Positions 1 to 58,959 of a DNA stretch of 58,959 nt are shown here, one piece after another. The DNA comes from Clostridiales bacterium (GTDB lineage Bacteria; Bacillota; Clostridia; Oscillospirales; CAG-272): contig DURE01000030.1 of the NCBI GenBank assembly GCA_012837425.1, forward strand, positions 1 through 58,959. Reading direction: 5' to 3'. The notes below the pieces were generated by a model that was not told where the DNA came from, ran no database searches, and saw nothing but the letters and a program-made list of their open reading frames with translations. Each line of letters opens with the position of its first letter. Position 1 is the first letter of the stretch. The position numbers were made by a program, and so were the translations under genes.

Positions 1-55
1 CCTGCGGCCTGCGTTTGGGTCTTCTTATAGATTATCCTTGGGTTTTGCAGAGAAA

Positions 56-82
56 TAAAAAAAAGCGGGGCAACACCCCGCA
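56..82 (-). terminator. Intrinsic terminator of the membrane-protein gene at 91-903
   Basis: Read on the minus strand, a GCGGGG/CCCCGC hairpin with a 5-nt loop is followed by an uninterrupted run of eight or more T. It lies just after the stop codon of the minus-strand gene. Bases 1-55 show nothing I can assign. Confidence 0.85.
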
Positions 83-90
83 GTATAACA

Positions 91-903
91 TCAGTTACGG
101 CCGGCCTCAAAAGCCCCCTGCATTTTTTTGTCCTTGTTGTTGAGCGATATTAAGACAAACAGCATGAACAGATACGCGCAGAACCCGAGCAAAAGCTGAG
201 CAAGGTATGCGAAAATCATCCAAAGCAGGTCTGCCAGGTCTTTAGGCGGGCCGATTTGAATATCCAGCATAACCAAATACACAACTCTGAAAAGGGCAAA
301 AAACCCCGACACATAGGCAAGCGTCCTTTGCTGTGGGTTGTTTTTGTCAAACAGCTTTCTTATCGGGAAATAAAGGGCTCTCTCGTCAAATTTATGGCCG
401 GGCAGGCGGGCCCGGAGCTCCTTTTGAAGCCTGCCATGAGCCGAAACCCTCCGGGACACCAGGTAGAGGATAATAAGCAGGACGGCAAGCAGAACATACT
501 CAATCAGCGCCGGGACGGCGAAATTTAACATAAGAAAACCCAAAATATCCCCCGAAAAAATCGCCTTGCCCTCCATGAGAACGGCGATAAGGATTTTCAA
601 AAGATATTTATATATCGTCAGCAGCATATAAACCGCGACAAACCCCCGGGTGTTTTTCAGCCCGAACCTGAATGCCGCGAATATTATAAAGGCCCAGGCC
701 AGCATTATCCCGGCAATTTCAGCAAGGTCAAAGAAATAGGGCACAAGGTCAGTCAAAACCGGAATCATAAAGGCAATATCGGTTGTGATTTTGATATACA
801 GAGTGTTGAGCAAAACCGAATAAACAAAAAAGACGGCGGCCACCCAAAGCGCCATTGACAGGGTCAGTTTTATTCTCAGTTGCGGGTCGTTTTGAGTTTG
901 CAT
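91..903 (-). CDS. Polytopic membrane protein of unknown function
   Basis: A 270-residue protein with about six or seven hydrophobic segments: near residues 14-36, 44-80, 88-110, 118-150, 193-215 and 226-252. A basic cytoplasmic-looking linker sits around 150-190 (RRVSAHGRLQKELRAR). I see no signal peptide, catalytic motif or family signature, so no function is offered. The start is supported by GAGGTG six bases upstream of ATG. It is divergent from the M14-like gene (157-nt gap) and ends in its own strong terminator, so it is probably monocistronic. Confidence is for the gene being real. Confidence 0.75.
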   Translation of the reverse strand: MQTQNDPQLRIKLTLSMALWVAAVFFVYSVLLNTLYIKITTDIAFMIPVLTDLVPYFFDLAEIAGIMLAWAFIIFAAFRFGLKNTRGFVAVYMLLTIYKYLLKILIAVLMEGKAIFSGDILGFLMLNFAVPALIEYVLLAVLLIILYLVSRRVSAHGRLQKELRARLPGHKFDERALYFPIRKLFDKNNPQQRTLAYVSGFFALFRVVYLVMLDIQIGPPKDLADLLWMIFAYLAQLLLGFCAYLFMLFVLISLNNKDKKMQGAFEAGRN

Positions 904-989
904 ATCAGCACCTCGTGTGAGCGTTTTTCGCCGGGTTGTTCTGCACCGACGCGGCGCATGCCGGAAATAAGCATTGAGCGGTTATCCCT

Positions 990-1018
990 GCATTATTCGT
1001 GGAATATGCTCATAATAT
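990..1018 (+). promoter_or_regulatory. Weak candidate sporulation (SigE-like) promoter of the M14-like gene
   Basis: GCATTAT, 14 bases, then CATAATAT resembles the mother-cell SigE pattern (KMATATT, about 14, CATACAMT) at 5 of 7 and 6 of 8 positions. No good SigA promoter is visible in this 157-nt gap. The match is imperfect and could be chance in AT-rich DNA. Confidence 0.25.
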
Positions 1019-1062
1019 TGAATATAACAAAGAATACAACGAAACCATCAAGGAGAAGCATG

Positions 1063-1986
1063 ATGAACTCAAGCAGCCCGGGAATTGACAAAGATAAAAG
1101 GATTCTTGACTATCAGCGCGCGGTCGGTTTTGAGGAACTTCGGGAATATCTTGATATTCTGACCGACAGATACGGCCTCAATGTAACCTCGATAGGAGTT
1201 ACCGTTCTGGGAAAAAGCATACCCATGATAACGCTTGGCAGCGGAAAAAAGGAAATTCTGTATGTCGGCTGCATTCACGGATGCGACAATATCATCGCCT
1301 CAATGCTGCTGCGCTTTATAAACGAATACTGCGAGCTGCGCAAAACCAACCGCCGCATTTACAACCTTAGCCTCTCAAGCCTTGAGCAGACGCGAACCAT
1401 ACACATAATACCGATGCTCAATCCCGACGGGGCGTCATATGCGGCTGGGGGAGTTGCCGAGGATAATCCGCTCCACAGTCGGCTTATTGCCATGAACGGC
1501 TCTGAGGATTTCAGCCGGTGGCGCGCAAACGCCCGCGGGGTCGACCTTGAGCGGAATTTCAGTGTCGACTATGTCGAATACAAAAAACGAATCCCGCATA
1601 AAGACGGCGGCGCGCCCCGGGACTGCGCGGGGCTGCACCCCGAATCCGAGCCCGAATCAAGCGCCCTTAGCGGTTACATAAAGTACAACGAAAAAATTAA
1701 GTTGGTGCTCAATTTCAGGTGCGGCGCCGACAGCGTGTCCTACGTCGGCACCGGCGGCATACCGAGAAACCGGAGCATTGCGCAGTCGCTGTCAAGAATC
1801 AGCTCAAAACCGCTCTGCGAGGCGCCGGCCGGAGAGGTTATGGGCAGTCTTGCGGGATGGTGCGCCGTGGTCATGAATATCCCGGCATACAATATATTCT
1901 GCGGGGCAGAGAAGAATAACACCGACTGCTTTATGAAATACGCGGGGGTGCGTGAGCTGCTGTTTACCGCGCCGCTGCTGGTCTGA
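1063..1986 (+). CDS. M14 carboxypeptidase-like protein, probably catalytically inactive
   Basis: A 307-residue protein with the M14 zinc-carboxypeptidase fold: HGCD in the first zinc motif, MLNPDGA, ARGVDLERNF and ESEPE. M14 enzymes need HxxE plus a later His for zinc and a Glu as general base. Here the motif reads H72-G-C-D75 (E to D), the later His region reads NFRCG (Phe218 where LHTQG-type motifs have His), and the general-base region reads NIFCG (Phe279 instead of Glu). There is no signal peptide or LysM domain, so it looks cytoplasmic. Relatives such as gamma-D-glutamyl-diaminopimelate peptidase I act on spore or wall peptidoglycan. Start chosen for AAGGAG seven bases before ATG; an adjacent ATG at 1060 is possible. 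Converges on ruvB with one base between stops. Confidence 0.8.
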   Translation: MNSSSPGIDKDKRILDYQRAVGFEELREYLDILTDRYGLNVTSIGVTVLGKSIPMITLGSGKKEILYVGCIHGCDNIIASMLLRFINEYCELRKTNRRIYNLSLSSLEQTRTIHIIPMLNPDGASYAAGGVAEDNPLHSRLIAMNGSEDFSRWRANARGVDLERNFSVDYVEYKKRIPHKDGGAPRDCAGLHPESEPESSALSGYIKYNEKIKLVLNFRCGADSVSYVGTGGIPRNRSIAQSLSRISSKPLCEAPAGEVMGSLAGWCAVVMNIPAYNIFCGAEKNNTDCFMKYAGVRELLFTAPLLV

Positions 1987-1987
1987 T

Positions 1988-3040
1988 TTATTCCTCGATT
2001 CTGATCTGCTCGCCGGCAGGCTCAGGTCCGGTCATGGTCAGTCCCAGATGCTCATAGGCCAACCGTGTGGCGCAGCGCCCCCGCGGAGTCCGCGAGAGAA
2101 AGCCTATTTGCATCAGATAGGGCTCATAGACGTCCTCAAGCGTTATCGCCTCCTCGCCAATAGTTGCGGCCAGCGTATCAAGTCCGACCGGGCCGCCGCC
2201 ATAGAGGGTTATTATAGTCGTGAGCATCCGGCGGTCAATGGCGTCAAGCCCGAGTTTGTCGATTTCAAGGCGCTCAAGCGCATATTTTACAATTTCGGCA
2301 CTGATGCTGCCGTCCCCGACAACCTGGGCGTAGTCGCGCACGCGCTTGAGCAGGCGGTTGGCTATGCGGGGAGTCCCGCGTGAACGCGAGGCTATCTCAT
2401 AGGCCCCGGCCTCGTCTATTTTCAGCCTGAGTATCCCGGCGCTGCGTTTGACAATCTGCACCAGCTCCTCGGGCGAGTAGAGTTCGAGCCGAAGTATCAC
2501 GCCGAAGCGGTCGCGCAGCGGCGGGGCAAGCTGGCCGGCCCGCGTTGTGGCTCCAATCAGGGTAAAATGCGGCAAGTCAAGCCTTATGCTCCGGGCAGAC
2601 GGCCCTTTCCCGATAATAATGTCGAGCGCGTAATCCTCCATCGCGGGGTAGAGAATCTCTGACACCGGAGTGGCGAGCCGGTGAATTTCATCTATAAAAA
2701 GAATATCTCCCTGTGAGAGGTTGGTGATAATCGCGGCGAGGTCGCCCTGCTTCTCTATGGCTGGTCCGGAGGTTATCCTAATGTTTACCCCCATCTCGTT
2801 TGCAATGATACCCGAGAGCGTGGTCTTACCCAGCCCCGGGGGGCCGTATAGTAGCACATGGTCGAGCGCGTCTCCCCGCCTGAGCGCAGCCTCAATATAT
2901 ATCCGAAGGTTTTCTTTGGCTCTTTCCTGACCTATATATTCGTCAAGCCGCCGCGGACGCAGCGAGAAATCGGTCTCGGTGTCCTCGGGAATGTATGACT
3001 CGGTCACAAGGCGCCCCTCAAAATCCATTTCTTCGTTCAT
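1988..3040 (-). CDS. ruvB: Holliday junction branch migration helicase RuvB
   Basis: A hexameric AAA+ motor that drives branch migration of Holliday junctions with RuvA during recombinational repair. The 350-residue length is normal. Walker A GPPGLGKT is at residues 66-73 and Walker B FIDEIH at about 115-120. The sensor region GATTRAG and the C-terminal winged-helix segment ([12 protein letters not shown], about 311) are intact. It follows ruvA by 13 nt in the same minus-strand operon, while ruvC lies divergently upstream of the operon. Confidence 0.98.
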
Positions 3041-3053
3041 TTAAATCTCCCAG

Positions 3054-3662
3054 TCATTTAATCAGTTTTTTCAGCGCCAGGCGAATAATTTCCTCAAGCG
3101 GAAGCGTGACAATATCAACATCTTTCAGCGCCCGCAGCGCCTCGGTGCGCGAATATCCGAGCACCATGAGCGCCTCGACCGCATCGTTGGTATTGCTGCT
3201 ATGCCCGGCAGCGGTTCCGGGCGTCTGCTCGCCGCTGCCTGAGGCAAGCTGCTTTGAGGCCAGCTTATCCCTCAGCTCAAGGATAATCCGCGCGGCGGTC
3301 TTGGGTCCGATGCCGGGGGCCTGAGATATTGCCTTCCTGTCCTCGCTCAGCACGGCAAGCGCAAATTTCTCGGGGCTGAGTACCGAGAGCAGCGAGAGCG
3401 CCACCTTCGGTCCGACGCCCGATACGGTTATCAGCATCCTGAAGGCCGAAAGCTCCTCGACCGACGCAAAGCCGTAGAGCTCAAGACTGTCCTCTCGCAC
3501 CGAAAGATAGGTATACAGCGTCGCCCGCTGCTCCTTATGGTTTTTCGGCAGTGCGTCATAGGTCGTGTGGCTGATTGACATTCTGTAAGCCACCCCGCCG
3601 GCGTCTATTGCCGCCACGCCCGGCTCAAGCAGGACCAGATTGCCGCTGATATAATAGAACAT
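3054..3662 (-). CDS. ruvA: Holliday junction DNA-binding subunit RuvA
   Basis: RuvA tetramers hold the four-way junction and load RuvB. The 202-residue protein has the N-terminal OB domain (1-62), two helix-hairpin-helix motifs (SGVGPK near 81-86 and PGIGPK near 116-121), a variable linker rich in Ser/Gly/Thr (about 136-155) and the RuvB-binding C-terminal domain (about 156-202). GAGGATG lies eight bases before ATG. It sits 101 nt downstream of yfhO; that gap holds a CCCTGAG/CTCAGGG inverted repeat without a T-run, so readthrough from yfhO is likely. Confidence 0.97.
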   Translation of the reverse strand: MFYYISGNLVLLEPGVAAIDAGGVAYRMSISHTTYDALPKNHKEQRATLYTYLSVREDSLELYGFASVEELSAFRMLITVSGVGPKVALSLLSVLSPEKFALAVLSEDRKAISQAPGIGPKTAARIILELRDKLASKQLASGSGEQTPGTAAGHSSNTNDAVEALMVLGYSRTEALRALKDVDIVTLPLEEIIRLALKKLIK

Positions 3663-3763
3663 AGGTCAGCATCCTCACACTTGGTTGTTTTGGGGGTTTT
3701 TATCGGCGCCCTGAGTATTTTTGGTACTTCGGCTCAGGGGTTTTGCCCGGCACTTGCGGCAGA

Positions 3764-6610
3764 CTACTCTTGCTTCTGCTGTTCTCTGAGATTTCTGGTC
3801 TTGCCCGATGTTTCATCGTCGGGCATATTTTGCTGTGTCTCTTCACCGGCCTGCGAGTCGCCGCAGGAGTCCTCCGGATTTTCCGGGGCAGCATCAGTAC
3901 AATATACGTCCCTGAAACTCTCGGGGGCGGTCAGTGCCACGGATTTTATTCTCAGCTTTCTCTCAAACACAAACAGCAATATGCCCAGTAGCACCGAAAA
4001 GACGGTTATGATCAGCCCTATAACGAACAGGTCGGGCAGGTATTTCATCTCGATGGTATGCTCCCCGGCGTCCACTCTGAAGGCTGTGAGCGCGTCAAGC
4101 GTTTCAAATACTTCAACCCTCTGCCCGTCAACATAAATCCTCCAGCCCTCGTCATAGGGCAGAGTGGTCTGGATTATCTGGTTGTCCCTGGGGGAGTTGA
4201 GGTTGCCTTTGAAGCTTCGTTCGGTGAATTCGGTTATATTGTACTGCATGACGGCCAGCCGGCTCATCGCGTCCTCAAAGGCCGCCCAGTCGATATAAAA
4301 GAGGCAGTCGTAGCCGTTTTTGACATACAGGTCGTTGTTGACCAGCGACATGGTGATGTTTACGGTCTGACCTGCGCTGAACTTTCCGAGCGATACTATC
4401 CGGGAGGTGTCGCCGCCGTAGAACGACCCGGCTGAAACGCCGTTTACCTTCAGGTTGACCTCGCGCGGATAATCGCTGGGAAGATAGAAAAATATCTCGC
4501 GGTCATTCGGCGCGGTAAAGGTGTAGTAAACAAGGGCCTCATGGTCCTCCGAGCTTTTGGCGTACTTGTGGTGCCCTGCTATATATGACCTTGCACAAAA
4601 GGTGCTGACCGAGACATCCTCAACCTCAACAGGCACAAACAGCTCGTCTACCTCTTCCTCCCCGAGCATTGCCGAAACCAGCGCGTTGAGGTAATCGCAG
4701 GGGGCCTCGTAGTCGTTGGCTACAATATCTGTAATGCGCTCGTCAACGCCGTAGGCCAGAGAGAGCGCATATGGGTTGAGCCATGCCGTAAATCCGCCCT
4801 CGGCAAAAGCCGGCTTGTAATAATCCGACAGGTCATCCGATGTTATGATGTATTTCAGCCCGAGCAGCGAATCGTTGACTGGAGTGCCGCCGGCATACTT
4901 GCCCCAGTGCGACTTCGAGCAGTAGCCCATTCGGGCAAGGAAGGCTATGGTATCGGAGTTCAGGGTCGAGGTTGAGTTTGACAGCCCGCGGATATTCAGC
5001 GCCATGTTGTCGTTTGTCTTGCGGTGCAGGGTTTTTTCCATCCGGTAAAAAGAGGTGTCATTCTCCTGGACAAGCCTGACTATCGGACGAAGCTGGGCCA
5101 AAAAATTGGTGTAGCTGCTGTACCTTGAATAAACCACGTCGCGGTTGAGGTCAACCACATTCGTCAGCGCATTTGCAAATAATTCAAAGCAAACGAAAAA
5201 GGTAATGATAAGCAGGATATTCTCACGGTATTTAGTAATTTTCAGAATGCAGATAAGCACAAGATAGGACGCGATGCAGACCAGCGAAAACCAAATGGTT
5301 TCAAGGTCGCTGACATAATCCCGGTCGAGTGTCTGAATAAATACCACCAGCGCGACAAGCGACGTGCATACGGCAAATATCGTCTTTGAGCTTATTGATT
5401 TGAGCTCCGAGAAGGCGCTCGTGGCAAGTACCAGCAGGAAGAAACAGAGCATGAAGCTGTAGCGGTAGTTGAGCCAGTTGGGGCGCTGAAACCCGTGCCA
5501 CACAAGGTCTACCGTTGAGATTGAAAAGCTCAGTACAAAAAAGGCAATAATCCCCCCGGCGGCCACCTTCTCACGCACCGTGAATTTCGGCGAGAGGAAA
5601 TAAACCGGGATAAGGATTAAGCTCAACACGCCGCAGTAAACAAAGGGAAGGCCCTCGGGGCGCACCGTGTCGTAGGAACCGGGCAGAAACTTGATAAGCA
5701 GGTCAATAACGTCGAATTTGAAGTTAAAGGCCCAGCTCGGGTTGGTAAAGGTGGTCTTGCCGAAGGTCAGCGAATAATAGGCCGACAGAAGAATCACCGC
5801 CGCAGCCCCGACAGAGAGCAGCGAGTATGCCCCGAACCTCGCAAACGATTTGATAAAGTGCCGCCGCTCGCCATACGGATTGTTCTTGTTGTCGCGGTTG
5901 TTGGCAAAGTAATAATAGAAGAAATATGCGGCGACATAGAAACAGACCATGTAACCGATATAGAAGTTGCTCATCAGGGTGAGCGAGAGGAATATCAGGT
6001 ACATCCTGAACCTGCCGTATTTTATAAGCTGCTCGATGCCGTATGAAATAATAGGCAGCCACATGACCGCGTCTATCCACATTGAGTTGTGCTGCTGCAC
6101 CACCGCGTAAGCCGTGAGGGCGTACATAGTTGAGAAGATTACCGTGGCTATTTTGCTCTTGCTCCGGCCGGTTTTGTGAATATAGAAGCCGAAGGTAAAG
6201 CCGCAGAGCCCGGTTTTCAGCAGAAATATTACCAGCAGCGCGTCAAGGATTTTGGCCTGGGGGAAAAGGCAGACTATATACGAAAAAGGGCTGGCGATGT
6301 AATATGCATATATCCCCATAAAGTCGCCGCCCAGCGCGCGGGAAAAAGAATACAAAAGGCTCGTGTCCCCATACACGAAGTTGCGCAGCGCCTCATAGAA
6401 ATAAACATACTGCCCGTTAAGGTCGAGCACCAGCACCGAGCCGTCCCCGAAAGGGTGTATGTTCATTGCAAGATAGATAAGGTAGTTGAGAACCACAGGT
6501 ATCAGAAACGCCAGCCCAAGATATGCCATCGGCCACCAGGAGGGCCGGTGCTTGGTCCCGGCGCCGGCCTTTGCCGGAAGTGTGGTTACACCGGTATATT
6601 CGTCAGACAT
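3764..6610 (-). CDS. YfhO-family large membrane protein
   Basis: A 948-residue membrane protein with the YfhO (PF09586) plan. A cytoplasmic N-terminus and a first membrane helix at about 27-50 are followed by a loop with GDGSVLVLDLNGQY, which is typical of the family. About a dozen membrane segments run to residue ~520, then an extracytoplasmic domain, a last helix near 875-895 and an acidic, Gln-rich cytoplasmic tail. Bacillus YfhO helps glycosylate lipoteichoic acid with a CsbB-type glycosyltransferase. No CsbB-like gene is in this window, so the substrate here is unknown. Its ATG overlaps the end of the DUF951 gene by 8 nt, implying translational coupling. Confidence 0.88.
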   Translation of the reverse strand: MSDEYTGVTTLPAKAGAGTKHRPSWWPMAYLGLAFLIPVVLNYLIYLAMNIHPFGDGSVLVLDLNGQYVYFYEALRNFVYGDTSLLYSFSRALGGDFMGIYAYYIASPFSYIVCLFPQAKILDALLVIFLLKTGLCGFTFGFYIHKTGRSKSKIATVIFSTMYALTAYAVVQQHNSMWIDAVMWLPIISYGIEQLIKYGRFRMYLIFLSLTLMSNFYIGYMVCFYVAAYFFYYYFANNRDNKNNPYGERRHFIKSFARFGAYSLLSVGAAAVILLSAYYSLTFGKTTFTNPSWAFNFKFDVIDLLIKFLPGSYDTVRPEGLPFVYCGVLSLILIPVYFLSPKFTVREKVAAGGIIAFFVLSFSISTVDLVWHGFQRPNWLNYRYSFMLCFFLLVLATSAFSELKSISSKTIFAVCTSLVALVVFIQTLDRDYVSDLETIWFSLVCIASYLVLICILKITKYRENILLIITFFVCFELFANALTNVVDLNRDVVYSRYSSYTNFLAQLRPIVRLVQENDTSFYRMEKTLHRKTNDNMALNIRGLSNSTSTLNSDTIAFLARMGYCSKSHWGKYAGGTPVNDSLLGLKYIITSDDLSDYYKPAFAEGGFTAWLNPYALSLAYGVDERITDIVANDYEAPCDYLNALVSAMLGEEEVDELFVPVEVEDVSVSTFCARSYIAGHHKYAKSSEDHEALVYYTFTAPNDREIFFYLPSDYPREVNLKVNGVSAGSFYGGDTSRIVSLGKFSAGQTVNITMSLVNNDLYVKNGYDCLFYIDWAAFEDAMSRLAVMQYNITEFTERSFKGNLNSPRDNQIIQTTLPYDEGWRIYVDGQRVEVFETLDALTAFRVDAGEHTIEMKYLPDLFVIGLIITVFSVLLGILLFVFERKLRIKSVALTAPESFRDVYCTDAAPENPEDSCGDSQAGEETQQNMPDDETSGKTRNLREQQKQE

Positions 6611-6824
6611 TTTTCTCCTTTTCCTTTTCCTTTTCCTCTTTGGTAATTACTTTTTTTATAGACTTCTCAAGCCTGGGCCTGTCCAGTGTCAAATCCCGGC
6701 CGCAGCCCGAGCAGATAATCCTCACCTCGGAGCCGACCCGCACCACACGGAAGAGCTTTGAGCCGCAGGGGTGGGGCTTTTTCAGCTCCAGCATATCGTC
6801 AGGTGAAAACCTGACAATTCTCAT
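6603..6824 (-). CDS. DUF951 family small protein with a Cys motif
   Basis: A 73-residue protein opening MRIVRFSPDDMLELKKPHPCG, with later Cys residues in ICSGCGR, consistent with a small metal-binding fold. DUF951 (YyzM in Bacillus) is widespread in Firmicutes and its function is unknown. The ATG at 6824 has GGAGG six bases upstream, which decides the start over an in-frame codon 18 nt earlier. The Lys/Glu-rich tail overlaps the yfhO start. This is the first gene of the operon driven by the promoter at 6932-6960. Confidence 0.85.
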   Translation of the reverse strand: MRIVRFSPDDMLELKKPHPCGSKLFRVVRVGSEVRIICSGCGRDLTLDRPRLEKSIKKVITKEEKEKEKEKNV

Positions 6825-6931
6825 GTTAATCCTCCATTCCAAAAATCCGCCATAACACCCGGGTGAAATCCCACAACAGGGCGGCCCGGCAAAACCACTT
6901 TTTTCAAAACCTGCCGGAGTTGCCGAAGTTT

Positions 6932-6960
6932 ATTATATCATACAAATGAGAACTTGTAAA
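6932..6960 (-). promoter_or_regulatory. SigA promoter of the DUF951-yfhO-ruvAB operon
   Basis: On the minus strand: TTTACA, 17 bases, TATAAT, with a TGA extended -10. The predicted start leaves a ~100-nt 5' untranslated region before the DUF951 ATG. It lies back to back with the ruvC promoter, 32 nt away. Confidence 0.85.
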
Positions 6961-6992
6961 CATCGCACAAGGCATTTATTGGGTTAAAATAA

Positions 6993-7021
6993 TTGACTTC
7001 ACGCATGATATGTGGTATACT
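6993..7021 (+). promoter_or_regulatory. SigA promoter of ruvC
   Basis: TTGACT, 17 bases, TATACT, with a TGG extended -10. The predicted transcript begins ~45 nt before the ruvC TTG codon. I see no LexA box here, so SOS control of ruvC is not indicated. Confidence 0.85.
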
Positions 7022-7070
7022 TACTGAGGATCAGTTTTGCCAGCGAACGGCAGGGAGGGAGAAAGAAGAG

Positions 7071-7574
7071 TTGATTATACTTGGCATAGACCCAGGCCTT
7101 GCCACCGTGGGCTGGGGGGTTATAGATTATCGCGGCAACCGGTTCAAAACCCTCGGGTTCGGCGCGATTATTACCCCGGCCAACCTGCCCACGGCCGAGC
7201 GGCTTACCATGATATATGACCGGATAAGCGAGATAATAATAAAATACTGTCCCGACGCGGTTGCCATTGAGGAGCTGTTCTGGAACACCAACCAGACCAC
7301 CGGAATCCGCGTCAGCCAGGCACGGGGAGTTATTCTGCTCTGCGCCGCGCAAAACGGCACCAGAGTTGTCGAGTACACCCCGCTGCAGGTAAAGCAGGCG
7401 GTGGTCGGCTACGGCCGGGCTGAGAAATGTCAGGTCATCTCAATGGTTACGGTGCTGCTCGGTCTTGATAGCCCGCCGAGCCCCGACGACACGGCAGACG
7501 CGCTTGCGGTGGCCATCTGCCATGCGCACAGCGGCTGCTCAAAAATCGCTCAATTAACAGGCAGGAAAAACTAA
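7071..7574 (+). CDS. ruvC: Crossover junction endodeoxyribonuclease RuvC
   Basis: A dimeric nuclease that resolves Holliday junctions after RuvAB branch migration. The acidic active site is complete: D7 in GIDPG, E67 in AIEELF, and D140/D143 in DDTADALAVA. The start is TTG at 7071 (10 nt after GGAGGGA), giving 167 residues beginning IILGIDPGL, as expected for the family. A longer reading from 6993 would begin inside the promoter. The methyltransferase gene begins one base after the stop. Confidence 0.96.
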   Translation: MIILGIDPGLATVGWGVIDYRGNRFKTLGFGAIITPANLPTAERLTMIYDRISEIIIKYCPDAVAIEELFWNTNQTTGIRVSQARGVILLCAAQNGTRVVEYTPLQVKQAVVGYGRAEKCQVISMVTVLLGLDSPPSPDDTADALAVAICHAHSGCSKIAQLTGRKN

Positions 7575-7575
7575 A

Positions 7576-8439
7576 GTGTTTATTGCCGACCGGTGGAAGG
7601 AATACGAGCTGCTCGATGCCTCGGAGGGCGAGCGGCTTGAGCGCTGGGGAAAGTATATCTTAATACGCCCCGACCCGCAGGTAATCTGGCGCGCCGACAA
7701 GACCTCTTCAGGCTGGAAAAGAGCCGACGGTATATACAGACGCTCAAGGGAGGGCGGAGGTTCCTGGGTTAAGCGGGATTTGCCCGAGACGTGGGTAATT
7801 TCATATAAAAACCTGTCTTTTCAGCTCCGGCCGATGGGGTTCAAGCACACCGGCCTGTTTCCCGAGCAGGCCGCCAACTGGGACTGGTTCTCTGAGCTCA
7901 TAAGGGCGGCCGGGCGGCCGGTGTCGGTGCTCAATCTTTTTGCGTATACCGGCGGGGCGACGCTGGCCGCGGCAGCAGCCGGGGCTACGGTCTGCCATGT
8001 CGACGCCTCGCGCGGGATGGTAAGGCAGGCAAAGGAGAACGCTGCGCTAAGCAGCCTTGCTGCGGCGCCTGTACGCTATATAGTCGACGACTGCATAAAA
8101 TTTGTCGAGCGCGAAATCCGGCGCGGCTCAAGGTACGACGCAATTATCATGGACCCGCCCTCGTACGGCCGCGGCCCGGGCGGCGAGGTCTGGAAGCTTG
8201 AGGGCTGCATAGACCGCCTTGTCGGGCTGTGCGCCGGCCTGATTTCGGACAAGCCCTTGTTTTTCCTAATCAATTCATATACAACCGGCCTCTCGCCGCT
8301 GACAATGAAGTATATTTTGGACCTCCGCCTCACGGCCGGACTTGGCGGCAGATCTGTTGCCGGGGAGCTTGCGCTCCCGGTAAGTGCCACCGGCGGGCTG
8401 CTGCCCTGCGGGGCCTCGGTGCGCTGGACCGCCGAATAG
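7576..8439 (+). CDS. Class I SAM-dependent methyltransferase, RlmI/RlmK-like
   Basis: A 287-residue protein resembling COG1092/PF10672 enzymes, which methylate 23S rRNA. The SAM-binding motif I is LNLFAYTGGATLAAA (about 117-131), motif II includes VCHVDASRGMV, and the catalytic-type motif is IIMDPPSYGRG (about 193). FKHTGLFPEQ upstream of motif I is typical of this family. The PUA domain of RlmI is absent, so this is the short form and its substrate base cannot be named. The start is GTG, one base after ruvC, so expression depends on ruvC transcription. Confidence 0.85.
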   Translation: MFIADRWKEYELLDASEGERLERWGKYILIRPDPQVIWRADKTSSGWKRADGIYRRSREGGGSWVKRDLPETWVISYKNLSFQLRPMGFKHTGLFPEQAANWDWFSELIRAAGRPVSVLNLFAYTGGATLAAAAAGATVCHVDASRGMVRQAKENAALSSLAAAPVRYIVDDCIKFVEREIRRGSRYDAIIMDPPSYGRGPGGEVWKLEGCIDRLVGLCAGLISDKPLFFLINSYTTGLSPLTMKYILDLRLTAGLGGRSVAGELALPVSATGGLLPCGASVRWTAE

Positions 8440-8528
8440 CCGGCGGGTCCGGAAAATATCCGCTGACTTTGCGGAACCGGCGCCGGCCTGCAGACGACTG
8501 AATATCAAAGCAGAAAGACTGAAACAAA

Positions 8529-9407
8529 ATGGATGAATACTTCATCAGGACAGAGCACCTGTGCTGCAATTACAGGGACGAAAACGGCCGCGAGGCGCCG
8601 GCCCTGATAGACATAAACCTGAAAATCAAAAAAGGCGAGTATATAGCTGTTATCGGCCGGAACGGCTCGGGAAAATCGACGCTGGCTAAGCTCCTTAATA
8701 TGATACTCCTGCCGGCCTCGGGTAAAATATATATCGACGGCAAAGACATGACCTCCGGGAATTTGAGCGACGACGAAATCCTCGACATCCGCCGAAGGGT
8801 GGGCATGGTCTTCCAGAATCCCGACAACCAGATTGTGGCCACCATAGTTGAGGAAGATATTGCATTCGGTCCCGAAAACCTGGGCATACCCACGCCCGAA
8901 ATCAGGCGGCGGGTAGACTACGCGCTCGAGACGGTCGGGATGCGCGGCTACGAAAAGCACGAGCCCCACCGGCTCTCGGGCGGACAGAAGCAGCGCATAG
9001 CCATTGCCGGAGTGCTGGCAATGCAGCCCGAGTGCATAATCCTTGACGAGGCGACGGCCATGCTCGACCCGCGCGGCAGGGCCGAGGTGATAAACACCAT
9101 TGAACTGCTCAACCGCGAGCGTAAAATAACCGTTATCATGATTACCCACCATATGAACGAGGCGGTGCGGGCCGACCGGGTTATTGTACTGAGCGACGGC
9201 CGGCTGCTCCGCGACTACCCGCCGAGACAGCTTTTTTCCGAGCCGGATTTTCTGCGCCGGCAAGGGCTTGGCGTTCCGCAGTCGGTAGAACTGATAGATG
9301 AACTTCGGCGGCAGGGAATAGCGCTAGAGGGCGAGCCGGTAACTCCCGAAGAGTGCGCCGGGGCTATTATGAAATATCTAAAACAAAAAAAGGCTCATGA
9401 TGGCTAA
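8529..9407 (+). CDS. ecfA1: ECF transporter ATPase EcfA1
   Basis: One of the paired cytoplasmic ATPases that power group II energy-coupling-factor transporters, importing vitamins or metals captured by exchangeable S components. The 292-residue protein has Walker A GRNGSGKS (43-50), a Q-loop VFQNPDNQIV, signature LSGGQ (149-153) and Walker B ILDEAT (170-175). The ribosome-binding site is weak (AGAAAGACTG). The gene follows the methyltransferase by 89 nt and overlaps ecfA2. Confidence 0.95.
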   Translation: MDEYFIRTEHLCCNYRDENGREAPALIDINLKIKKGEYIAVIGRNGSGKSTLAKLLNMILLPASGKIYIDGKDMTSGNLSDDEILDIRRRVGMVFQNPDNQIVATIVEEDIAFGPENLGIPTPEIRRRVDYALETVGMRGYEKHEPHRLSGGQKQRIAIAGVLAMQPECIILDEATAMLDPRGRAEVINTIELLNRERKITVIMITHHMNEAVRADRVIVLSDGRLLRDYPPRQLFSEPDFLRRQGLGVPQSVELIDELRRQGIALEGEPVTPEECAGAIMKYLKQKKAHDG

Positions 9408-10248
9408 AATCAGACTTGAAAAAGTAAATTATACCTACAGCGCCGGCACTCCCTTTGAGACCCGGGCGCTGCGCGATGTTGAATTTGAAATAAAAGAGGG
9501 CCTCGTCACCGGGATAATAGGGCACACCGGCTCGGGCAAGTCGACCATGATGATGCTGCTCAACGGGCTTGAGAAGCCCGAGTCGGGGCGCGTGCTGCTT
9601 GACGGCGCCGATATCTGGGAGAAACCGAAAGAAATCTCAAAGGTGCGCTTTCGGGTCGGGCTGGTGATGCAGTACCCCGAATATCAGCTCTTTGAGGAGA
9701 CGGTGGCGAAGGATATTGCCTTCGGTCCGAAGAACATGGGGCTCACAGAAGACGAAATCTCCGCGCGGGTCCGAGAGGCGGCCGGGATTGTAGGGCTTGA
9801 CGCCGGGCTGCTTGAAAAATCGCCTTTTGAGCTCTCGGGCGGGGAGAAAAGGCGGGCGGCGATAGCCGGAATAATTGCCATGAAGCCCGAGGTGCTGGTG
9901 CTCGACGAGCCGGCGGCCGGGCTTGACCCGGCCGGCCGGGAAAGAATACTCGGCACAATACAAAACTTTAGAGCGCAGACCGGCGCAACCGTGATAATAG
10001 TCAGCCACAGCATGGAGGACATGGCCGAGGTCTGTGACGAGATAGTGGTTCTGCTTGAGGGCAGGATATTAATGAGCGGGAGCACCCGGGAAATATTCTC
10101 ACGGGCCGACGAACTGCGCCGGGTCGGGCTCGACGTCCCCGAGATAACCGGGCTGATGCTAAGACTCCGAGACATGGGAGCCGAAATTGACTCCATACCC
10201 TTTACCGTCAAAGACGCCCTCCCAAAACTCATGAAACTCTTAAAATAG
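9397..10248 (+). CDS. ecfA2: ECF transporter ATPase EcfA2
   Basis: The second ATPase of the ECF module. The 283-residue protein has Walker A GHTGSGKS (42-49), Q-loop VMQYPEYQLF, signature LSGGEKRR and Walker B VLDEPAAGLDP. The VMQYPEYQLF Q-loop and LSGGEKRR signature distinguish EcfA2 from EcfA1. The ATG overlaps the last 11 nt of ecfA1; a second ATG follows immediately and either may be used. Confidence 0.95.
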   Translation: MMAKIRLEKVNYTYSAGTPFETRALRDVEFEIKEGLVTGIIGHTGSGKSTMMMLLNGLEKPESGRVLLDGADIWEKPKEISKVRFRVGLVMQYPEYQLFEETVAKDIAFGPKNMGLTEDEISARVREAAGIVGLDAGLLEKSPFELSGGEKRRAAIAGIIAMKPEVLVLDEPAAGLDPAGRERILGTIQNFRAQTGATVIIVSHSMEDMAEVCDEIVVLLEGRILMSGSTREIFSRADELRRVGLDVPEITGLMLRLRDMGAEIDSIPFTVKDALPKLMKLLK

Positions 10249-10305
10249 GACAAGCGCCGCGCCGGGCAAAAACCCCTGCGGCGGGAAAGGCACAATCCCC
10301 CGAAG

Positions 10306-11127
10306 ATGAACAACATCTCATTCGGTCAGTATTATCCGGCAAACTCCCTTATCCACAGCCTTGACGCGAGATTCAAGGTAATTTGCGCGTTTTTATATAT
10401 TGTCTGCTCATTTTTGTGCAAAAATATACTCAGCTTTGCGGCGCTGCTCGCCTCGGCAGCTCTCCTTGTCGCGATTTCGGGCATCCCGCCGAAAATCCTG
10501 CTAAAGTCGCTCAGACCCATAATCTTCATACTGCTTTTTACGGTTGTTATAAACATGTTCTGGACAAGCGGAGAAAACCTTGTATTTTCGTGGTGGAAAA
10601 TCAGGATTTACTACGAAGGCATAATGAACGCGCTCTTTATTGCGGTTAGAATTGTCGTTCTTATTGTCGGGACAAGCATATTTTTGACCTATACCACCAC
10701 GCCTATCGCGCTTACCGACGCGCTTGAAAGCCTGCTCTCACCGCTGAAAGTGCTAAGAGCCCCGGTGCACGAATTTGCAATGATGATAACAATTGCGCTG
10801 CGCTTCATCCCCACCCTGACCGAGGAGACCAACCGGATAATGGCGGCGCAGAAGGCACGCGGAGCCGACTTTACCACCGGCAGCATTTTCAAGCGCGCGC
10901 GGGCGCTGATACCGATTTTGGTCCCGCTGTTTGTTTCGGCCTTCCGGCGCGCCGACGAGCTGGCAACCGCTATGGAATGCCGATGCTATCACGGCGGCGA
11001 GGGCAGAACGCGGCTGAATATCCCCCACAGCCGCCCGCGCGACTATGTGATGCTGTTGCTCATTGTCGCCTTCGGCGCCGGACTCATTCTGATAAATATA
11101 TACGGCATAGGGTATACGATGAAATGA
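10306..11127 (+). CDS. ecfT: ECF transporter membrane scaffold EcfT
   Basis: The transmembrane coupling protein that links EcfA1/EcfA2 to S components. The 273-residue protein starts with the conserved GQYYPANSLIHSLDARFKV segment, has about five or six membrane helices, and carries the ATPase-coupling Ala-Arg-Gly region (AAQKARGADF, about 183-192; ECRCYHGG near 224). No S component is encoded in this window, so the substrate set is unknown. Its TGA overlaps the truA ATG (ATGA). Confidence 0.95.
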   Translation: MNNISFGQYYPANSLIHSLDARFKVICAFLYIVCSFLCKNILSFAALLASAALLVAISGIPPKILLKSLRPIIFILLFTVVINMFWTSGENLVFSWWKIRIYYEGIMNALFIAVRIVVLIVGTSIFLTYTTTPIALTDALESLLSPLKVLRAPVHEFAMMITIALRFIPTLTEETNRIMAAQKARGADFTTGSIFKRARALIPILVPLFVSAFRRADELATAMECRCYHGGEGRTRLNIPHSRPRDYVMLLLIVAFGAGLILINIYGIGYTMK

Positions 11128-11882
11128 AGCTTGTGCTGAGGATTGCATATCTCGGGACCAACTACTGCGGCTGGCAGGTCCAACCCAGCGGCGTCAGCAT
11201 CCAGCAGAAGCTGGGCGAGGCGGCCGCGCGGCTCTTCTGCCGCGATTGCGACATTGTCGGCTGCAGCCGGACAGACAGCGGCACGCACGCAAACGACTTC
11301 TGCCTCGCAGTCAGCGAGAAGGGCAGACCCGGACTTGAGACCGACATCGACACCGACAGCATTGTGCGGGCCCTGAACACCTTTCTGCCCGAGGATATTG
11401 CGGTCAAGTCGGCCGAGTGGCGGGAGGAAAGCTTTCATCCGAGGTATGACGTAAAGTATAAGGAGTATATCTACAGAATTTACAATGCCCGGGTGCGCTC
11501 GCCCTTTGAGGCGCAAAGGGCTCTGTTTTACCCCTATCCCTTAACCGGGGAAAAGCTTGACGCCATGAGCCACGCGGCAGGGTATTTTGTCGGCAGGCAT
11601 GACTTTGCAGCCTTCATGGCCTCGGGCTCGGACATCACAGACACATACAGAACCGTTATAAAGTCTGAAATATTTAAGGTTGGTGATATTGTTCTTTACA
11701 GTGTTTCAGCCGACGGCTTTTTATACAACATGGTCAGAATCATGGCCGGCACGCTGCTTGAGGTCGCCGAGGGCAAGATAAAGCCCGCCAACCTGCCCGA
11801 AATAATCGCCTCGCGCGACCGCAGCCGCGCAGGGAGAACCCTGCCGGCCTTCGGACTTTATCTGAATAAGGTGGTATACTGA
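11124..11882 (+). CDS. truA: tRNA pseudouridine(38-40) synthase TruA
   Basis: Converts uridines 38-40 of the tRNA anticodon arm to pseudouridine. The 252-residue protein has the catalytic Asp51 in SRTDSGTHA and the family segments YLGTNYCGWQ and FHPRYDVKYKEYIYR. The start at 11124 gives MKLVLRIAYLG, the usual N-terminus. The ATGA overlap with ecfT places it in the ECF operon, a common Firmicute arrangement. Confidence 0.96.
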   Translation: MKLVLRIAYLGTNYCGWQVQPSGVSIQQKLGEAAARLFCRDCDIVGCSRTDSGTHANDFCLAVSEKGRPGLETDIDTDSIVRALNTFLPEDIAVKSAEWREESFHPRYDVKYKEYIYRIYNARVRSPFEAQRALFYPYPLTGEKLDAMSHAAGYFVGRHDFAAFMASGSDITDTYRTVIKSEIFKVGDIVLYSVSADGFLYNMVRIMAGTLLEVAEGKIKPANLPEIIASRDRSRAGRTLPAFGLYLNKVVY

Positions 11883-11914
11883 AAAACGCACCGGCTGGCC
11901 CAAGAGGTGATGCC

Positions 11915-13177
11915 ATGAAATCCAAAACTTCAGATAGTTTTCTGAGCCGGATAAGAAAGCGGCTCGGACTCAGGGCGGCCGGCGAAATACGCCTTGACCG
12001 GGATGACCTTGCGGGAATCTTCAATCCCCATTACGCCCGTGCAGCCGATGTCTGCCATCTTATCGGATATGCAGCATGCGCGCTTTTGATTGTCTTCCTG
12101 CTCGGCGCGGTGCTGCTCAATATCGGGGACGTCACCTACGAAAACCTGTATTATTTTGTCAAAGACTTCGGCGCTGTAGTGTCCACAGATGACTTCGGCG
12201 CCTCACCTGTGATTTACAGCTATGCAGAGGACCGGACCTATGCCGGGTACAAGGGCGGAATAGTAACCTCGGGCGGCGGGGTGGTTACGGTATTTTCGGC
12301 AACCGGCCGGAAAACCGCCGGATTTTACACCGGATATTCAAACCCCAGGGTCTGCACCTCGTCAAAATACATACTTGTCTTTGACCTGGGCGGCCGGGAA
12401 TACTCAATATACAACTCATTTGTAAGGCTGCACACCGGAGCCCTTGACAACCCCATACTTGCGGCAGCTATATGCGACAGCGGGAGCTTTGCGCTCCTGA
12501 GCTCCGAGGGGGAATACAAATCCGTGATATACCGGTACAATTCAAGGTTTGAGAAATCTGCCGCGTATTATTATAGTGATTATGTAATATCTATGTCGCT
12601 GTCGGCCGACGGCAGGTATCTCATAGTCTCGCCGGTCGGCACAAACCGGGCTTCGCTTTCCTCGCGGCTGCTTTTGTATGAGGAGAGGAGCGAGGAGCCG
12701 CAATTGCTTGACTGGGACATCCCCGGACTGGTACTGACCTGCGGGGTGGAAAACGAATCGTCTTTGAGTGGCGAGACTATATTCTACCATTACGCAACAG
12801 CCGATTCAATCCTTGTTGGGGGCTGGGGAGATGTTCCGCAGAAAATCGCGCTCGAGGGCGCGGAGCTGGTCTGTCTTGATTCCGACAGGGAAGGGCTGGC
12901 TGCCCTGTTGGCCGACAAGGACGGGTATGTTCTGCATATAATCCCCTACAAAGGCGTGCCGGCCACAGTAAGGCTTGACGAAAAAGCTTTAAAAATAAGT
13001 AAGTACGAAAACATGGTTTTTATTCTCTTCCCCGAAAAAGCGGCGCGGTATAATATAGATAACAAAGAGCTGAAAACCCTATCCTGCGACCCCGGGGCTG
13101 AAGATATAGTAGTCTCCTCTCTGAGTTATATATATATCACCTACGCATCAAGGGCAGTGAGCGTCGGCTTCGATTAA
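11915..13177 (+). CDS. DUF5711 family membrane-anchored protein
   Basis: A 420-residue protein with a basic cytoplasmic N-terminus, one membrane helix (about 45-70) and a long extracytoplasmic region with repeated beta-strand-like segments (SADGRYLIVSP, GSFALLSSEGEYKS), suggesting a beta-propeller-like fold. It matches the DUF5711 pattern; no enzyme motif is visible. The ATG at 11915 has AAGAGGTGA just upstream. It is followed 20 nt later by the CvpA-like gene, so the pair may work at the cell surface. Confidence 0.75.
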   Translation: MKSKTSDSFLSRIRKRLGLRAAGEIRLDRDDLAGIFNPHYARAADVCHLIGYAACALLIVFLLGAVLLNIGDVTYENLYYFVKDFGAVVSTDDFGASPVIYSYAEDRTYAGYKGGIVTSGGGVVTVFSATGRKTAGFYTGYSNPRVCTSSKYILVFDLGGREYSIYNSFVRLHTGALDNPILAAAICDSGSFALLSSEGEYKSVIYRYNSRFEKSAAYYYSDYVISMSLSADGRYLIVSPVGTNRASLSSRLLLYEERSEEPQLLDWDIPGLVLTCGVENESSLSGETIFYHYATADSILVGGWGDVPQKIALEGAELVCLDSDREGLAALLADKDGYVLHIIPYKGVPATVRLDEKALKISKYENMVFILFPEKAARYNIDNKELKTLSCDPGAEDIVVSSLSYIYITYASRAVSVGFD

Positions 13178-13197
13178 ATTTACATACGGAGGACTAT

Positions 13198-13893
13198 ATG
13201 AATTACGTGCTTGATTTGGCGGTTATACTTATCGTGCTTGGCACGGTCTTAACCTACTACAAAAAAGGTTTTGTCAGGGCTGTGCTCGGGTTCGGGAAGG
13301 TAATTCTGGCCGCCCTGATTTCGGCCTTGTTCGGCAAGGGGCTCGGTGTTATAATAGACGGCAGGTACATGAACGCCAGGGTTACCGACTCGGTTTTCGG
13401 TTCGATCTCAAAGATGTACGATGCCGGCTCCTCGGTATTCGACCTCTCAAAGCTGGCCGAAAAAATTCCCTCCTCGCTGGCAACCCTCGCTGAGAGGTGC
13501 GGGGTGGATTTAGGCGCGCTCGCCTCACAGTATGCCGGCGACACGGCGGCGACGGGCGAGCGGCTTCGCGAGGTCGCGGCTGCAATTGCAGCCCCAATCT
13601 CGGCCTTAATCTCAAAGATTTTGGGCTATGTGCTGGTCTTTGCGGCAGCCTATCTGGTGCTGCTGATTGCAGGCTTTATAATAGAGAAGGTGGCCGAGCT
13701 GCCGGTTATCCGTTCGGTCAACAAGCTCCTCGGCCTTTTGCTCGGCCTTGTGTGCGCCGTTGTTTATACCTTCCTGTTTGTCCTGGTTACAAATGCGGTA
13801 ATATATTTTGTGGTTGCCTCGGGAGACCAGTCGGCTACTCTGGATGTTATCAATAAAACCTTTATATTTAAGTTTATTGCCGCCCTGTTATGA
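13198..13893 (+). CDS. CvpA family membrane protein
   Basis: A 231-residue protein with four predicted membrane segments (about 3-15, 24-44, 140-165, 178-205) and the CvpA-like N-terminus (AVILIVLGTVLTYYKKGFVRA). CvpA-family proteins (named for colicin V production) are linked to envelope homeostasis; the molecular role is unclear. GGAGG lies seven nt before the ATG. The stop overlaps the start of the phosphatidyltransferase gene (ATGA). Confidence 0.8.
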   Translation: MNYVLDLAVILIVLGTVLTYYKKGFVRAVLGFGKVILAALISALFGKGLGVIIDGRYMNARVTDSVFGSISKMYDAGSSVFDLSKLAEKIPSSLATLAERCGVDLGALASQYAGDTAATGERLREVAAAIAAPISALISKILGYVLVFAAAYLVLLIAGFIIEKVAELPVIRSVNKLLGLLLGLVCAVVYTFLFVLVTNAVIYFVVASGDQSATLDVINKTFIFKFIAALL

Positions 13894-14456
13894 AAATTAG
13901 GATTAAGAAAGAAAATATCCCTAATTATCTCTGCATTTTCAGGATGCAATTGGTTTTTGTTTTCTTGGTTTTTATGTTTTATGACTTCCCGGAATACCGC
14001 ATTGCCGCAGCCGTGACATATCTTGTAGCAAGCGCCACCGACATACTTGACGGCTGGTTGGCCAGGCGCTATGGGTGGGTAAGCCGCACCGGTAAGATTC
14101 TTGACCCTCTGGCAGACAAGCTGTTTCATATGACCGTACTCGTCAGCTTTACAATAAAGGAACTGCTCCCGCCGTGGCTGGCGTTTCCTTTTGTGCTGAA
14201 AGAGCTTGTCCAGCTGACCCTCGGCTACCTGATGATAAAAAAGCGCAATGTAGTGGTCCGAAGCAGTTGGTACGGCAAGCTTGCAGGTGCCGCACTATGT
14301 CTTGCCGGATTGTTTGCGCTCATGGTAGCCGAAAATATTGAAAAATACAGGCTTATAATTAACACCGCATACGCCGCGATTCTTGTACTCATGCTGCTTG
14401 TCATGGTTATGTATGTGGCAAAATACATAAATGTCAAGTCAGAAGAGGAAACTTGA
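13890..14456 (+). CDS. CDP-alcohol phosphatidyltransferase (PgsA-like)
   Basis: An integral membrane enzyme that exchanges CMP on CDP-diacylglycerol for an alcohol. The full active-site pattern is present: D-x2-D-G-x2-A-R-x8-G-x3-D-x3-D, seen as DILDGWLAR followed by GKILDPLAD (about residues 50-75). Length (188) and topology fit PgsA, which makes phosphatidylglycerol phosphate, but the family also includes other headgroup transferases. It overlaps cvpA by 4 nt. Confidence 0.85.
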   Translation: MKIRIKKENIPNYLCIFRMQLVFVFLVFMFYDFPEYRIAAAVTYLVASATDILDGWLARRYGWVSRTGKILDPLADKLFHMTVLVSFTIKELLPPWLAFPFVLKELVQLTLGYLMIKKRNVVVRSSWYGKLAGAALCLAGLFALMVAENIEKYRLIINTAYAAILVLMLLVMVMYVAKYINVKSEEET

Positions 14457-14557
14457 TAGGTCTGACAATCGTCTTATTAGGCGGAGAATTGCTGCCGTAT
14501 GTAATAAATACTGTTGCTGTATTCTCTTCGAAGCTAAAGAAAGTGAAGAAAAAACTT

Positions 14558-16879
14558 ATGGTATTATGTTCCAAATGCAAAAAAAGGGTCGCCGCCATTT
14601 TTGTGACCAAGGTGGAAAACGGAGAAAAGGTCACCGAGGGACTCTGCCTGCGGTGCGCCAAAGAGCTCGGCCTTCCGGTCGACAATGTACTTGGCGACAT
14701 AATGGGAAAGCTCGGAATTACCCCTGAGCAGCTTGAAAACATGGAGCGGGACGTCACCCAGCTGATAAACAGCGAGGGTGGCCTGCCTTCCGACGCTGAC
14801 GATACCGAAGACGGCGGGGCGCCGGCAATTGATTTTCCCAAGCTTTTCAGGGACAGCGGGCTTTTTGCCGACCCTAAGGACGGAAAGAAACGCGAAAAAG
14901 AGGCAGACCGGAAAAAAGAAGCTGATTCCAGGTCAAAAACCGAGAAAAAGTATAAATTTCTCGACACATATTGCCGAAATCTGACCAAGCTCGCCGTCGA
15001 GGGCAAGCTTGACCGGATAGTCGGGCGCGAGCGCGAGCTGGCGCGCGTAATCCAGATTCTCTGCCGCCGCCAGAAAAACAACCCCTGCCTTATCGGTGAG
15101 CCCGGCGTGGGCAAGACCGCCATTGCCGAGGCGCTGGCCCAGCGTATTGCCGACCGGGATGTCCCCTACAAGCTTATGGGCAGGGAGCTTTATCTGGTGG
15201 ATATGACCGCCCTTGTCGCCGGCACGCAGTTCCGCGGACAGTTTGAGTCAAGGATCTTAGGCCTTCTCTCGGAGGTGAGGGAGTCGGGCAGGGTAATCCT
15301 GTTTATCGACGAGGTTCACAATATAGTCGGGGCGGGGGACGCCGAGGGCAGCATGAATGCCGCCAATATCCTTAAGCCGGCCCTTTCGCGCGGCGAAGTA
15401 CAGGTCATCGGCGCGACGACTCTCAACGAGTACCGCAAATATATCGAAAAGGACACCGCGCTTGAGCGCCGCTTCCAGCCTGTGATGGTAAACGAGCCCT
15501 CGGTTGAGGACACCGTAAATATGCTCCGAGGAATCAAGCATTACTACGAGCAGTTCCATTCGGTCAGAATTTCTGAGGATATCCTGCGGCTGACCGTCAG
15601 GCTCTCGGAGCGCTATATCACCGACCGGTATCTGCCCGACAAGGCAATAGACCTGCTCGACGAGGCCGCCTCCCAGGTCTCGCTCTCGAGCACCCCGCTC
15701 AACGAGTGCTATGTAATCCGCGACAAGCTCCTTGAGCTGAAACGCCAGCGCGAGGGCCTTGAGAACATGACCGTCGAGAATGGCGCGCCGACCGACGAGA
15801 AATACGAGCGCATTGCCAAAATCAAGGCCGAAGAAATAAATCTTGCCGAAAAGCTCCGCAATAATGAGGAACTCTGCGCTGATATACAGCTCACCCCCGA
15901 CGATTTGGCAAAGGTTATCGAAATCTGGACCGGTATCCCGGCCGCGTCAATCACCGAGAACGAATTTGAGCGCATCGACAAGCTCGGCGAGCGCCTCCGC
16001 AAGCGGATTGTCGGGCAGGATGAAGCGGTCGACGCGGTGGTCCGTGCCATAAAGCGCAACCGTGCCGGAGTATCATACAAGCGCAAACCGGTTTCATTTA
16101 TCTTCGCCGGGCCGACCGGAGTCGGCAAAACCGAGCTTGTCAAAGTGCTCGCCGCAGATTTGTTCGACTCTCCCGAGACCTTAATCAGGCTTGACATGTC
16201 GGAATTCATGGAAAAGCATTCGATCTCGCGAATAATCGGCGCGCCACCGGGTTATGTCGGATATGATGAAGCCGGACAGCTGACCGAAAAAATCCGCCGG
16301 CGCCCCTACTCGGTGGTGCTGTTTGACGAGATTGAAAAAGCCCACCCCGACGTGCTCAACATCCTGCTCCAGATTCTTGATGACGGCAGAATTACCGACG
16401 CGCACGGCAAGACCGTGAACTTCGAGAACACCATACTGGTCATGACCACAAACGCCGGCTCGGACACTAGCATGACCCCGATAGGCTACCAAAAAAGCAG
16501 CTTTGAGGCGGCCAAGGAGAAAACCGAGCGCGCGCTCTCGGCCTTCCTGCGCCCCGAGTTTATAAACCGTGTAGATGAGATTATAACTTTTAGGCAGCTT
16601 GACAAGGAAGACTTCAGAAAAATCGCCGGTATAATGCTCGACGAACTGAAGGCCGCCCTTGAGGAAAAGGGCATAACACTGACCTATACCGACGAGGCCG
16701 CGGTACTGATAGCAGAGCGGGCCTTCTCAGTCAAATACGGGGCCCGCAACCTGAGAAGGTACATCCAGACCGAGGTCGAAGATAAGCTCGCCGAGATAAT
16801 CATATCCGACTACAACAAAACCTGCACCCGGGCATCGGTCACTGTGTGCGACCGAAAACTAAAGGTAAACTGCCTCTAG
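14558..16879 (+). CDS. ClpE-like AAA+ unfoldase with N-terminal zinc finger
   Basis: A double-AAA+ Clp/Hsp100 protein of 773 residues from ATG 14558. It begins with a CSKC...CLRC zinc finger like ClpE/McsA rather than ClpC N-repeats, then a charged linker. AAA1 has Walker A GEPGVGKT and Walker B FIDEVHN; a coiled-coil middle region follows; AAA2 has GPTGVGKT and [18 protein letters not shown] is in the place of the ClpP-binding IGF-type loop, so it probably feeds ClpP. An earlier TTG (14453, after AGAGG, overlapping the previous stop) would add 35 hydrophobic residues; I prefer 14558 because MVLCSKCK matches the family N-terminus, although its ribosome-binding site is poor. Confidence 0.88.
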
Positions 16880-16895
16880 CTTTATTTATATCACA

Positions 16896-16933
16896 ACACG
16901 CGCCGTCAAAAACCTGCTTTTTGGCGGCGCTGT
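16896..16933 (+). terminator. Terminator-like hairpin after the ClpE-like gene
   Basis: GCGCCG and CGGCGC arms are extended by CAAAAA/TTTTTG across a short loop and by flanking CAC/GTG. The T-run lies inside the 3' arm rather than after it. The hairpin sits in the only sizeable gap (121 nt) between the ClpE-like and P-type-ATPase-like genes, so it probably separates them. Confidence 0.55.
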
Positions 16934-17000
16934 GCAAATATCAGGATTTTGAAGGTCGACTTAAATAAAGCGCGGCCTCCCATATAAATAAGGTGATGTT

Positions 17001-19643
17001 ATGAGCGGCATGTGGTACGAGCTTGACGCAGCTCAAGCCGAGCTGAAATTCAATACAAGCATGACCGCCGGGCTCTCAAGGAAGGCGGCCTCGGCACTCC
17101 TCGCCGAAAACCGCCAGCCGACAGGCGGGGGAATATTTCCGCCAAAGGCCGTCAGCGCTGCAAAGGCGGTGTTTGCCGACCCGGTATTGCTGGCCTTTTT
17201 CGCCTTCTGCCTGCTCTCGGCCCTCATAGGCGGCGGCGGGCTCTATGTGCTTGTCGTTGCTATTTTTTATGCTCTCGTCTTGTCAGCCGTCAACCTGCTT
17301 ATTTCTCTTGCTATGGCCAGGACCCAAAAGGCGCTGACACCCTGGTGCAAGGTCAGAAGAGACGGCAAGCTCTATTACGTCAGAGCTGACGGGGTTGTGC
17401 CGGGCGACCTGCTCTACTTAACGGCTGGTGACTATATCCCGGCCGACGCGCTTGTCACTGCCTCACAGGGGCTCAGGGTAAGGTTTGATGTCGGCGAGGA
17501 AAGCATAATAATGAGCAAAACAGACCAAAACCTCTCGCCGGCCGCCTCGCTCGAGAAGCTGCCGCTTTACAGGCGCTCAAATATCCTTGTCGCCGGCTCC
17601 TATGTGACAGGTGGCTCGGGGCTTGCGATTGCCGCGGTCTGCGGCAAGGACACATATGCCGTTCAGAGCGCCTTGCCTGCACAAAAAAAGCCCGAAAAGC
17701 CAAAAGCCTCAAAACCGGCCGCACTTGAGGGCGTTTCGCTGATGCTTGGCATATCCTCGCTCGGATTTGTTTTTGTATACACCCTCCTGTCGCTTATCCC
17801 GTGGTCTGGTGCCGGGGTCTTTGACTCCTTTTTTGCAGCTGCCTCGGTGGCGGCGCTCTGCTCGTCGGGACTTATCAGGGCAGGGGCGCGTGTGGCCGCG
17901 CTCTCGACATTTATAATTGAGGAATGCTCCTTTACCAAGGGGATTCTGCTGAACAACCCGGAAGCAGCAGAGAAATTTGCCGGGATAAAAACACTAATAA
18001 TCAACGACGGGGCATTTGTCAGTGACGGCAGACTCCGCTCTATGGGGTACACCACCCCCGACACCGAATACAAAGACGCCTCAAAAATCCCGGTTGAGCA
18101 CCTCCGTAATATCAGCATGGTCGTCTGGGGCGAGCCGGCCGACCCCGAAACCGGATTCCCCCGGGGAGCCGAATATGCCGCCACGCTCCGGGAGCTGACA
18201 GGGCAGGCCGGCAGGCGGGAAGAGGAGGTTCTGCGCGGCTGCCGGCTGGTCGGTTATGTCAGGCGCGGGGCGGCGACAAGGTTTGACACCGCGGTTTATA
18301 CATACGAGGGGAAAACCTATCGAGTCTGCCGGGACTTCGGGGACTCGCTGATTCGCGCCTGCTCGTATGCCGCCAAAGACGGCAGACTGCTCCCCATGAC
18401 CCCGGATTTGTGCGGTGAGCTGCTCTCTGCACGGCAAAAATATACCGCCACGGGGGTAGTGGTCATGACGACGGCCACAGCGGTGGGGAACAACCTTGTC
18501 TTTGAGGGCATGACTCTCTTCTCAGGAAACACTCAGCCTCCAGCCGAGAGCCACATGGCCTTTGCCCGGACTGGTATCCGGGTTATCTACACCTCATCCG
18601 AGGTCGACGGTGACATCTCATGGTATAACAATACCGCGACAAGAGGCGATAACGTTATAAATTGCGATAGAAACACAAATGCCGCTGACATTATCGCCAA
18701 CCACGACATTACATATCTTAACAACATCTCGCCTGAATTTCTTGCCGCGCTTGTAAGGGCTGCGGGAGAGCGGGGCGGAGTCGCGCTGGCAAACTGCGAC
18801 CCGGCCTTTTCCGGAGCCGCCGCTTATGCCACACTCAATATCTGCTGCATCCCGTTTGATACGGGAGCGAAAACAGGGCGCAATGCCTGCCTGCCGCTTT
18901 ATAATCTGCAGGACGCAAAACGCCGCTCGGCCCGCCTTTTGTCCGACTCGGATATTGTGCTTTCGCAGCCCAGAAACATATCCGGGGGGCTTGAGCCTAT
19001 TTACAGGTGCTTTAAATATCTCTCAGGGAAGGCTCAGGACGCCGCGGTATACCGGGAGTATCTTGTCTCTGTCTTTGCGCTTCGCATGATGCTGATGCTC
19101 GTGTTCGGCATATCGGGGGTTTTTGTTTCGGCCCCGCTTGTTACAGCCGCCTGTGTGCTGACCGACCTCCTGGCTCTTCTTGTGCTCTCTGTCCCGGATT
19201 TGTGGAGCCGGGGCGGCGCTCGAGCAGCCGACACCGATTTTACCTCGCGCTGCGCAATGCCGCGCCTGGCCCTGACGGCGGCTGCCGCGATTCTGATGTT
19301 CCTCCTATCAAGGCTGGCGGCAGGCTCAGCCGGGGCAGACCGGGCATTCCTTTTTGCCGCGCTTGTTTCCTCGGGAATTTCTGTGCTGCTGTATTCTGCG
19401 GCCCGAAGGATTACACCGAGCGCTGACTCGGACAGGCTGATTGCCGCGGTGATTGGCGGCGTGATTGTTTTGTCGGTTATGACAGTCCTTACTGCCGTCC
19501 GGCCACTGGCGGCGCTGCTAGACATGACCCCGACGGCTCGAGGCATAATTTCCGCAACCACCCTCGCCCCGCCGGTTGTGCTCGGTGCGTTGCACCTGGC
19601 CCGAAAACCGCTCCGGAGGCGGGCGGGGAAGAACCGAAAATAA
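17001..19643 (+). CDS. P-type ATPase homologue lacking catalytic motifs (pseudo-ATPase)
   Basis: An 880-residue membrane protein with the whole P2-type ATPase plan: N-terminal segment (WYELDAAQAEL, GLSRKAA), M1-M2 (about 60-105), actuator domain (VVPGDLLYLTAGDYIPADA, then NILVAGSYVTGG), M3-M4, cytoplasmic loop, SDSDIVLSQ hinge-end motif, and about six C-terminal helices. Working residues are missing: the phosphorylation motif DKTGT is NDGAF (D336 kept, KTGT lost); the TGES loop is GEES (165-168); M4 PEGL is SSGL (288-291); no GDGxND is present; the nucleotide-site KGA is absent. The frame is open with no stops, so this is a maintained protein, not a decayed gene. AAGGTGAT precedes ATG. It is unlikely to pump ions; a regulatory or scaffold role is possible. 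Confidence 0.85.
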   Translation: MSGMWYELDAAQAELKFNTSMTAGLSRKAASALLAENRQPTGGGIFPPKAVSAAKAVFADPVLLAFFAFCLLSALIGGGGLYVLVVAIFYALVLSAVNLLISLAMARTQKALTPWCKVRRDGKLYYVRADGVVPGDLLYLTAGDYIPADALVTASQGLRVRFDVGEESIIMSKTDQNLSPAASLEKLPLYRRSNILVAGSYVTGGSGLAIAAVCGKDTYAVQSALPAQKKPEKPKASKPAALEGVSLMLGISSLGFVFVYTLLSLIPWSGAGVFDSFFAAASVAALCSSGLIRAGARVAALSTFIIEECSFTKGILLNNPEAAEKFAGIKTLIINDGAFVSDGRLRSMGYTTPDTEYKDASKIPVEHLRNISMVVWGEPADPETGFPRGAEYAATLRELTGQAGRREEEVLRGCRLVGYVRRGAATRFDTAVYTYEGKTYRVCRDFGDSLIRACSYAAKDGRLLPMTPDLCGELLSARQKYTATGVVVMTTATAVGNNLVFEGMTLFSGNTQPPAESHMAFARTGIRVIYTSSEVDGDISWYNNTATRGDNVINCDRNTNAADIIANHDITYLNNISPEFLAALVRAAGERGGVALANCDPAFSGAAAYATLNICCIPFDTGAKTGRNACLPLYNLQDAKRRSARLLSDSDIVLSQPRNISGGLEPIYRCFKYLSGKAQDAAVYREYLVSVFALRMMLMLVFGISGVFVSAPLVTAACVLTDLLALLVLSVPDLWSRGGARAADTDFTSRCAMPRLALTAAAAILMFLLSRLAAGSAGADRAFLFAALVSSGISVLLYSAARRITPSADSDRLIAAVIGGVIVLSVMTVLTAVRPLAALLDMTPTARGIISATTLAPPVVLGALHLARKPLRRRAGKNRK

Positions 19644-19650
19644 AAACGCA

Positions 19651-19680
19651 CAGAATACAATTTCCGCCCTCTGACATATA
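19651..19680 (+). promoter_or_regulatory. Candidate SigE-type promoter of the YlmC gene
   Basis: GAATACA, 15 bases, then CATATAAT matches the mother-cell SigE -10 (CATACAMT) at 7 of 8 positions and the -35 at 5 of 7. The same TATAAT could serve SigA, but its SigA -35 (AATACA) is poor. It lies ~30 nt before the YlmC start. Confidence 0.4.
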
Positions 19681-19712
19681 ATTGAATGAATACATACAAG
19701 GGGGACTGCGGT

Positions 19713-20003
19713 ATGCGCGTCTGCAGCACGGCCGAGCTACGCCGGAAGGAAGTTATCAATCTCTGCGACGGCTCAAGGCTTGGATTTGCCTGCGATTTTG
19801 AATTCGACATCGACGAGGGAAAGATTTTAGCTCTGATAATTAGCGGCCAGGAGGGCTTTTTCGGCTTCGGAAAATGCGCCGATATATTTATCGGCTGGGA
19901 GAGAATCCAGTGTATCGGCGAGGATACCATATTGGTTAAAATCCCGACCGGGGAGTTTGCCTGCTGCGAGCGGCCGAGAAAAAAGGGAGCATGGTTCAGA
20001 TAA
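19713..20003 (+). CDS. YlmC/YmxH family PRC-barrel sporulation protein
   Basis: A 96-residue protein opening MRVCSTAELRRKEVINLCDG, the hallmark N-terminus of the YlmC/YmxH family, followed by a PRC-barrel-like core (DFEFDIDEGKILALII, WERIQCIGEDTILV). The family is restricted to endospore formers and is named for sporulation; its molecular role is unknown. The start at 19713 is chosen over the upstream ATG at 19686 because AGGGGG lies eight nt before it and family members begin there. Confidence 0.85.
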   Translation: MRVCSTAELRRKEVINLCDGSRLGFACDFEFDIDEGKILALIISGQEGFFGFGKCADIFIGWERIQCIGEDTILVKIPTGEFACCERPRKKGAWFR

Positions 20004-20057
20004 AAAAGAAAAGCTGGGTTTAATCTGTAAACATTTTGTGAACAATATACTTAGCTA

Positions 20058-20086
20058 TTGCGTGGCAAATACGACCATGATATAAT
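20058..20086 (+). promoter_or_regulatory. Promoter of rpsB-tsf
   Basis: TTGCGT, 17 bases, TATAAT with a TGA extended -10. Predicted transcription starts near 20093, leaving a leader of ~124 nt before rpsB. Confidence 0.75.
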
Positions 20087-20093
20087 GCAATTT

Positions 20094-20184
20094 GGCTGTT
20101 TGTTCACAGCCCCGAAAACACACATACCGGATGGGAATGCCGGTGCTCCGTCTACAGCGGAGTAGCATCTCCCGGGCCGGTGTG
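20094..20184 (+). promoter_or_regulatory. Structured rpsB leader, candidate S2-responsive element
   Basis: Two folded parts are visible. Hairpin 1 is GGCTGT/ACAGCC (20094-20111, 6-nt loop). Part 2 is a long arm closed by CAC-AT-ACCGG (20121-20130) with CCGGT-GTG (20177-20184), then GGGA (20133-20136) with TCCC (20170-20173), then CTCCG (20146-20150) with CGGAG (20158-20162) around a 7-nt loop. It ends ~32 nt before the rpsB ATG. Ribosomal-protein leaders of this form often bind their own product; binding by S2 is inference. Confidence 0.5.
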
Positions 20185-20216
20185 GCGGAAAAACCAAAAA
20201 AGGAGAAAGCATAATT

Positions 20217-20996
20217 ATGTCAGTTGTGACAATCAAACAGCTTCTTGAGGCCGGCGTCCATTTCGGACACCACACAAGAAGATGGAACCCGAAGATGGCC
20301 GACTACATCTTCACCGAGCGAAACGGCATCTACATCATCGACCTTCAGAAGACCGTCAAAAAGTTTGAGGAAGCCTACATGTTCGTGCGCGACCTCGCGG
20401 CGAACGACGGGAGCCTGCTGTTTGTGGGAACTAAAAAGCAGGCCGCCGACGCCATCCGCGAAGAGGCGACGCGCTGCGGCATGTTTTATGTCAATGTCAG
20501 ATGGCCGGGCGGAATGCTCACCAACTTCAAGACCATCAGGCGCTCTATTCAGCGGCTCGACCACCTGCTTGCCATGCAGGAGGACGGCACTTTCGACCAG
20601 CTTCCGAAAAAGGAAGTCACCTCAAAACTAAAGCAGATTGAAAACCTCCAGAAAAACTACAGCGGCATCAAGGACATGGAGAAGCTGCCCGATGCGGTAT
20701 TTATCGTCGACCCCAAGAAGGAAAGAAACGCGGTGCTTGAGGCGAAAAAGCTCGGTATTCCGGTGATAGCCATCGTGGACACCAACTGCGACCCCGACGA
20801 CGCCGATTATATAATCCCCGGAAACGATGACGCAATCCGGGCGATAAGGCTGGTCTCGGCAACCCTTGCCAATGCGGTTATCGAGGGCAAGCAGGGTGAG
20901 CAGACCGAAGAGAAGGCCCCGGCTCCGGTCGAGGAAGCACCTACCGTAGAGAACACCGCCGAAGCGGCAGCTCCTGCCGAGGATACTGCAGAATAA
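20217..20996 (+). CDS. rpsB: 30S ribosomal protein S2
   Basis: A small-subunit ribosomal protein bound between the head and body of the 30S subunit, needed for S1 binding where S1 is present. The 259 residues include the family signatures [20 protein letters not shown] at the N-terminus and [20 protein letters not shown] with VDTNCDPD. The C-terminus ends in an acidic, Ala/Pro/Glu-rich tail (about 222-259), longer than in Bacillus. AGGAG precedes the ATG. It is cotranscribed with tsf after 15 nt. Confidence 0.98.
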
Positions 20997-21026
20997 GTTG
21001 GAATTACCAAAGTGAGGGTACTAAGA

Positions 21027-21956
21027 ATGGCAAATATCACAGCTAAAGATGTGGCCGACCTGCGCGCCAAGACTAATGCAGGCATTATGGAATGCAAGAA
21101 GGCTCTGCTTGAGGCCGGCGGAGATATGGACAAGGCAATAAAGCTGCTCCGCGAAAAGGGCCTTGCCGCCCAGACCAAGAAAGAAGGCAGAATCGCGGCC
21201 GATGGAATTGTCAGCATAAAAAAGTCGGGCGACGTTTCGGTCATGCTCGAAGTCAACACCGAGACAGACTTTGTCGCCAAAAACGATATGTTCCGAGCCT
21301 ATGTCGACACGCTGCTCGGCATAATAATCGAAAAAAAACCACGTGATGTTGCAGAGCTGCTCGCCCTGCCTTATCCCGAGGGCAACTTTACGGTAGAGAC
21401 CAAGCTTCAGGACCTCATACTTGTAATTAAAGAGAAAATTACAATACGGCGGTTTGTCATAGTCGAGGGGGTCACCAGCACCTACACACACGGCATGGGT
21501 TCAATCGGCGTAATTGTCAAATTCGATGCCGACAAAAATGTAGCCGAAAAGCCGGAGTTTGAGGAGTTTGCCAAGAACATCGCGCTTCAGGTCTGCGCCT
21601 ATCCGGTCACCTATCTTGACCGGGACTCGGTTCCGGCCGAGGTGCTTGACGAGGAAAAGGCCGTACTCAACGCCCAAATAAAGAACGACCCGGCAAACGC
21701 CAGAAAGCCCGCCCAGATAATCGAGAAGATGGTGCTTGGCCGGCTTGGGAAATTCTATGAGAACAACTGCCTGCTTGAGCAGGTCTATGTCAAGGACGAC
21801 GCCCTGAAGGTCAGGCAGTATGTCGAGGCCACGGCAAAGGAGCTCGGCGGCAGCATAAAGGTCACCAGGTTCTGGCGCTATGAGAAGGGCGAAGGCATTC
21901 AAAAGCGCGAGGACAACTTCGCCGACGAGATAGCCAAGCTTACAGGGCAGCAATAA
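21027..21956 (+). CDS. tsf: Elongation factor Ts
   Basis: The nucleotide-exchange factor that recycles EF-Tu-GDP to EF-Tu-GTP. From ATG 21027 it is 309 residues. The N-terminal UBA-like domain (1-55) contains LRAKTNAGIMECKKAL, and the EF-Tu-contacting TDFVAKN motif is at 80-86. The GTG at 21012 was rejected because the family starts MANITAKDV and GAGGG is well placed for the ATG. A strong terminator follows directly. Confidence 0.98.
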   Translation: MANITAKDVADLRAKTNAGIMECKKALLEAGGDMDKAIKLLREKGLAAQTKKEGRIAADGIVSIKKSGDVSVMLEVNTETDFVAKNDMFRAYVDTLLGIIIEKKPRDVAELLALPYPEGNFTVETKLQDLILVIKEKITIRRFVIVEGVTSTYTHGMGSIGVIVKFDADKNVAEKPEFEEFAKNIALQVCAYPVTYLDRDSVPAEVLDEEKAVLNAQIKNDPANARKPAQIIEKMVLGRLGKFYENNCLLEQVYVKDDALKVRQYVEATAKELGGSIKVTRFWRYEKGEGIQKREDNFADEIAKLTGQQ

Positions 21957-21963
21957 ATAACTC

Positions 21964-21992
21964 AAAAAACCGCCAGGCACGGCGGTTTTTTT
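21964..21992 (+). terminator. Intrinsic terminator of rpsB-tsf
   Basis: AAAAAACCGCC and GGCGG with a 7-T run form a textbook hairpin (6-nt loop) eight nt after the tsf stop. The A-run on the 5' side makes it potentially bidirectional. Confidence 0.95.
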
Positions 21993-22098
21993 CTGTCTGA
22001 CGGAGGGAGAGCAAAATCGGCGGCAAAATATCAAGTGTAATAAGCTGGATTGACATTGGCCGATTTTGACAGAGAGCGAACTTTTTATAAAAAAGAGG

Positions 22099-22127
22099 TT
22101 TACAAATTGCTCCTTATGCTGTACAAT
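22099..22127 (+). promoter_or_regulatory. Promoter of the pyrH-to-polC gene series
   Basis: TTTACA, 17 bases, TACAAT. Transcription would start near 22134, ~24 nt before the pyrH ATG. With the preceding terminator it makes pyrH onwards independent of rpsB-tsf. Confidence 0.8.
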
Positions 22128-22157
22128 ATAATAAACTCATATGAAAGGCAGTATCGG

Positions 22158-22871
22158 ATGGAAAAGCCAAAGTATAAAAGGATATTGGTCAAGCTCTCGG
22201 GCGAGGCCATGCGGGGAAAGGACGGCAGCATACTTGATTTTTTGCTTTTGGAAAAAATCGCGGACGCACTGATTTTGTGCACTGATGCCGGAATTGAGGT
22301 TGCGGTCATGGTCGGAGCCGGAAACATCTGGCGAGGGGCCAAACAGAGTGCCCAAATGGACCGCTGCCGGGCCGACCATATGGGTTTGCTGGCTACCGTT
22401 ATCAACTCCATAGCACTTAAGGACGTAATTATCCGCCGGGGGGGCAGGGCAGACGTGATGTCCGCGGTTGATATGCCCGAATTTGCCGAAAGGTATGTCC
22501 CCGAGACCGCCGACAAACGTCTGCGCGAGGGGCGGATTGTGATTCTTGGCTGCGGAACCGGAAATCCCTACTTTTCCACCGATACCGGCGCGGTGCTCCG
22601 GGCCGCACAGCTGAATGCCGACATTGTACTCATGGCAAAGAATATCGACGGGATATACGACCGCGACCCGAGGGTTCACCCCGACGCCAAAAAATACGAC
22701 CAAGTCACCTACGACGAGATCCTTTCAAAAAAGCTTGCCGCATATGACCTTACCGCCACGGCCTTCTGCGCGGCAAACGGCATTAAAACCCGCGCCTTTT
22801 GTCTTAGCGACCCTGCGGACATCTACCGCGCCGCCCTGGGCGAGAATGTAGGAACGCTGACCAGCGTATAA
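22158..22871 (+). CDS. pyrH: Uridylate kinase
   Basis: Phosphorylates UMP to UDP in pyrimidine nucleotide synthesis; bacterial hexameric enzyme of the amino-acid-kinase fold. The 237-residue protein starts MEKPKYKRILVKLSGEAM and contains the GAGNIWRG phosphate-binding segment, the ADHMGLLAT UMP-site motif and DIVLMAKNIDGIYD. The first in-frame ATG (22050) lies upstream of the promoter, so 22158 is chosen. The downstream order frr-uppS-cdsA-dxr is the classic Firmicute order. Confidence 0.97.
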   Translation: MEKPKYKRILVKLSGEAMRGKDGSILDFLLLEKIADALILCTDAGIEVAVMVGAGNIWRGAKQSAQMDRCRADHMGLLATVINSIALKDVIIRRGGRADVMSAVDMPEFAERYVPETADKRLREGRIVILGCGTGNPYFSTDTGAVLRAAQLNADIVLMAKNIDGIYDRDPRVHPDAKKYDQVTYDEILSKKLAAYDLTATAFCAANGIKTRAFCLSDPADIYRAALGENVGTLTSV

Positions 22872-22893
22872 AATAAGAGAAAGGAGACCGGCT

Positions 22894-23466
22894 ATGCCGG
22901 GGAAGAACACTATGAAACTCGATACGAAAGAATACGAAGAGAGAATGCAGAAAACACAAGCCGCATATGAGGGAAATCTGGCGACAATAAGAGCCGGGCA
23001 GGCCAACCCCATGGTGCTCTCAAGAGTGACTTTCGAGTATTACGGTGTGCCAACTCCGATAAACACAATGGCCGACATCCGGGTGCTCGACCCTAAAACC
23101 ATTTCCATCACCCCTTATGACGGTTCAACGCTTAAAGCAATGGAAAAGGCCATTCTGGCTTCTGATATAGGCATTACCCCCACAAGCGACGGCAAGGTTA
23201 TAAGGCTGGTCTTCCCGCAGCCCACTGAAGAGCGCCGCAGAGAGCTGACAAAACAGGTGCAAAAGCTGGGCGAGGAAGCCAAAGTAGCGATACGGAACAT
23301 AAGGCGCGACGCCAATGAGCAATGCAGAAAAATGAAAAAGAACAGCGAGATGACCGAGGACGAGCAAAAAGCCTCGGAGAAATTGGTTCAGGAATTAACA
23401 GACAAGTACATCAAAAAAATAGATGCCATAGCCGAGAAAAAGAACCGGGAAATAATGCAGATATAA
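22894..23466 (+). CDS. frr: Ribosome recycling factor
   Basis: Splits post-termination ribosomes together with EF-G. The 190-residue protein has the expected three-helix-bundle domain: RAGQANPMVLSRVTFEYYG, the PQPTEERRRELTK hinge region and NIRRDANEQCRKMKK. AAGGAG lies seven nt before ATG 22894, so this start is preferred to the ATG at 22912, giving six extra residues relative to many homologues. Confidence 0.97.
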   Translation: MPGKNTMKLDTKEYEERMQKTQAAYEGNLATIRAGQANPMVLSRVTFEYYGVPTPINTMADIRVLDPKTISITPYDGSTLKAMEKAILASDIGITPTSDGKVIRLVFPQPTEERRRELTKQVQKLGEEAKVAIRNIRRDANEQCRKMKKNSEMTEDEQKASEKLVQELTDKYIKKIDAIAEKKNREIMQI

Positions 23467-23518
23467 GACAATGCGGGTGGGACCTCGGTGCCACCCGATA
23501 AAAATAGAAGGGGCAGAG

Positions 23519-24235
23519 ATGAGCGCAGCTCAAAACACCTCCGGGGGAAAAAATCTGTATGGTATAAGGCACATAGCCTTTATCATGGACGGAAACCGGC
23601 GCTGGGCTGCCCGGCGCGGACTGCCGAAGGAGCAGGGACACCGCGCCGGGGCAAAGGCCTTCCGCCGGGTGGTAAAGTACTGCCGCGACATCGGAATCAG
23701 ATATGTGACTGTTTACGCTCTGTCTACCGAAAACCTCAAAAACCGGCCGGAGCATGAGCTGAATTCAATAATGCGCCTGTTTGACGACTATCTCACCGAG
23801 TGCCTGCGTGAAATGGAGGACTACAACGTGACATTCAGGTTTTTGGGGGATACAGGGATATTCGATGAGCGGCTCAGGGAAAAAATGAGGCAGATAACCG
23901 GTAGGACGGCCGGCAGGGAATATGTGCTCAATATCGCGCTCAACTACGGCGGCCGCGCCGAGCTTACAAGGGCATTCAACATCCTTTCCGCCTCCGGTAA
24001 AAGAGACATTACCGAGGAGGATATAACAGGTGCCCTTTATACTGCCGGCTGCCCCGACCCCGACCTGATAGTCAGGACAGCCGGGGAGTGCCGCATCTCG
24101 AATTTTCTGCTCTGGCAGGCCTCCTATTCGGAGTTTTATTTTACCGAGGTGCTCTGGCCGGATTTCGGCCCGCGCGAGGTCGACGCGGCAATAGCGGAAT
24201 ATGGCAGGCGCCGGCGCAGTTTCGGCGGTGCTTGA
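23519..24235 (+). CDS. uppS: Isoprenyl transferase / undecaprenyl diphosphate synthase
   Basis: A cis-prenyltransferase that extends farnesyl diphosphate with isopentenyl units to undecaprenyl diphosphate, the lipid carrier for peptidoglycan. It is 238 residues from ATG 23519 (AAGGGG five nt upstream). The IMDGNRRWA motif has the Mg-binding Asp24, and YALSTEN and DLIVRTAGECRISNFLLWQ are intact. Longer upstream readings have no ribosome-binding site. The farnesyl donor could come from ispA at 50703. Confidence 0.97.
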   Translation: MSAAQNTSGGKNLYGIRHIAFIMDGNRRWAARRGLPKEQGHRAGAKAFRRVVKYCRDIGIRYVTVYALSTENLKNRPEHELNSIMRLFDDYLTECLREMEDYNVTFRFLGDTGIFDERLREKMRQITGRTAGREYVLNIALNYGGRAELTRAFNILSASGKRDITEEDITGALYTAGCPDPDLIVRTAGECRISNFLLWQASYSEFYFTEVLWPDFGPREVDAAIAEYGRRRRSFGGA

Positions 24236-24293
24236 CAGGAGCAGTGCTGCAAAATCTACACAGGGGGACGGATAGCAATATCAATAAGGCCTT

Positions 24294-25112
24294 ATGGTAA
24301 AAAGAATTTTAACTACGATAGTCAGCATAGCGCTGCTGATGCCGGTGCTGTTGCTCTCGCACACAGCCCTCCTTCCGTTCGCCCTGGCAACACTCACCCT
24401 CTTTGCCCTCTTTGAGATTTTCCGCTGCATGAAGGTCACAAAAAACCTGCCCTTAACCATACCTCTGTATGCCGCGGGAGGGCTTTTGCCCTTTGTCGTC
24501 AGGTATCTGCCAAAGACCTCAAAAATCAGCCTCGGGGAGACGGCACTCCTGCTTGCAATTCTATTGCTGCTCTACCTTCTGGCGCTGCCGGTTTTGACAA
24601 AAAACAAAACGACCTGCACCGACGCGGGGCCGGCCTTCCTTTTTGCCCTTTATATCACTTTGGGCTTCTCGGGAGTGGTGTATCTGCGGGACCTCGACAA
24701 CCCGCACATATACCTCCTTATTCTGGTCGGCGCCTGGAGCACAGACATATTCGCGTATCTTTTCGGGATTTCGCTCGGCCGCCATAAGCTCATACCCGAG
24801 ATAAGCCCGAAAAAAACCATCGAGGGTAGTATCGGGGGGGGCCTTGCGGGGGCTGCGGCCTTTGTACTCACCTCATATCTTATCGGAATTACCTATATTG
24901 GCTGGGGATATATCATAGCCGGCGGCATACTCGTCTCGCTTTTTGCCCAGACAGGCGACCTTGCAATGTCGGCGGTAAAGCGCCGGTACGACATTAAGGA
25001 TTTTGGCGGGGTATTCCCGGGACATGGCGGGGTGCTTGACCGGTTTGACTCGGTGCTCTCGGTATCCTCGGTTATGACAATACTTTTTGCGCTAATCAAC
25101 ATACTGCGGTAA
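24294..25112 (+). CDS. cdsA: Phosphatidate cytidylyltransferase
   Basis: Makes CDP-diacylglycerol from phosphatidate and CTP, the precursor of anionic phospholipids and the substrate of the PgsA-like enzyme at 13890. The 272-residue membrane protein has about eight helices and the C-terminal CDS signature, seen as SAVKRRYDIKD followed by FPGHGGVLDRFDS. The N-terminal half is diverged, which is usual. Confidence 0.95.
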   Translation: MVKRILTTIVSIALLMPVLLLSHTALLPFALATLTLFALFEIFRCMKVTKNLPLTIPLYAAGGLLPFVVRYLPKTSKISLGETALLLAILLLLYLLALPVLTKNKTTCTDAGPAFLFALYITLGFSGVVYLRDLDNPHIYLLILVGAWSTDIFAYLFGISLGRHKLIPEISPKKTIEGSIGGGLAGAAAFVLTSYLIGITYIGWGYIIAGGILVSLFAQTGDLAMSAVKRRYDIKDFGGVFPGHGGVLDRFDSVLSVSSVMTILFALINILR

Positions 25113-25119
25113 ACTTAAA

Positions 25120-26289
25120 ATGGAGCAAAGAAAATCTGTTATAATACTCGGCTCGACCGGCTCGGTAGGCCGGCAGGCTCTGGACATTGCAGGGGCAGAG
25201 GGGTTGCGGGTTCTGGCTCTTGCGGCCGGCTCAGACCATGTCACAATTGAAAAACAAGCGCGCCGTTTTAAGCCAGAAATTTGCGCGCTTGATGACGAAA
25301 AAGCGGCAAAAATGCTGAAGACCGCGCTCTCGGACACCGATATTAAAGTGCTCTCAGGCCGGGAGGGAATTCTGAAGATAATAAGCGAGCTGCCCGCTGA
25401 CGTGATTATAAACGCCATCACCGGGGCGGCCGGCCTCTTCCCGACACTTGAGGCGGTGAAGACCGGGCGGCGGCTGGCGCTGGCCAACAAAGAATCGCTG
25501 GTCATGGCGGGCGGCTTTATCATGGCCGAAGCAAGGGCCTGCGGCTCTGAAATCCTCCCGGTGGACAGCGAGCACAACACCATTTTCCGCTGCCTTGCCG
25601 GGCGCGACAGGCACAATATAAAGAAAATAATCCTCACGGCCTCGGGGGGCCCGTTTTTCGGCTACACCCGCCAGATGCTGAAAAATATAACTGTCGAGCA
25701 GGCGCTTACCCACCCCACCTGGGTGATGGGGAAGCGGATTACGGTTGACAGCGCCACGCTCATGAACAAGGGCTTTGAGGTTATAGAGGCCTCGCACCTC
25801 TTTGGTGTCGGGCCTGACAGAATCGAGGTCATAATCCACCGCGAGAGTATAATTCATTCGCTGGTTGAATATTTTGATAACAGCATTATTGCCGGGCTGT
25901 CGGTGCCGGATATGCGGCTCTGCGTCCAGTACGCTGTGAATTACCCTGAAATAAAGCCCGCGGTGATTGAGCAGCTCGACTGGGCAGAGGTCAGCCGGCT
26001 GACCTTCGCCAGGCCAGACACCGAGGCCTTCCCGCTGCTCAGCGCCGCCTATGATAGTCTTGCTGAGGGCGGTGCGATGCCGGCGGTGCTCAACGCAGCC
26101 GACGAGGAGGCGGTCTCGGCCTTCCTTCTCGGAAAAATCGGATTTTCTGACATTCCGGCAATAGTTCTTGAGACGCTCGGGCATTTTTCGGGCAGGGCAG
26201 CCTCTGGCAGCATCGAGGAAATACTTCACTTCGACGTGCTCGCGCGTGAGTTCGCCAAGCGCATACTTAACAGGGCAAAAGGAGGATAA
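25120..26289 (+). CDS. dxr: 1-deoxy-D-xylulose 5-phosphate reductoisomerase
   Basis: Second enzyme of the MEP isoprenoid pathway: converts DXP to 2-C-methylerythritol 4-phosphate with NADPH. The 389-residue protein has the NADPH motif GSTGSVGRQALD (about 11-22), the metal and substrate segments ALANKESLV, PVDSEHNTIFRC and NKGFEVIEASHLF, and a C-terminal helical domain. It starts 7 nt after cdsA. Its last codons (AAAGGAGGATAA) supply the ribosome-binding site for rseP. Confidence 0.97.
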   Translation: MEQRKSVIILGSTGSVGRQALDIAGAEGLRVLALAAGSDHVTIEKQARRFKPEICALDDEKAAKMLKTALSDTDIKVLSGREGILKIISELPADVIINAITGAAGLFPTLEAVKTGRRLALANKESLVMAGGFIMAEARACGSEILPVDSEHNTIFRCLAGRDRHNIKKIILTASGGPFFGYTRQMLKNITVEQALTHPTWVMGKRITVDSATLMNKGFEVIEASHLFGVGPDRIEVIIHRESIIHSLVEYFDNSIIAGLSVPDMRLCVQYAVNYPEIKPAVIEQLDWAEVSRLTFARPDTEAFPLLSAAYDSLAEGGAMPAVLNAADEEAVSAFLLGKIGFSDIPAIVLETLGHFSGRAASGSIEEILHFDVLAREFAKRILNRAKGG

Positions 26290-26293
26290 GGCT

Positions 26294-27349
26294 ATTACCA
26301 CCGCACTGTATATATTGCTGTCACTTTTTATTTTCGGGGTCATGATACTGGTGCACGAGCTCGGCCACTTTGTCTCGGCCCGGCTTTGCGGCGTCGGGGT
26401 CAGGGAGTTTTCCATAGGAATGGGGCCGAGGGCCTTCTCAAAGACCTCAAAGAAAACCAATATCAGATACTCACTGCGCCTGCTTCCTATCGGAGGGTCG
26501 GTCAGCATGGTCGGCGAGGACGAGGAGAGCGACGCCAAGGACGCCTTTGACAAAATCAGCGTGCCGCGGCGCATGATAATAATTGTCTCGGGGGCCATAA
26601 TGAACCTGCTCCTCGGCTTTCTTATTATGTTTATAATCGTGCTCTCGTCCACGCCGCAGCTTTCCTCAAATGTCGTCGCGCAGTTCAAAGACGGTGCGAT
26701 GAGTTCCGAGTCGGGGCTCATGGTCGGCGACAGGATTGTCAGGGTCGGCAGGGTTTATGTGCATACCGGCTTTGATTTGGCTTATGAAATCATGAGTCAG
26801 GGATATGATGCGTTGGATTTGACTGTTATCCGCGACGGGGAGCAAATCGTGCTCACAAATGTCATTTTCCCTGTGTCTACCGAGGGAAAGATCGTAATCG
26901 GCGATATGGATTTTTTTGTCTTAGGCGAGGCAAAAACTTTTTTTTCAGTAATTAAGCACACATGGTACCGCTCGATATTTACAATAAAATTGATCTGGGA
27001 CTCGCTTATCGGCCTTGTCAGTGGCAGATACGGCTTTGAGATGGTGTCGGGGCCGGTTGGGATAACCCGCGATATTGGAAACGCCGCCCGCACAGGGGCT
27101 ACAAATCTGCTTTTTATCTGCGCGATGATTAGCATAAACCTCGGGGTGATAAACCTGCTCCCGCTACCGGCACTCGACGGGGGAAGACTGCTTTTCCTTC
27201 TTATTGAGGCAGCCCAGGGCAGGCCGATAAATAAAAACATCGAGGCCTATGTCCACTTCATAGGAATAATCCTGCTCTTTGCGCTGATGTTCATAATCAC
27301 CGTGAAGGATGTCGGGAGTATTTTAAGACAATGGTATACAACGAGATAA
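26294..27349 (+). CDS. rseP: Site-2 membrane protease RseP/RasP, apparent ATT start
   Basis: A zinc intramembrane protease that trims anti-sigma factors, signal-peptide remnants and membrane proteins. It has HELGH (21-25) in helix 1, a PDZ domain (about 125-185), the conserved NLLPLPALDGGR segment and a last helix. No ATG, GTG or TTG is placed to start it: GGAGG at 26281 lies eight nt before ATT 26294, which opens exactly where homologues begin (then TTALYILLSL). A later ATG (26342) would leave only three residues before HELGH and remove helix 1. The start codon is therefore inferred as ATT, as in infC. Confidence 0.9.
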   Translation: MTTALYILLSLFIFGVMILVHELGHFVSARLCGVGVREFSIGMGPRAFSKTSKKTNIRYSLRLLPIGGSVSMVGEDEESDAKDAFDKISVPRRMIIIVSGAIMNLLLGFLIMFIIVLSSTPQLSSNVVAQFKDGAMSSESGLMVGDRIVRVGRVYVHTGFDLAYEIMSQGYDALDLTVIRDGEQIVLTNVIFPVSTEGKIVIGDMDFFVLGEAKTFFSVIKHTWYRSIFTIKLIWDSLIGLVSGRYGFEMVSGPVGITRDIGNAARTGATNLLFICAMISINLGVINLLPLPALDGGRLLFLLIEAAQGRPINKNIEAYVHFIGIILLFALMFIITVKDVGSILRQWYTTR

Positions 27350-28413
27350 GAGCCCCAAAAAGGGAGGTAAAAATCGGCCGGGTCACAATAGGCGGAGGGC
27401 ACAAAATAGCCATCCAGTCGATGACCAACACAAAAACCGAGGACCGCGAGGCCACCCTGCGGCAGGTCCTGGCGCTCGAGAGAGCCGGGTGCGACATCAT
27501 CCGCGTCTCGGTTCCGAGCACTGAGGCCGTCCTGACAATTGGGTATCTGAAGGAGAAGGGAATACGCACACCGGTCGTGGCCGACATTCACTACGACCAC
27601 CGGCTCGCCGTACTTGCAGCTGAGCAGGGCACCGACAAGATAAGAATCAACCCCGGCAACCTCGGCGGCGAGGAGAGGCTCAGAGAGGTCTGTCGCGCCT
27701 GCCGGTCGCGGGGTATCCCGATAAGGGTAGGGGTCAACAGCGGCTCGCTTGAGAGGCAAATATTGAAGAAACACGGTGCCCCGACCGCCGGAGCGCTCTG
27801 CGAGTCGGCGTTGCTTAATATCGCCCTGCTTGAGAAGTACGATTTTTCGGATATTGTCATATCAATCAAATCCTCGGACGTCAAAACAATGATTGACGCC
27901 AATCTCATGCTCTCCGAAAAATGCGACTACCCGCTCCATCTCGGAGTGACCGAGGCCGGCGCCGGCCGGATCGGACTTATGAAAAGTGCGGCAGGGGTTG
28001 GCGCGCTGCTCTGCTCCGGAGTGGGCGATACGATAAGAATTTCGCTGACCGACGACCCGCTCTGCGAAGTAAGCGCAGCGCGTGAGCTCCTGACGGCGCT
28101 CGGCTTTGAGGGCCAGCGCGGGCTGAATATCATAAGCTGCCCCACCTGCGCCCGGACCTCTATTGATTTAATTGAGCTCTGCCGGCGCTTTGAGGCCGCC
28201 GCCCGGCGCGAGGGGCTTTTGGACAAGCCCCTTAATGTGGCGCTCATGGGCTGCGCGGTAAACGGTCCGGGTGAGGCAAGAGAGGCCGATGTTGGGATTG
28301 CCGGGGGAGCCGGCGAGGCATTGCTTTTCAAGCGCGGCAGAATAGTCGGGAAAATCAAGGATGAAGATATTATAGACAGGCTGATAAATGAAATAAAGGA
28401 CATCACAAAATAA
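27331..28413 (+). CDS. ispG: 4-hydroxy-3-methylbut-2-enyl diphosphate synthase
   Basis: Late MEP-pathway [4Fe-4S] enzyme that converts MEcPP to HMBPP. The 360-residue protein has the TIM-barrel N-terminus (KIGRVTIGGGHKIAIQSMTN) and the cluster Cys residues in ISCPTCART and MGCAVNGPGEA. It overlaps rseP by 19 nt. In Bacillus, proS occupies this place between rasP and polC; ispG here is a common clostridial variant. Confidence 0.97.
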   Translation: MVYNEIRAPKREVKIGRVTIGGGHKIAIQSMTNTKTEDREATLRQVLALERAGCDIIRVSVPSTEAVLTIGYLKEKGIRTPVVADIHYDHRLAVLAAEQGTDKIRINPGNLGGEERLREVCRACRSRGIPIRVGVNSGSLERQILKKHGAPTAGALCESALLNIALLEKYDFSDIVISIKSSDVKTMIDANLMLSEKCDYPLHLGVTEAGAGRIGLMKSAAGVGALLCSGVGDTIRISLTDDPLCEVSAARELLTALGFEGQRGLNIISCPTCARTSIDLIELCRRFEAAARREGLLDKPLNVALMGCAVNGPGEAREADVGIAGGAGEALLFKRGRIVGKIKDEDIIDRLINEIKDITK

Positions 28414-28416
28414 AAA

Positions 28417-31400
28417 ATGCCAAGGACTATTCTCGAAATATTTACAAAATATGAACCGGACAATATTATTAAAGCGCATCTGGAAAAATCCGGTGGGTGT
28501 GCGGTCAGATGCGACCGCGAAAGAAGGCTGCTTGAAATAGAGCTGGAGCTAAGCGAAATTACACCCAAGTCGTTGCTTTACACACTCGAGGCGCAGCTTC
28601 TGGCGACCTACAGGATGAACGGGGTGAGAATAATCCCGAAATACCCGGCAGAACTGCTCACAGAGGAATATATGCCCGAGATTCTGAAGGAAGCCGAGCG
28701 CACAGGCATTGTAGCTCGCGGGTTCTTTGCCGACTGCAGCTATAGTTTTGAGGGTGACGAGTTGACTGTTGACATCGCCACTCCACCTAGCGGGGTTGAC
28801 CTTCTGGAGGACTACAAAACACCGCGGGTTATAGAGGAAATAATCAAGCAGGAGTTCGGCGTCGGAGTTAAGGTTACACTTGTTAGCAGCTCAAACGGTG
28901 ATGAGTATTCCGAGAGTATACGCAGCCGGCTTGAGGAAATAGACCGCGAGCTCTATTATGCCGACCGGGAATACGAGGAGTACCAGGCGCGCAGCGCCGC
29001 CCCGCGCGGCTTTGAACGCGAAGAGGCAGACGGTGAGGACGCAGCTATATTTGAGCGTGTGACAACCCTGTATCCCGAGGTCGAGATTATGCCGGTTTAT
29101 GGAATTTACAATTCCGGGTGCAGGAAATTTGACATTTCAAGTCCGGTGTTTGTTTGCGGCGGGGAATTTGAGGTCACGCCGACCAGAATCGCCGAAATTA
29201 CGGCACCGGCGCGCAATATCGTAATTGTCGGAGATGTGTTTGATTTTTCCCAAAACGCCACGAAGGCGGGCGACAAAATCAACATTGCCTTCTCGATAAC
29301 CGACTACAACTCCTCAATAGATGTCAGGTGCTACGGCCTTGAGCCCGACGAGGCCGACAAAATCTCGGCCTTCGCATACGACGGCGCTTCACTTGCCCTC
29401 TGTGGCTCAATAAGGCACGAAAGGCGCCGGAGAGCGGCGGGTGAGGAACTTTATATGTCCTTCAGCCACGCGGCCGAGGTAAAGCGTATCGAGCGTACAG
29501 ACCATGCACTCAACAAGCGGGTGGAACTGCATGTGCACACCTCGATGTCGACAATGGACGCGCTGGCATCGCCGCAGGAACTGATAAGGACCGCCAAAAA
29601 GTGGGGATACAGGGCAATTGCCGTCACCGACCACGCCAGCCTTCAGGCCTATCCCGAGGTTATGCTTGCCGCAGAAAGGGAAGGGGTCAAGGTTATCTAT
29701 GGCATTGAGGGCTATTTCGTCAACGACACACCTAGCGCCGTCTTCGGAACCGCACCGGCATTCGACGGCGAGTTTGTCATCTTTGATATAGAAACAACCG
29801 GGTTGTCGGCCCGGGATTGCAAAATCATAGAAATCGGGGCCGTGCTGGTCTCCTCCGGCAAAATCCTCAGCAGATTCAATACTTTTGTCGACCCCGAGGA
29901 ACCGATACCGGCAGATATTGTCCGACTGACCGGGATTGACGATTCAATGGTTGTCGGCGCCCCCTCTCAGACAGAAGCAGTCAGGGAATTTCTTGAATTT
30001 GCCGGGGGGCGTACGCTGGTCGCACACAACGCCGGCTTTGACGTGGGATTTATCAGGATTGCCTGCGAGAGAGCTGGAATTCCCTTTGAAAACCCCTATA
30101 TTGACACCTATGCCCTCTCGCGCTACATCAACACCGACCTCAGAAGTCACCGGCTCGACGCGCTGGCAGGATATTTTGGCCTGGGTAACTTCAGACATCA
30201 CAGGGCACATGAAGATACCGAAATCCTGGCTGAAATATTTTACTGCATGACAGAAAAAATGCGCTCTCTCGGCATTAGCAGCTTTGAGGAGCTTGTGCGC
30301 GAGATGAGCGAGAACTCAGACCCGACAAGGCTCAAAACCTATCACCAGATTATTCTCGTAAAAAATCAGACCGGGCTGAAAAACCTCTACAGGATAGTGT
30401 CCGAGAGCTACTTAAAGTACTTCTACCGGACTCCCCGAATCCCGAAAACCCTGCTTGAAAAACATCGTGAGGGCCTAATTATCGGCTCGGCCTGCGGCTC
30501 GGGCGAGCTGTTTTCGGCTATTATTGAAAACAAGCCCGAAGCCGAAATTGAGAAAATCGCCGCCTTTTACGATTACCTTGAAATACAGCCGGTATCCAAC
30601 AATCTGTATCTGATAGAGGAAGAGAGGCTTCGGGACGAGGAGGCTATACGGGAGGTCAACCGCAGAATTTACGACCTCGGCAAAAAAACAGGCAAGCCGG
30701 TGGTGGCTACCTGCGACGCGCACTTTATAAACGAAGACGAGGAGCTTTTCCGCAAAATCCTGCTTGCCGGGATGAAGTTCAAGGACGCCGAGCGGCAGAC
30801 ACGGCTACACCTGCGCACAACCGAGGAATTGCTTGAGGAGTTTTCCTATCTCGGCAGCGAGGCGGCCTTTGAAGTGGTGGTTAAGAACACAAACCTCATA
30901 TGCGACATTGTTGAGGAGGTCCGCCCGATTCCCGAGGGCTTCTACACCCCTAGTATGGAGGGCGCTGAAGAAGAGCTGCAGCGGCTCTGTTATGAGCGGG
31001 CCGGGAGCATGTACGGTGACAAACTACCGCCGATTGTGGCCACGCGGCTTGAAAAGGAGCTGAGTTCAATCATCAAGCACGGCTTTGCGGTGCTTTATAT
31101 GATTGCCCAGCGGCTTGTGAAGTTCAGCGAGAACGAGGGGTATCTTGTCGGCTCGCGCGGCTCTGTAGGCTCCTCTTTTGTGGCTACCATGGCCGGGATA
31201 TCCGAGGTCAACCCTCTCCCCCCGCATTACTGGTGCCCTGGTTGCCGCTACAGCGAATTTATCACAAACGGCTCATACGGCTCGGGGTTCGATTTGCCCG
31301 AAAAAAACTGTCCGGTCTGCTCGCGCAAGCTCAACTCCGACGGGCAGGATATACCTTTTGAGACATTCCTCGGGTTTTACGGCGACAAGTTTCCGGATAT

Positions 31401-32829
31401 AGATCTGAATTTCTCGGGCGAGGTTCAGGGTAAGGTACATAAATACACAGAGGAGCTGTTCGGCGCAGACAATGTCTTCAGAGCCGGCACGATAGGCACG
31501 TTGGGCGACAAAACCGCCTATGGATTTGTGAAAAAATATCTCGAATCAAAAAAAATATCGCTTCCAAGGGCCGAACTAAATCGGCTTGTGAGCAATTGTG
31601 TCGGCATAAAGCGCACGACCGGCCAGCACCCCGGCGGGCTTATTGTCATTCCGCGACAATTTGACGTGTATGACTTCACCCCGGTTCAGCGTCCGGCCGA
31701 CGACCCGAAGTCTGAAATCATAACCACACACTTTGCCTTTACATATCTGCATGAAACCGTCCTCAAAATTGACGCGCTCGGGCACGATATTCCCACAAAA
31801 TACTGGTGGCTCGAACGCCTGACCGGGAAGAAAGTAGCCGACGTTCCGATGAATGACCCGGCGATCTACCGGCTTTTTCTGTCGACAGAATCGCTCGGTG
31901 TGCGCCCCGAGGACATAGACTGCAAGCTCGGCACCTTCGGCCTGCCCGAGATGGGCACAAGATTTATTCAACAGGTGCTGCTCGACGCTAAGCCGAAAAA
32001 CTTTGCCGACCTCATGCAGATATCCGGCCTGACACACGGGACTGGTGTCTGGCTCAGGAATGCAGAGGAGCTAATCAAAAACAATATCTGCGACATTTCC
32101 CAGGTGGTCGGAACGCGCGACGGCATAATGCTCACACTCATACGCTACGGGCTTGACAACCGGGACGCATTCAACATCATGGAATTTGTCCGGAAAAACA
32201 AGCACGGCAGGTCGCTGAGTGAGGAAATGGTGCGGCTTATGCGGGAGCACAATGTCCCGGAATGGTATATCGACTCGCTCAGAAAAATAAGGTACATGTT
32301 CCCCAAGGCGCACGCGGCTGCCTATGTCATGTCGGCAATCAGGCTCGGATGGTATAAGGTCCACTGGCCGCTTGAGTTTTACTGCACCATGTTCACGGTT
32401 GCTCCGGCCGGATTTGACGCCGAGCTGGTCATGAAGGGAAAGGGGGCAGTTGTCGAGACCCTGCGGGATATTGATAACCGCGGCAAGGACGCCTCGCCGA
32501 AAGAGCAGGGAATGGTGCCGGTGCTCCAGCTTGTCAACGAGTGCTACGCGCGCAAAATCAGGTTCCTTGGGGTTGACCTGAACAAGTCCGACGCCTACGC
32601 ATTTCTGCCCGAGAACGGGGCTATCAGGCTGCCCTTCTGCTCGCTGAGCGGGCTGGGCGGGGCCGCCGCACAGAACATAGTCGACGAGAGGAAAAAACAC
32701 CCCTTCTCCTCGATAGAGGACCTGAGGGTACGCGCGGGGCTCAATAAAACCGTAATTGAGATATTGCGCAACAACGGCGTGCTCGACGGGCTTGACGAGA
32801 CCGACCAGCTCACCTTCAGCTTCGCATAA
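28417..32829 (+). CDS. polC: DNA polymerase III alpha subunit, PolC type
   Basis: The Gram-positive replicative polymerase with built-in proofreading. At 1470 residues it is close to the Bacillus length (1437). In order: N-terminal domain, OB fold (about 225-345), PHP domain beginning VELHVHTS (H372), an inserted DEDD exonuclease with FDIETTG (D457, E459) and HNAGFDVGF, the rest of PHP, a WCPGC...CPVC zinc site, the catalytic PDIDLNFS (D994, D996), and the helix-hairpin-helix/OB tail. It follows ispG by 3 nt and ends the series. Confidence 0.98.
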   Translation: MPRTILEIFTKYEPDNIIKAHLEKSGGCAVRCDRERRLLEIELELSEITPKSLLYTLEAQLLATYRMNGVRIIPKYPAELLTEEYMPEILKEAERTGIVARGFFADCSYSFEGDELTVDIATPPSGVDLLEDYKTPRVIEEIIKQEFGVGVKVTLVSSSNGDEYSESIRSRLEEIDRELYYADREYEEYQARSAAPRGFEREEADGEDAAIFERVTTLYPEVEIMPVYGIYNSGCRKFDISSPVFVCGGEFEVTPTRIAEITAPARNIVIVGDVFDFSQNATKAGDKINIAFSITDYNSSIDVRCYGLEPDEADKISAFAYDGASLALCGSIRHERRRRAAGEELYMSFSHAAEVKRIERTDHALNKRVELHVHTSMSTMDALASPQELIRTAKKWGYRAIAVTDHASLQAYPEVMLAAEREGVKVIYGIEGYFVNDTPSAVFGTAPAFDGEFVIFDIETTGLSARDCKIIEIGAVLVSSGKILSRFNTFVDPEEPIPADIVRLTGIDDSMVVGAPSQTEAVREFLEFAGGRTLVAHNAGFDVGFIRIACERAGIPFENPYIDTYALSRYINTDLRSHRLDALAGYFGLGNFRHHRAHEDTEILAEIFYCMTEKMRSLGISSFEELVREMSENSDPTRLKTYHQIILVKNQTGLKNLYRIVSESYLKYFYRTPRIPKTLLEKHREGLIIGSACGSGELFSAIIENKPEAEIEKIAAFYDYLEIQPVSNNLYLIEEERLRDEEAIREVNRRIYDLGKKTGKPVVATCDAHFINEDEELFRKILLAGMKFKDAERQTRLHLRTTEELLEEFSYLGSEAAFEVVVKNTNLICDIVEEVRPIPEGFYTPSMEGAEEELQRLCYERAGSMYGDKLPPIVATRLEKELSSIIKHGFAVLYMIAQRLVKFSENEGYLVGSRGSVGSSFVATMAGISEVNPLPPHYWCPGCRYSEFITNGSYGSGFDLPEKNCPVCSRKLNSDGQDIPFETFLGFYGDKFPDIDLNFSGEVQGKVHKYTEELFGADNVFRAGTIGTLGDKTAYGFVKKYLESKKISLPRAELNRLVSNCVGIKRTTGQHPGGLIVIPRQFDVYDFTPVQRPADDPKSEIITTHFAFTYLHETVLKIDALGHDIPTKYWWLERLTGKKVADVPMNDPAIYRLFLSTESLGVRPEDIDCKLGTFGLPEMGTRFIQQVLLDAKPKNFADLMQISGLTHGTGVWLRNAEELIKNNICDISQVVGTRDGIMLTLIRYGLDNRDAFNIMEFVRKNKHGRSLSEEMVRLMREHNVPEWYIDSLRKIRYMFPKAHAAAYVMSAIRLGWYKVHWPLEFYCTMFTVAPAGFDAELVMKGKGAVVETLRDIDNRGKDASPKEQGMVPVLQLVNECYARKIRFLGVDLNKSDAYAFLPENGAIRLPFCSLSGLGGAAAQNIVDERKKHPFSSIEDLRVRAGLNKTVIEILRNNGVLDGLDETDQLTFSFA

Positions 32830-32894
32830 GAGGCAGTACAGCAAAAAATCTTTAAAAATATAGCGATTCTTAGCCGGGAATTTTAAATTTGCTA

Positions 32895-32923
32895 TTGCAT
32901 TTTTGCCGCCGTTGTGGTATAAT
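32895..32923 (+). promoter_or_regulatory. Promoter of the tRNA-Val/tRNA-Ala unit
   Basis: TTGCAT, 17 bases, TATAAT, with a TGG extended -10. The predicted start is only ~5 nt before the tRNA-Val 5' end. Confidence 0.75.
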
Positions 32924-32934
32924 GGCGGCGTTGC

Positions 32935-33011
32935 GGAGGCATAGCTCAGTTGGTCAGAGCGCACGGTTCACATCCGTGAGGTCGCAGGTTCGAGCCCTGC
33001 TGTCTCCACCA
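32935..33011 (+). tRNA. tRNA-Val (anticodon CAC)
   Basis: Complete cloverleaf of 77 nt including encoded CCA. The acceptor pairs GGAGGCA with TGTCTCC, the D arm is GCTC...GAGC, the anticodon stem is CACGG/CCGTG with loop TTCACAT (anticodon CAC, reads GUG), and the T arm is GCAGG-TTCGAGC-CCTGC. Confidence 0.96.
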
Positions 33012-33066
33012 GCCCGAGGACGGGCGGTATGCAACCAAAAAGCCGGGCTGCCGGCAGCATAGTCCC

Positions 33067-33142
33067 GGGGCATTAGCGCAGTTGGGAGCGCACAACACTG
33101 GCAGTGTTGGGGTCAGGGGTTCGAGTCCCCTATGCTCCACCA
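33067..33142 (+). tRNA. tRNA-Ala (anticodon GGC)
   Basis: Complete cloverleaf of 76 nt including encoded CCA. The acceptor is GGGGCAT/ATGCTCC, the D arm GCGC...GCGC, the anticodon stem CAACA/TGTTG with loop CTGGCAG (anticodon GGC, reads GCC), and the T arm AGGGG-TTCGAGT-CCCCT. It lies 55 nt after tRNA-Val, probably in the same transcript. Confidence 0.96.
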
Positions 33143-33202
33143 TATAATCTATCCGAACACATGACCGTAATTATTAAGCATGGCGTGATAGGAGTAGTAA
33201 AG

Positions 33203-33228
33203 AGCAGGGTTTAGCACCCTGCTTTTTT
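33203..33228 (+). terminator. Intrinsic terminator of the tRNA unit
   Basis: AGCAGGGT and ACCCTGCT around a 5-nt loop, followed by TTTTT. Flanking GTAAAG/TTTTAC can extend the stem. The rest of the gap up to the malic enzyme gene (33229-33375) is AT-rich with nothing I can assign. Confidence 0.92.
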
Positions 33229-33375
33229 ACTATTAAAAATTCCTGTCAAGAGAACAAACTCCGACGGGGTTTATGTGCTTATTTCAAATATCTTTATATA
33301 TATAATGTAATCTTCTTAATAATCCTTGAAATGAATTGCTCTTTCGCACGAGAATAGCCTAATAGTGAAAAAACC

Positions 33376-34551
33376 TTATATCCTCGCCACGCTGGTCTTG
33401 CGGGCGGCCTCGGCTACAGCTTTGGCCACCGCAGGGCCGACGCGCTTATCGAAGGCCGCCGGGATGATATAATTCTCGCTCAGCTCCTCGTCGGAGATAA
33501 GCCCGGCGAGGGCGTAGGCGGCGGCCAGCTTCATCTCGTCGTTGATATCCGAGGCCCGCACGTCAAAGGCTCCCCTGAAGATGCCGGGGAAGGCGAGCAC
33601 GTTGTTTATCTGATTAGGGTAGTCGGAGCGGCCGGTTGCCACGACCCTTGCGCCGCCGGCCTTGGCCTCGTCGGGGAAGATTTCGGGCACAGGGTTGGCG
33701 CAGGCGAAGATGACGGCTTCCTTATTCATGGTCTTTACCATGTCGGCGGTCACCATATTCGGCCCGCTGACGCCGATGAAGACGTCGGCGCCGACCAGCA
33801 TATCGGCAAGCGAGCCGCGTTTGCCCGAGAGGTTTGTTTCTTTGGCTATCTCTTCCTTAATCCAGTTCATGCCCTCGGTGCGCCCGGCATAAATAGCACC
33901 CCTCCTGTCGCAGAGCGTAATATCCTTAAATCCGTCGGCGAGCAGCAGCTTTGTAATAGAAATGGCCGCCGCCCCCGCGCCGTTTATTACTATTCTTACC
34001 CCGTCCTTCTTTTTGTTCACAACCTTCAGGGCGTTTGTCAGCCCGGCAAGCGTGATGACGGCGGTGCCGTGCTGGTCGTCGTGGAAGATCGGAATATCGC
34101 ACTTTTCTTTGAGTTTCCGCTCGATTTCAAAGCAGCGGGGGGCCGCTATATCCTCAAGGTTGACGCCGCCGAAGGAGCCTGACAGCAGGTAAATTGTCTC
34201 GACGATGGTGTCTACATCTTTCGACTTGATGCAGAGCGGGAAGGCGTCGACATCGCCAAAGGCCTTAAACAGAACGCATTTGCCTTCCATTACCGGCATT
34301 CCGGCCTCGGGTCCGATGTCGCCCAGCCCGAGCACCGCGCTCCCGTCGGTAATAACAGCGCAGAGATTCCACCGGCGGGTCAGCTCATAACTTTTGTTGA
34401 CATCCTTCTGAATCTCAAGGCAGGGCTGCGCAACGCCGGGGGTATATGCGAGCGAAAGTTCCTGCTTGCCCGAAACCGGAACCTTGGCTACCACCTCGAT
34501 TTTGCCTTTCCATTGAGCGTGCATTTTCAGTGATTCTTCGGCGTAGTTCAT
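33376..34551 (-). CDS. NAD(P)-dependent malic enzyme
   Basis: Oxidatively decarboxylates malate to pyruvate, yielding NAD(P)H. The 391-residue protein is the short bacterial form. Motifs: AYTPGVAQPCLEI, GDIGPEAGMPVMEGK, the metal-binding IPIFHDDQHGTAVI and the Rossmann segment VINGAGAAAISI (about 165). Cofactor preference cannot be read with confidence. It is monocistronic, with its own consensus promoter and GGAG before the ATG. Confidence 0.95.
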   Translation of the reverse strand: MNYAEESLKMHAQWKGKIEVVAKVPVSGKQELSLAYTPGVAQPCLEIQKDVNKSYELTRRWNLCAVITDGSAVLGLGDIGPEAGMPVMEGKCVLFKAFGDVDAFPLCIKSKDVDTIVETIYLLSGSFGGVNLEDIAAPRCFEIERKLKEKCDIPIFHDDQHGTAVITLAGLTNALKVVNKKKDGVRIVINGAGAAAISITKLLLADGFKDITLCDRRGAIYAGRTEGMNWIKEEIAKETNLSGKRGSLADMLVGADVFIGVSGPNMVTADMVKTMNKEAVIFACANPVPEIFPDEAKAGGARVVATGRSDYPNQINNVLAFPGIFRGAFDVRASDINDEMKLAAAYALAGLISDEELSENYIIPAAFDKRVGPAVAKAVAEAARKTSVARI

Positions 34552-34589
34552 AGTAATCTCCTTGTACTTGGTATTAAAAATCAGTGTAA

Positions 34590-34618
34590 ATTATATCAAT
34601 TTATAATGAAAAAATCAA
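34590..34618 (-). promoter_or_regulatory. SigA promoter of the malic enzyme gene
   Basis: Minus strand: TTGATT, 17 bases, TATAAT with a TGA extended -10, ~40 nt before the ATG. Confidence 0.8.
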
Positions 34619-34684
34619 TAGCGCCCCGAAATTTTCCTTTTTTAGCTTAAAATCCGACGCATTGGCAAAATACATTTGGTATTA

Positions 34685-34713
34685 TTGACATACCGGCAGG
34701 CGGATGGTATAAT
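34685..34713 (+). promoter_or_regulatory. Perfect-consensus SigA promoter of the flavoprotein gene
   Basis: TTGACA, exactly 17 bases, TATAAT, plus a TGG extended -10. Every consensus position matches, so basal transcription should be strong unless repressed. Confidence 0.9.
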
Positions 34714-34745
34714 ATTCACTGACCCAAGACTTTCAGCCTCATCAG

Positions 34746-34773
34746 GGGCATGCCGGGTGCTTCGCGCATGCCC
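34746..34773 (+). promoter_or_regulatory. Hairpin in the 5' leader of the flavoprotein gene
   Basis: GGGCATGC and GCATGCCC form an 8-bp perfect stem with a 12-nt loop, about 25 nt into the predicted leader. No T-run follows, so it is not an obvious terminator; it could stabilise the RNA or be a regulatory site. Confidence 0.45.
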
Positions 34774-34805
34774 ACAATATTATATGAAAAGGAATCGATA
34801 CCGGT

Positions 34806-36170
34806 ATGGGAAAAAGAGAGCTGACATGTGACGTTGCGGTCCTCGGCGGGGGGCCGGGCGGAATTCCGGCGGCGTTGGCCGCCGCAAGACACGGGGCAAG
34901 CGTGATTTTATGCGAGCGGAACGGACACCTCGGCGGCAACGCAGTGATGGGTTTGCCGCTGCTCGGGTATCTCTCGCAGGGCGGCCGGCAGATAGTCGGC
35001 GGGATAGCCCAGGAATTTGTTGACGACCTCATGGCGAGCGGCGATTCATTTGGCCACGAGCGCTGCCCGCTCCACAATTCGGTGACGCTGGTTCATCCCG
35101 ACAGGTTCAGGCTGCTTGCACTAAAAAAATGTCTTGAGGCCGGGGTGCGGCTGCTCTTTCACACCGAGGTCACCGGAGCCGTTGTCGCCGACGGCAGGCT
35201 CCAAAAAGCTGTTGTAACCGGCAAGGGAGAGCAGGTGGAGATAAGCGCCAGGGTATTCATTGACGCCACCGGCGACGGAGACCTCGCCTATATCGCGGGG
35301 GCACAATATGAAAAGGGGAGCGCCGCCGACCACATGATGCAGCCGCCCACACTTATGTTCTCGGTTACCGGGTTTTGTAAAGAGGAATTGATGAGCTTCC
35401 TTGAGGCGCACCCCGAGAATATGAAGCAGATTGATACTGTCAACGTGGGGGAGGGCTACGACACAAAACTCTGGCGCTCGACCGACAGCTATGTCTTTGT
35501 CGGCATGAAGGCATATCTTGACGAAATCAGAAAGAAAACCGACTGCCCTATTTTTCGCGAGAATATAATAATTATTAATTCTACAATACCCGGTAAGGTA
35601 TTCCTCAACATTGTGCGCGTCCCTGATAGCGATTGCTCGGACATCGAGAGCCTGTCCGAGGCCGAAATAAAGGGGCAGCTTCAGGTTGAGGGCATTTTCC
35701 GGATTCTTCGGGAATACTTTCCGGGCTTTGGCAATGCGGTGCTCGACTCGATTAGCCCGGCGATAGGCGTGCGCGAGACCCGGCGGTTCCGCGGCATTGA
35801 AAAGGTGACCGTCGACCAGGCGCTCGCAGGATATAAGCCCGAGAACACAATTGCCCTTGCCGGCTACAAAATCGATATCCACAGCGGCCGGGGGGAGGGA
35901 ACCGTGCTGCGCGAAATTGTCGAGCCCTACGGAATCCCGCTCGGCTCGCTTATCAGCGCCGACCTTGACGGGCTGCTCCTCTCGGGCAGGTGCATCTCGG
36001 TGGACCATGAAACACTCGGCTCAATGCGTGTGATGCCGACCTGTATGGCAATCGGCCAGGGCGCTGGAACCCTCGCGGCCTGTGCCGCCCGCCAGGGTGC
36101 GAGCCCGAGAGTTGTCGATTTCCGCGAAGTGGTGGATACTCTATTCAAGGATAAAGCGATACTTAAGTAA
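34806..36170 (+). CDS. FAD-dependent oxidoreductase (PF12831-like)
   Basis: A 454-residue soluble flavoprotein. The N-terminal dinucleotide motif is VLGGGPGGIPAALAAARHG with ERNGHLGGNA, typical of this family, and FIDATGDGDLAYIAGA marks the second FAD-contact strand. The C-terminal FAD motif includes GRCISVDHETLGSMRVMPT and GQGAGTLAA. No FeS-cluster Cys set, reductase partner or transporter is adjacent, so the substrate is unknown. The Shine-Dalgarno AAGGA is 12 nt from the ATG, longer than usual. Confidence 0.88.
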   Translation: MGKRELTCDVAVLGGGPGGIPAALAAARHGASVILCERNGHLGGNAVMGLPLLGYLSQGGRQIVGGIAQEFVDDLMASGDSFGHERCPLHNSVTLVHPDRFRLLALKKCLEAGVRLLFHTEVTGAVVADGRLQKAVVTGKGEQVEISARVFIDATGDGDLAYIAGAQYEKGSAADHMMQPPTLMFSVTGFCKEELMSFLEAHPENMKQIDTVNVGEGYDTKLWRSTDSYVFVGMKAYLDEIRKKTDCPIFRENIIIINSTIPGKVFLNIVRVPDSDCSDIESLSEAEIKGQLQVEGIFRILREYFPGFGNAVLDSISPAIGVRETRRFRGIEKVTVDQALAGYKPENTIALAGYKIDIHSGRGEGTVLREIVEPYGIPLGSLISADLDGLLLSGRCISVDHETLGSMRVMPTCMAIGQGAGTLAACAARQGASPRVVDFREVVDTLFKDKAILK

Positions 36171-36178
36171 TCGGCATG

Positions 36179-36356
36179 TGCGGGCCGCCCCGCACCCCGC
36201 TCAAGGAACTTTTTTGAAAAAAGTTCTTTGAGAATCATCAAATACTTCCTGAACTGAATCGAAAATTAAGCAGCGCGGGAGTCCATATCCCGCGTTCTGC
36301 TGCCTTTAGCGAACTGACTGACATGTAAAAGCAGCGCGAGGTCCCGGCGCGCCGGG
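36179..36356. repeat. Structured dispersed repeat, copy A
   Basis: It begins nine nt after the flavoprotein stop. Elements in order: a CCCCGCACCCCGC-type leader; a long hairpin CTCAAGGAAC/GTTCTTTGAG (36200-36232) with T and A runs inside the arms; a spacer CTGAACTGAAT; a hairpin CGCGGGA/TCCCGCG (about 36269-36303) flanked by AGCAG/CTGCT; then a block ending in the palindrome CCCGGCGCGCCGGG (36343-36356). Copy B at 44041-44222 has the same order, length and orientation. Confidence 0.85.
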
Positions 36357-36427
36357 CGTCTCGCCTGTGGAAATACCACCGGGGGCGCAGCGGGCGTCCG
36401 CAGGCTGCACATGTATTCTTTCATGAT

Positions 36428-36471
36428 AGAAAACGGGGCAAAGGCAAATCAAACCGATTTGCCCTTGCCCC
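36428..36471 (-). terminator. Terminator of the small membrane-protein gene at 36502-36774
   Basis: On the minus strand, two 16-nt arms (GGGGCAAGGGCAAATC and its near-perfect complement, one mismatch) surround a 5-nt loop and are followed by GTTTTCT. It faces copy A of the repeat, so the two convergent units are separated here. Confidence 0.8.
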
Positions 36472-36501
36472 TGCTCTACACGACGTTCTTTAGCCGACTT
36501 G

Positions 36502-36774
36502 TCAACTATCCCGCTTTTCCGAAATATCGAGAATCACGGCTCCGGCCACAGCCACCACAAGGCTTATCATTATGTATTCGAATACCTCCGGATACTTATA
36601 CAGCGCTGAGGCGGGACATTCTCTGATAGCGTCTCTGAACATTATCGTAATCCCTATAAGCACCGCCGTAATCAGTGGCAGGCAGATATGCAGGAGCCTT
36701 ATCGAATGGCGTGATATCCGGTCAAGGTGCTCGACAATCCGGCGCCGCTTTTGGTCTTTGTATGTACTCTTCAA
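36502..36774 (-). CDS. Small two-helix membrane protein of unknown function
   Basis: A 90-residue protein: a strongly basic N-terminus (KDQKRRRIVEHLDR), a hydrophobic helix (about 27-46), a short loop with ECPASALYKYPEVFEY, a second helix (about 66-82) and a charged end (DISEKRDS). The start is TTG with AAAGGA eight nt upstream. It has its own terminator, which supports a real gene. No family recognised. Confidence 0.6.
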   Translation of the reverse strand: MKSTYKDQKRRRIVEHLDRISRHSIRLLHICLPLITAVLIGITIMFRDAIRECPASALYKYPEVFEYIMISLVVAVAGAVILDISEKRDS

Positions 36775-37010
36775 TTTTTTTTCCTTTCAAAACTCATATT
36801 TCAAGAAAATTATTGTATAATTATTAAAACGAAGCGAACAAATTTTCTTATTTAGTACCTTGCCGGTACGGAATCAATATCATCAAGTACAGTATAACAA
36901 ATTTCAACACAAAATTCTACGAATAGTTTTATACAACAAAGTATTAATAACCCCGGAGTTCTAGATATTGGTAATTATCAGCAATATGTTCAATTAGCGC
37001 TTAAACAAAC

Positions 37011-37035
37011 CGAACAAGTGTTCTCCTGCTATAAT
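37011..37035 (+). promoter_or_regulatory. LexA (SOS) box and extended -10 promoter
   Basis: CGAACAAGTGTTCT (37011-37024) matches the Gram-positive LexA/DinR box CGAACRNRYGTTYC at 13 of 14 positions, with perfect GAAC-N4-GTTC arms. It sits six nt before a TATAAT (37030-37035) with a TGC extended -10, where bound LexA would block polymerase. No good -35 is visible. The upstream gap 36775-37010 is AT-rich, with only a small GTACC/GGTAC hairpin near 36857. Confidence 0.75.
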
Positions 37036-37067
37036 AGGGACAACCAAAAAACGGAAAGGAGACTACC

Positions 37068-37415
37068 ATGAGCTACAACGATTCAAGCCGAATTGGAACA
37101 AGGGCAACCGAGACCAAAAAGGGGAGAGTGCTGATTATGCAGAGCACTGCCGAAGTGCTGGGCAGTGAAGTCATCTACCGTTTATACCGCGCAAAACAGG
37201 CCGGCGAATATGTCTATCAGATTTATGCCGGATACAAGCGCGAGCGGGTTTACTGTGGCGTCGGAAAGGACAGGGACATAGCGGAAATAATTTTTACGGC
37301 GGTGGCAAAAGGCCGGGTGACCCCCTGTACGCTCCCGTGTATTGTCGCCGACCTTCTGCCTGATCCCGCCGAGGAGGAAGCGGCGGCTATTGTAGCCTTT
37401 TGCAAAGCAAATTAA
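37068..37415 (+). CDS. Small protein of unknown function under a LexA box
   Basis: A 115-residue soluble protein with no membrane segment, starting MSYNDSSRIGTRATETKKGR after GGAAAGGA. The core reads like a small alpha/beta domain: YRLYRAKQAGEYVYQIYAGY, then ERVYCGVGKDRDIAEIIFTAV and a C-terminal helix. Cys residues at about 64, 84 and 88 are not spaced as a clear zinc site. It may belong to one of the clostridial DUF families of this size (DUF6514 is a guess). It is unlike YneA (no membrane helix or LysM). A terminator follows, so it is a one-gene unit. Confidence 0.7.
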   Translation: MSYNDSSRIGTRATETKKGRVLIMQSTAEVLGSEVIYRLYRAKQAGEYVYQIYAGYKRERVYCGVGKDRDIAEIIFTAVAKGRVTPCTLPCIVADLLPDPAEEEAAAIVAFCKAN

Positions 37416-37484
37416 CGGCATTTCAAAGCAAAACCAACCACCTTCATTTTTTGGTTTGAGCTAAAACATAAAACAGGAATAAAT

Positions 37485-37530
37485 AAGTCACAGGTGCGAT
37501 GCCGGTGCGGCAGGCACACCTGTGACTTTT
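37485..37530 (+). terminator. Terminator of the LexA-box gene
   Basis: AAGTCACAGGTG and CACCTGTGACTT pair perfectly around a 20-nt loop that contains its own small GCCG/CGGC hairpin, followed by TTTT. Confidence 0.8.
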
Positions 37531-37564
37531 CAGGCCAAGTTGATTTTTATAGTGAAAAAATTCC

Positions 37565-37593
37565 TTTACAAACCCCGGATATTGTGGTAACAT
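37565..37593 (+). promoter_or_regulatory. Probable promoter of nrdR
   Basis: TTTACA, 17 bases, TAACAT. The -10 matches at 4 of 6 positions; predicted leader ~55 nt. Confidence 0.5.
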
Positions 37594-37655
37594 ATAAATG
37601 CACAAGGCATAGTAATAGAAAGGAAAGCCGCGCACTGTGCGGCCGTGATGGTTTT

Positions 37656-38141
37656 ATGAAATGCCCGTCCTGCGGATATGCTGATAGCAGGGTTATAGAT
37701 TCGCGTCCGGTCTCAGACGGTACAAGTATCCGCCGCCGCCGCGAGTGCCTTAGCTGTCAGAAACGCTTTAACACTTTTGAGGTTGTTGAGGCCCTGCAGA
37801 TTGTCGTTGTAAAGAAAGACGGCTCAAAGGAGCTTTTCGACAGGAACAAGCTGCTCACCGGCCTGCTCAAGGCCTGCCAGAAGCGTCCGGTGAATGCCGA
37901 GGAGATTGTGTCGGAAGTCGAGGCCGAACTGCAGAACTCGCTCAAACTTGAGGTGACCTCGCGCGAGATTGGCGAGCTGGTTATGTCAAAGCTCAAGGCA
38001 CGGGATGAGGTCGCGTATGTGCGTTTTGCCTCGGTTTATCGCGAGTTCCGGGACCTTGACACCTTTTTGCGGGAGCTCAACGAGCTGAAAAAAAAGGCTG
38101 AAGTGACTGCCGGCCCTGCCGCAAGGAAACAGAAGAAGTGA
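37656..38141 (+). CDS. nrdR: Transcriptional repressor NrdR
   Basis: An ATP/dATP-sensing zinc-ribbon repressor of ribonucleotide reductase genes. The 161-residue protein starts [17 protein letters not shown]; the zinc ligands are C3, C6, C31 and C34, and the ATP-cone runs about 46-136 ([20 protein letters not shown]). The ribosome-binding site is weak. No ribonucleotide reductase gene is in the window. Its TGA overlaps the GTG of the next gene, so the two are translationally coupled. Confidence 0.97.
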
Positions 38142-38863
38142 GCGTTACCTGGAATCCCTGGCACGGCTGCAAAAAGTACAGCGAGGGCTGCCTGAACTGC
38201 TACGTCTTTCGTATTGACGGCGAGCATGATATTGACAGCCGGGTTGTAAAGCTCAATGCACGCTTCGACCTCCCGGTGAAAAGAGGCAAGGGCGGATATA
38301 AGATAAAACCGGGCGACGAGGTTTATACCTGTCTGTCGTCCGATTTTTTTCTTGAGGAGGCCGACGAGTGGCGGGGGCGCGCATGGGAGATAATCGCCGG
38401 GCGGCGCGACCTGATATTTATTATTATCACAAAGCGTATCCTCCGCGCCGCCGGGTGTTTTCCTGCCGACTGGGGGGACGGGTATGAGCATGTTCACATC
38501 GGGGTCACCTGTGAAAACCAGCGCCGCGCCGACGAGCGGCTGCCGGTGTTTCTTAGGCTGCCAATCAAACACAGGTTTGTCGTCTGCGAGCCGCTGCTCG
38601 AGAAAATAGAATTGTCGCCCTATCTTGGCGGCGGCGGGATTGAGCGGGTTGTCGCCGGGGGCGAGTCGGGTCCCGGGGCGCGGGTCTGCGATTGGGACTG
38701 GGTTGTGGCGCTGCGCCATACCTGCGCCGGGGCCGATGTGGCATTTAATTTCAGGCAGACCGGAGCACTGTTCAGAAAGGACGGCAGGATATACAGAATC
38801 CCACGGAAGCACCAGTTAGAGCAGGCCGCGCGTGCCGGAATTGACTTTGCGGGCAGGGAATAG
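38138..38863 (+). CDS. Gp37/Gp68-like DUF5131 protein
   Basis: A 241-residue protein with the DUF5131 pattern [20 protein letters not shown]11, C18 and C21 spaced C-x6-C-x2-C, which could hold a metal or FeS cluster. Later family motifs are [43 protein letters not shown] and [13 protein letters not shown]. The family is common in phages and bacteria and has no settled activity. GTG start inside the nrdR stop; convergent with sleL. Confidence 0.8.
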
Positions 38864-38868
38864 TCAGA

Positions 38869-41605
<2,737 letters not shown>

Positions 41606-41648
41606 GCGCTGAGCCTGACCAGCCGGGCGTCATGACATAAAAGCCAGG

Positions 41649-41684
41649 AATATTTTAGGGCTGCCGCCGACAGCCCTAAATATT
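41649..41684 (+). terminator. Terminator-like hairpin after eno
   Basis: AATATTTTAGGGCTG and CAGCCCTAAATATT form a long AT-ended stem with a 7-nt loop, 44 nt after the enolase stop. There is no clean T-run, but the U/A-rich base of the stem is compatible with termination in either direction. Confidence 0.6.
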
Positions 41685-41717
41685 CAGGATAATTTATTGA
41701 TTATCGATAAATAAGTA

Positions 41718-41746
41718 TTGACAAACAATAATATGGCTGCTATAAT
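41718..41746 (+). promoter_or_regulatory. Perfect-consensus SigA promoter of the DUF2975 operon
   Basis: TTGACA, 17 bases, TATAAT with a TGC extended -10; predicted leader ~25 nt. An inverted TTATCGATAA motif at 41701-41710, just upstream, could be an operator, possibly for the XRE regulator. Confidence 0.88.
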
Positions 41747-41777
41747 TAACACAAATTAAAAAACCGCGGAGGGAGAC

Positions 41778-42245
41778 ATGCTGAAAATCAAAAAGAACAC
41801 ATCGGCTTATATTTCGCTTGTGCTCGCAGTTTTGGCGCTCGTGGTGCTTATCGCAATTTGGGCGACCCTGCCTTATATTGTCGATTATTTTTACAGTTTA
41901 TTCAAAGGGCGCGTAGATGGCAAAACCCAGCTTCTTGCGGCGCTGTATGCCGCATCGCTGCCGGTGGCTCTGGCCGATATTCTCCTCATTCGCCTGCTGC
42001 TGCTTGTGCGGGCCGGCCGGACTTTTTCGCCCGAGGCGGTGGGCAGCCTGCGCGGAATATCCTGGTGCTGTCTTTTTGAGGGGGCATATCTTATCTTCGT
42101 CGGCATCTTTATGTTTGACCCTGCGGCTGTCAGCTTCTGTATGCTGGCCTTTGCCGCCGTATTTCTCGGAATTGTGCTCCGGGTCGTCAAGAATGTGATT
42201 GAGGAAGCGACCGCCATCAAAACCGAGAACGACTACACGATTTGA
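41778..42245 (+). CDS. DUF2975 family membrane protein
   Basis: A 155-residue protein with four predicted helices (about 11-38, 48-72, 88-112, 116-140) and the family segment AGRTFSPEAVGSLRGISWCC. DUF2975 proteins are nearly always next to a small XRE regulator, as here (9-nt gap); the function of the pair is not established. GGAGG precedes the ATG. Confidence 0.8.
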   Translation: MLKIKKNTSAYISLVLAVLALVVLIAIWATLPYIVDYFYSLFKGRVDGKTQLLAALYAASLPVALADILLIRLLLLVRAGRTFSPEAVGSLRGISWCCLFEGAYLIFVGIFMFDPAAVSFCMLAFAAVFLGIVLRVVKNVIEEATAIKTENDYTI

Positions 42246-42254
42246 GGTGTTGAT

Positions 42255-42497
42255 ATGATTGTTGTCAACCTTGACGTGATGATGGCAAAGCGGAAGATGT
42301 CGCTCGGCGAGCTCTCCGAGCGGGTCGGGATAACGCTTGCTAACCTCTCGATTCTCAAAAACAACCGCGCGAGGGCAATCCGCTTTTCAACGCTCGACGC
42401 TATCTGCCGGGCGCTCGACTGCCAGCCCTCGGACATACTCGAATATATACCCGGTGCCGAAAGCGAGGAGGAAAAAGATGAACAGTCAAAACAATAA
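42255..42497 (+). CDS. Small XRE-family DNA-binding regulator (YozG-like)
   Basis: An 80-residue protein that is almost entirely a helix-turn-helix domain: LDVMMAKRKMSLGELSERVG with recognition helix ITLANLSILKNNRARAI, then DAICRALDCQPSDILEYIP, and an acidic tail. The NLSILKN pattern is typical of regulators paired with DUF2975. It probably controls its own operon. The last 20 nt overlap the next gene. Confidence 0.88.
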   Translation: MIVVNLDVMMAKRKMSLGELSERVGITLANLSILKNNRARAIRFSTLDAICRALDCQPSDILEYIPGAESEEEKDEQSKQ

Positions 42498-44031
42498 CGC
42501 CGCCCGGACCGCCGGGTTGAGAACTACTTACGGCTTCAGTTGGTTTGACACGCTCATGGCCTGGTGCGCTGTTCTTTTCGGTTATCTTATAATCCGCCTT
42601 CTGCCGCTGCGTAGCAAGCCTGCTGGCGCGGCCCTCTTGCTGCTTGCGATGTATGCGGTGGCTTTTATTTGGTTCCGCAAGAGCGGCGTGAGGCCGTCGG
42701 TGCGGTCGCTGGTCTTTGCTGCCACGGGGATTGCGATGCTCCCGGCCTTCGTTCTCAGCGACCTCGGGTGGCTTGCCCCCTTGCTCTTTTTTTCTGAGCT
42801 TGTTATCTGGCTTTACTTTGTCTACAGCGCGCCGGGAAATTCTGTCGAGACGGGTGTCGGTCAATACTTCTGGCTGGATGCGGCAAAGGCCGTCTTTGTC
42901 ATGCCGGCAGCCTCACTGCCTGCCCTGGCGGGCGCTGCGGTCGGCAAAACCCGGGGCAAAGGTAAGAAGGTTGTCGGCACGCTGCTCTGGATTCTGCTTG
43001 GACTGCTGGCGGCAATTATCCCGACGCTGATTGTCACCGAGCTGCTCTCGTTTGACGAAAATTTCAGGCAGATTATAAAAATGATTTTCGACCTTGACCT
43101 TGAATGGCTTGCAGATCGGCTGATGGCGTTCCTTTTCGGGCTACCGCTGGCTTTTTGGGGATTCGCGGCTTTTGTATCCTCGCGCCAAAGAAAGCTTTCG
43201 GACAAAATAACCGGTGAGCAATGCGGCCGTGTGGCCGAGGCGGTCAGAGTTTTTCCCGCGCCGCTGATATACGCGACAATGACGCCGGTGCTGACTCTCT
43301 ACGCCATATTTTTCGTGTCACAGTGGGGCTATTATACGACCGCCTTTTACGGCGTTTTGCCCGATGGGTTTGTATATTCCTCATATGCGCGCTCTGGTTT
43401 TTTCCAGCTCTGTGCGGTGGCCTCTCTCAACGCGCTGGCACTCATCTTCGTGAGCATATCCGTGCGGCGCAAAAGCAGAGCCGAGCGGGTTTTGCTCAAG
43501 GTTTATTCGGTGATAACCGCGCTGTTCACACTTATCCTCATTGCGACGGCGCTCTCGAAAATGGCGCTCTATATCGACGCCTACGGGCTGACGCTAAAAC
43601 GTGTGTATGTGAGCTGGTTTATGATTTTCATGGTTGCCGGGTTCATTTATGCAATCGTAGCGCAGCTTACAAGGCGCTTCAGGTTCAATTTTGCCCTGCT
43701 TCTCACAGGGGCGCTGATGTTCGGGGCGATAGCCTATGCCAATGTGAGCGGCTTTATCGCGAGTTATAACGCCGATGCCTACCTTGACGGGCGGCTCGGC
43801 AGTGTGGATATTTCCGAAATCACCCGTATGGGCGACTCGGGAATACCGGCGCTGGTAAAACTGGTAGAGGAAGCAGAGGACAGTAAAGTATCCCGGGAGG
43901 CTCTGAAAAGTATAAGTGAATATATAGCAAACAACAACAAGGAAAAAAAGATGAATATCCTCACCTTCAGCCTGCCGCGGGCGAGGGCCCTTGCCCTGCT
44001 CGAGCGGGAAGGCTATATTGAGGGGGATTAA
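42478..44031 (+). CDS. DUF4153 family membrane protein
   Basis: A 517-residue protein with about twelve membrane helices through residue ~425, then a soluble C-terminal stretch (about 445-517) of helical, charged sequence. The PLIYATMTPVLTLYAIFF and SWFMIFMVAGFIYAIV region fits DUF4153 (PF13687). Function unknown. The ATG at 42478 has GAGGAGG just upstream and lies inside the regulator gene; in-frame upstream ATGs are out of context. Confidence 0.75.
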   Translation: MNSQNNNAARTAGLRTTYGFSWFDTLMAWCAVLFGYLIIRLLPLRSKPAGAALLLLAMYAVAFIWFRKSGVRPSVRSLVFAATGIAMLPAFVLSDLGWLAPLLFFSELVIWLYFVYSAPGNSVETGVGQYFWLDAAKAVFVMPAASLPALAGAAVGKTRGKGKKVVGTLLWILLGLLAAIIPTLIVTELLSFDENFRQIIKMIFDLDLEWLADRLMAFLFGLPLAFWGFAAFVSSRQRKLSDKITGEQCGRVAEAVRVFPAPLIYATMTPVLTLYAIFFVSQWGYYTTAFYGVLPDGFVYSSYARSGFFQLCAVASLNALALIFVSISVRRKSRAERVLLKVYSVITALFTLILIATALSKMALYIDAYGLTLKRVYVSWFMIFMVAGFIYAIVAQLTRRFRFNFALLLTGALMFGAIAYANVSGFIASYNADAYLDGRLGSVDISEITRMGDSGIPALVKLVEEAEDSKVSREALKSISEYIANNNKEKKMNILTFSLPRARALALLEREGYIEGD

Positions 44032-44040
44032 CTTAATTTA

Positions 44041-44222
44041 CAGGGCTCTGCCCCATGCCCCCGCTTAAGGGACTTTTTTGAGGAAAAAGTCCCTTAAGAA
44101 TCCCCAAAACCTTCTGAACTGAATTGCAAATAAAGCAGCGCGGGAGCCCATATCCCGCGCTATGCTGCCACTCGCCCGCTGACTGACATGGGGAAAGCAG
44201 CGCGAGGTCCCGGCGCGCCGGG
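44041..44222. repeat. Structured dispersed repeat, copy B
   Basis: It begins nine nt after the DUF4153 stop, in the same orientation as copy A. Hairpin 1 is CTTAAGGGAC/GTCCCTTAAG (44064-44098), then CTGAACTGAAT, then GCGCGGGA/TCCCGCGC (about 44134-44167), then a last 26-nt block (44197-44222) identical to copy A and ending in CCCGGCGCGCCGGG. From CTGAACT to the palindrome the copies are 108 and 109 nt and align along their length. Confidence 0.85.
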
Positions 44223-44271
44223 TCGTTGCGCCCTGCAGGAATCGCGGTGGGCAACTCTCAGAAATTTAGCA

Positions 44272-44310
44272 GGGCAGCCGCAGGTCACTTTGACTTGCGG
44301 CTGCCCTTTT
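44272..44310 (+). terminator. Terminator after repeat copy B
   Basis: GGGCAGCCGCAGGTC and GACTTGCGGCTGCCC pair with one wobble around ACTTT, followed by TTTTAT. The T-run is on the plus strand, ending the DUF2975-XRE-DUF4153 transcript after it has copied the repeat; it may also serve the convergent DUF4358 gene. Confidence 0.85.
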
Positions 44311-44320
44311 ATAGTGATTT

Positions 44321-44815
44321 TTATTGCTTGAGCAATTCTTCAACCGCCTTGAATACCGCGGTTTTGTCCTGTTTTGTCAGTATGGTGTAGACCACATAGT
44401 TGCCGAATATCCGCACCTCGGCGTCCTCCATCTTGGGGTGTTCGGCGGCGATGTAGTCGGCCTGCAGCACCCAGCGCTCCATCTTCAGCGAGAGATAGCC
44501 CCGGCAAAGTGCCTGCATGGCCTCGGCCTGTCCGTCCTTGACCTTGAATACCCCGAACTGGTTTATGTTGGTGCTGGTGTTGGCAATCCGGATTTCATAC
44601 GAGTCAATCAGGGCGTCGGCTCCCTCGAAGTAAAAATCAAGATAATCCGAATCAACGCTGTAGTAACCGTCGTCAAGCGGCACGGTGGCCTCGATTTTAT
44701 CGATAACCTCTTTTGCGGTCAAATCATCTCTGTAGGAGACCTTTTTACCGCACGAGGCGAAGAGAATGACGGCCAATATCAAGGTGAGAATTGTTTTTAC
44801 GGCTTTTTTATTCAT
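44321..44815 (-). CDS. DUF4358 lipoprotein
   Basis: A 164-residue secreted lipoprotein: basic start (MNKKAVK), hydrophobic core, lipobox LFASC with C22 as the lipidated residue. The mature part matches DUF4358 (LTAKEVIDKIEATVPLDDGYY; then DGQAEAMQALCRGYL). DUF4358 genes commonly accompany SGNH and MBOAT genes for O-acylation of surface polymers; here only the SGNH partner is adjacent (16 nt upstream). Confidence 0.85.
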   Translation of the reverse strand: MNKKAVKTILTLILAVILFASCGKKVSYRDDLTAKEVIDKIEATVPLDDGYYSVDSDYLDFYFEGADALIDSYEIRIANTSTNINQFGVFKVKDGQAEAMQALCRGYLSLKMERWVLQADYIAAEHPKMEDAEVRIFGNYVVYTILTKQDKTAVFKAVEELLKQ

Positions 44816-44831
44816 GTCAACACCTCATGTC

Positions 44832-45716
44832 CTAAGATTTAGGATACCCGTGCGTGCGGATAAAGGTTAGTACCTTCTCATAGCCGATTTTGTTCAGGTG
44901 CAGGCCGTCGCCGTTACTGTATGCCGCGTTGAGGCAGCCGGTACTGTCCTTTAGAATCGGGTTTGTGTCAAGAAATTTAACACCGTGTTTTTCGTATTCC
45001 AAGGCCAAATCTGTCACCCAAACATTTGCCCGGTCTATTTTTTCATTGGTAATCGAGGGGGTTTTTTGGGAATAATCGCTTGACACCGGAAAAATCGACT
45101 GGAGCATGATTTTAGTGTCGGGTGAGGCGGCGATAAGGGCATCAAGCAGTTTGCGATAGCACCTCTTGAACTCATCCTCGCCAAGACAGGGAACACCGTT
45201 GTTTATGCCTAGGGTAATCACCATATATTCGGGTTTTTCTCGGGCGGCGGCCTCGGGTATGGTCATTTTCTCACCTGTGCGCGGGTAGTTGATCTGCACC
45301 TGCGCGATGTTGATGTCAAGCGAGAGTGTGGGCAGTTTGCTGCCGTTCTCCTCGAAAATCGGAACCCAGACCTGCTTTGTGTCCCGGCCGCCGCTGAGCA
45401 CCGTGTATGAGACCAGATGGTAGGTCGTACTGTCCCCGACAAAAATGATTTTGTCGATATAGTCCTGCCCGTAGTCTTCGGTCGGTCCGAGATACGCGGG
45501 ATTTGTCGCCGGTCCTGAGGTGTCGTCCGGCCCGGCGGTCGAGGTTGCCAGGGCGGCTTTTGTATCGGTCGACGGGCCTTCTTTGTCCTGCAGCTTTGCG
45601 TTGAGCATGGCGAGCACAAAAAGCTCGACAATGCAGACAAAGAGCAGGACAACAATAACAATTACGGCGCCGGTGGCGGCGCGCAAATACCGATTTTTTT
45701 GATTTGTGCTGCGCAT
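44832..45716 (-). CDS. Membrane-anchored SGNH/GDSL hydrolase
   Basis: A 294-residue type II membrane protein: basic N-terminus (MRSTNQKNRYLR), one helix (about 14-38), a low-complexity Thr/Ser/Pro linker, then an SGNH domain with IIFVGDSTTYH (nucleophile Ser), block III ITLGINNGVP and the DGLHLNKIGYEK block with catalytic Asp and His. Such enzymes add or remove acyl groups on wall polymers. The start at 45716 has AGGA five nt upstream; the longer reading from 45785 is unsupported. Confidence 0.87.
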   Translation of the reverse strand: MRSTNQKNRYLRAATGAVIVIVVLLFVCIVELFVLAMLNAKLQDKEGPSTDTKAALATSTAGPDDTSGPATNPAYLGPTEDYGQDYIDKIIFVGDSTTYHLVSYTVLSGGRDTKQVWVPIFEENGSKLPTLSLDINIAQVQINYPRTGEKMTIPEAAAREKPEYMVITLGINNGVPCLGEDEFKRCYRKLLDALIAASPDTKIMLQSIFPVSSDYSQKTPSITNEKIDRANVWVTDLALEYEKHGVKFLDTNPILKDSTGCLNAAYSNGDGLHLNKIGYEKVLTFIRTHGYPKS

Positions 45717-45806
45717 CTTTTTCCTGTTTTCCTTTAATCTGAGAACCTGAAACGGCAAAAGCCGGATAAATATGCATATGTTCATTATTCTGCGCTAAGG
45801 CCGAGC

Positions 45807-46238
45807 TTATTCGGCCTTTTTGCGGCCAAAGACAGGTTGGTAATCTTTTTCCCGCTCTTTTTTACGGTCTGTGCGGGAGAGCAGCCCGAGGATTATCGCG
45901 CTGGCTAGAGCATAGATGATGTAATACAAAACCATCCCCACAAACGCGGTCGAGCCTTTAATTCCGGCCGGGAAAATCATAAAAAGATAAAATGCAACTC
46001 CGGTGAGCAGCGCGTGGGACAATACCGCCAAAACCCGGCGGCCGAATTTGTAGAAAATTCCGTTTACGGCCGCAAAGCTAAGCGAGAAGGCAAAAAACAT
46101 AACTGTCCGCCAGGCCGAGAGCAAGCCCCCGTTCTCGGTGCTGCCGTAGACAAGCGCGATAATCAACGCATACACAAAGGTTATTGAGGTAAAATATAGG
46201 CTTGCCGACACAAAGATTCGCTTCAGATAATTCAACAT
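45807..46238 (-). CDS. Four-helix membrane protein of unknown function
   Basis: A 143-residue protein with four hydrophobic segments (about 12-32, 43-62, 72-92, 98-122) and a basic C-terminal tail (RTDRKKEREKDYQ). Size and topology recall DUF3021, but no signature confirms it. It is the first gene after the promoter at 46349-46377 and lies 90 nt before the SGNH gene. The ribosome-binding site is weak. Confidence 0.65.
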   Translation of the reverse strand: MLNYLKRIFVSASLYFTSITFVYALIIALVYGSTENGGLLSAWRTVMFFAFSLSFAAVNGIFYKFGRRVLAVLSHALLTGVAFYLFMIFPAGIKGSTAFVGMVLYYIIYALASAIILGLLSRTDRKKEREKDYQPVFGRKKAE

Positions 46239-46326
46239 TCGGATTTTGCCATTTCTTTCGTGTTATTGTATCCCGCGGCCCCGGGGATTACGGGTACTGC
46301 GATGTAAAATGTCTATATTAAAAAAC

Positions 46327-46347
46327 CAACAACCAGCAACTGACAAC
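46327..46347 (-). repeat. Three tandem heptads at a transcription start
   Basis: On the minus strand, GTTGNNN occurs three times head to tail (GTTGTCA, GTTGCTG, GTTGTTG), beginning at the predicted transcription start of the operon below. They could bind a regulator or be the 5' end of the mRNA. Confidence 0.45.
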
Positions 46348-46348
46348 T

Positions 46349-46377
46349 ATTTTAGCATACCCGGGCAGGCTTTGCAA
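46349..46377 (-). promoter_or_regulatory. Promoter of the four-helix protein / SGNH / DUF4358 genes
   Basis: Minus strand: TTGCAA, 17 bases, TAAAAT with a TGC extended -10. The predicted leader before the ATG is ~104 nt. Confidence 0.6.
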
Positions 46378-46417
46378 TATGTTTTTTTATGCTTTGGCCA
46401 AAATCGGAAAAATTGCT

Positions 46418-47416
46418 TCAGTCCGGGGTCTCGGGGTACTCGAAATAAACCTTTGAATAATACTCGCCGTCTTTTTTGTATACCGGGGCGCGGTTGGCGG
46501 TGAGAAACCGGGTTAGTGCGTAGAGGTCAATCCAAATCTGGTTCCACCCCTCCTTTTGTGAGGAATCAAATATAATCTGCAGCCCCCAGTGCAGGTGCGG
46601 GGTCCTTATGTTGTTGGTGTTTTCCTTTGAGCTGTAGCCGGTCATCCCGAGATATCCTATAACCTCGCCGGCGTTGACAATCTTGCCCTCGTAGATGTCG
46701 TTGTAAGGGTGGTTTTTGCGCAGATGCGCGTAGTAGTAATAGCGCCGCCCGTCAAACGAGCGTATTCCTATCCGCCAGCCCCCGAAGCGGTTCCAGCCCG
46801 CCGCCTCGACATACCCGCTCTCGACCGCGATGACAGGGGTGCCGACGCTTCCCATGAGGTCATGCCCGAGATGCTGCCGCTTGTATCCGAAGGAGCGGGC
46901 GTTGCCGAAATCGTCGCACTCTCCGTAGTAATAGCCGGCGGCAATCGGGGAGAAGGCGCGAAGGCCGTATTCTTGCGTCCGGGTCTCGCTGCCATCCGGT
47001 GCAACCCTCACCTCGGTGTATTCGCCGACCATATCGCCGAGAATGGCGCCGTAAGCCTCGAGGTAATACTTATACAGCTTCTCATTGGTCACATGCGAGG
47101 CCACGCTGCTGCCGTCGGATATTTTTTCGAGCAGCTTTTTGGTGTCGCTTGATTTGTATGACGAAAAATTCCCGCCGTTCCGGGAGGCCAGATATGCCAG
47201 AATCTCCACCCAGCCGACATGATTTGAGCTGCCGTGGGTTTCAATATCAACCTTGAGCGCGTCGCACAGGGCGCGGTAAGTAACATTAAAATCTATCCAC
47301 TTGATATACCCGCCATCAGCATAAACAGTATTTTTCATCCCGCAGGCAGAGCAGTCTTCCGAGCAGAGGGCTGTAAGGAGTATAAATATCAGTGAAAATA
47401 CTACAATCTTTTTCAT
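46418..47416 (-). CDS. Secreted M23-family peptidase-like protein
   Basis: A 332-residue exported protein with a signal peptide (MKKIVVFSLIFILLTALCSE). The C-terminal LytM/M23 domain has GHDLMG (His and Asp zinc ligands), the VESGYVEAAGWNRFGGW strand, YYYAHL and the catalytic PHLHWG. M23 enzymes cut peptidoglycan cross-bridges. The N-terminal ~150 residues are a helical region I do not recognise. The ATG at 47416 is chosen because the signal peptide begins there; the upstream TTG (47437) has no ribosome-binding site, and neither does the ATG clearly. Confidence 0.87.
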   Translation of the reverse strand: MKKIVVFSLIFILLTALCSEDCSACGMKNTVYADGGYIKWIDFNVTYRALCDALKVDIETHGSSNHVGWVEILAYLASRNGGNFSSYKSSDTKKLLEKISDGSSVASHVTNEKLYKYYLEAYGAILGDMVGEYTEVRVAPDGSETRTQEYGLRAFSPIAAGYYYGECDDFGNARSFGYKRQHLGHDLMGSVGTPVIAVESGYVEAAGWNRFGGWRIGIRSFDGRRYYYYAHLRKNHPYNDIYEGKIVNAGEVIGYLGMTGYSSKENTNNIRTPHLHWGLQIIFDSSQKEGWNQIWIDLYALTRFLTANRAPVYKKDGEYYSKVYFEYPETPD

Positions 47417-47680
47417 GTGTGCAAAGTAATCCCGCAACCCGACATCGCGCCGGAGGCCGGGGTGCGTGGCTTGGCCGCCTTTCCGCAGGCCGGCGATACC
47501 GCTTGACTTGGGTTCAACCGGCAGCTTTTTGGACTGTTTTTAATTTAAGTTCCGTATTAGTTTATCTCGGCGAGGGCATTTTAAACCTATCAGTTTTTGT
47601 TTTGACTGTATGCCTGTGAACGGTATGTTCGGGTCTTGAGGCTGCTGCAGCAAAGGCCTGTAGGCTGCCGCAGGTGGAAA

Positions 47681-47711
47681 AAATATTCATGTATTCAGAG
47701 AAAATATTCAT
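47681..47711 (+). promoter_or_regulatory. Tandem AAATATTCAT sites upstream of the nusB promoter
   Basis: Two identical AAATATTCAT sequences (47681-47690 and 47702-47711) are 21 bp apart, two helical turns, and end seven nt before the -35. This is the geometry of a tandem activator site. The rest of the gap (47438-47680) holds a CCTG...CAGG inverted repeat near 47659 and nothing else I can assign. Confidence 0.4.
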
Positions 47712-47718
47712 TAACAGC

Positions 47719-47747
47719 TTGACTTTGGGAATATAAAACAGTATAAT
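47719..47747 (+). promoter_or_regulatory. SigA promoter of the nusB-to-mrp operon
   Basis: TTGACT, 17 bases, TATAAT; predicted leader ~53 nt before nusB. Confidence 0.85.
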
Positions 47748-47806
47748 ACATACCATGAGCCTGTATGCGAAAAAAGACAGCGGCATGAAAGGATTCCGAG
47801 GAAAAG

Positions 47807-48223
47807 ATGACAAGACGCGAAGCGAGAGAGGCGGTTTTCGGGCTGTTGTTTGAAACCGATTTTCATCCCGAGGCGAACATCTCGGAAATTTTTGACACAG
47901 CCTGCGCTGTGAGGGAGATAGACGAGGATGAATATATCCGCGCTGCTTATTTCGGCGTTCTTGAGCATATTGAGGAGATAGACGCGTTGATAAACAAGCA
48001 CTCCCTCGGCTGGAAGACACACCGTCTCTCGGGTATCTCGCGCGCTGCTCTACGGCTCTCAATCTGGGAAATGCTTTATATGAGCAGCATCCCGCACAGC
48101 GTATCGATTAACGAGGCGATTGAAATCGTGAAAAAATACGACGACGCCAAAGCCCGGCCTTTTGTCAACGGCGTGCTCAACGCCGTCAAGGGCGAAATAC
48201 AGGCCGCGAGGTCGACCGAATGA
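47807..48223 (+). CDS. nusB: Transcription antitermination factor NusB
   Basis: An all-helical RNA-binding protein that, with NusE/S10, binds boxA for rRNA antitermination. The 138-residue protein has the family N-terminus TRREAREAVFGLLFE, the LSGISRAALRLSIWEML helix, and the closing SINEAIEIVKKYDD and PFVNGVLNAV. GAGGAAAAG precedes the ATG. First gene of a tight 12-gene operon; its stop overlaps the next start. Confidence 0.97.
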   Translation: MTRREAREAVFGLLFETDFHPEANISEIFDTACAVREIDEDEYIRAAYFGVLEHIEEIDALINKHSLGWKTHRLSGISRAALRLSIWEMLYMSSIPHSVSINEAIEIVKKYDDAKARPFVNGVLNAVKGEIQAARSTE

Positions 48224-49182
48224 GCCGCAAATGTTATGTCGGGTTTGACACCAGCAACTATACAACCTCTGCCGCCTTTTGCGACGAGAACGGGCGGGTG
48301 GTCGCAAATATCAGGGAGCCGCTTTTCGTGCGGGGTGGCGAGGTTGGGCTGCGCCAGAGCGACGCTTTGTTTGCGCATGTGAAGAACCTCCCGTCGGTCA
48401 TTGACAGGCTGCGTGAGGAACTGCGGAGCTACACGCCCGCCGCCGTCGGCTGCTCGACAAGGCCGCGGCCGGTCGAGGGATCATACATGCCCTGCTTTCT
48501 GGCCGGCCGGGCGGCTGCCCACGCATTTGCGGCGTCTGCCGGTGTACCGGTAATATATTTTTCACATCAGGACGGGCACATCATGGCGGCGGCCTGCTCG
48601 TCGGGGAAGCCCGAGCGCTTTATGGAAGGACCCTTCTGCGCCTTTCATGTCTCGGGCGGGACCACCGAGATACTTCAGGTCACGCCCCGCGCCGGAGGGT
48701 ATGATATAAAGCTGCTTGGGGGCACAAAGGACCTGAGCGCCGGTCAGGCTATTGACCGTGCGGGGGTTATGATGGGGCTCGGCTTCCCCTGCGGTCCCGC
48801 GCTTGAGGCGCTCGCGGCGGCAAATACAGAGAAGTCTCCAAAACCCCGCGTCAGTGTCCGGGGACTTGAATGCAACTTGTCGGGACTTGAAAACCTTGCG
48901 GACGAGCTGTATACAACATCACAAGACAAGAATAAGACTGCTGCATTTGTAATTGATTTTGTCGCTGTGACGCTTTGTGAGCTAACTAAAAACCTAAGAA
49001 CGCAATGCCCGGGCCTGCCGGTGCTGTATGCCGGCGGGGTGATGAGCAATTCAATTATAAAATCGGCGCTATCCTGCTTTGACAATATATATTTCGCCAC
49101 CCCCGAATACTCGGCCGATAACGCAGCGGGAGTTGCGCTGCTCACCCGAGCGGCAGCCGTCAGGGAGGGTTGCTCATTATGA
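48220..49182 (+). CDS. Kae1/TsaD-like paralogue (M22 family)
   Basis: A 320-residue ASKHA-fold protein related to TsaD, which makes the t6A base of tRNA. The nucleotide fold and the iron-binding HQDGH (HxxxH) and YSADNAAG segments are kept. Diagnostic TsaD residues differ: the canonical SGGHT is SGGTT, and DDAAGEAFDK is DLSAGQAIDR, losing the Glu. Clostridia often carry this second copy beside nusB-xseA, with canonical TsaD elsewhere, so t6A synthesis should not be assumed. It overlaps both neighbours. Confidence 0.85.
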   Translation: MSRKCYVGFDTSNYTTSAAFCDENGRVVANIREPLFVRGGEVGLRQSDALFAHVKNLPSVIDRLREELRSYTPAAVGCSTRPRPVEGSYMPCFLAGRAAAHAFAASAGVPVIYFSHQDGHIMAAACSSGKPERFMEGPFCAFHVSGGTTEILQVTPRAGGYDIKLLGGTKDLSAGQAIDRAGVMMGLGFPCGPALEALAAANTEKSPKPRVSVRGLECNLSGLENLADELYTTSQDKNKTAAFVIDFVAVTLCELTKNLRTQCPGLPVLYAGGVMSNSIIKSALSCFDNIYFATPEYSADNAAGVALLTRAAAVREGCSL

Positions 49183-50405
49183 ATAATAATACCGGCAGGC
49201 AAATGCTCACTGTCACGCAGCTCAACGAGTTTATAAAAATCCTTTTTGACGAGACAAAGTTTTTTTCAAATCTTTATGTGCGGGGCGAAATCTCGAATTT
49301 CAAGCGCCACACTACCGGGCACCTGTATTTCACGCTCAAGGACGAGGACAGCGAGATTGCCGCGGTGATGTTCCGCTCTGACGCCGCAAGGCTGAAATTC
49401 ATTCCGCAGGACGGGATGAAGGTTATAGCCCGCTGTCGGGTTTCGGTATATCTCAAGAGAGGGGCATATCAGCTATATGTCAGCGGCATGCAGCCCGACG
49501 GGGTAGGCGAGCTTTATTTTGCCTTTGAGCAGCTCAAGCGCAAGCTTGAGGAAGAGGGACTCTTCGACCCGGCAGGAAAGCGCCTGCTGCCAAGGTTCCC
49601 GGAAAAAATCGGGATTATAACCTCCCCCACCGGCGCGGCCATTTGCGACATGATAAACATACTCGGGCGGCGCTGGCCGGCGGCTGAGGTGTATATATAT
49701 CCGGCTCAGGTTCAGGGAGCGGCGGCACCCGGGCAGCTTGCCAGGGGAGTTGGCTTTTTCAACACCGAATTTAAGGTTGATGTAATTATCATCGGGCGGG
49801 GCGGAGGCTCAATTGAGGATTTGTGGGCATTTAATAACGAGGCTCTTGCCCGCGCCGTCGCCGCCTCGGAGATTCCCGTAATATCGGCGGTGGGGCATGA
49901 GACCGACTTTACGATCTGTGATTTTGCCGCCGATAAGCGGGCGTCCACCCCCTCGGCGGCGGCAGAGCTTGCCGTCCCCGACAGGGCAGAGCTGCGAGAC
50001 CGGCTTGCGGTGCTGCAGCGGCGGCTTGACATAGTGCCGACACGTATGATTGACCTTCGTCGCCGGACAGTTGACCGGCTGGCGACCTCAAGGATACTGA
50101 GCAGACCCGCGCGGCTGACCGACGACAAAAAGCTTGAGCTTGACTCGCATGCAACGGCCCTGAGCGACAAAATGCGCCAGCGTCTTAGCTCTCTGAAAGA
50201 CAAACTCGGGGCGAGGACCGCACAGCTTGAGGCGCTGAGCCCGCTCTCGGTGCTCTCACGCGGGTATGCCGTGGTGAGCAAAACCGCCGGCGCGTCGGTA
50301 AAAAATATAGGGCAGATTTGCGCGGGAGACAGGGTTAGGATAAGACTATCGGACGGTGTGGCCGGAGCGCTTATTGAGAACACCGAAAAAACGGAGGGCG
50401 TGTAA
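49179..50405 (+). CDS. xseA: Exodeoxyribonuclease VII large subunit
   Basis: Catalytic and DNA-binding subunit of the single-strand nuclease ExoVII. The 408-residue protein has an N-terminal OB fold (TVTQLNEFIKILFDE...VRGEISNF), the central catalytic domain (GIITSPTGAAICDMI; IIGRGGGSIEDLWAFN; SAVGHETDFT) and a C-terminal coiled coil. ATG 49179 overlaps the previous stop (ATGA) with GGGAGGG upstream. Followed one base later by xseB. Confidence 0.97.
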   Translation: MNNNTGRQMLTVTQLNEFIKILFDETKFFSNLYVRGEISNFKRHTTGHLYFTLKDEDSEIAAVMFRSDAARLKFIPQDGMKVIARCRVSVYLKRGAYQLYVSGMQPDGVGELYFAFEQLKRKLEEEGLFDPAGKRLLPRFPEKIGIITSPTGAAICDMINILGRRWPAAEVYIYPAQVQGAAAPGQLARGVGFFNTEFKVDVIIIGRGGGSIEDLWAFNNEALARAVAASEIPVISAVGHETDFTICDFAADKRASTPSAAAELAVPDRAELRDRLAVLQRRLDIVPTRMIDLRRRTVDRLATSRILSRPARLTDDKKLELDSHATALSDKMRQRLSSLKDKLGARTAQLEALSPLSVLSRGYAVVSKTAGASVKNIGQICAGDRVRIRLSDGVAGALIENTEKTEGV

Positions 50406-50406
50406 G

Positions 50407-50649
50407 ATGGCGGGAGAAAAAAAGAGCTTTGAGGAGGCGCTGGCGCGGCTTGAGGAGGTGGTCGGCCTGCTTGAGAGCGGCGAGCTGACGCTTGACGAGT
50501 CTCTGAAGCTTTACGAGGAGGGCGTCGGGCTTATCAGGTTTTGCTCTGAGACGCTCGAGAGAGCCGAGGCCAGGATAAAGATTCTGCAGAGAACGCCCGA
50601 GGGCGATATAAAGGCATTTGATTTTAAATCCGACGCGATTGACGTGTGA
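50407..50649 (+). CDS. xseB: Exodeoxyribonuclease VII small subunit
   Basis: An 80-residue helical hairpin that wraps around XseA. The family pattern FEEALARLEEVVGLLESGEL, then LDESLKLYEEGV, is complete. Start at ATG 50407, one base after the xseA stop; the longer in-frame reading lies inside xseA. Confidence 0.96.
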   Translation: MAGEKKSFEEALARLEEVVGLLESGELTLDESLKLYEEGVGLIRFCSETLERAEARIKILQRTPEGDIKAFDFKSDAIDV

Positions 50650-50702
50650 TTGCTACAGATGACAAAAAACACCGCCGGAATCCCGGCGGAAACAGGAGCT
50701 TC

Positions 50703-51599
50703 ATGAAAAGAAGAGATGATGCCGCGGTCTTGACAATGCTCAGGTCTGACGCTGAACTGGCAGAGCAGGCGCTGCGCGAGTATTTGTCGGAGGATGACGC
50801 ACAGCTGAAAAAACTGCTCGACGCCCAGCGTTACAGCACCTTTGCCGGCGGAAAGCGGATACGCCCGGCGCTGGTACTTGAATTTTGCCGGCTTTTCGGC
50901 GGGGATGAGCGGGCGGCGCTGCCCTATGCCGCGGCGGTTGAGCTGATGCACACCTACTCGCTGATACACGACGACCTGCCCTGCATGGACGACGACGACC
51001 TGCGGCGCGGGAAGCCCACTTGCCATGTGGCCTTCGGCGAGGCGACGGCCCTGCTCGCCGGCGACGCGCTGCTTGCCCGCGCCTTTGAAATTGCGGCCCG
51101 AAACCAACACTGCGGCAGGGCGGCCGAGGCGGTGGCCGAGCTTGCCCGGTCGGCCGGCAGCTTCGGCATGATAGGCGGTCAGTTTCTCGACCTTTGCGGC
51201 GAGGAGCATGCCCTTGATTTTAATACCATTATGCGCATGTACCGACTTAAAACCGGGGCGCTTATTATCGCGTCGGCCCGGCTCGGCTGCATAGCGGCTG
51301 GGCTGGACAGAGAGGACGCGAGAAGTCGCGCGGCGGCCGTGTATGCCGAGAATGTCGGTCTTACATTTCAGATAATTGACGATTTGCTTGACCTTATCGG
51401 CAGCACCGAGCTGCTCGGCAAGGCCACACAGAAGGATGCAGCCCGGGGCAAAACTACAATAATGTCCTGCCTGAGCCCCGAAGAAGCCAAAAAATACGCC
51501 GCAGGGCTGACCGGGGCCGCGGTTGCCTCGATAGCGGGCTATCCCGGCAGCGACCTGCTCTCAGCGCTGGCCTATTACCTTCTTGAGCGGGAGAGCTGA
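50703..51599 (+). CDS. ispA: Farnesyl diphosphate synthase (trans-prenyltransferase)
   Basis: Condenses isopentenyl and dimethylallyl diphosphate to geranyl and farnesyl diphosphate, the primer for UppS. The 298-residue protein has the first Asp-rich motif [16 protein letters not shown], the GQFLDL region and the second FQIIDDLLD motif. AGGAG lies five nt before ATG. In Bacillus, dxs lies between ispA and tlyA; here tlyA follows directly, so dxs must be elsewhere. Confidence 0.95.
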
Positions 51600-52438
51600 T
51601 GACCGAAAACAAACCTATGAGGGCAGACACATACCTTCATTTCACAGGGCACACAAAAAGCCGGCAGAGTGCAAAGGAGCTGATCGAGGCCGGATTTGTC
51701 GAAATCGACGGCCGGCGGGTGGTAAAGCCTTCTGAAATGGTTGACGCCGCGCTGCCCCACAGCGTCGGCATACTGCAAAAGGAACGCTATGTCAGCCGCG
51801 GGGGGCACAAGCTTGAGGCGGCACTCGATTATTTTAAGATAGACGTGACCGGTATGACAGCCGTGGATATAGGCGCCTCAACCGGAGGCTTTACCGACTG
51901 CCTGCTCCAGCGCGGGGCGGCGCGGGTTTTCGCGCTCGACTCGGGCAGCGGTCAGCTTGCCGCGTCGCTTTTAGCCGACGGGCGGGTTGTGAACATTGAA
52001 AAATTCAATGCCCGCCGGCTCTGCGAGGGCGACGCCGGCCCTGTTCCCGCCGGCACAAAGGCCGACATTGCTACAATTGACGTTTCCTTCATCTCGCAGA
52101 CATACATCATCCCGGGGCTCAAAAATATATTGCGGGACAAAGGCTTATTTGTCAGCCTGATAAAGCCGCAGTTTGAGGCCGGGAGAGAGGCGGTCGGCCG
52201 GGGCGGGATTGTCAGGGACAATAAATATCACATCGCCTCAATCAAAAAGGTCATCGAATGCGCCCGGCAGTCGGGATTCGGGTGCCTGGGCGTCATTCGC
52301 TCGCCGGTTTTGGGCGGGGACGGGAACACTGAGTATCTTGCCGCCTTTGTTTTTGGAGAGGATTTAATACCGCCCGGTGACGGGGCGCCGAGAAGACTGT
52401 TAGAAATTACCGCGACAGGTAAAGGGGATATGACATGA
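51599..52438 (+). CDS. tlyA: TlyA-family rRNA (cytidine-2'-O)-methyltransferase
   Basis: A 279-residue protein with an N-terminal S4 RNA-binding domain (about 7-65; MRADTYLHFTGHTKSRQSAK, then GFVEIDGR) and an FtsJ-type methyltransferase domain (VDIGASTGGFTDCLLQRGA as SAM motif; DVSFISQTYIIPGL; IKPQFEAGRE). TlyA enzymes 2'-O-methylate rRNA; the name hemolysin is historical. The ATG overlaps the ispA stop. Confidence 0.95.
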   Translation: MTENKPMRADTYLHFTGHTKSRQSAKELIEAGFVEIDGRRVVKPSEMVDAALPHSVGILQKERYVSRGGHKLEAALDYFKIDVTGMTAVDIGASTGGFTDCLLQRGAARVFALDSGSGQLAASLLADGRVVNIEKFNARRLCEGDAGPVPAGTKADIATIDVSFISQTYIIPGLKNILRDKGLFVSLIKPQFEAGREAVGRGGIVRDNKYHIASIKKVIECARQSGFGCLGVIRSPVLGGDGNTEYLAAFVFGEDLIPPGDGAPRRLLEITATGKGDMT

Positions 52439-53319
52439 ACGAGATAAAAATCGCGGGGTTGATTACCAACTACAACATAAGTGAAAAAGCCGCCGCCGCG
52501 GCCACGGTTGCCGACAAGCTGCTCAAATACGGCTGCGGGGTGCAGATGCCCACAGCGGCCAGAGAAAAACTCGGGCGTATGCGCAGGTCGCGGCGGGAGT
52601 TCAGATACCTTCCGCTCGAGGACATTTACGTCGGGGCCGACATTCTGATTGTCCTCGGCGGGGACGGCTCGCTGCTTGAGGCGGCAAGGCGCGCGGCCGA
52701 GAACAACAAGCCGATACTCGGTATCAATCTCGGACGGCTGGGATATATGGCCGAGCTCGAGATGGACGAAATCCGGCTGCTCGGGCGGTTGTTCGAAGGT
52801 AACTACCGAATTTCCGAGCGCTCGATGCTTGAGGTATCAATACTCGACCTTAAGGGACAAAAAAAGCTAACCTCCTTTGCGCTCAACGACGCGGTTATCA
52901 CAAAAGGGACAATTGCGCGTATTATTGACCTTGAATTATCGGAAGGCGGCATGCTGGTGACGCAATACCGCGCCGACGGGCTTATTATTGCCACGCCTAC
53001 TGGCTCTACCGCATATTCGATGTCGGCCGGCGGCCCTATTACCGACCCGCGGATAAAGTGTATCTGCGTCACCCCGATTTGTCCGCACTCGCTGATGGCG
53101 CGGCCGCTTATCTTTCCGGACAGCGCCGTTATTGAGGTGAAGAATATCAGCGACCGAGAGAAGAATCTCTTCCTGACAATCGATGGCCGGATGAACTATG
53201 AACTATTTCGGGGCGAGCGGGTGAGAGTCACGAAGTCCGACAAAATCACCCGGCTGATTACCCTGAAGGAGCGCGGATTCTACAACGTTTTGCGCCAGAA
53301 GATGTCTGAAGAAAAATAA
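52435..53319 (+). CDS. nadK: NAD kinase
   Basis: Phosphorylates NAD to NADP. The 294-residue protein has the ATP/metal motif VLGGDGSLLEAAR, GINLGRLGYMAELE, LNDAVITKG and the NAD-site segment ADGLIIATPTGSTAYSMSAGG. It overlaps tlyA by 4 nt (ATGA). Confidence 0.96.
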   Translation: MNEIKIAGLITNYNISEKAAAAATVADKLLKYGCGVQMPTAAREKLGRMRRSRREFRYLPLEDIYVGADILIVLGGDGSLLEAARRAAENNKPILGINLGRLGYMAELEMDEIRLLGRLFEGNYRISERSMLEVSILDLKGQKKLTSFALNDAVITKGTIARIIDLELSEGGMLVTQYRADGLIIATPTGSTAYSMSAGGPITDPRIKCICVTPICPHSLMARPLIFPDSAVIEVKNISDREKNLFLTIDGRMNYELFRGERVRVTKSDKITRLITLKERGFYNVLRQKMSEEK

Positions 53320-53360
53320 CCGAGATGCAGAGTATGGTATGCATGAAAGGACAGGCACTG

Positions 53361-53819
53361 ATGAAATCGGCAAGACATGAGGCAATTCTGAGATTGGTCT
53401 CGGAACAGACGATACAGACCCAGGACGAGCTTATCGAGCGGCTCAGAGAACTCGGCTTCTGTGTGACGCAGGCCACTGTCTCGCGCGATATACGGGAACT
53501 GAAGCTGACCAAGATACTGACAAGTCAGGGTACCTACAGATATGTCATCCCTGCCAGCGCCGGCGCGGGGGCTATTACTAAAATCAACGAAACCCTGCTC
53601 GGGGCCATCACAAACATCGATTATGCCAACAATATTATTGTCGTGACCACATTCCCGGGTATGGCGCAGGCGGTTGCCGCGGGAATCGACGCCGAAAAGA
53701 CGCCGAATATACTCGGCTGCGTCGGCGGGGACGACACGATAATTATAGTCACGCGCAGCGAAGAGGCGGCCAGAGACTTCTGTCACGCCTACCGCGAGCA
53801 GAAGCTGCGCACATTGTAA
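53361..53819 (+). CDS. argR: Arginine repressor ArgR/AhrC
   Basis: Arginine-binding hexameric regulator of arginine metabolism. The 152-residue protein has a winged-helix N-terminus (TQATVSRDIRELKLTK) and a C-terminal oligomerisation domain with GTIAGDDT-type motif GCVGGDDTIII. Start at ATG 53361; AAAGGA is ~10 nt upstream. Association with recN is standard in Firmicutes; argS in the same operon may reflect shared arginine use. Confidence 0.95.
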   Translation: MKSARHEAILRLVSEQTIQTQDELIERLRELGFCVTQATVSRDIRELKLTKILTSQGTYRYVIPASAGAGAITKINETLLGAITNIDYANNIIVVTTFPGMAQAVAAGIDAEKTPNILGCVGGDDTIIIVTRSEEAARDFCHAYREQKLRTL

Positions 53820-53823
53820 AGAC

Positions 53824-55551
53824 ATGTTAAGACTGCTTCAAATTGAGAATATTGCCCTGATACGAGCGGCAGAAATTGAGCTTTGTGAGGGGTTTTCGGT
53901 GCTGACCGGTGAGACCGGGGCGGGGAAGTCCATAATCATCGACAGCCTGAGTCTGCTTCTCGGCAGTCGTGCGCCGCGCGAGCTGATTCGCACCGGCGAG
54001 CAGCGGGCGACGGTTACCGCCCTGTTTGAGAATATCGGCCAGGAGTGCGCCGACCTGCTTTCCGAATACGGGATTGAAGGCGAGGAGCGATCCCTGCTGC
54101 TCTCGCGCTCGGTCGGCACTGACGGGAGAAGCGTCGCGCGCATCAACGGCCGGACGGTTACCCAGAGCATGCTCCGACAGGTCTGCCGGACGCTGCTCTG
54201 CATACACGGGCAGCACGACAATCGGGTGCTCATGCAAAAGGACAGTCAGCTCAGATTGCTTGACGCCTATGCCGGGCTTACCGGCCGGCTCAGGGAGTAC
54301 GCCGGGGTATACAGCGAACTTCGCGAGGTAGAGCGCGAGCTTGAAAAGCACCGGGTCGATGAGGCCGAAAAAATCCGGCTGCGCGACATGCTGACCTATC
54401 AGATAAACGAAATAAGCTCGGCAAAGCTCAAGCCCGGTGAAGAGGAGGAGCTAAACTCCAAGCGGCTGCGCCTGCAGAACGCAGAGCGGATAAGAAGGCA
54501 GACCGGTTTTGCATACCGCGCGCTTTACGCGGGCGAGCGGGGATCCGCGGCGCTGCTGCTCGACCGCTCGGCGGCCGCCCTCGGCCAACTGACCGACGCC
54601 ATGCCCGAGGTCGGGGAACTGGCAGCCCGGCTTGAGCAAATCAGGTATGAGATTGAGGATATTGCAGAGGCTGTCCGCAGTCTGTCGGACTATGGCGAGG
54701 GCGACCCTACCGCCCGGCTTGACAAAATCGAGGAGCGGCTTGAGCTGATAAACCGGCTAAAGCGAAAGTACGGCGCCGACATTGGGGGAATACTCAGATT
54801 TAAGGCAGAGGCAGAGGCAAAACTTGCCTCGCTTGAGCACGCCGAGGAGCGGGTTGCGGAACTCACCGAGCGGGCAGCAGCCCTTGAGGGCGAGACCCGG
54901 CGGCTTGCCGGAGAGATTTCGGCTGAGAGAATAAAAAACGCCGCAAAGGCGGCAAAGGAGGTCTGCGGGGAGCTGAAATTCCTCGACATGCCGGGCGTGA
55001 GGTTTGAAATAAAGGTCACGCCTGTAAGGGAGCTCAGACCCGACGGGGCCGACGAGGTTGAGTTTTTAATATCGGCAAACCCCGGCGAGTCGCCGATGCC
55101 GCTCTCAAAAATAGCCTCGGGGGGCGAGCTGTCGAGGGTAATGCTCGCGCTTATATACGTGCTGGCCTCAAACGACGGTATACCCACCATGATATTTGAC
55201 GAGATAGACGCCGGCATATCCGGTAAAACCTCCCGCAAGGTGGGTATGAGGCTCAGGGGTATTTCAAAGGACACACAGGTGCTCTGTGTGACCCACTCGG
55301 CGCAGATTGCCTCGCTTGCCGACCGGCATTTCCTCATATCAAAATCAGAGGTTGACGGGCGCACCGAAACCGAGGTGAGGCCGCTCGACGAGGAGGGCAG
55401 GGTTGCCGAGGTGGCCCGGATACTCGGCGGGATAAACATCACCGAGTTGCAGCGCGAGGCAGCCCGGGAGATGATAGAAGAGGGAAGAAACCTCGGCGAT
55501 AAACATTCTACATATCACAAACATGAAATAACAGGGGAAACACAATGCTGA
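53824..55551 (+). CDS. recN: DNA repair protein RecN
   Basis: SMC-like ATPase acting early in double-strand break repair. The 575-residue protein has Walker A GETGAGKS (about 29-36), coiled-coil arms (about 150-370), signature LSRVMLALIYV and Walker B MIFDEIDAGISG, with THSAQIASLAD. recN is SOS-controlled in some bacteria; I see no LexA box upstream here. It follows argR by 4 nt and overlaps argS by 7 nt. Confidence 0.97.
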   Translation: MLRLLQIENIALIRAAEIELCEGFSVLTGETGAGKSIIIDSLSLLLGSRAPRELIRTGEQRATVTALFENIGQECADLLSEYGIEGEERSLLLSRSVGTDGRSVARINGRTVTQSMLRQVCRTLLCIHGQHDNRVLMQKDSQLRLLDAYAGLTGRLREYAGVYSELREVERELEKHRVDEAEKIRLRDMLTYQINEISSAKLKPGEEEELNSKRLRLQNAERIRRQTGFAYRALYAGERGSAALLLDRSAAALGQLTDAMPEVGELAARLEQIRYEIEDIAEAVRSLSDYGEGDPTARLDKIEERLELINRLKRKYGADIGGILRFKAEAEAKLASLEHAEERVAELTERAAALEGETRRLAGEISAERIKNAAKAAKEVCGELKFLDMPGVRFEIKVTPVRELRPDGADEVEFLISANPGESPMPLSKIASGGELSRVMLALIYVLASNDGIPTMIFDEIDAGISGKTSRKVGMRLRGISKDTQVLCVTHSAQIASLADRHFLISKSEVDGRTETEVRPLDEEGRVAEVARILGGINITELQREAAREMIEEGRNLGDKHSTYHKHEITGETQC

Positions 55552-57266
55552 CCATAAAAAAGATAATCTCAAAAAAAATAGAGGAAGGTGCCGCGGCCGC
55601 CTTCCCGGGCTCAAGCCTTGCCGCCTCTGACATATTCGGAATGCTCGAATACCCGCCCGACGCGACAAAAGGAGATATAGCGCTGCCCTGCTTTAAGCTC
55701 AGTAGAGCGCTGCGCCGCCCGCCGGTGCAGATTGCCGCAACACTTGCCGGCGCGCTAAAGGCAGGCGAGCCGGGCAGCCCTGTCGCCTCGGTTGAGGCAG
55801 TCAACGGTTACCTCAACTTCAAAATATCCGACGAATATCTTGCCAACCGCGTGTTGCCCGAGGTACTGGAGAGGCGCGAGAAATACGGCGCGCCGCGCGG
55901 ATATGAGGGCATGAGGATAGTCCTTGACTACTCCTCGCCCAACGTGGCTAAGCCCTTTCATATCGGGCATCTCGGAACCACGGTTATAGGACATTCGCTC
56001 AGGCGGCTTTTTGAGTTTGCCGGCTGCAGGTGCTACAGCATCAACCACCTCGGCGACTGGGGGACACAATTCGGCAAGCAGATTGTCGCCTTTCGGCTCT
56101 GGGGCAGCCGCGAGGAGGTCGAAGAAAAGGAAATCGACGGGCTGGTGGCCCTCTATGTAAAATTCCACGAACAGGCCGAAAAGGCCCCGGGGCTTGAGGA
56201 CATGGCGCGGGAGGAGTTCCGCAAACTTGAGGCAAAAGACCCCGAGAACATGGCGCTCTGGAGCTGGTTTGTCGAGATTAGCCTGCGCGAGTACGAGCGA
56301 ACCTACCGGCAGCTCGGAATTGAGTTTGACAGCTATACCGGCGAGAGCTTTTACTTTGACAAAACACAGCCGCTGATAGATGACCTCAGGGAGAAGGGGC
56401 TGCTTAAGTTTGACGACGGGGCGTCGATTGTCGACCTTGAGTCCTATGGCATGCCGCCCTGCCTGATACTAAAGCGTGACGGCTCGACAATTTACCCCAC
56501 CCGCGACATCGCCGCCGCCCTGTACCGCAAGGAGAAATACAACTTTGATAGGTGCATTTACGTCACCTCGGCCGGTCAGAGCCTGCATTTTCGCCAGTGG
56601 TTCAAGGTGGTCGAGCTGATGGGCTATGACTGGGCCGACAAGCTGATCCATGTACCCTACGGAACCGTGAGCATCAACGGCGAGAAGCTGGCGACTCGCA
56701 CCGGAAATGTCATTCTGCTCAAAGACCTTTTTGCGCTTGCAATAGAAAAGGTGGCCGCAATAATAGACGAAAAAAGCCCAGATATAAAAAACCGTGAGGA
56801 GACCGCAGAGGCGGTGGGTGTGGGCGCGGTGGTATTCTACTACCTATCAAGCAGCCGCATGCGCGACATCAATTTTGTGCTTGAGGAGGCGCTTAGCTTT
56901 GACGGCAACACTGGGCCGTACGTCCAGTATACCTATGCGCGGACCTGCTCGGTACTTGAGAAGGCCGGCAGGATTGATGATTGCGATTTTGTGATTAGCG
57001 CGCCAGAGGAGAGCGAGGTACTAAAGGTGCTCTGCCGCTTCGGAGAGTGCACCGAGGCAGCGCTGCGCGATTACGAGCCCTTTTATGTAACCCGCTTCAT
57101 ACTCGACCTTGCGGCGGCATACAACCGCTTTTACCATAACTGCCGGATACTGAGCGAGGAGGACCCGGCCAAAAGAACCACCAGAATAAGGCTCACCGAG
57201 GCGGTCAATGTCGTGCTTGGCCGCGCGTTTGAGCTTATTTGCCTGAAGAAAATGACGAAAATTTAA
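55545..57266 (+). CDS. argS: Arginyl-tRNA synthetase
   Basis: Class I synthetase charging tRNA-Arg. The 573-residue protein has the N-terminal Add-1 domain, the HIGH motif in KPFHIGHLGTTVIGHSLRR, INHLGDWGTQFG, and a KMSKS-like EKLATRTGN, degenerate as is usual for ArgRS, then the DALR anticodon-binding domain (about 455-573). The start overlaps the recN end. Confidence 0.97.
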   Translation: MLTIKKIISKKIEEGAAAAFPGSSLAASDIFGMLEYPPDATKGDIALPCFKLSRALRRPPVQIAATLAGALKAGEPGSPVASVEAVNGYLNFKISDEYLANRVLPEVLERREKYGAPRGYEGMRIVLDYSSPNVAKPFHIGHLGTTVIGHSLRRLFEFAGCRCYSINHLGDWGTQFGKQIVAFRLWGSREEVEEKEIDGLVALYVKFHEQAEKAPGLEDMAREEFRKLEAKDPENMALWSWFVEISLREYERTYRQLGIEFDSYTGESFYFDKTQPLIDDLREKGLLKFDDGASIVDLESYGMPPCLILKRDGSTIYPTRDIAAALYRKEKYNFDRCIYVTSAGQSLHFRQWFKVVELMGYDWADKLIHVPYGTVSINGEKLATRTGNVILLKDLFALAIEKVAAIIDEKSPDIKNREETAEAVGVGAVVFYYLSSSRMRDINFVLEEALSFDGNTGPYVQYTYARTCSVLEKAGRIDDCDFVISAPEESEVLKVLCRFGECTEAALRDYEPFYVTRFILDLAAAYNRFYHNCRILSEEDPAKRTTRIRLTEAVNVVLGRAFELICLKKMTKI

Positions 57267-57286
57267 ATAGAGAGCGAGGTATTGAG

Positions 57287-58018
57287 ATGGCCGGACACAG
57301 TAAATGGGCCAACATAAAGCATAAAAAAGAAAAGACCGACGCACAACGTGCCGCGGTATTTACAAAAATCGGCCGCGAGATTGCCATGGCGGTAAAGGCC
57401 GGGGGCGGCGACCCCAATACAAACTCAAAGCTGCGGGATGTTATCACCAAGGCCAAGGCCAACAACATACCTAACGACAACATTGAGCGCTCTATAAAAA
57501 AAGCGCTTGGAGGCGAGGGGGCAAACTACGAGTCGGTGACATATGAGGGCTACGGCCCGTCTGGAGTGGCCGTGATGGTTGAGACCTCGACCGACAACCG
57601 CAACCGCACTGCCGGGGAAATGCGACACTATTTCGACAAATTCGGCGGCAACCTCGGGCAGTCGGGCTGCGTCGCCTTCCTTTTTTCCGAGAAGGGCGTT
57701 ATTGTAGTTCTTCATGAGGACGCAAAGGATGAGTTGGCGCTCATGGAGGCCGCGCTTGAGGCCGGCGCTACCGATTTTGAGACAGAAGATGAGGCTTATG
57801 TGATTTACACCGAACCCGACGACCTGTATTCGGTGCGGAGCGCGCTTGAGAGCGCGGGGTATCGCATTGAGTCGGCCGAAAAGGATAAAATCCCGTCAAC
57901 TTATGTCAGGCTTGAGAATGAGGAAGAAATAAGGAAAATGAGCCTTCTGCTCGAGCACCTTGAGAACAACGACGACGTGGTAGAGGTGTACCACAACTGG
58001 GAAAATTTTAGGGAATAA
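57287..58018 (+). CDS. YebC/PmpR family protein
   Basis: A 243-residue three-domain protein starting MAGHSKWANIKHKKEKTDAQ, the family hallmark, with NIPNDNIERSIKKALG and FDKFGGNLGQSGCVAFLF. Family members have been described as transcriptional regulators and, more recently, as ribosome-associated factors that relieve stalling at prolines. Start at ATG 57287, after AGCGAGG. Confidence 0.94.
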   Translation: MAGHSKWANIKHKKEKTDAQRAAVFTKIGREIAMAVKAGGGDPNTNSKLRDVITKAKANNIPNDNIERSIKKALGGEGANYESVTYEGYGPSGVAVMVETSTDNRNRTAGEMRHYFDKFGGNLGQSGCVAFLFSEKGVIVVLHEDAKDELALMEAALEAGATDFETEDEAYVIYTEPDDLYSVRSALESAGYRIESAEKDKIPSTYVRLENEEEIRKMSLLLEHLENNDDVVEVYHNWENFRE

Positions 58019-58032
58019 ACCGGAAAAAAAGA

Positions 58033-58860
58033 ATGAGTGATACCTGCACGCGCGACTGCCGGACCTGCGCCAAAAACAGCGCCGAGCGCAGAGCCGAGAG
58101 CCTGCTCGCCCCGGCAAACAGCGACTCAAAAATCAAAAAAGTAATCGCGGTTATCAGCGGCAAGGGCGGCGTCGGCAAATCGATGGTGACCTCTATGCTG
58201 GCGGTGCTCGCCATGCGCCGCGGGGGGCAGGCCGCAATACTCGACGCCGACATAACCGGCCCGTCGATACCTAAGATTTTCGGAATAACCGACAAGGCGG
58301 TCGGCACGGGGCGGGGGATAATACCGGTACTGACGGCCACCGGGGTTAAGCTCATGTCGGTAAACCTTCTGCTTGAGAAGGAGACCGACCCGGTTGTCTG
58401 GCGCGGTCCGGTAATCGCCGGGACGGTGAGACAGTTCTGGACCGACGTGCTCTGGGGGGAGGTTGACCTTATGCTGGTCGACTGCCCGCCGGGCACCGGA
58501 GACGTGCCGCTGACAGTCTTTCAGTCGCTGCCGGTCGACGGGGTTGTGATTGTCACCTCGCCGCAGGAGCTTGTCGGGATGGTGGTGGAGAAGGCGGTCG
58601 GCATGGCAGGGATGATGCACATCCCGGTGCTCGGCATTGTGGAGAACATGTCATATTTTGAGTGTCCCGACTGCGGCGGCAGGCATAGTGTTTTCGGCAG
58701 GAGCCGGATTGAGGAGGTTGCTATCAGGCACGGGATAAAAAATATCGCAAGGCTGCCGCTCGACCCGAGAATCGCCGGGCTGTGCGACCGCGGGGAGATA
58801 GAGCAGTTTGAGGGGGATTGGCTTGACGGCCTTGTTGATGTGATTTTTGGCGGGAAATGA
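58033..58860 (+). CDS. Mrp/NBP35-type FeS-cluster carrier ATPase
   Basis: A P-loop NTPase that carries FeS clusters. The 275-residue protein has an N-terminal Cys set (CTRDCRTC), deviant Walker A GKGGVGKS (about 43-50), DADITGPSIPK, VDCPPGTGD, and a C-terminal CPDCGG for cluster binding at the dimer interface. The DUF59 domain of many Mrp proteins is absent. Last gene of the nusB operon in view. Confidence 0.93.
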   Translation: MSDTCTRDCRTCAKNSAERRAESLLAPANSDSKIKKVIAVISGKGGVGKSMVTSMLAVLAMRRGGQAAILDADITGPSIPKIFGITDKAVGTGRGIIPVLTATGVKLMSVNLLLEKETDPVVWRGPVIAGTVRQFWTDVLWGEVDLMLVDCPPGTGDVPLTVFQSLPVDGVVIVTSPQELVGMVVEKAVGMAGMMHIPVLGIVENMSYFECPDCGGRHSVFGRSRIEEVAIRHGIKNIARLPLDPRIAGLCDRGEIEQFEGDWLDGLVDVIFGGK

Positions 58861-58875
58861 AGTGCATAATTAAAG

Positions 58876-58913
58876 GCAGTAAAGCGCGGGCTCCGTGTCC
58901 CGCGCTTTGCTGC
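58876..58913 (+). terminator. Terminator-like hairpin after the Mrp gene
   Basis: GCAG-T-AAAGCGCGGG and CCCGCGCTTT-G-CTGC form a near-perfect stem with an 8-nt loop, 15 nt after the stop. No T-run follows. It resembles the GCAGCGCGGG hairpin of repeats A and B and may be a diverged relative. Bases 58914-58959 show nothing more. Confidence 0.6.
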
Positions 58914-58959
58914 TATTAAGAATGATTGATTTACTAAAACTTTTAATCTTGTTCATTTC

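Follow-up and report, generated by a model that had tools for sequence, protein, structure and literature searches.

Why would a bacterium retain, at full length, a protein built like an ion pump from which the residues that drive pumping have been lost? The question is posed by a gene in the stretch of 58,959 nucleotides analysed here (the window; contig DURE01000030.1, assembly GCA_012837425.1, Clostridiales bacterium), whose product is a catalytically dead homologue of P2-type ATPases, hereafter the pseudo-pump (Table 1).

A pump-like protein without catalytic motifs

A preliminary description of this DNA, made from the letters alone, had reported a stop-free frame of 880 codons, and this frame is indeed present. 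At the GC content of the gene, random sequence would leave a frame of this length open with a chance of about 4e-14, and the ATG is preceded by AAGGTG, a ribosome-site-like sequence. TGES, PEGL, DKTGT, KGA and GDGxND are all absent from the protein, and a YlmC/YmxH sporulation-type gene lies directly downstream, both as described. The statement that the Asp of DKTGT was kept in NDGAF is not supported: when positions are counted without gaps from the preceding helix through LIINDGAF, Asn falls on the phosphorylation site and Asp on the position of the Lys. The actuator domain PF00122 is the sole Pfam match of the protein (3e-12), and its NCBIfam matches are P2-type and weak.

Table 1. Features of the pseudo-pump locus in the window.
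Positions	Strand	Feature	Remarks
14453..16879	+	ClpE-type AAA+ unfoldase, directly upstream of the pseudo-pump	N-terminal C-x2-C-x22-C-x2-C, two Walker A motifs, IGY loop
16900..16930	+	Hairpin resembling a terminator, in the spacer behind clpE	Also in a congeneric species
17001..19643	+	Catalytically dead P2-type ATPase homologue (pseudo-pump)	880 aa, ten predicted membrane helices
17403..17447	+	Actuator-domain core GDLLYLTAGDYIPAD	Retained
17490..17504	+	VGEES where the actuator loop TGES is expected	Columns read G-E-E-S
17859..17873	+	CSSGL where (I)PEGL of M4 is expected	Glu of 57/65 relatives is Gly in the window copy
18003..18017	+	NDGAF where DKTGT is expected	Gap-free: D to N, K to D, T to G, G to A, T to F
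18792..18815	+	NCDPAFSG, counterpart of ADIGxxMG	GDGxND just before it deleted in the window copy
18981..18995	+	SGGLE	Family signature GG(F) versus DDNF of pumps
19077..19094	+	ALRMML in M5	Arg at the place of the SERCA ion ligand Glu771 (Arg/Lys in 63/64 members)
19140..19178	+	M6 segment	Asp at the SERCA Asp800 place retained, Asn796 place lost
19686..20003	+	YlmC/YmxH sporulation-type gene, next downstream	

The regions of a P2-type pump had also been described as kept, and structure prediction of the P-domain had been suggested as a check. AlphaFold2 models of the window protein (pLDDT 78.5, pTM 0.77) and of L061, a core member of its family (pLDDT 85.6, pTM 0.84), both match complete P2 pumps of the PDB in Foldseek searches (SPCA1, LMCA1, SERCA and Na,K-ATPase), so that a complete pump fold is predicted. 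LMCA1 is likewise the closest solved protein by the sequence profile of the family (2.6e-129). The TM-scores of L061 reach 0.72-0.78 with several E1 structures and lie mostly near 0.50-0.57 with E2-state structures. We read this as a predicted fold held near E1, with the reservation that AlphaFold2 may itself prefer the E1 state.

A single family of dead pumps

A search of genome contigs with the window protein alone gave no match, because this copy is too divergent. The homologue search proposed earlier was carried by a profile (A1) built from twelve full-length dead homologues; among 395 genomes of the GTDB family to which the window belongs, it found dead relatives in at least 148. All 150 matches listed, from these 148 genomes, score at least 462 bits, and the intact pumps compared score at most 427 bits. 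The number of genomes is a lower bound, with two candidates scored per genome; beyond the matches listed, additional copies lie behind clpE in G008, G018, G072 and G081. The homologues are full-length (about 890-1300 residues) and devoid of DKTGT and GDGxND; TGES and PEGL are missing from nearly all of them. An assembly artefact or a frame-shifted pseudogene was considered as an account of the family and rejected, as long relatives, nearly all without internal stops, occur in at least 148 genomes. Those relatives that carry names belong to uncultured gut Clostridia ("Oscillospiraceae bacterium", "Clostridia bacterium", Candidatus Flemingibacterium merdigallinarum); the record titles of many mention ruminants, deer or chickens. 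In an order-level search of 394 genomes, every match outside the GTDB family had intact DKTGT and GDGxND. A class-wide scan of 391 genomes with a C-terminal profile found no core-like members; it was blind to divergent copies like that of the window, and its set held no positive control.

Membership of the P-type ATPase superfamily depends on what is asked of a member. By descent and fold it is met, with predicted A, N and P domains and ten membrane helices in P2 order; PF00122 is found in 48 of 48 members scanned and PF00689 and PF00690, for the N- and C-terminal membrane domains of pumps, in most. As enzymes the proteins do not qualify, since they have no phosphorylated Asp in DKTGT, no TGES loop and no GDGxND, and the Pfam hydrolase domain is recognized in just 4/48. 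In a maximum-likelihood tree, 65 dead copies form a single clade on a long stem (support 0.76), and no intact pump falls inside it. Close homologues with intact motifs would have refuted the preliminary description; the intact pumps lie outside the clade. Judged by its sequences, this is a P2A-type family that died once, losing phosphoryl transfer while keeping the whole fold, the latter by prediction.

Replacements are conserved and the family is under selection

Residues were assigned to SERCA numbering by motif matching in 65 aligned members (64 at some columns), and the full catalytic set is present in none of the 65. The column of the phosphorylated D351 holds Pro in 43/65 members and Asn in the window copy; the sole member with Asp there lacks T353, D703 and D707. 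A one-column reading of DKTGT as KEGAF, with Asp changed to Lys, was rejected in favour of the gap-free alignment, in which Asp has become Pro and the Lys is kept. The T353 column is mostly Glu or Asp, that of E183 is Val, Asn, Ala or another residue in most members, R560 is mostly Leu, K515 mostly Arg, and D703 is scattered. The calcium ligands (E309, N768, E771, N796, D800) are not met as a set: E771 of M5 is Arg or Lys in 63/64 members, N796 of M6 is Gly in 61/64 and N768 mostly Gln, with E309 (57/65) and D800 (63/64) retained. DDN before M5 reads xGG in 61-64 of 64. Columns fixed to one new residue in this way are not the product of random decay; conservation of the altered positions across the clade had been named in advance as a check, and the replacements at E771 and N796 satisfy it.

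Most members retain ten membrane helices and two acidic residues of the ion site, and 34/65 retain Lys352 of SERCA, so that one might suppose that the proteins still transport, as passive channels or by ATP chemistry of an unusual kind. Against this stand the joint loss of D351, E183, D703, R560 and the TGD motif and the fixed Arg/Lys within the ion site, and we regard continued transport as highly improbable.

In close pairs with unsaturated dS (0.5-0.8), dN/dS is 0.036-0.052, similar to that of clpE from the same loci; over all usable family pairs it is 0.036-0.21. The preliminary description had inferred selection for a non-pumping role from the open frame of the window gene. At the level of the family this inference stands, with a dead copy in at least 148 genomes, dN/dS of 0.04-0.21 and conserved replacements, and we have little doubt that the family is a selected, non-pumping one. 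For the window copy itself it is limited: no relative is close enough for dN/dS, and there are signs of relaxed constraint.

The copy in the window

These signs make it possible that the window copy, unlike the rest of its family, is a decaying relic that is still open by chance. It sits on the family's longest branch (length 2.60; mean 1.81), retains the fewest family-conserved residues (32/45), has lost E309 and the entire GDGxND stretch, and is preceded by a terminator-like hairpin within the 121 bp that separate it from clpE. In a species of the same genus (G002), clpE, ylmC and rpsB (92%, 93% and 90% identical to those of the window) adjoin one another, and the pseudo-pump is gone; the final 28 residues of the window protein can still be matched in the spacer there (46%, E 7e-4), and this 3' remnant most likely means that the gene was once present and then deleted. 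In G002 (L147), and not in the window, the hairpin, a strong one, is followed by a T-rich tail. Against decay stand a frame of 880 codons that is intact against such odds, an intact start signal, a complete predicted fold and the retention of the family signatures GG, the Arg of M5 and the Asp of M6 (D800). We consider the relic reading rather doubtful for these reasons; no other member of the family is as derived as the window copy, which may be losing its role.

Invariant linkage to clpE

The gene order in the window is ecfA-ecfA-ecfT-truA-DUF5711-cvpA-pgsA-clpE-pseudo-pump-ylmC-rpsB-tsf-pyrH-frr-uppS, where frr, rpsB and tsf were assigned from their own sequences without a family search. 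The upstream neighbour meets the test for ClpE: an N-terminal four-Cys zinc site, two AAA domains and a ClpP loop (IGY, not VGF). Its four-Cys spacing is that given for ClpE of E. faecalis (PMC13125188). Its true start is probably the ATG at 14558, which yields MVLCSKC as in other ClpE proteins, and not the listed TTG at 14453. Wherever upstream DNA was available, at 74 of 74 distinct loci, the gene just before the pseudo-pump is clpE, often with a gap of 0-30 bp or an overlap, while ylmC/rpsB follow in just 9/65 and the downstream genes vary. At one locus (L139, 2246-4564), clpE is split into two frames and the pseudo-pump behind it is still intact. One genome (G013; L100, L101) carries the pair twice, with pseudo-pumps 70% and ClpE proteins 93% identical, through either duplication of the unit or mixed strains in the assembly. 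In most loci, a DUF5711 gene and a CvpA-like gene (11915-13893 in the window) precede clpE; across genera, the DUF5711 protein shares just 22-38% identity, although its position is kept.

Among the usual tasks of pseudoenzymes is the regulation of an active relative. The preliminary description had suggested, as one example, a partner of a real pump, and a protein that assists, chaperones or dominant-negatively regulates a genuine P2A Ca2+ pump of its own cell would fit this pattern; intact P2 pumps are present in the genome of the window, and in one other genome an intact P2 pump gene adjoins the pseudo-pump convergently (L126, 7514-10360, minus strand). Intact pumps are, however, not generally linked to the pseudo-pump, and genomes of two genera (g34, g26) carry it but have no close PacL-type pump, which speaks against a function that depends on an intact pump. 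This partnership is accordingly disfavoured and in our estimation improbable, and ClpE is the better candidate for a partner.

The main rival to a ClpE partnership is an independent membrane sensor or scaffold, which might for instance detect cations or lipids with the Glu and Asp that remain in its ion site, and which is merely co-transcribed with clpE in an operon or stress regulon. E309 and D800 are mostly kept, and the block truA-DUF5711-cvpA-clpE is conserved in its own right, so that operon position alone could explain the linkage without contact. No ClpE residues were found that distinguish genomes with a pseudo-pump from those without, an argument against a closely co-adapted contact surface. 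What such a sensor leaves unexplained is that the pseudo-pump is in none of the 74 loci found away from clpE although its downstream neighbours are free to vary, and we judge it unlikely, slightly more so than the relic reading of the window copy.

A proposed role as a membrane partner of ClpE

The explanation that we favour, and to which we give an even chance, is that the pseudo-pump is frozen in a cation-bound-like state and serves as a membrane partner of ClpE. It builds on the observed loss of motifs, fixed replacements, selection and invariant gene order and on a fold that is conserved by prediction; the frozen state and the partnership are inferred. With the catalytic Asp, the dephosphorylation loop, the Mg2+ residues of the P-domain and the ATP-contact residues gone, pumping would have been abandoned. 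The Arg/Lys at the place of Glu771, beside the kept Glu309 and Asp800, may take the place of the bound cation through a positive charge of its own, and this fixed charge would hold the protein in one E1-like shape. So held, it could recruit ClpE(P) to the membrane as a substrate receptor, an anchor or an activity switch. The more specific proposal that retired P2A pumps became a dedicated integral-membrane Clp adaptor, in which the built-in Arg, standing in for the transported cation, locks the fold into a docking platform from which ClpEP receives membrane substrates, remains tentative and is less likely than not.

That the link to ClpE is functional at all rests on gene order only, and we place it slightly short of an even chance. 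Against it stand, besides the conserved upstream block and the lack of carrier-specific ClpE residues, the occurrence of clpE without a pseudo-pump in many genomes (other families and some members of the same family) and, in the window itself, the hairpin-containing spacer between the two genes. Enterococcus ClpE has been reported to function without an adaptor, and clpE genes are said to be monocistronic as a rule (PMC13125188); a fixed partner gene would make the present lineage unusual. The better match to E1-state templates, for its part, might reflect a bias of AlphaFold2.

Relation to known systems

P2A Ca2+-ATPases (LMCA1 of Listeria, lmo0841; SPCA1; SERCA; the PacL-type pumps of related genomes) share fold, domain order and ten helices with the pseudo-pump, which differs from them in lacking the phosphorylation site, TGES, GDGxND and KGA and in the exchange of the Glu771 ligand for Arg/Lys. 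Pseudoenzymes are well known among kinases and proteases. Among P-type architectures, human TMEM94 (ERMA) resembles the pseudo-pump in state: it lacks TGES, showed no ATPase activity and was seen by cryo-EM in one rigid conformation (PMC12134183). Its status is disputed, with other authors regarding it as a Mg2+ pump, and it differs in being a eukaryotic ER protein with its proposed phosphorylation Asp (D417) still present and without a ClpE link. There is no evidence of a shared dead ancestor, no direct comparison having been made. Plasmodium PfGC-beta likewise contains a degenerate P-type domain, in which most signature residues are lost (PMC6592433); this domain is of the P4 class, eukaryotic and fused to a guanylate cyclase. 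Known Clp adaptors (MecA and McsA/McsB for ClpC; RfaA, proposed for ClpE) provide a Clp unfoldase with substrates and are encoded with it or act on it (PMC13125188). Not one is homologous to a membrane pump, and the usual monocistronic clpE differs from the pseudo-pump loci.

A literature search for inactive bacterial P-type ATPases, confined to open-access papers, found nothing comparable, and a text search of a 2023 review devoted to open questions in the P-type ATPase field revealed no mention of inactive relatives (PMC10654040). The pseudo-pump family is conserved in uncultured gut bacteria and appears to be undescribed. It offers many natural P-type folds freed from catalysis, with which one can ask what use the fold has without pumping. 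If the link to ClpE is functional, it would add a Clp partner that is embedded in the membrane and descends from a pump, and it would qualify the view of ClpE as working alone.

Some pseudo-pumps (L097, L141, L142, L143 and L146, C-terminal ~330 residues) carry long, charged cytosolic tails of 150-370 residues that are probably disordered. In one genus group, these tails end in a conserved stretch like DREFLGIGYLFSEAEYEAIMAEYN, which is a candidate docking motif.
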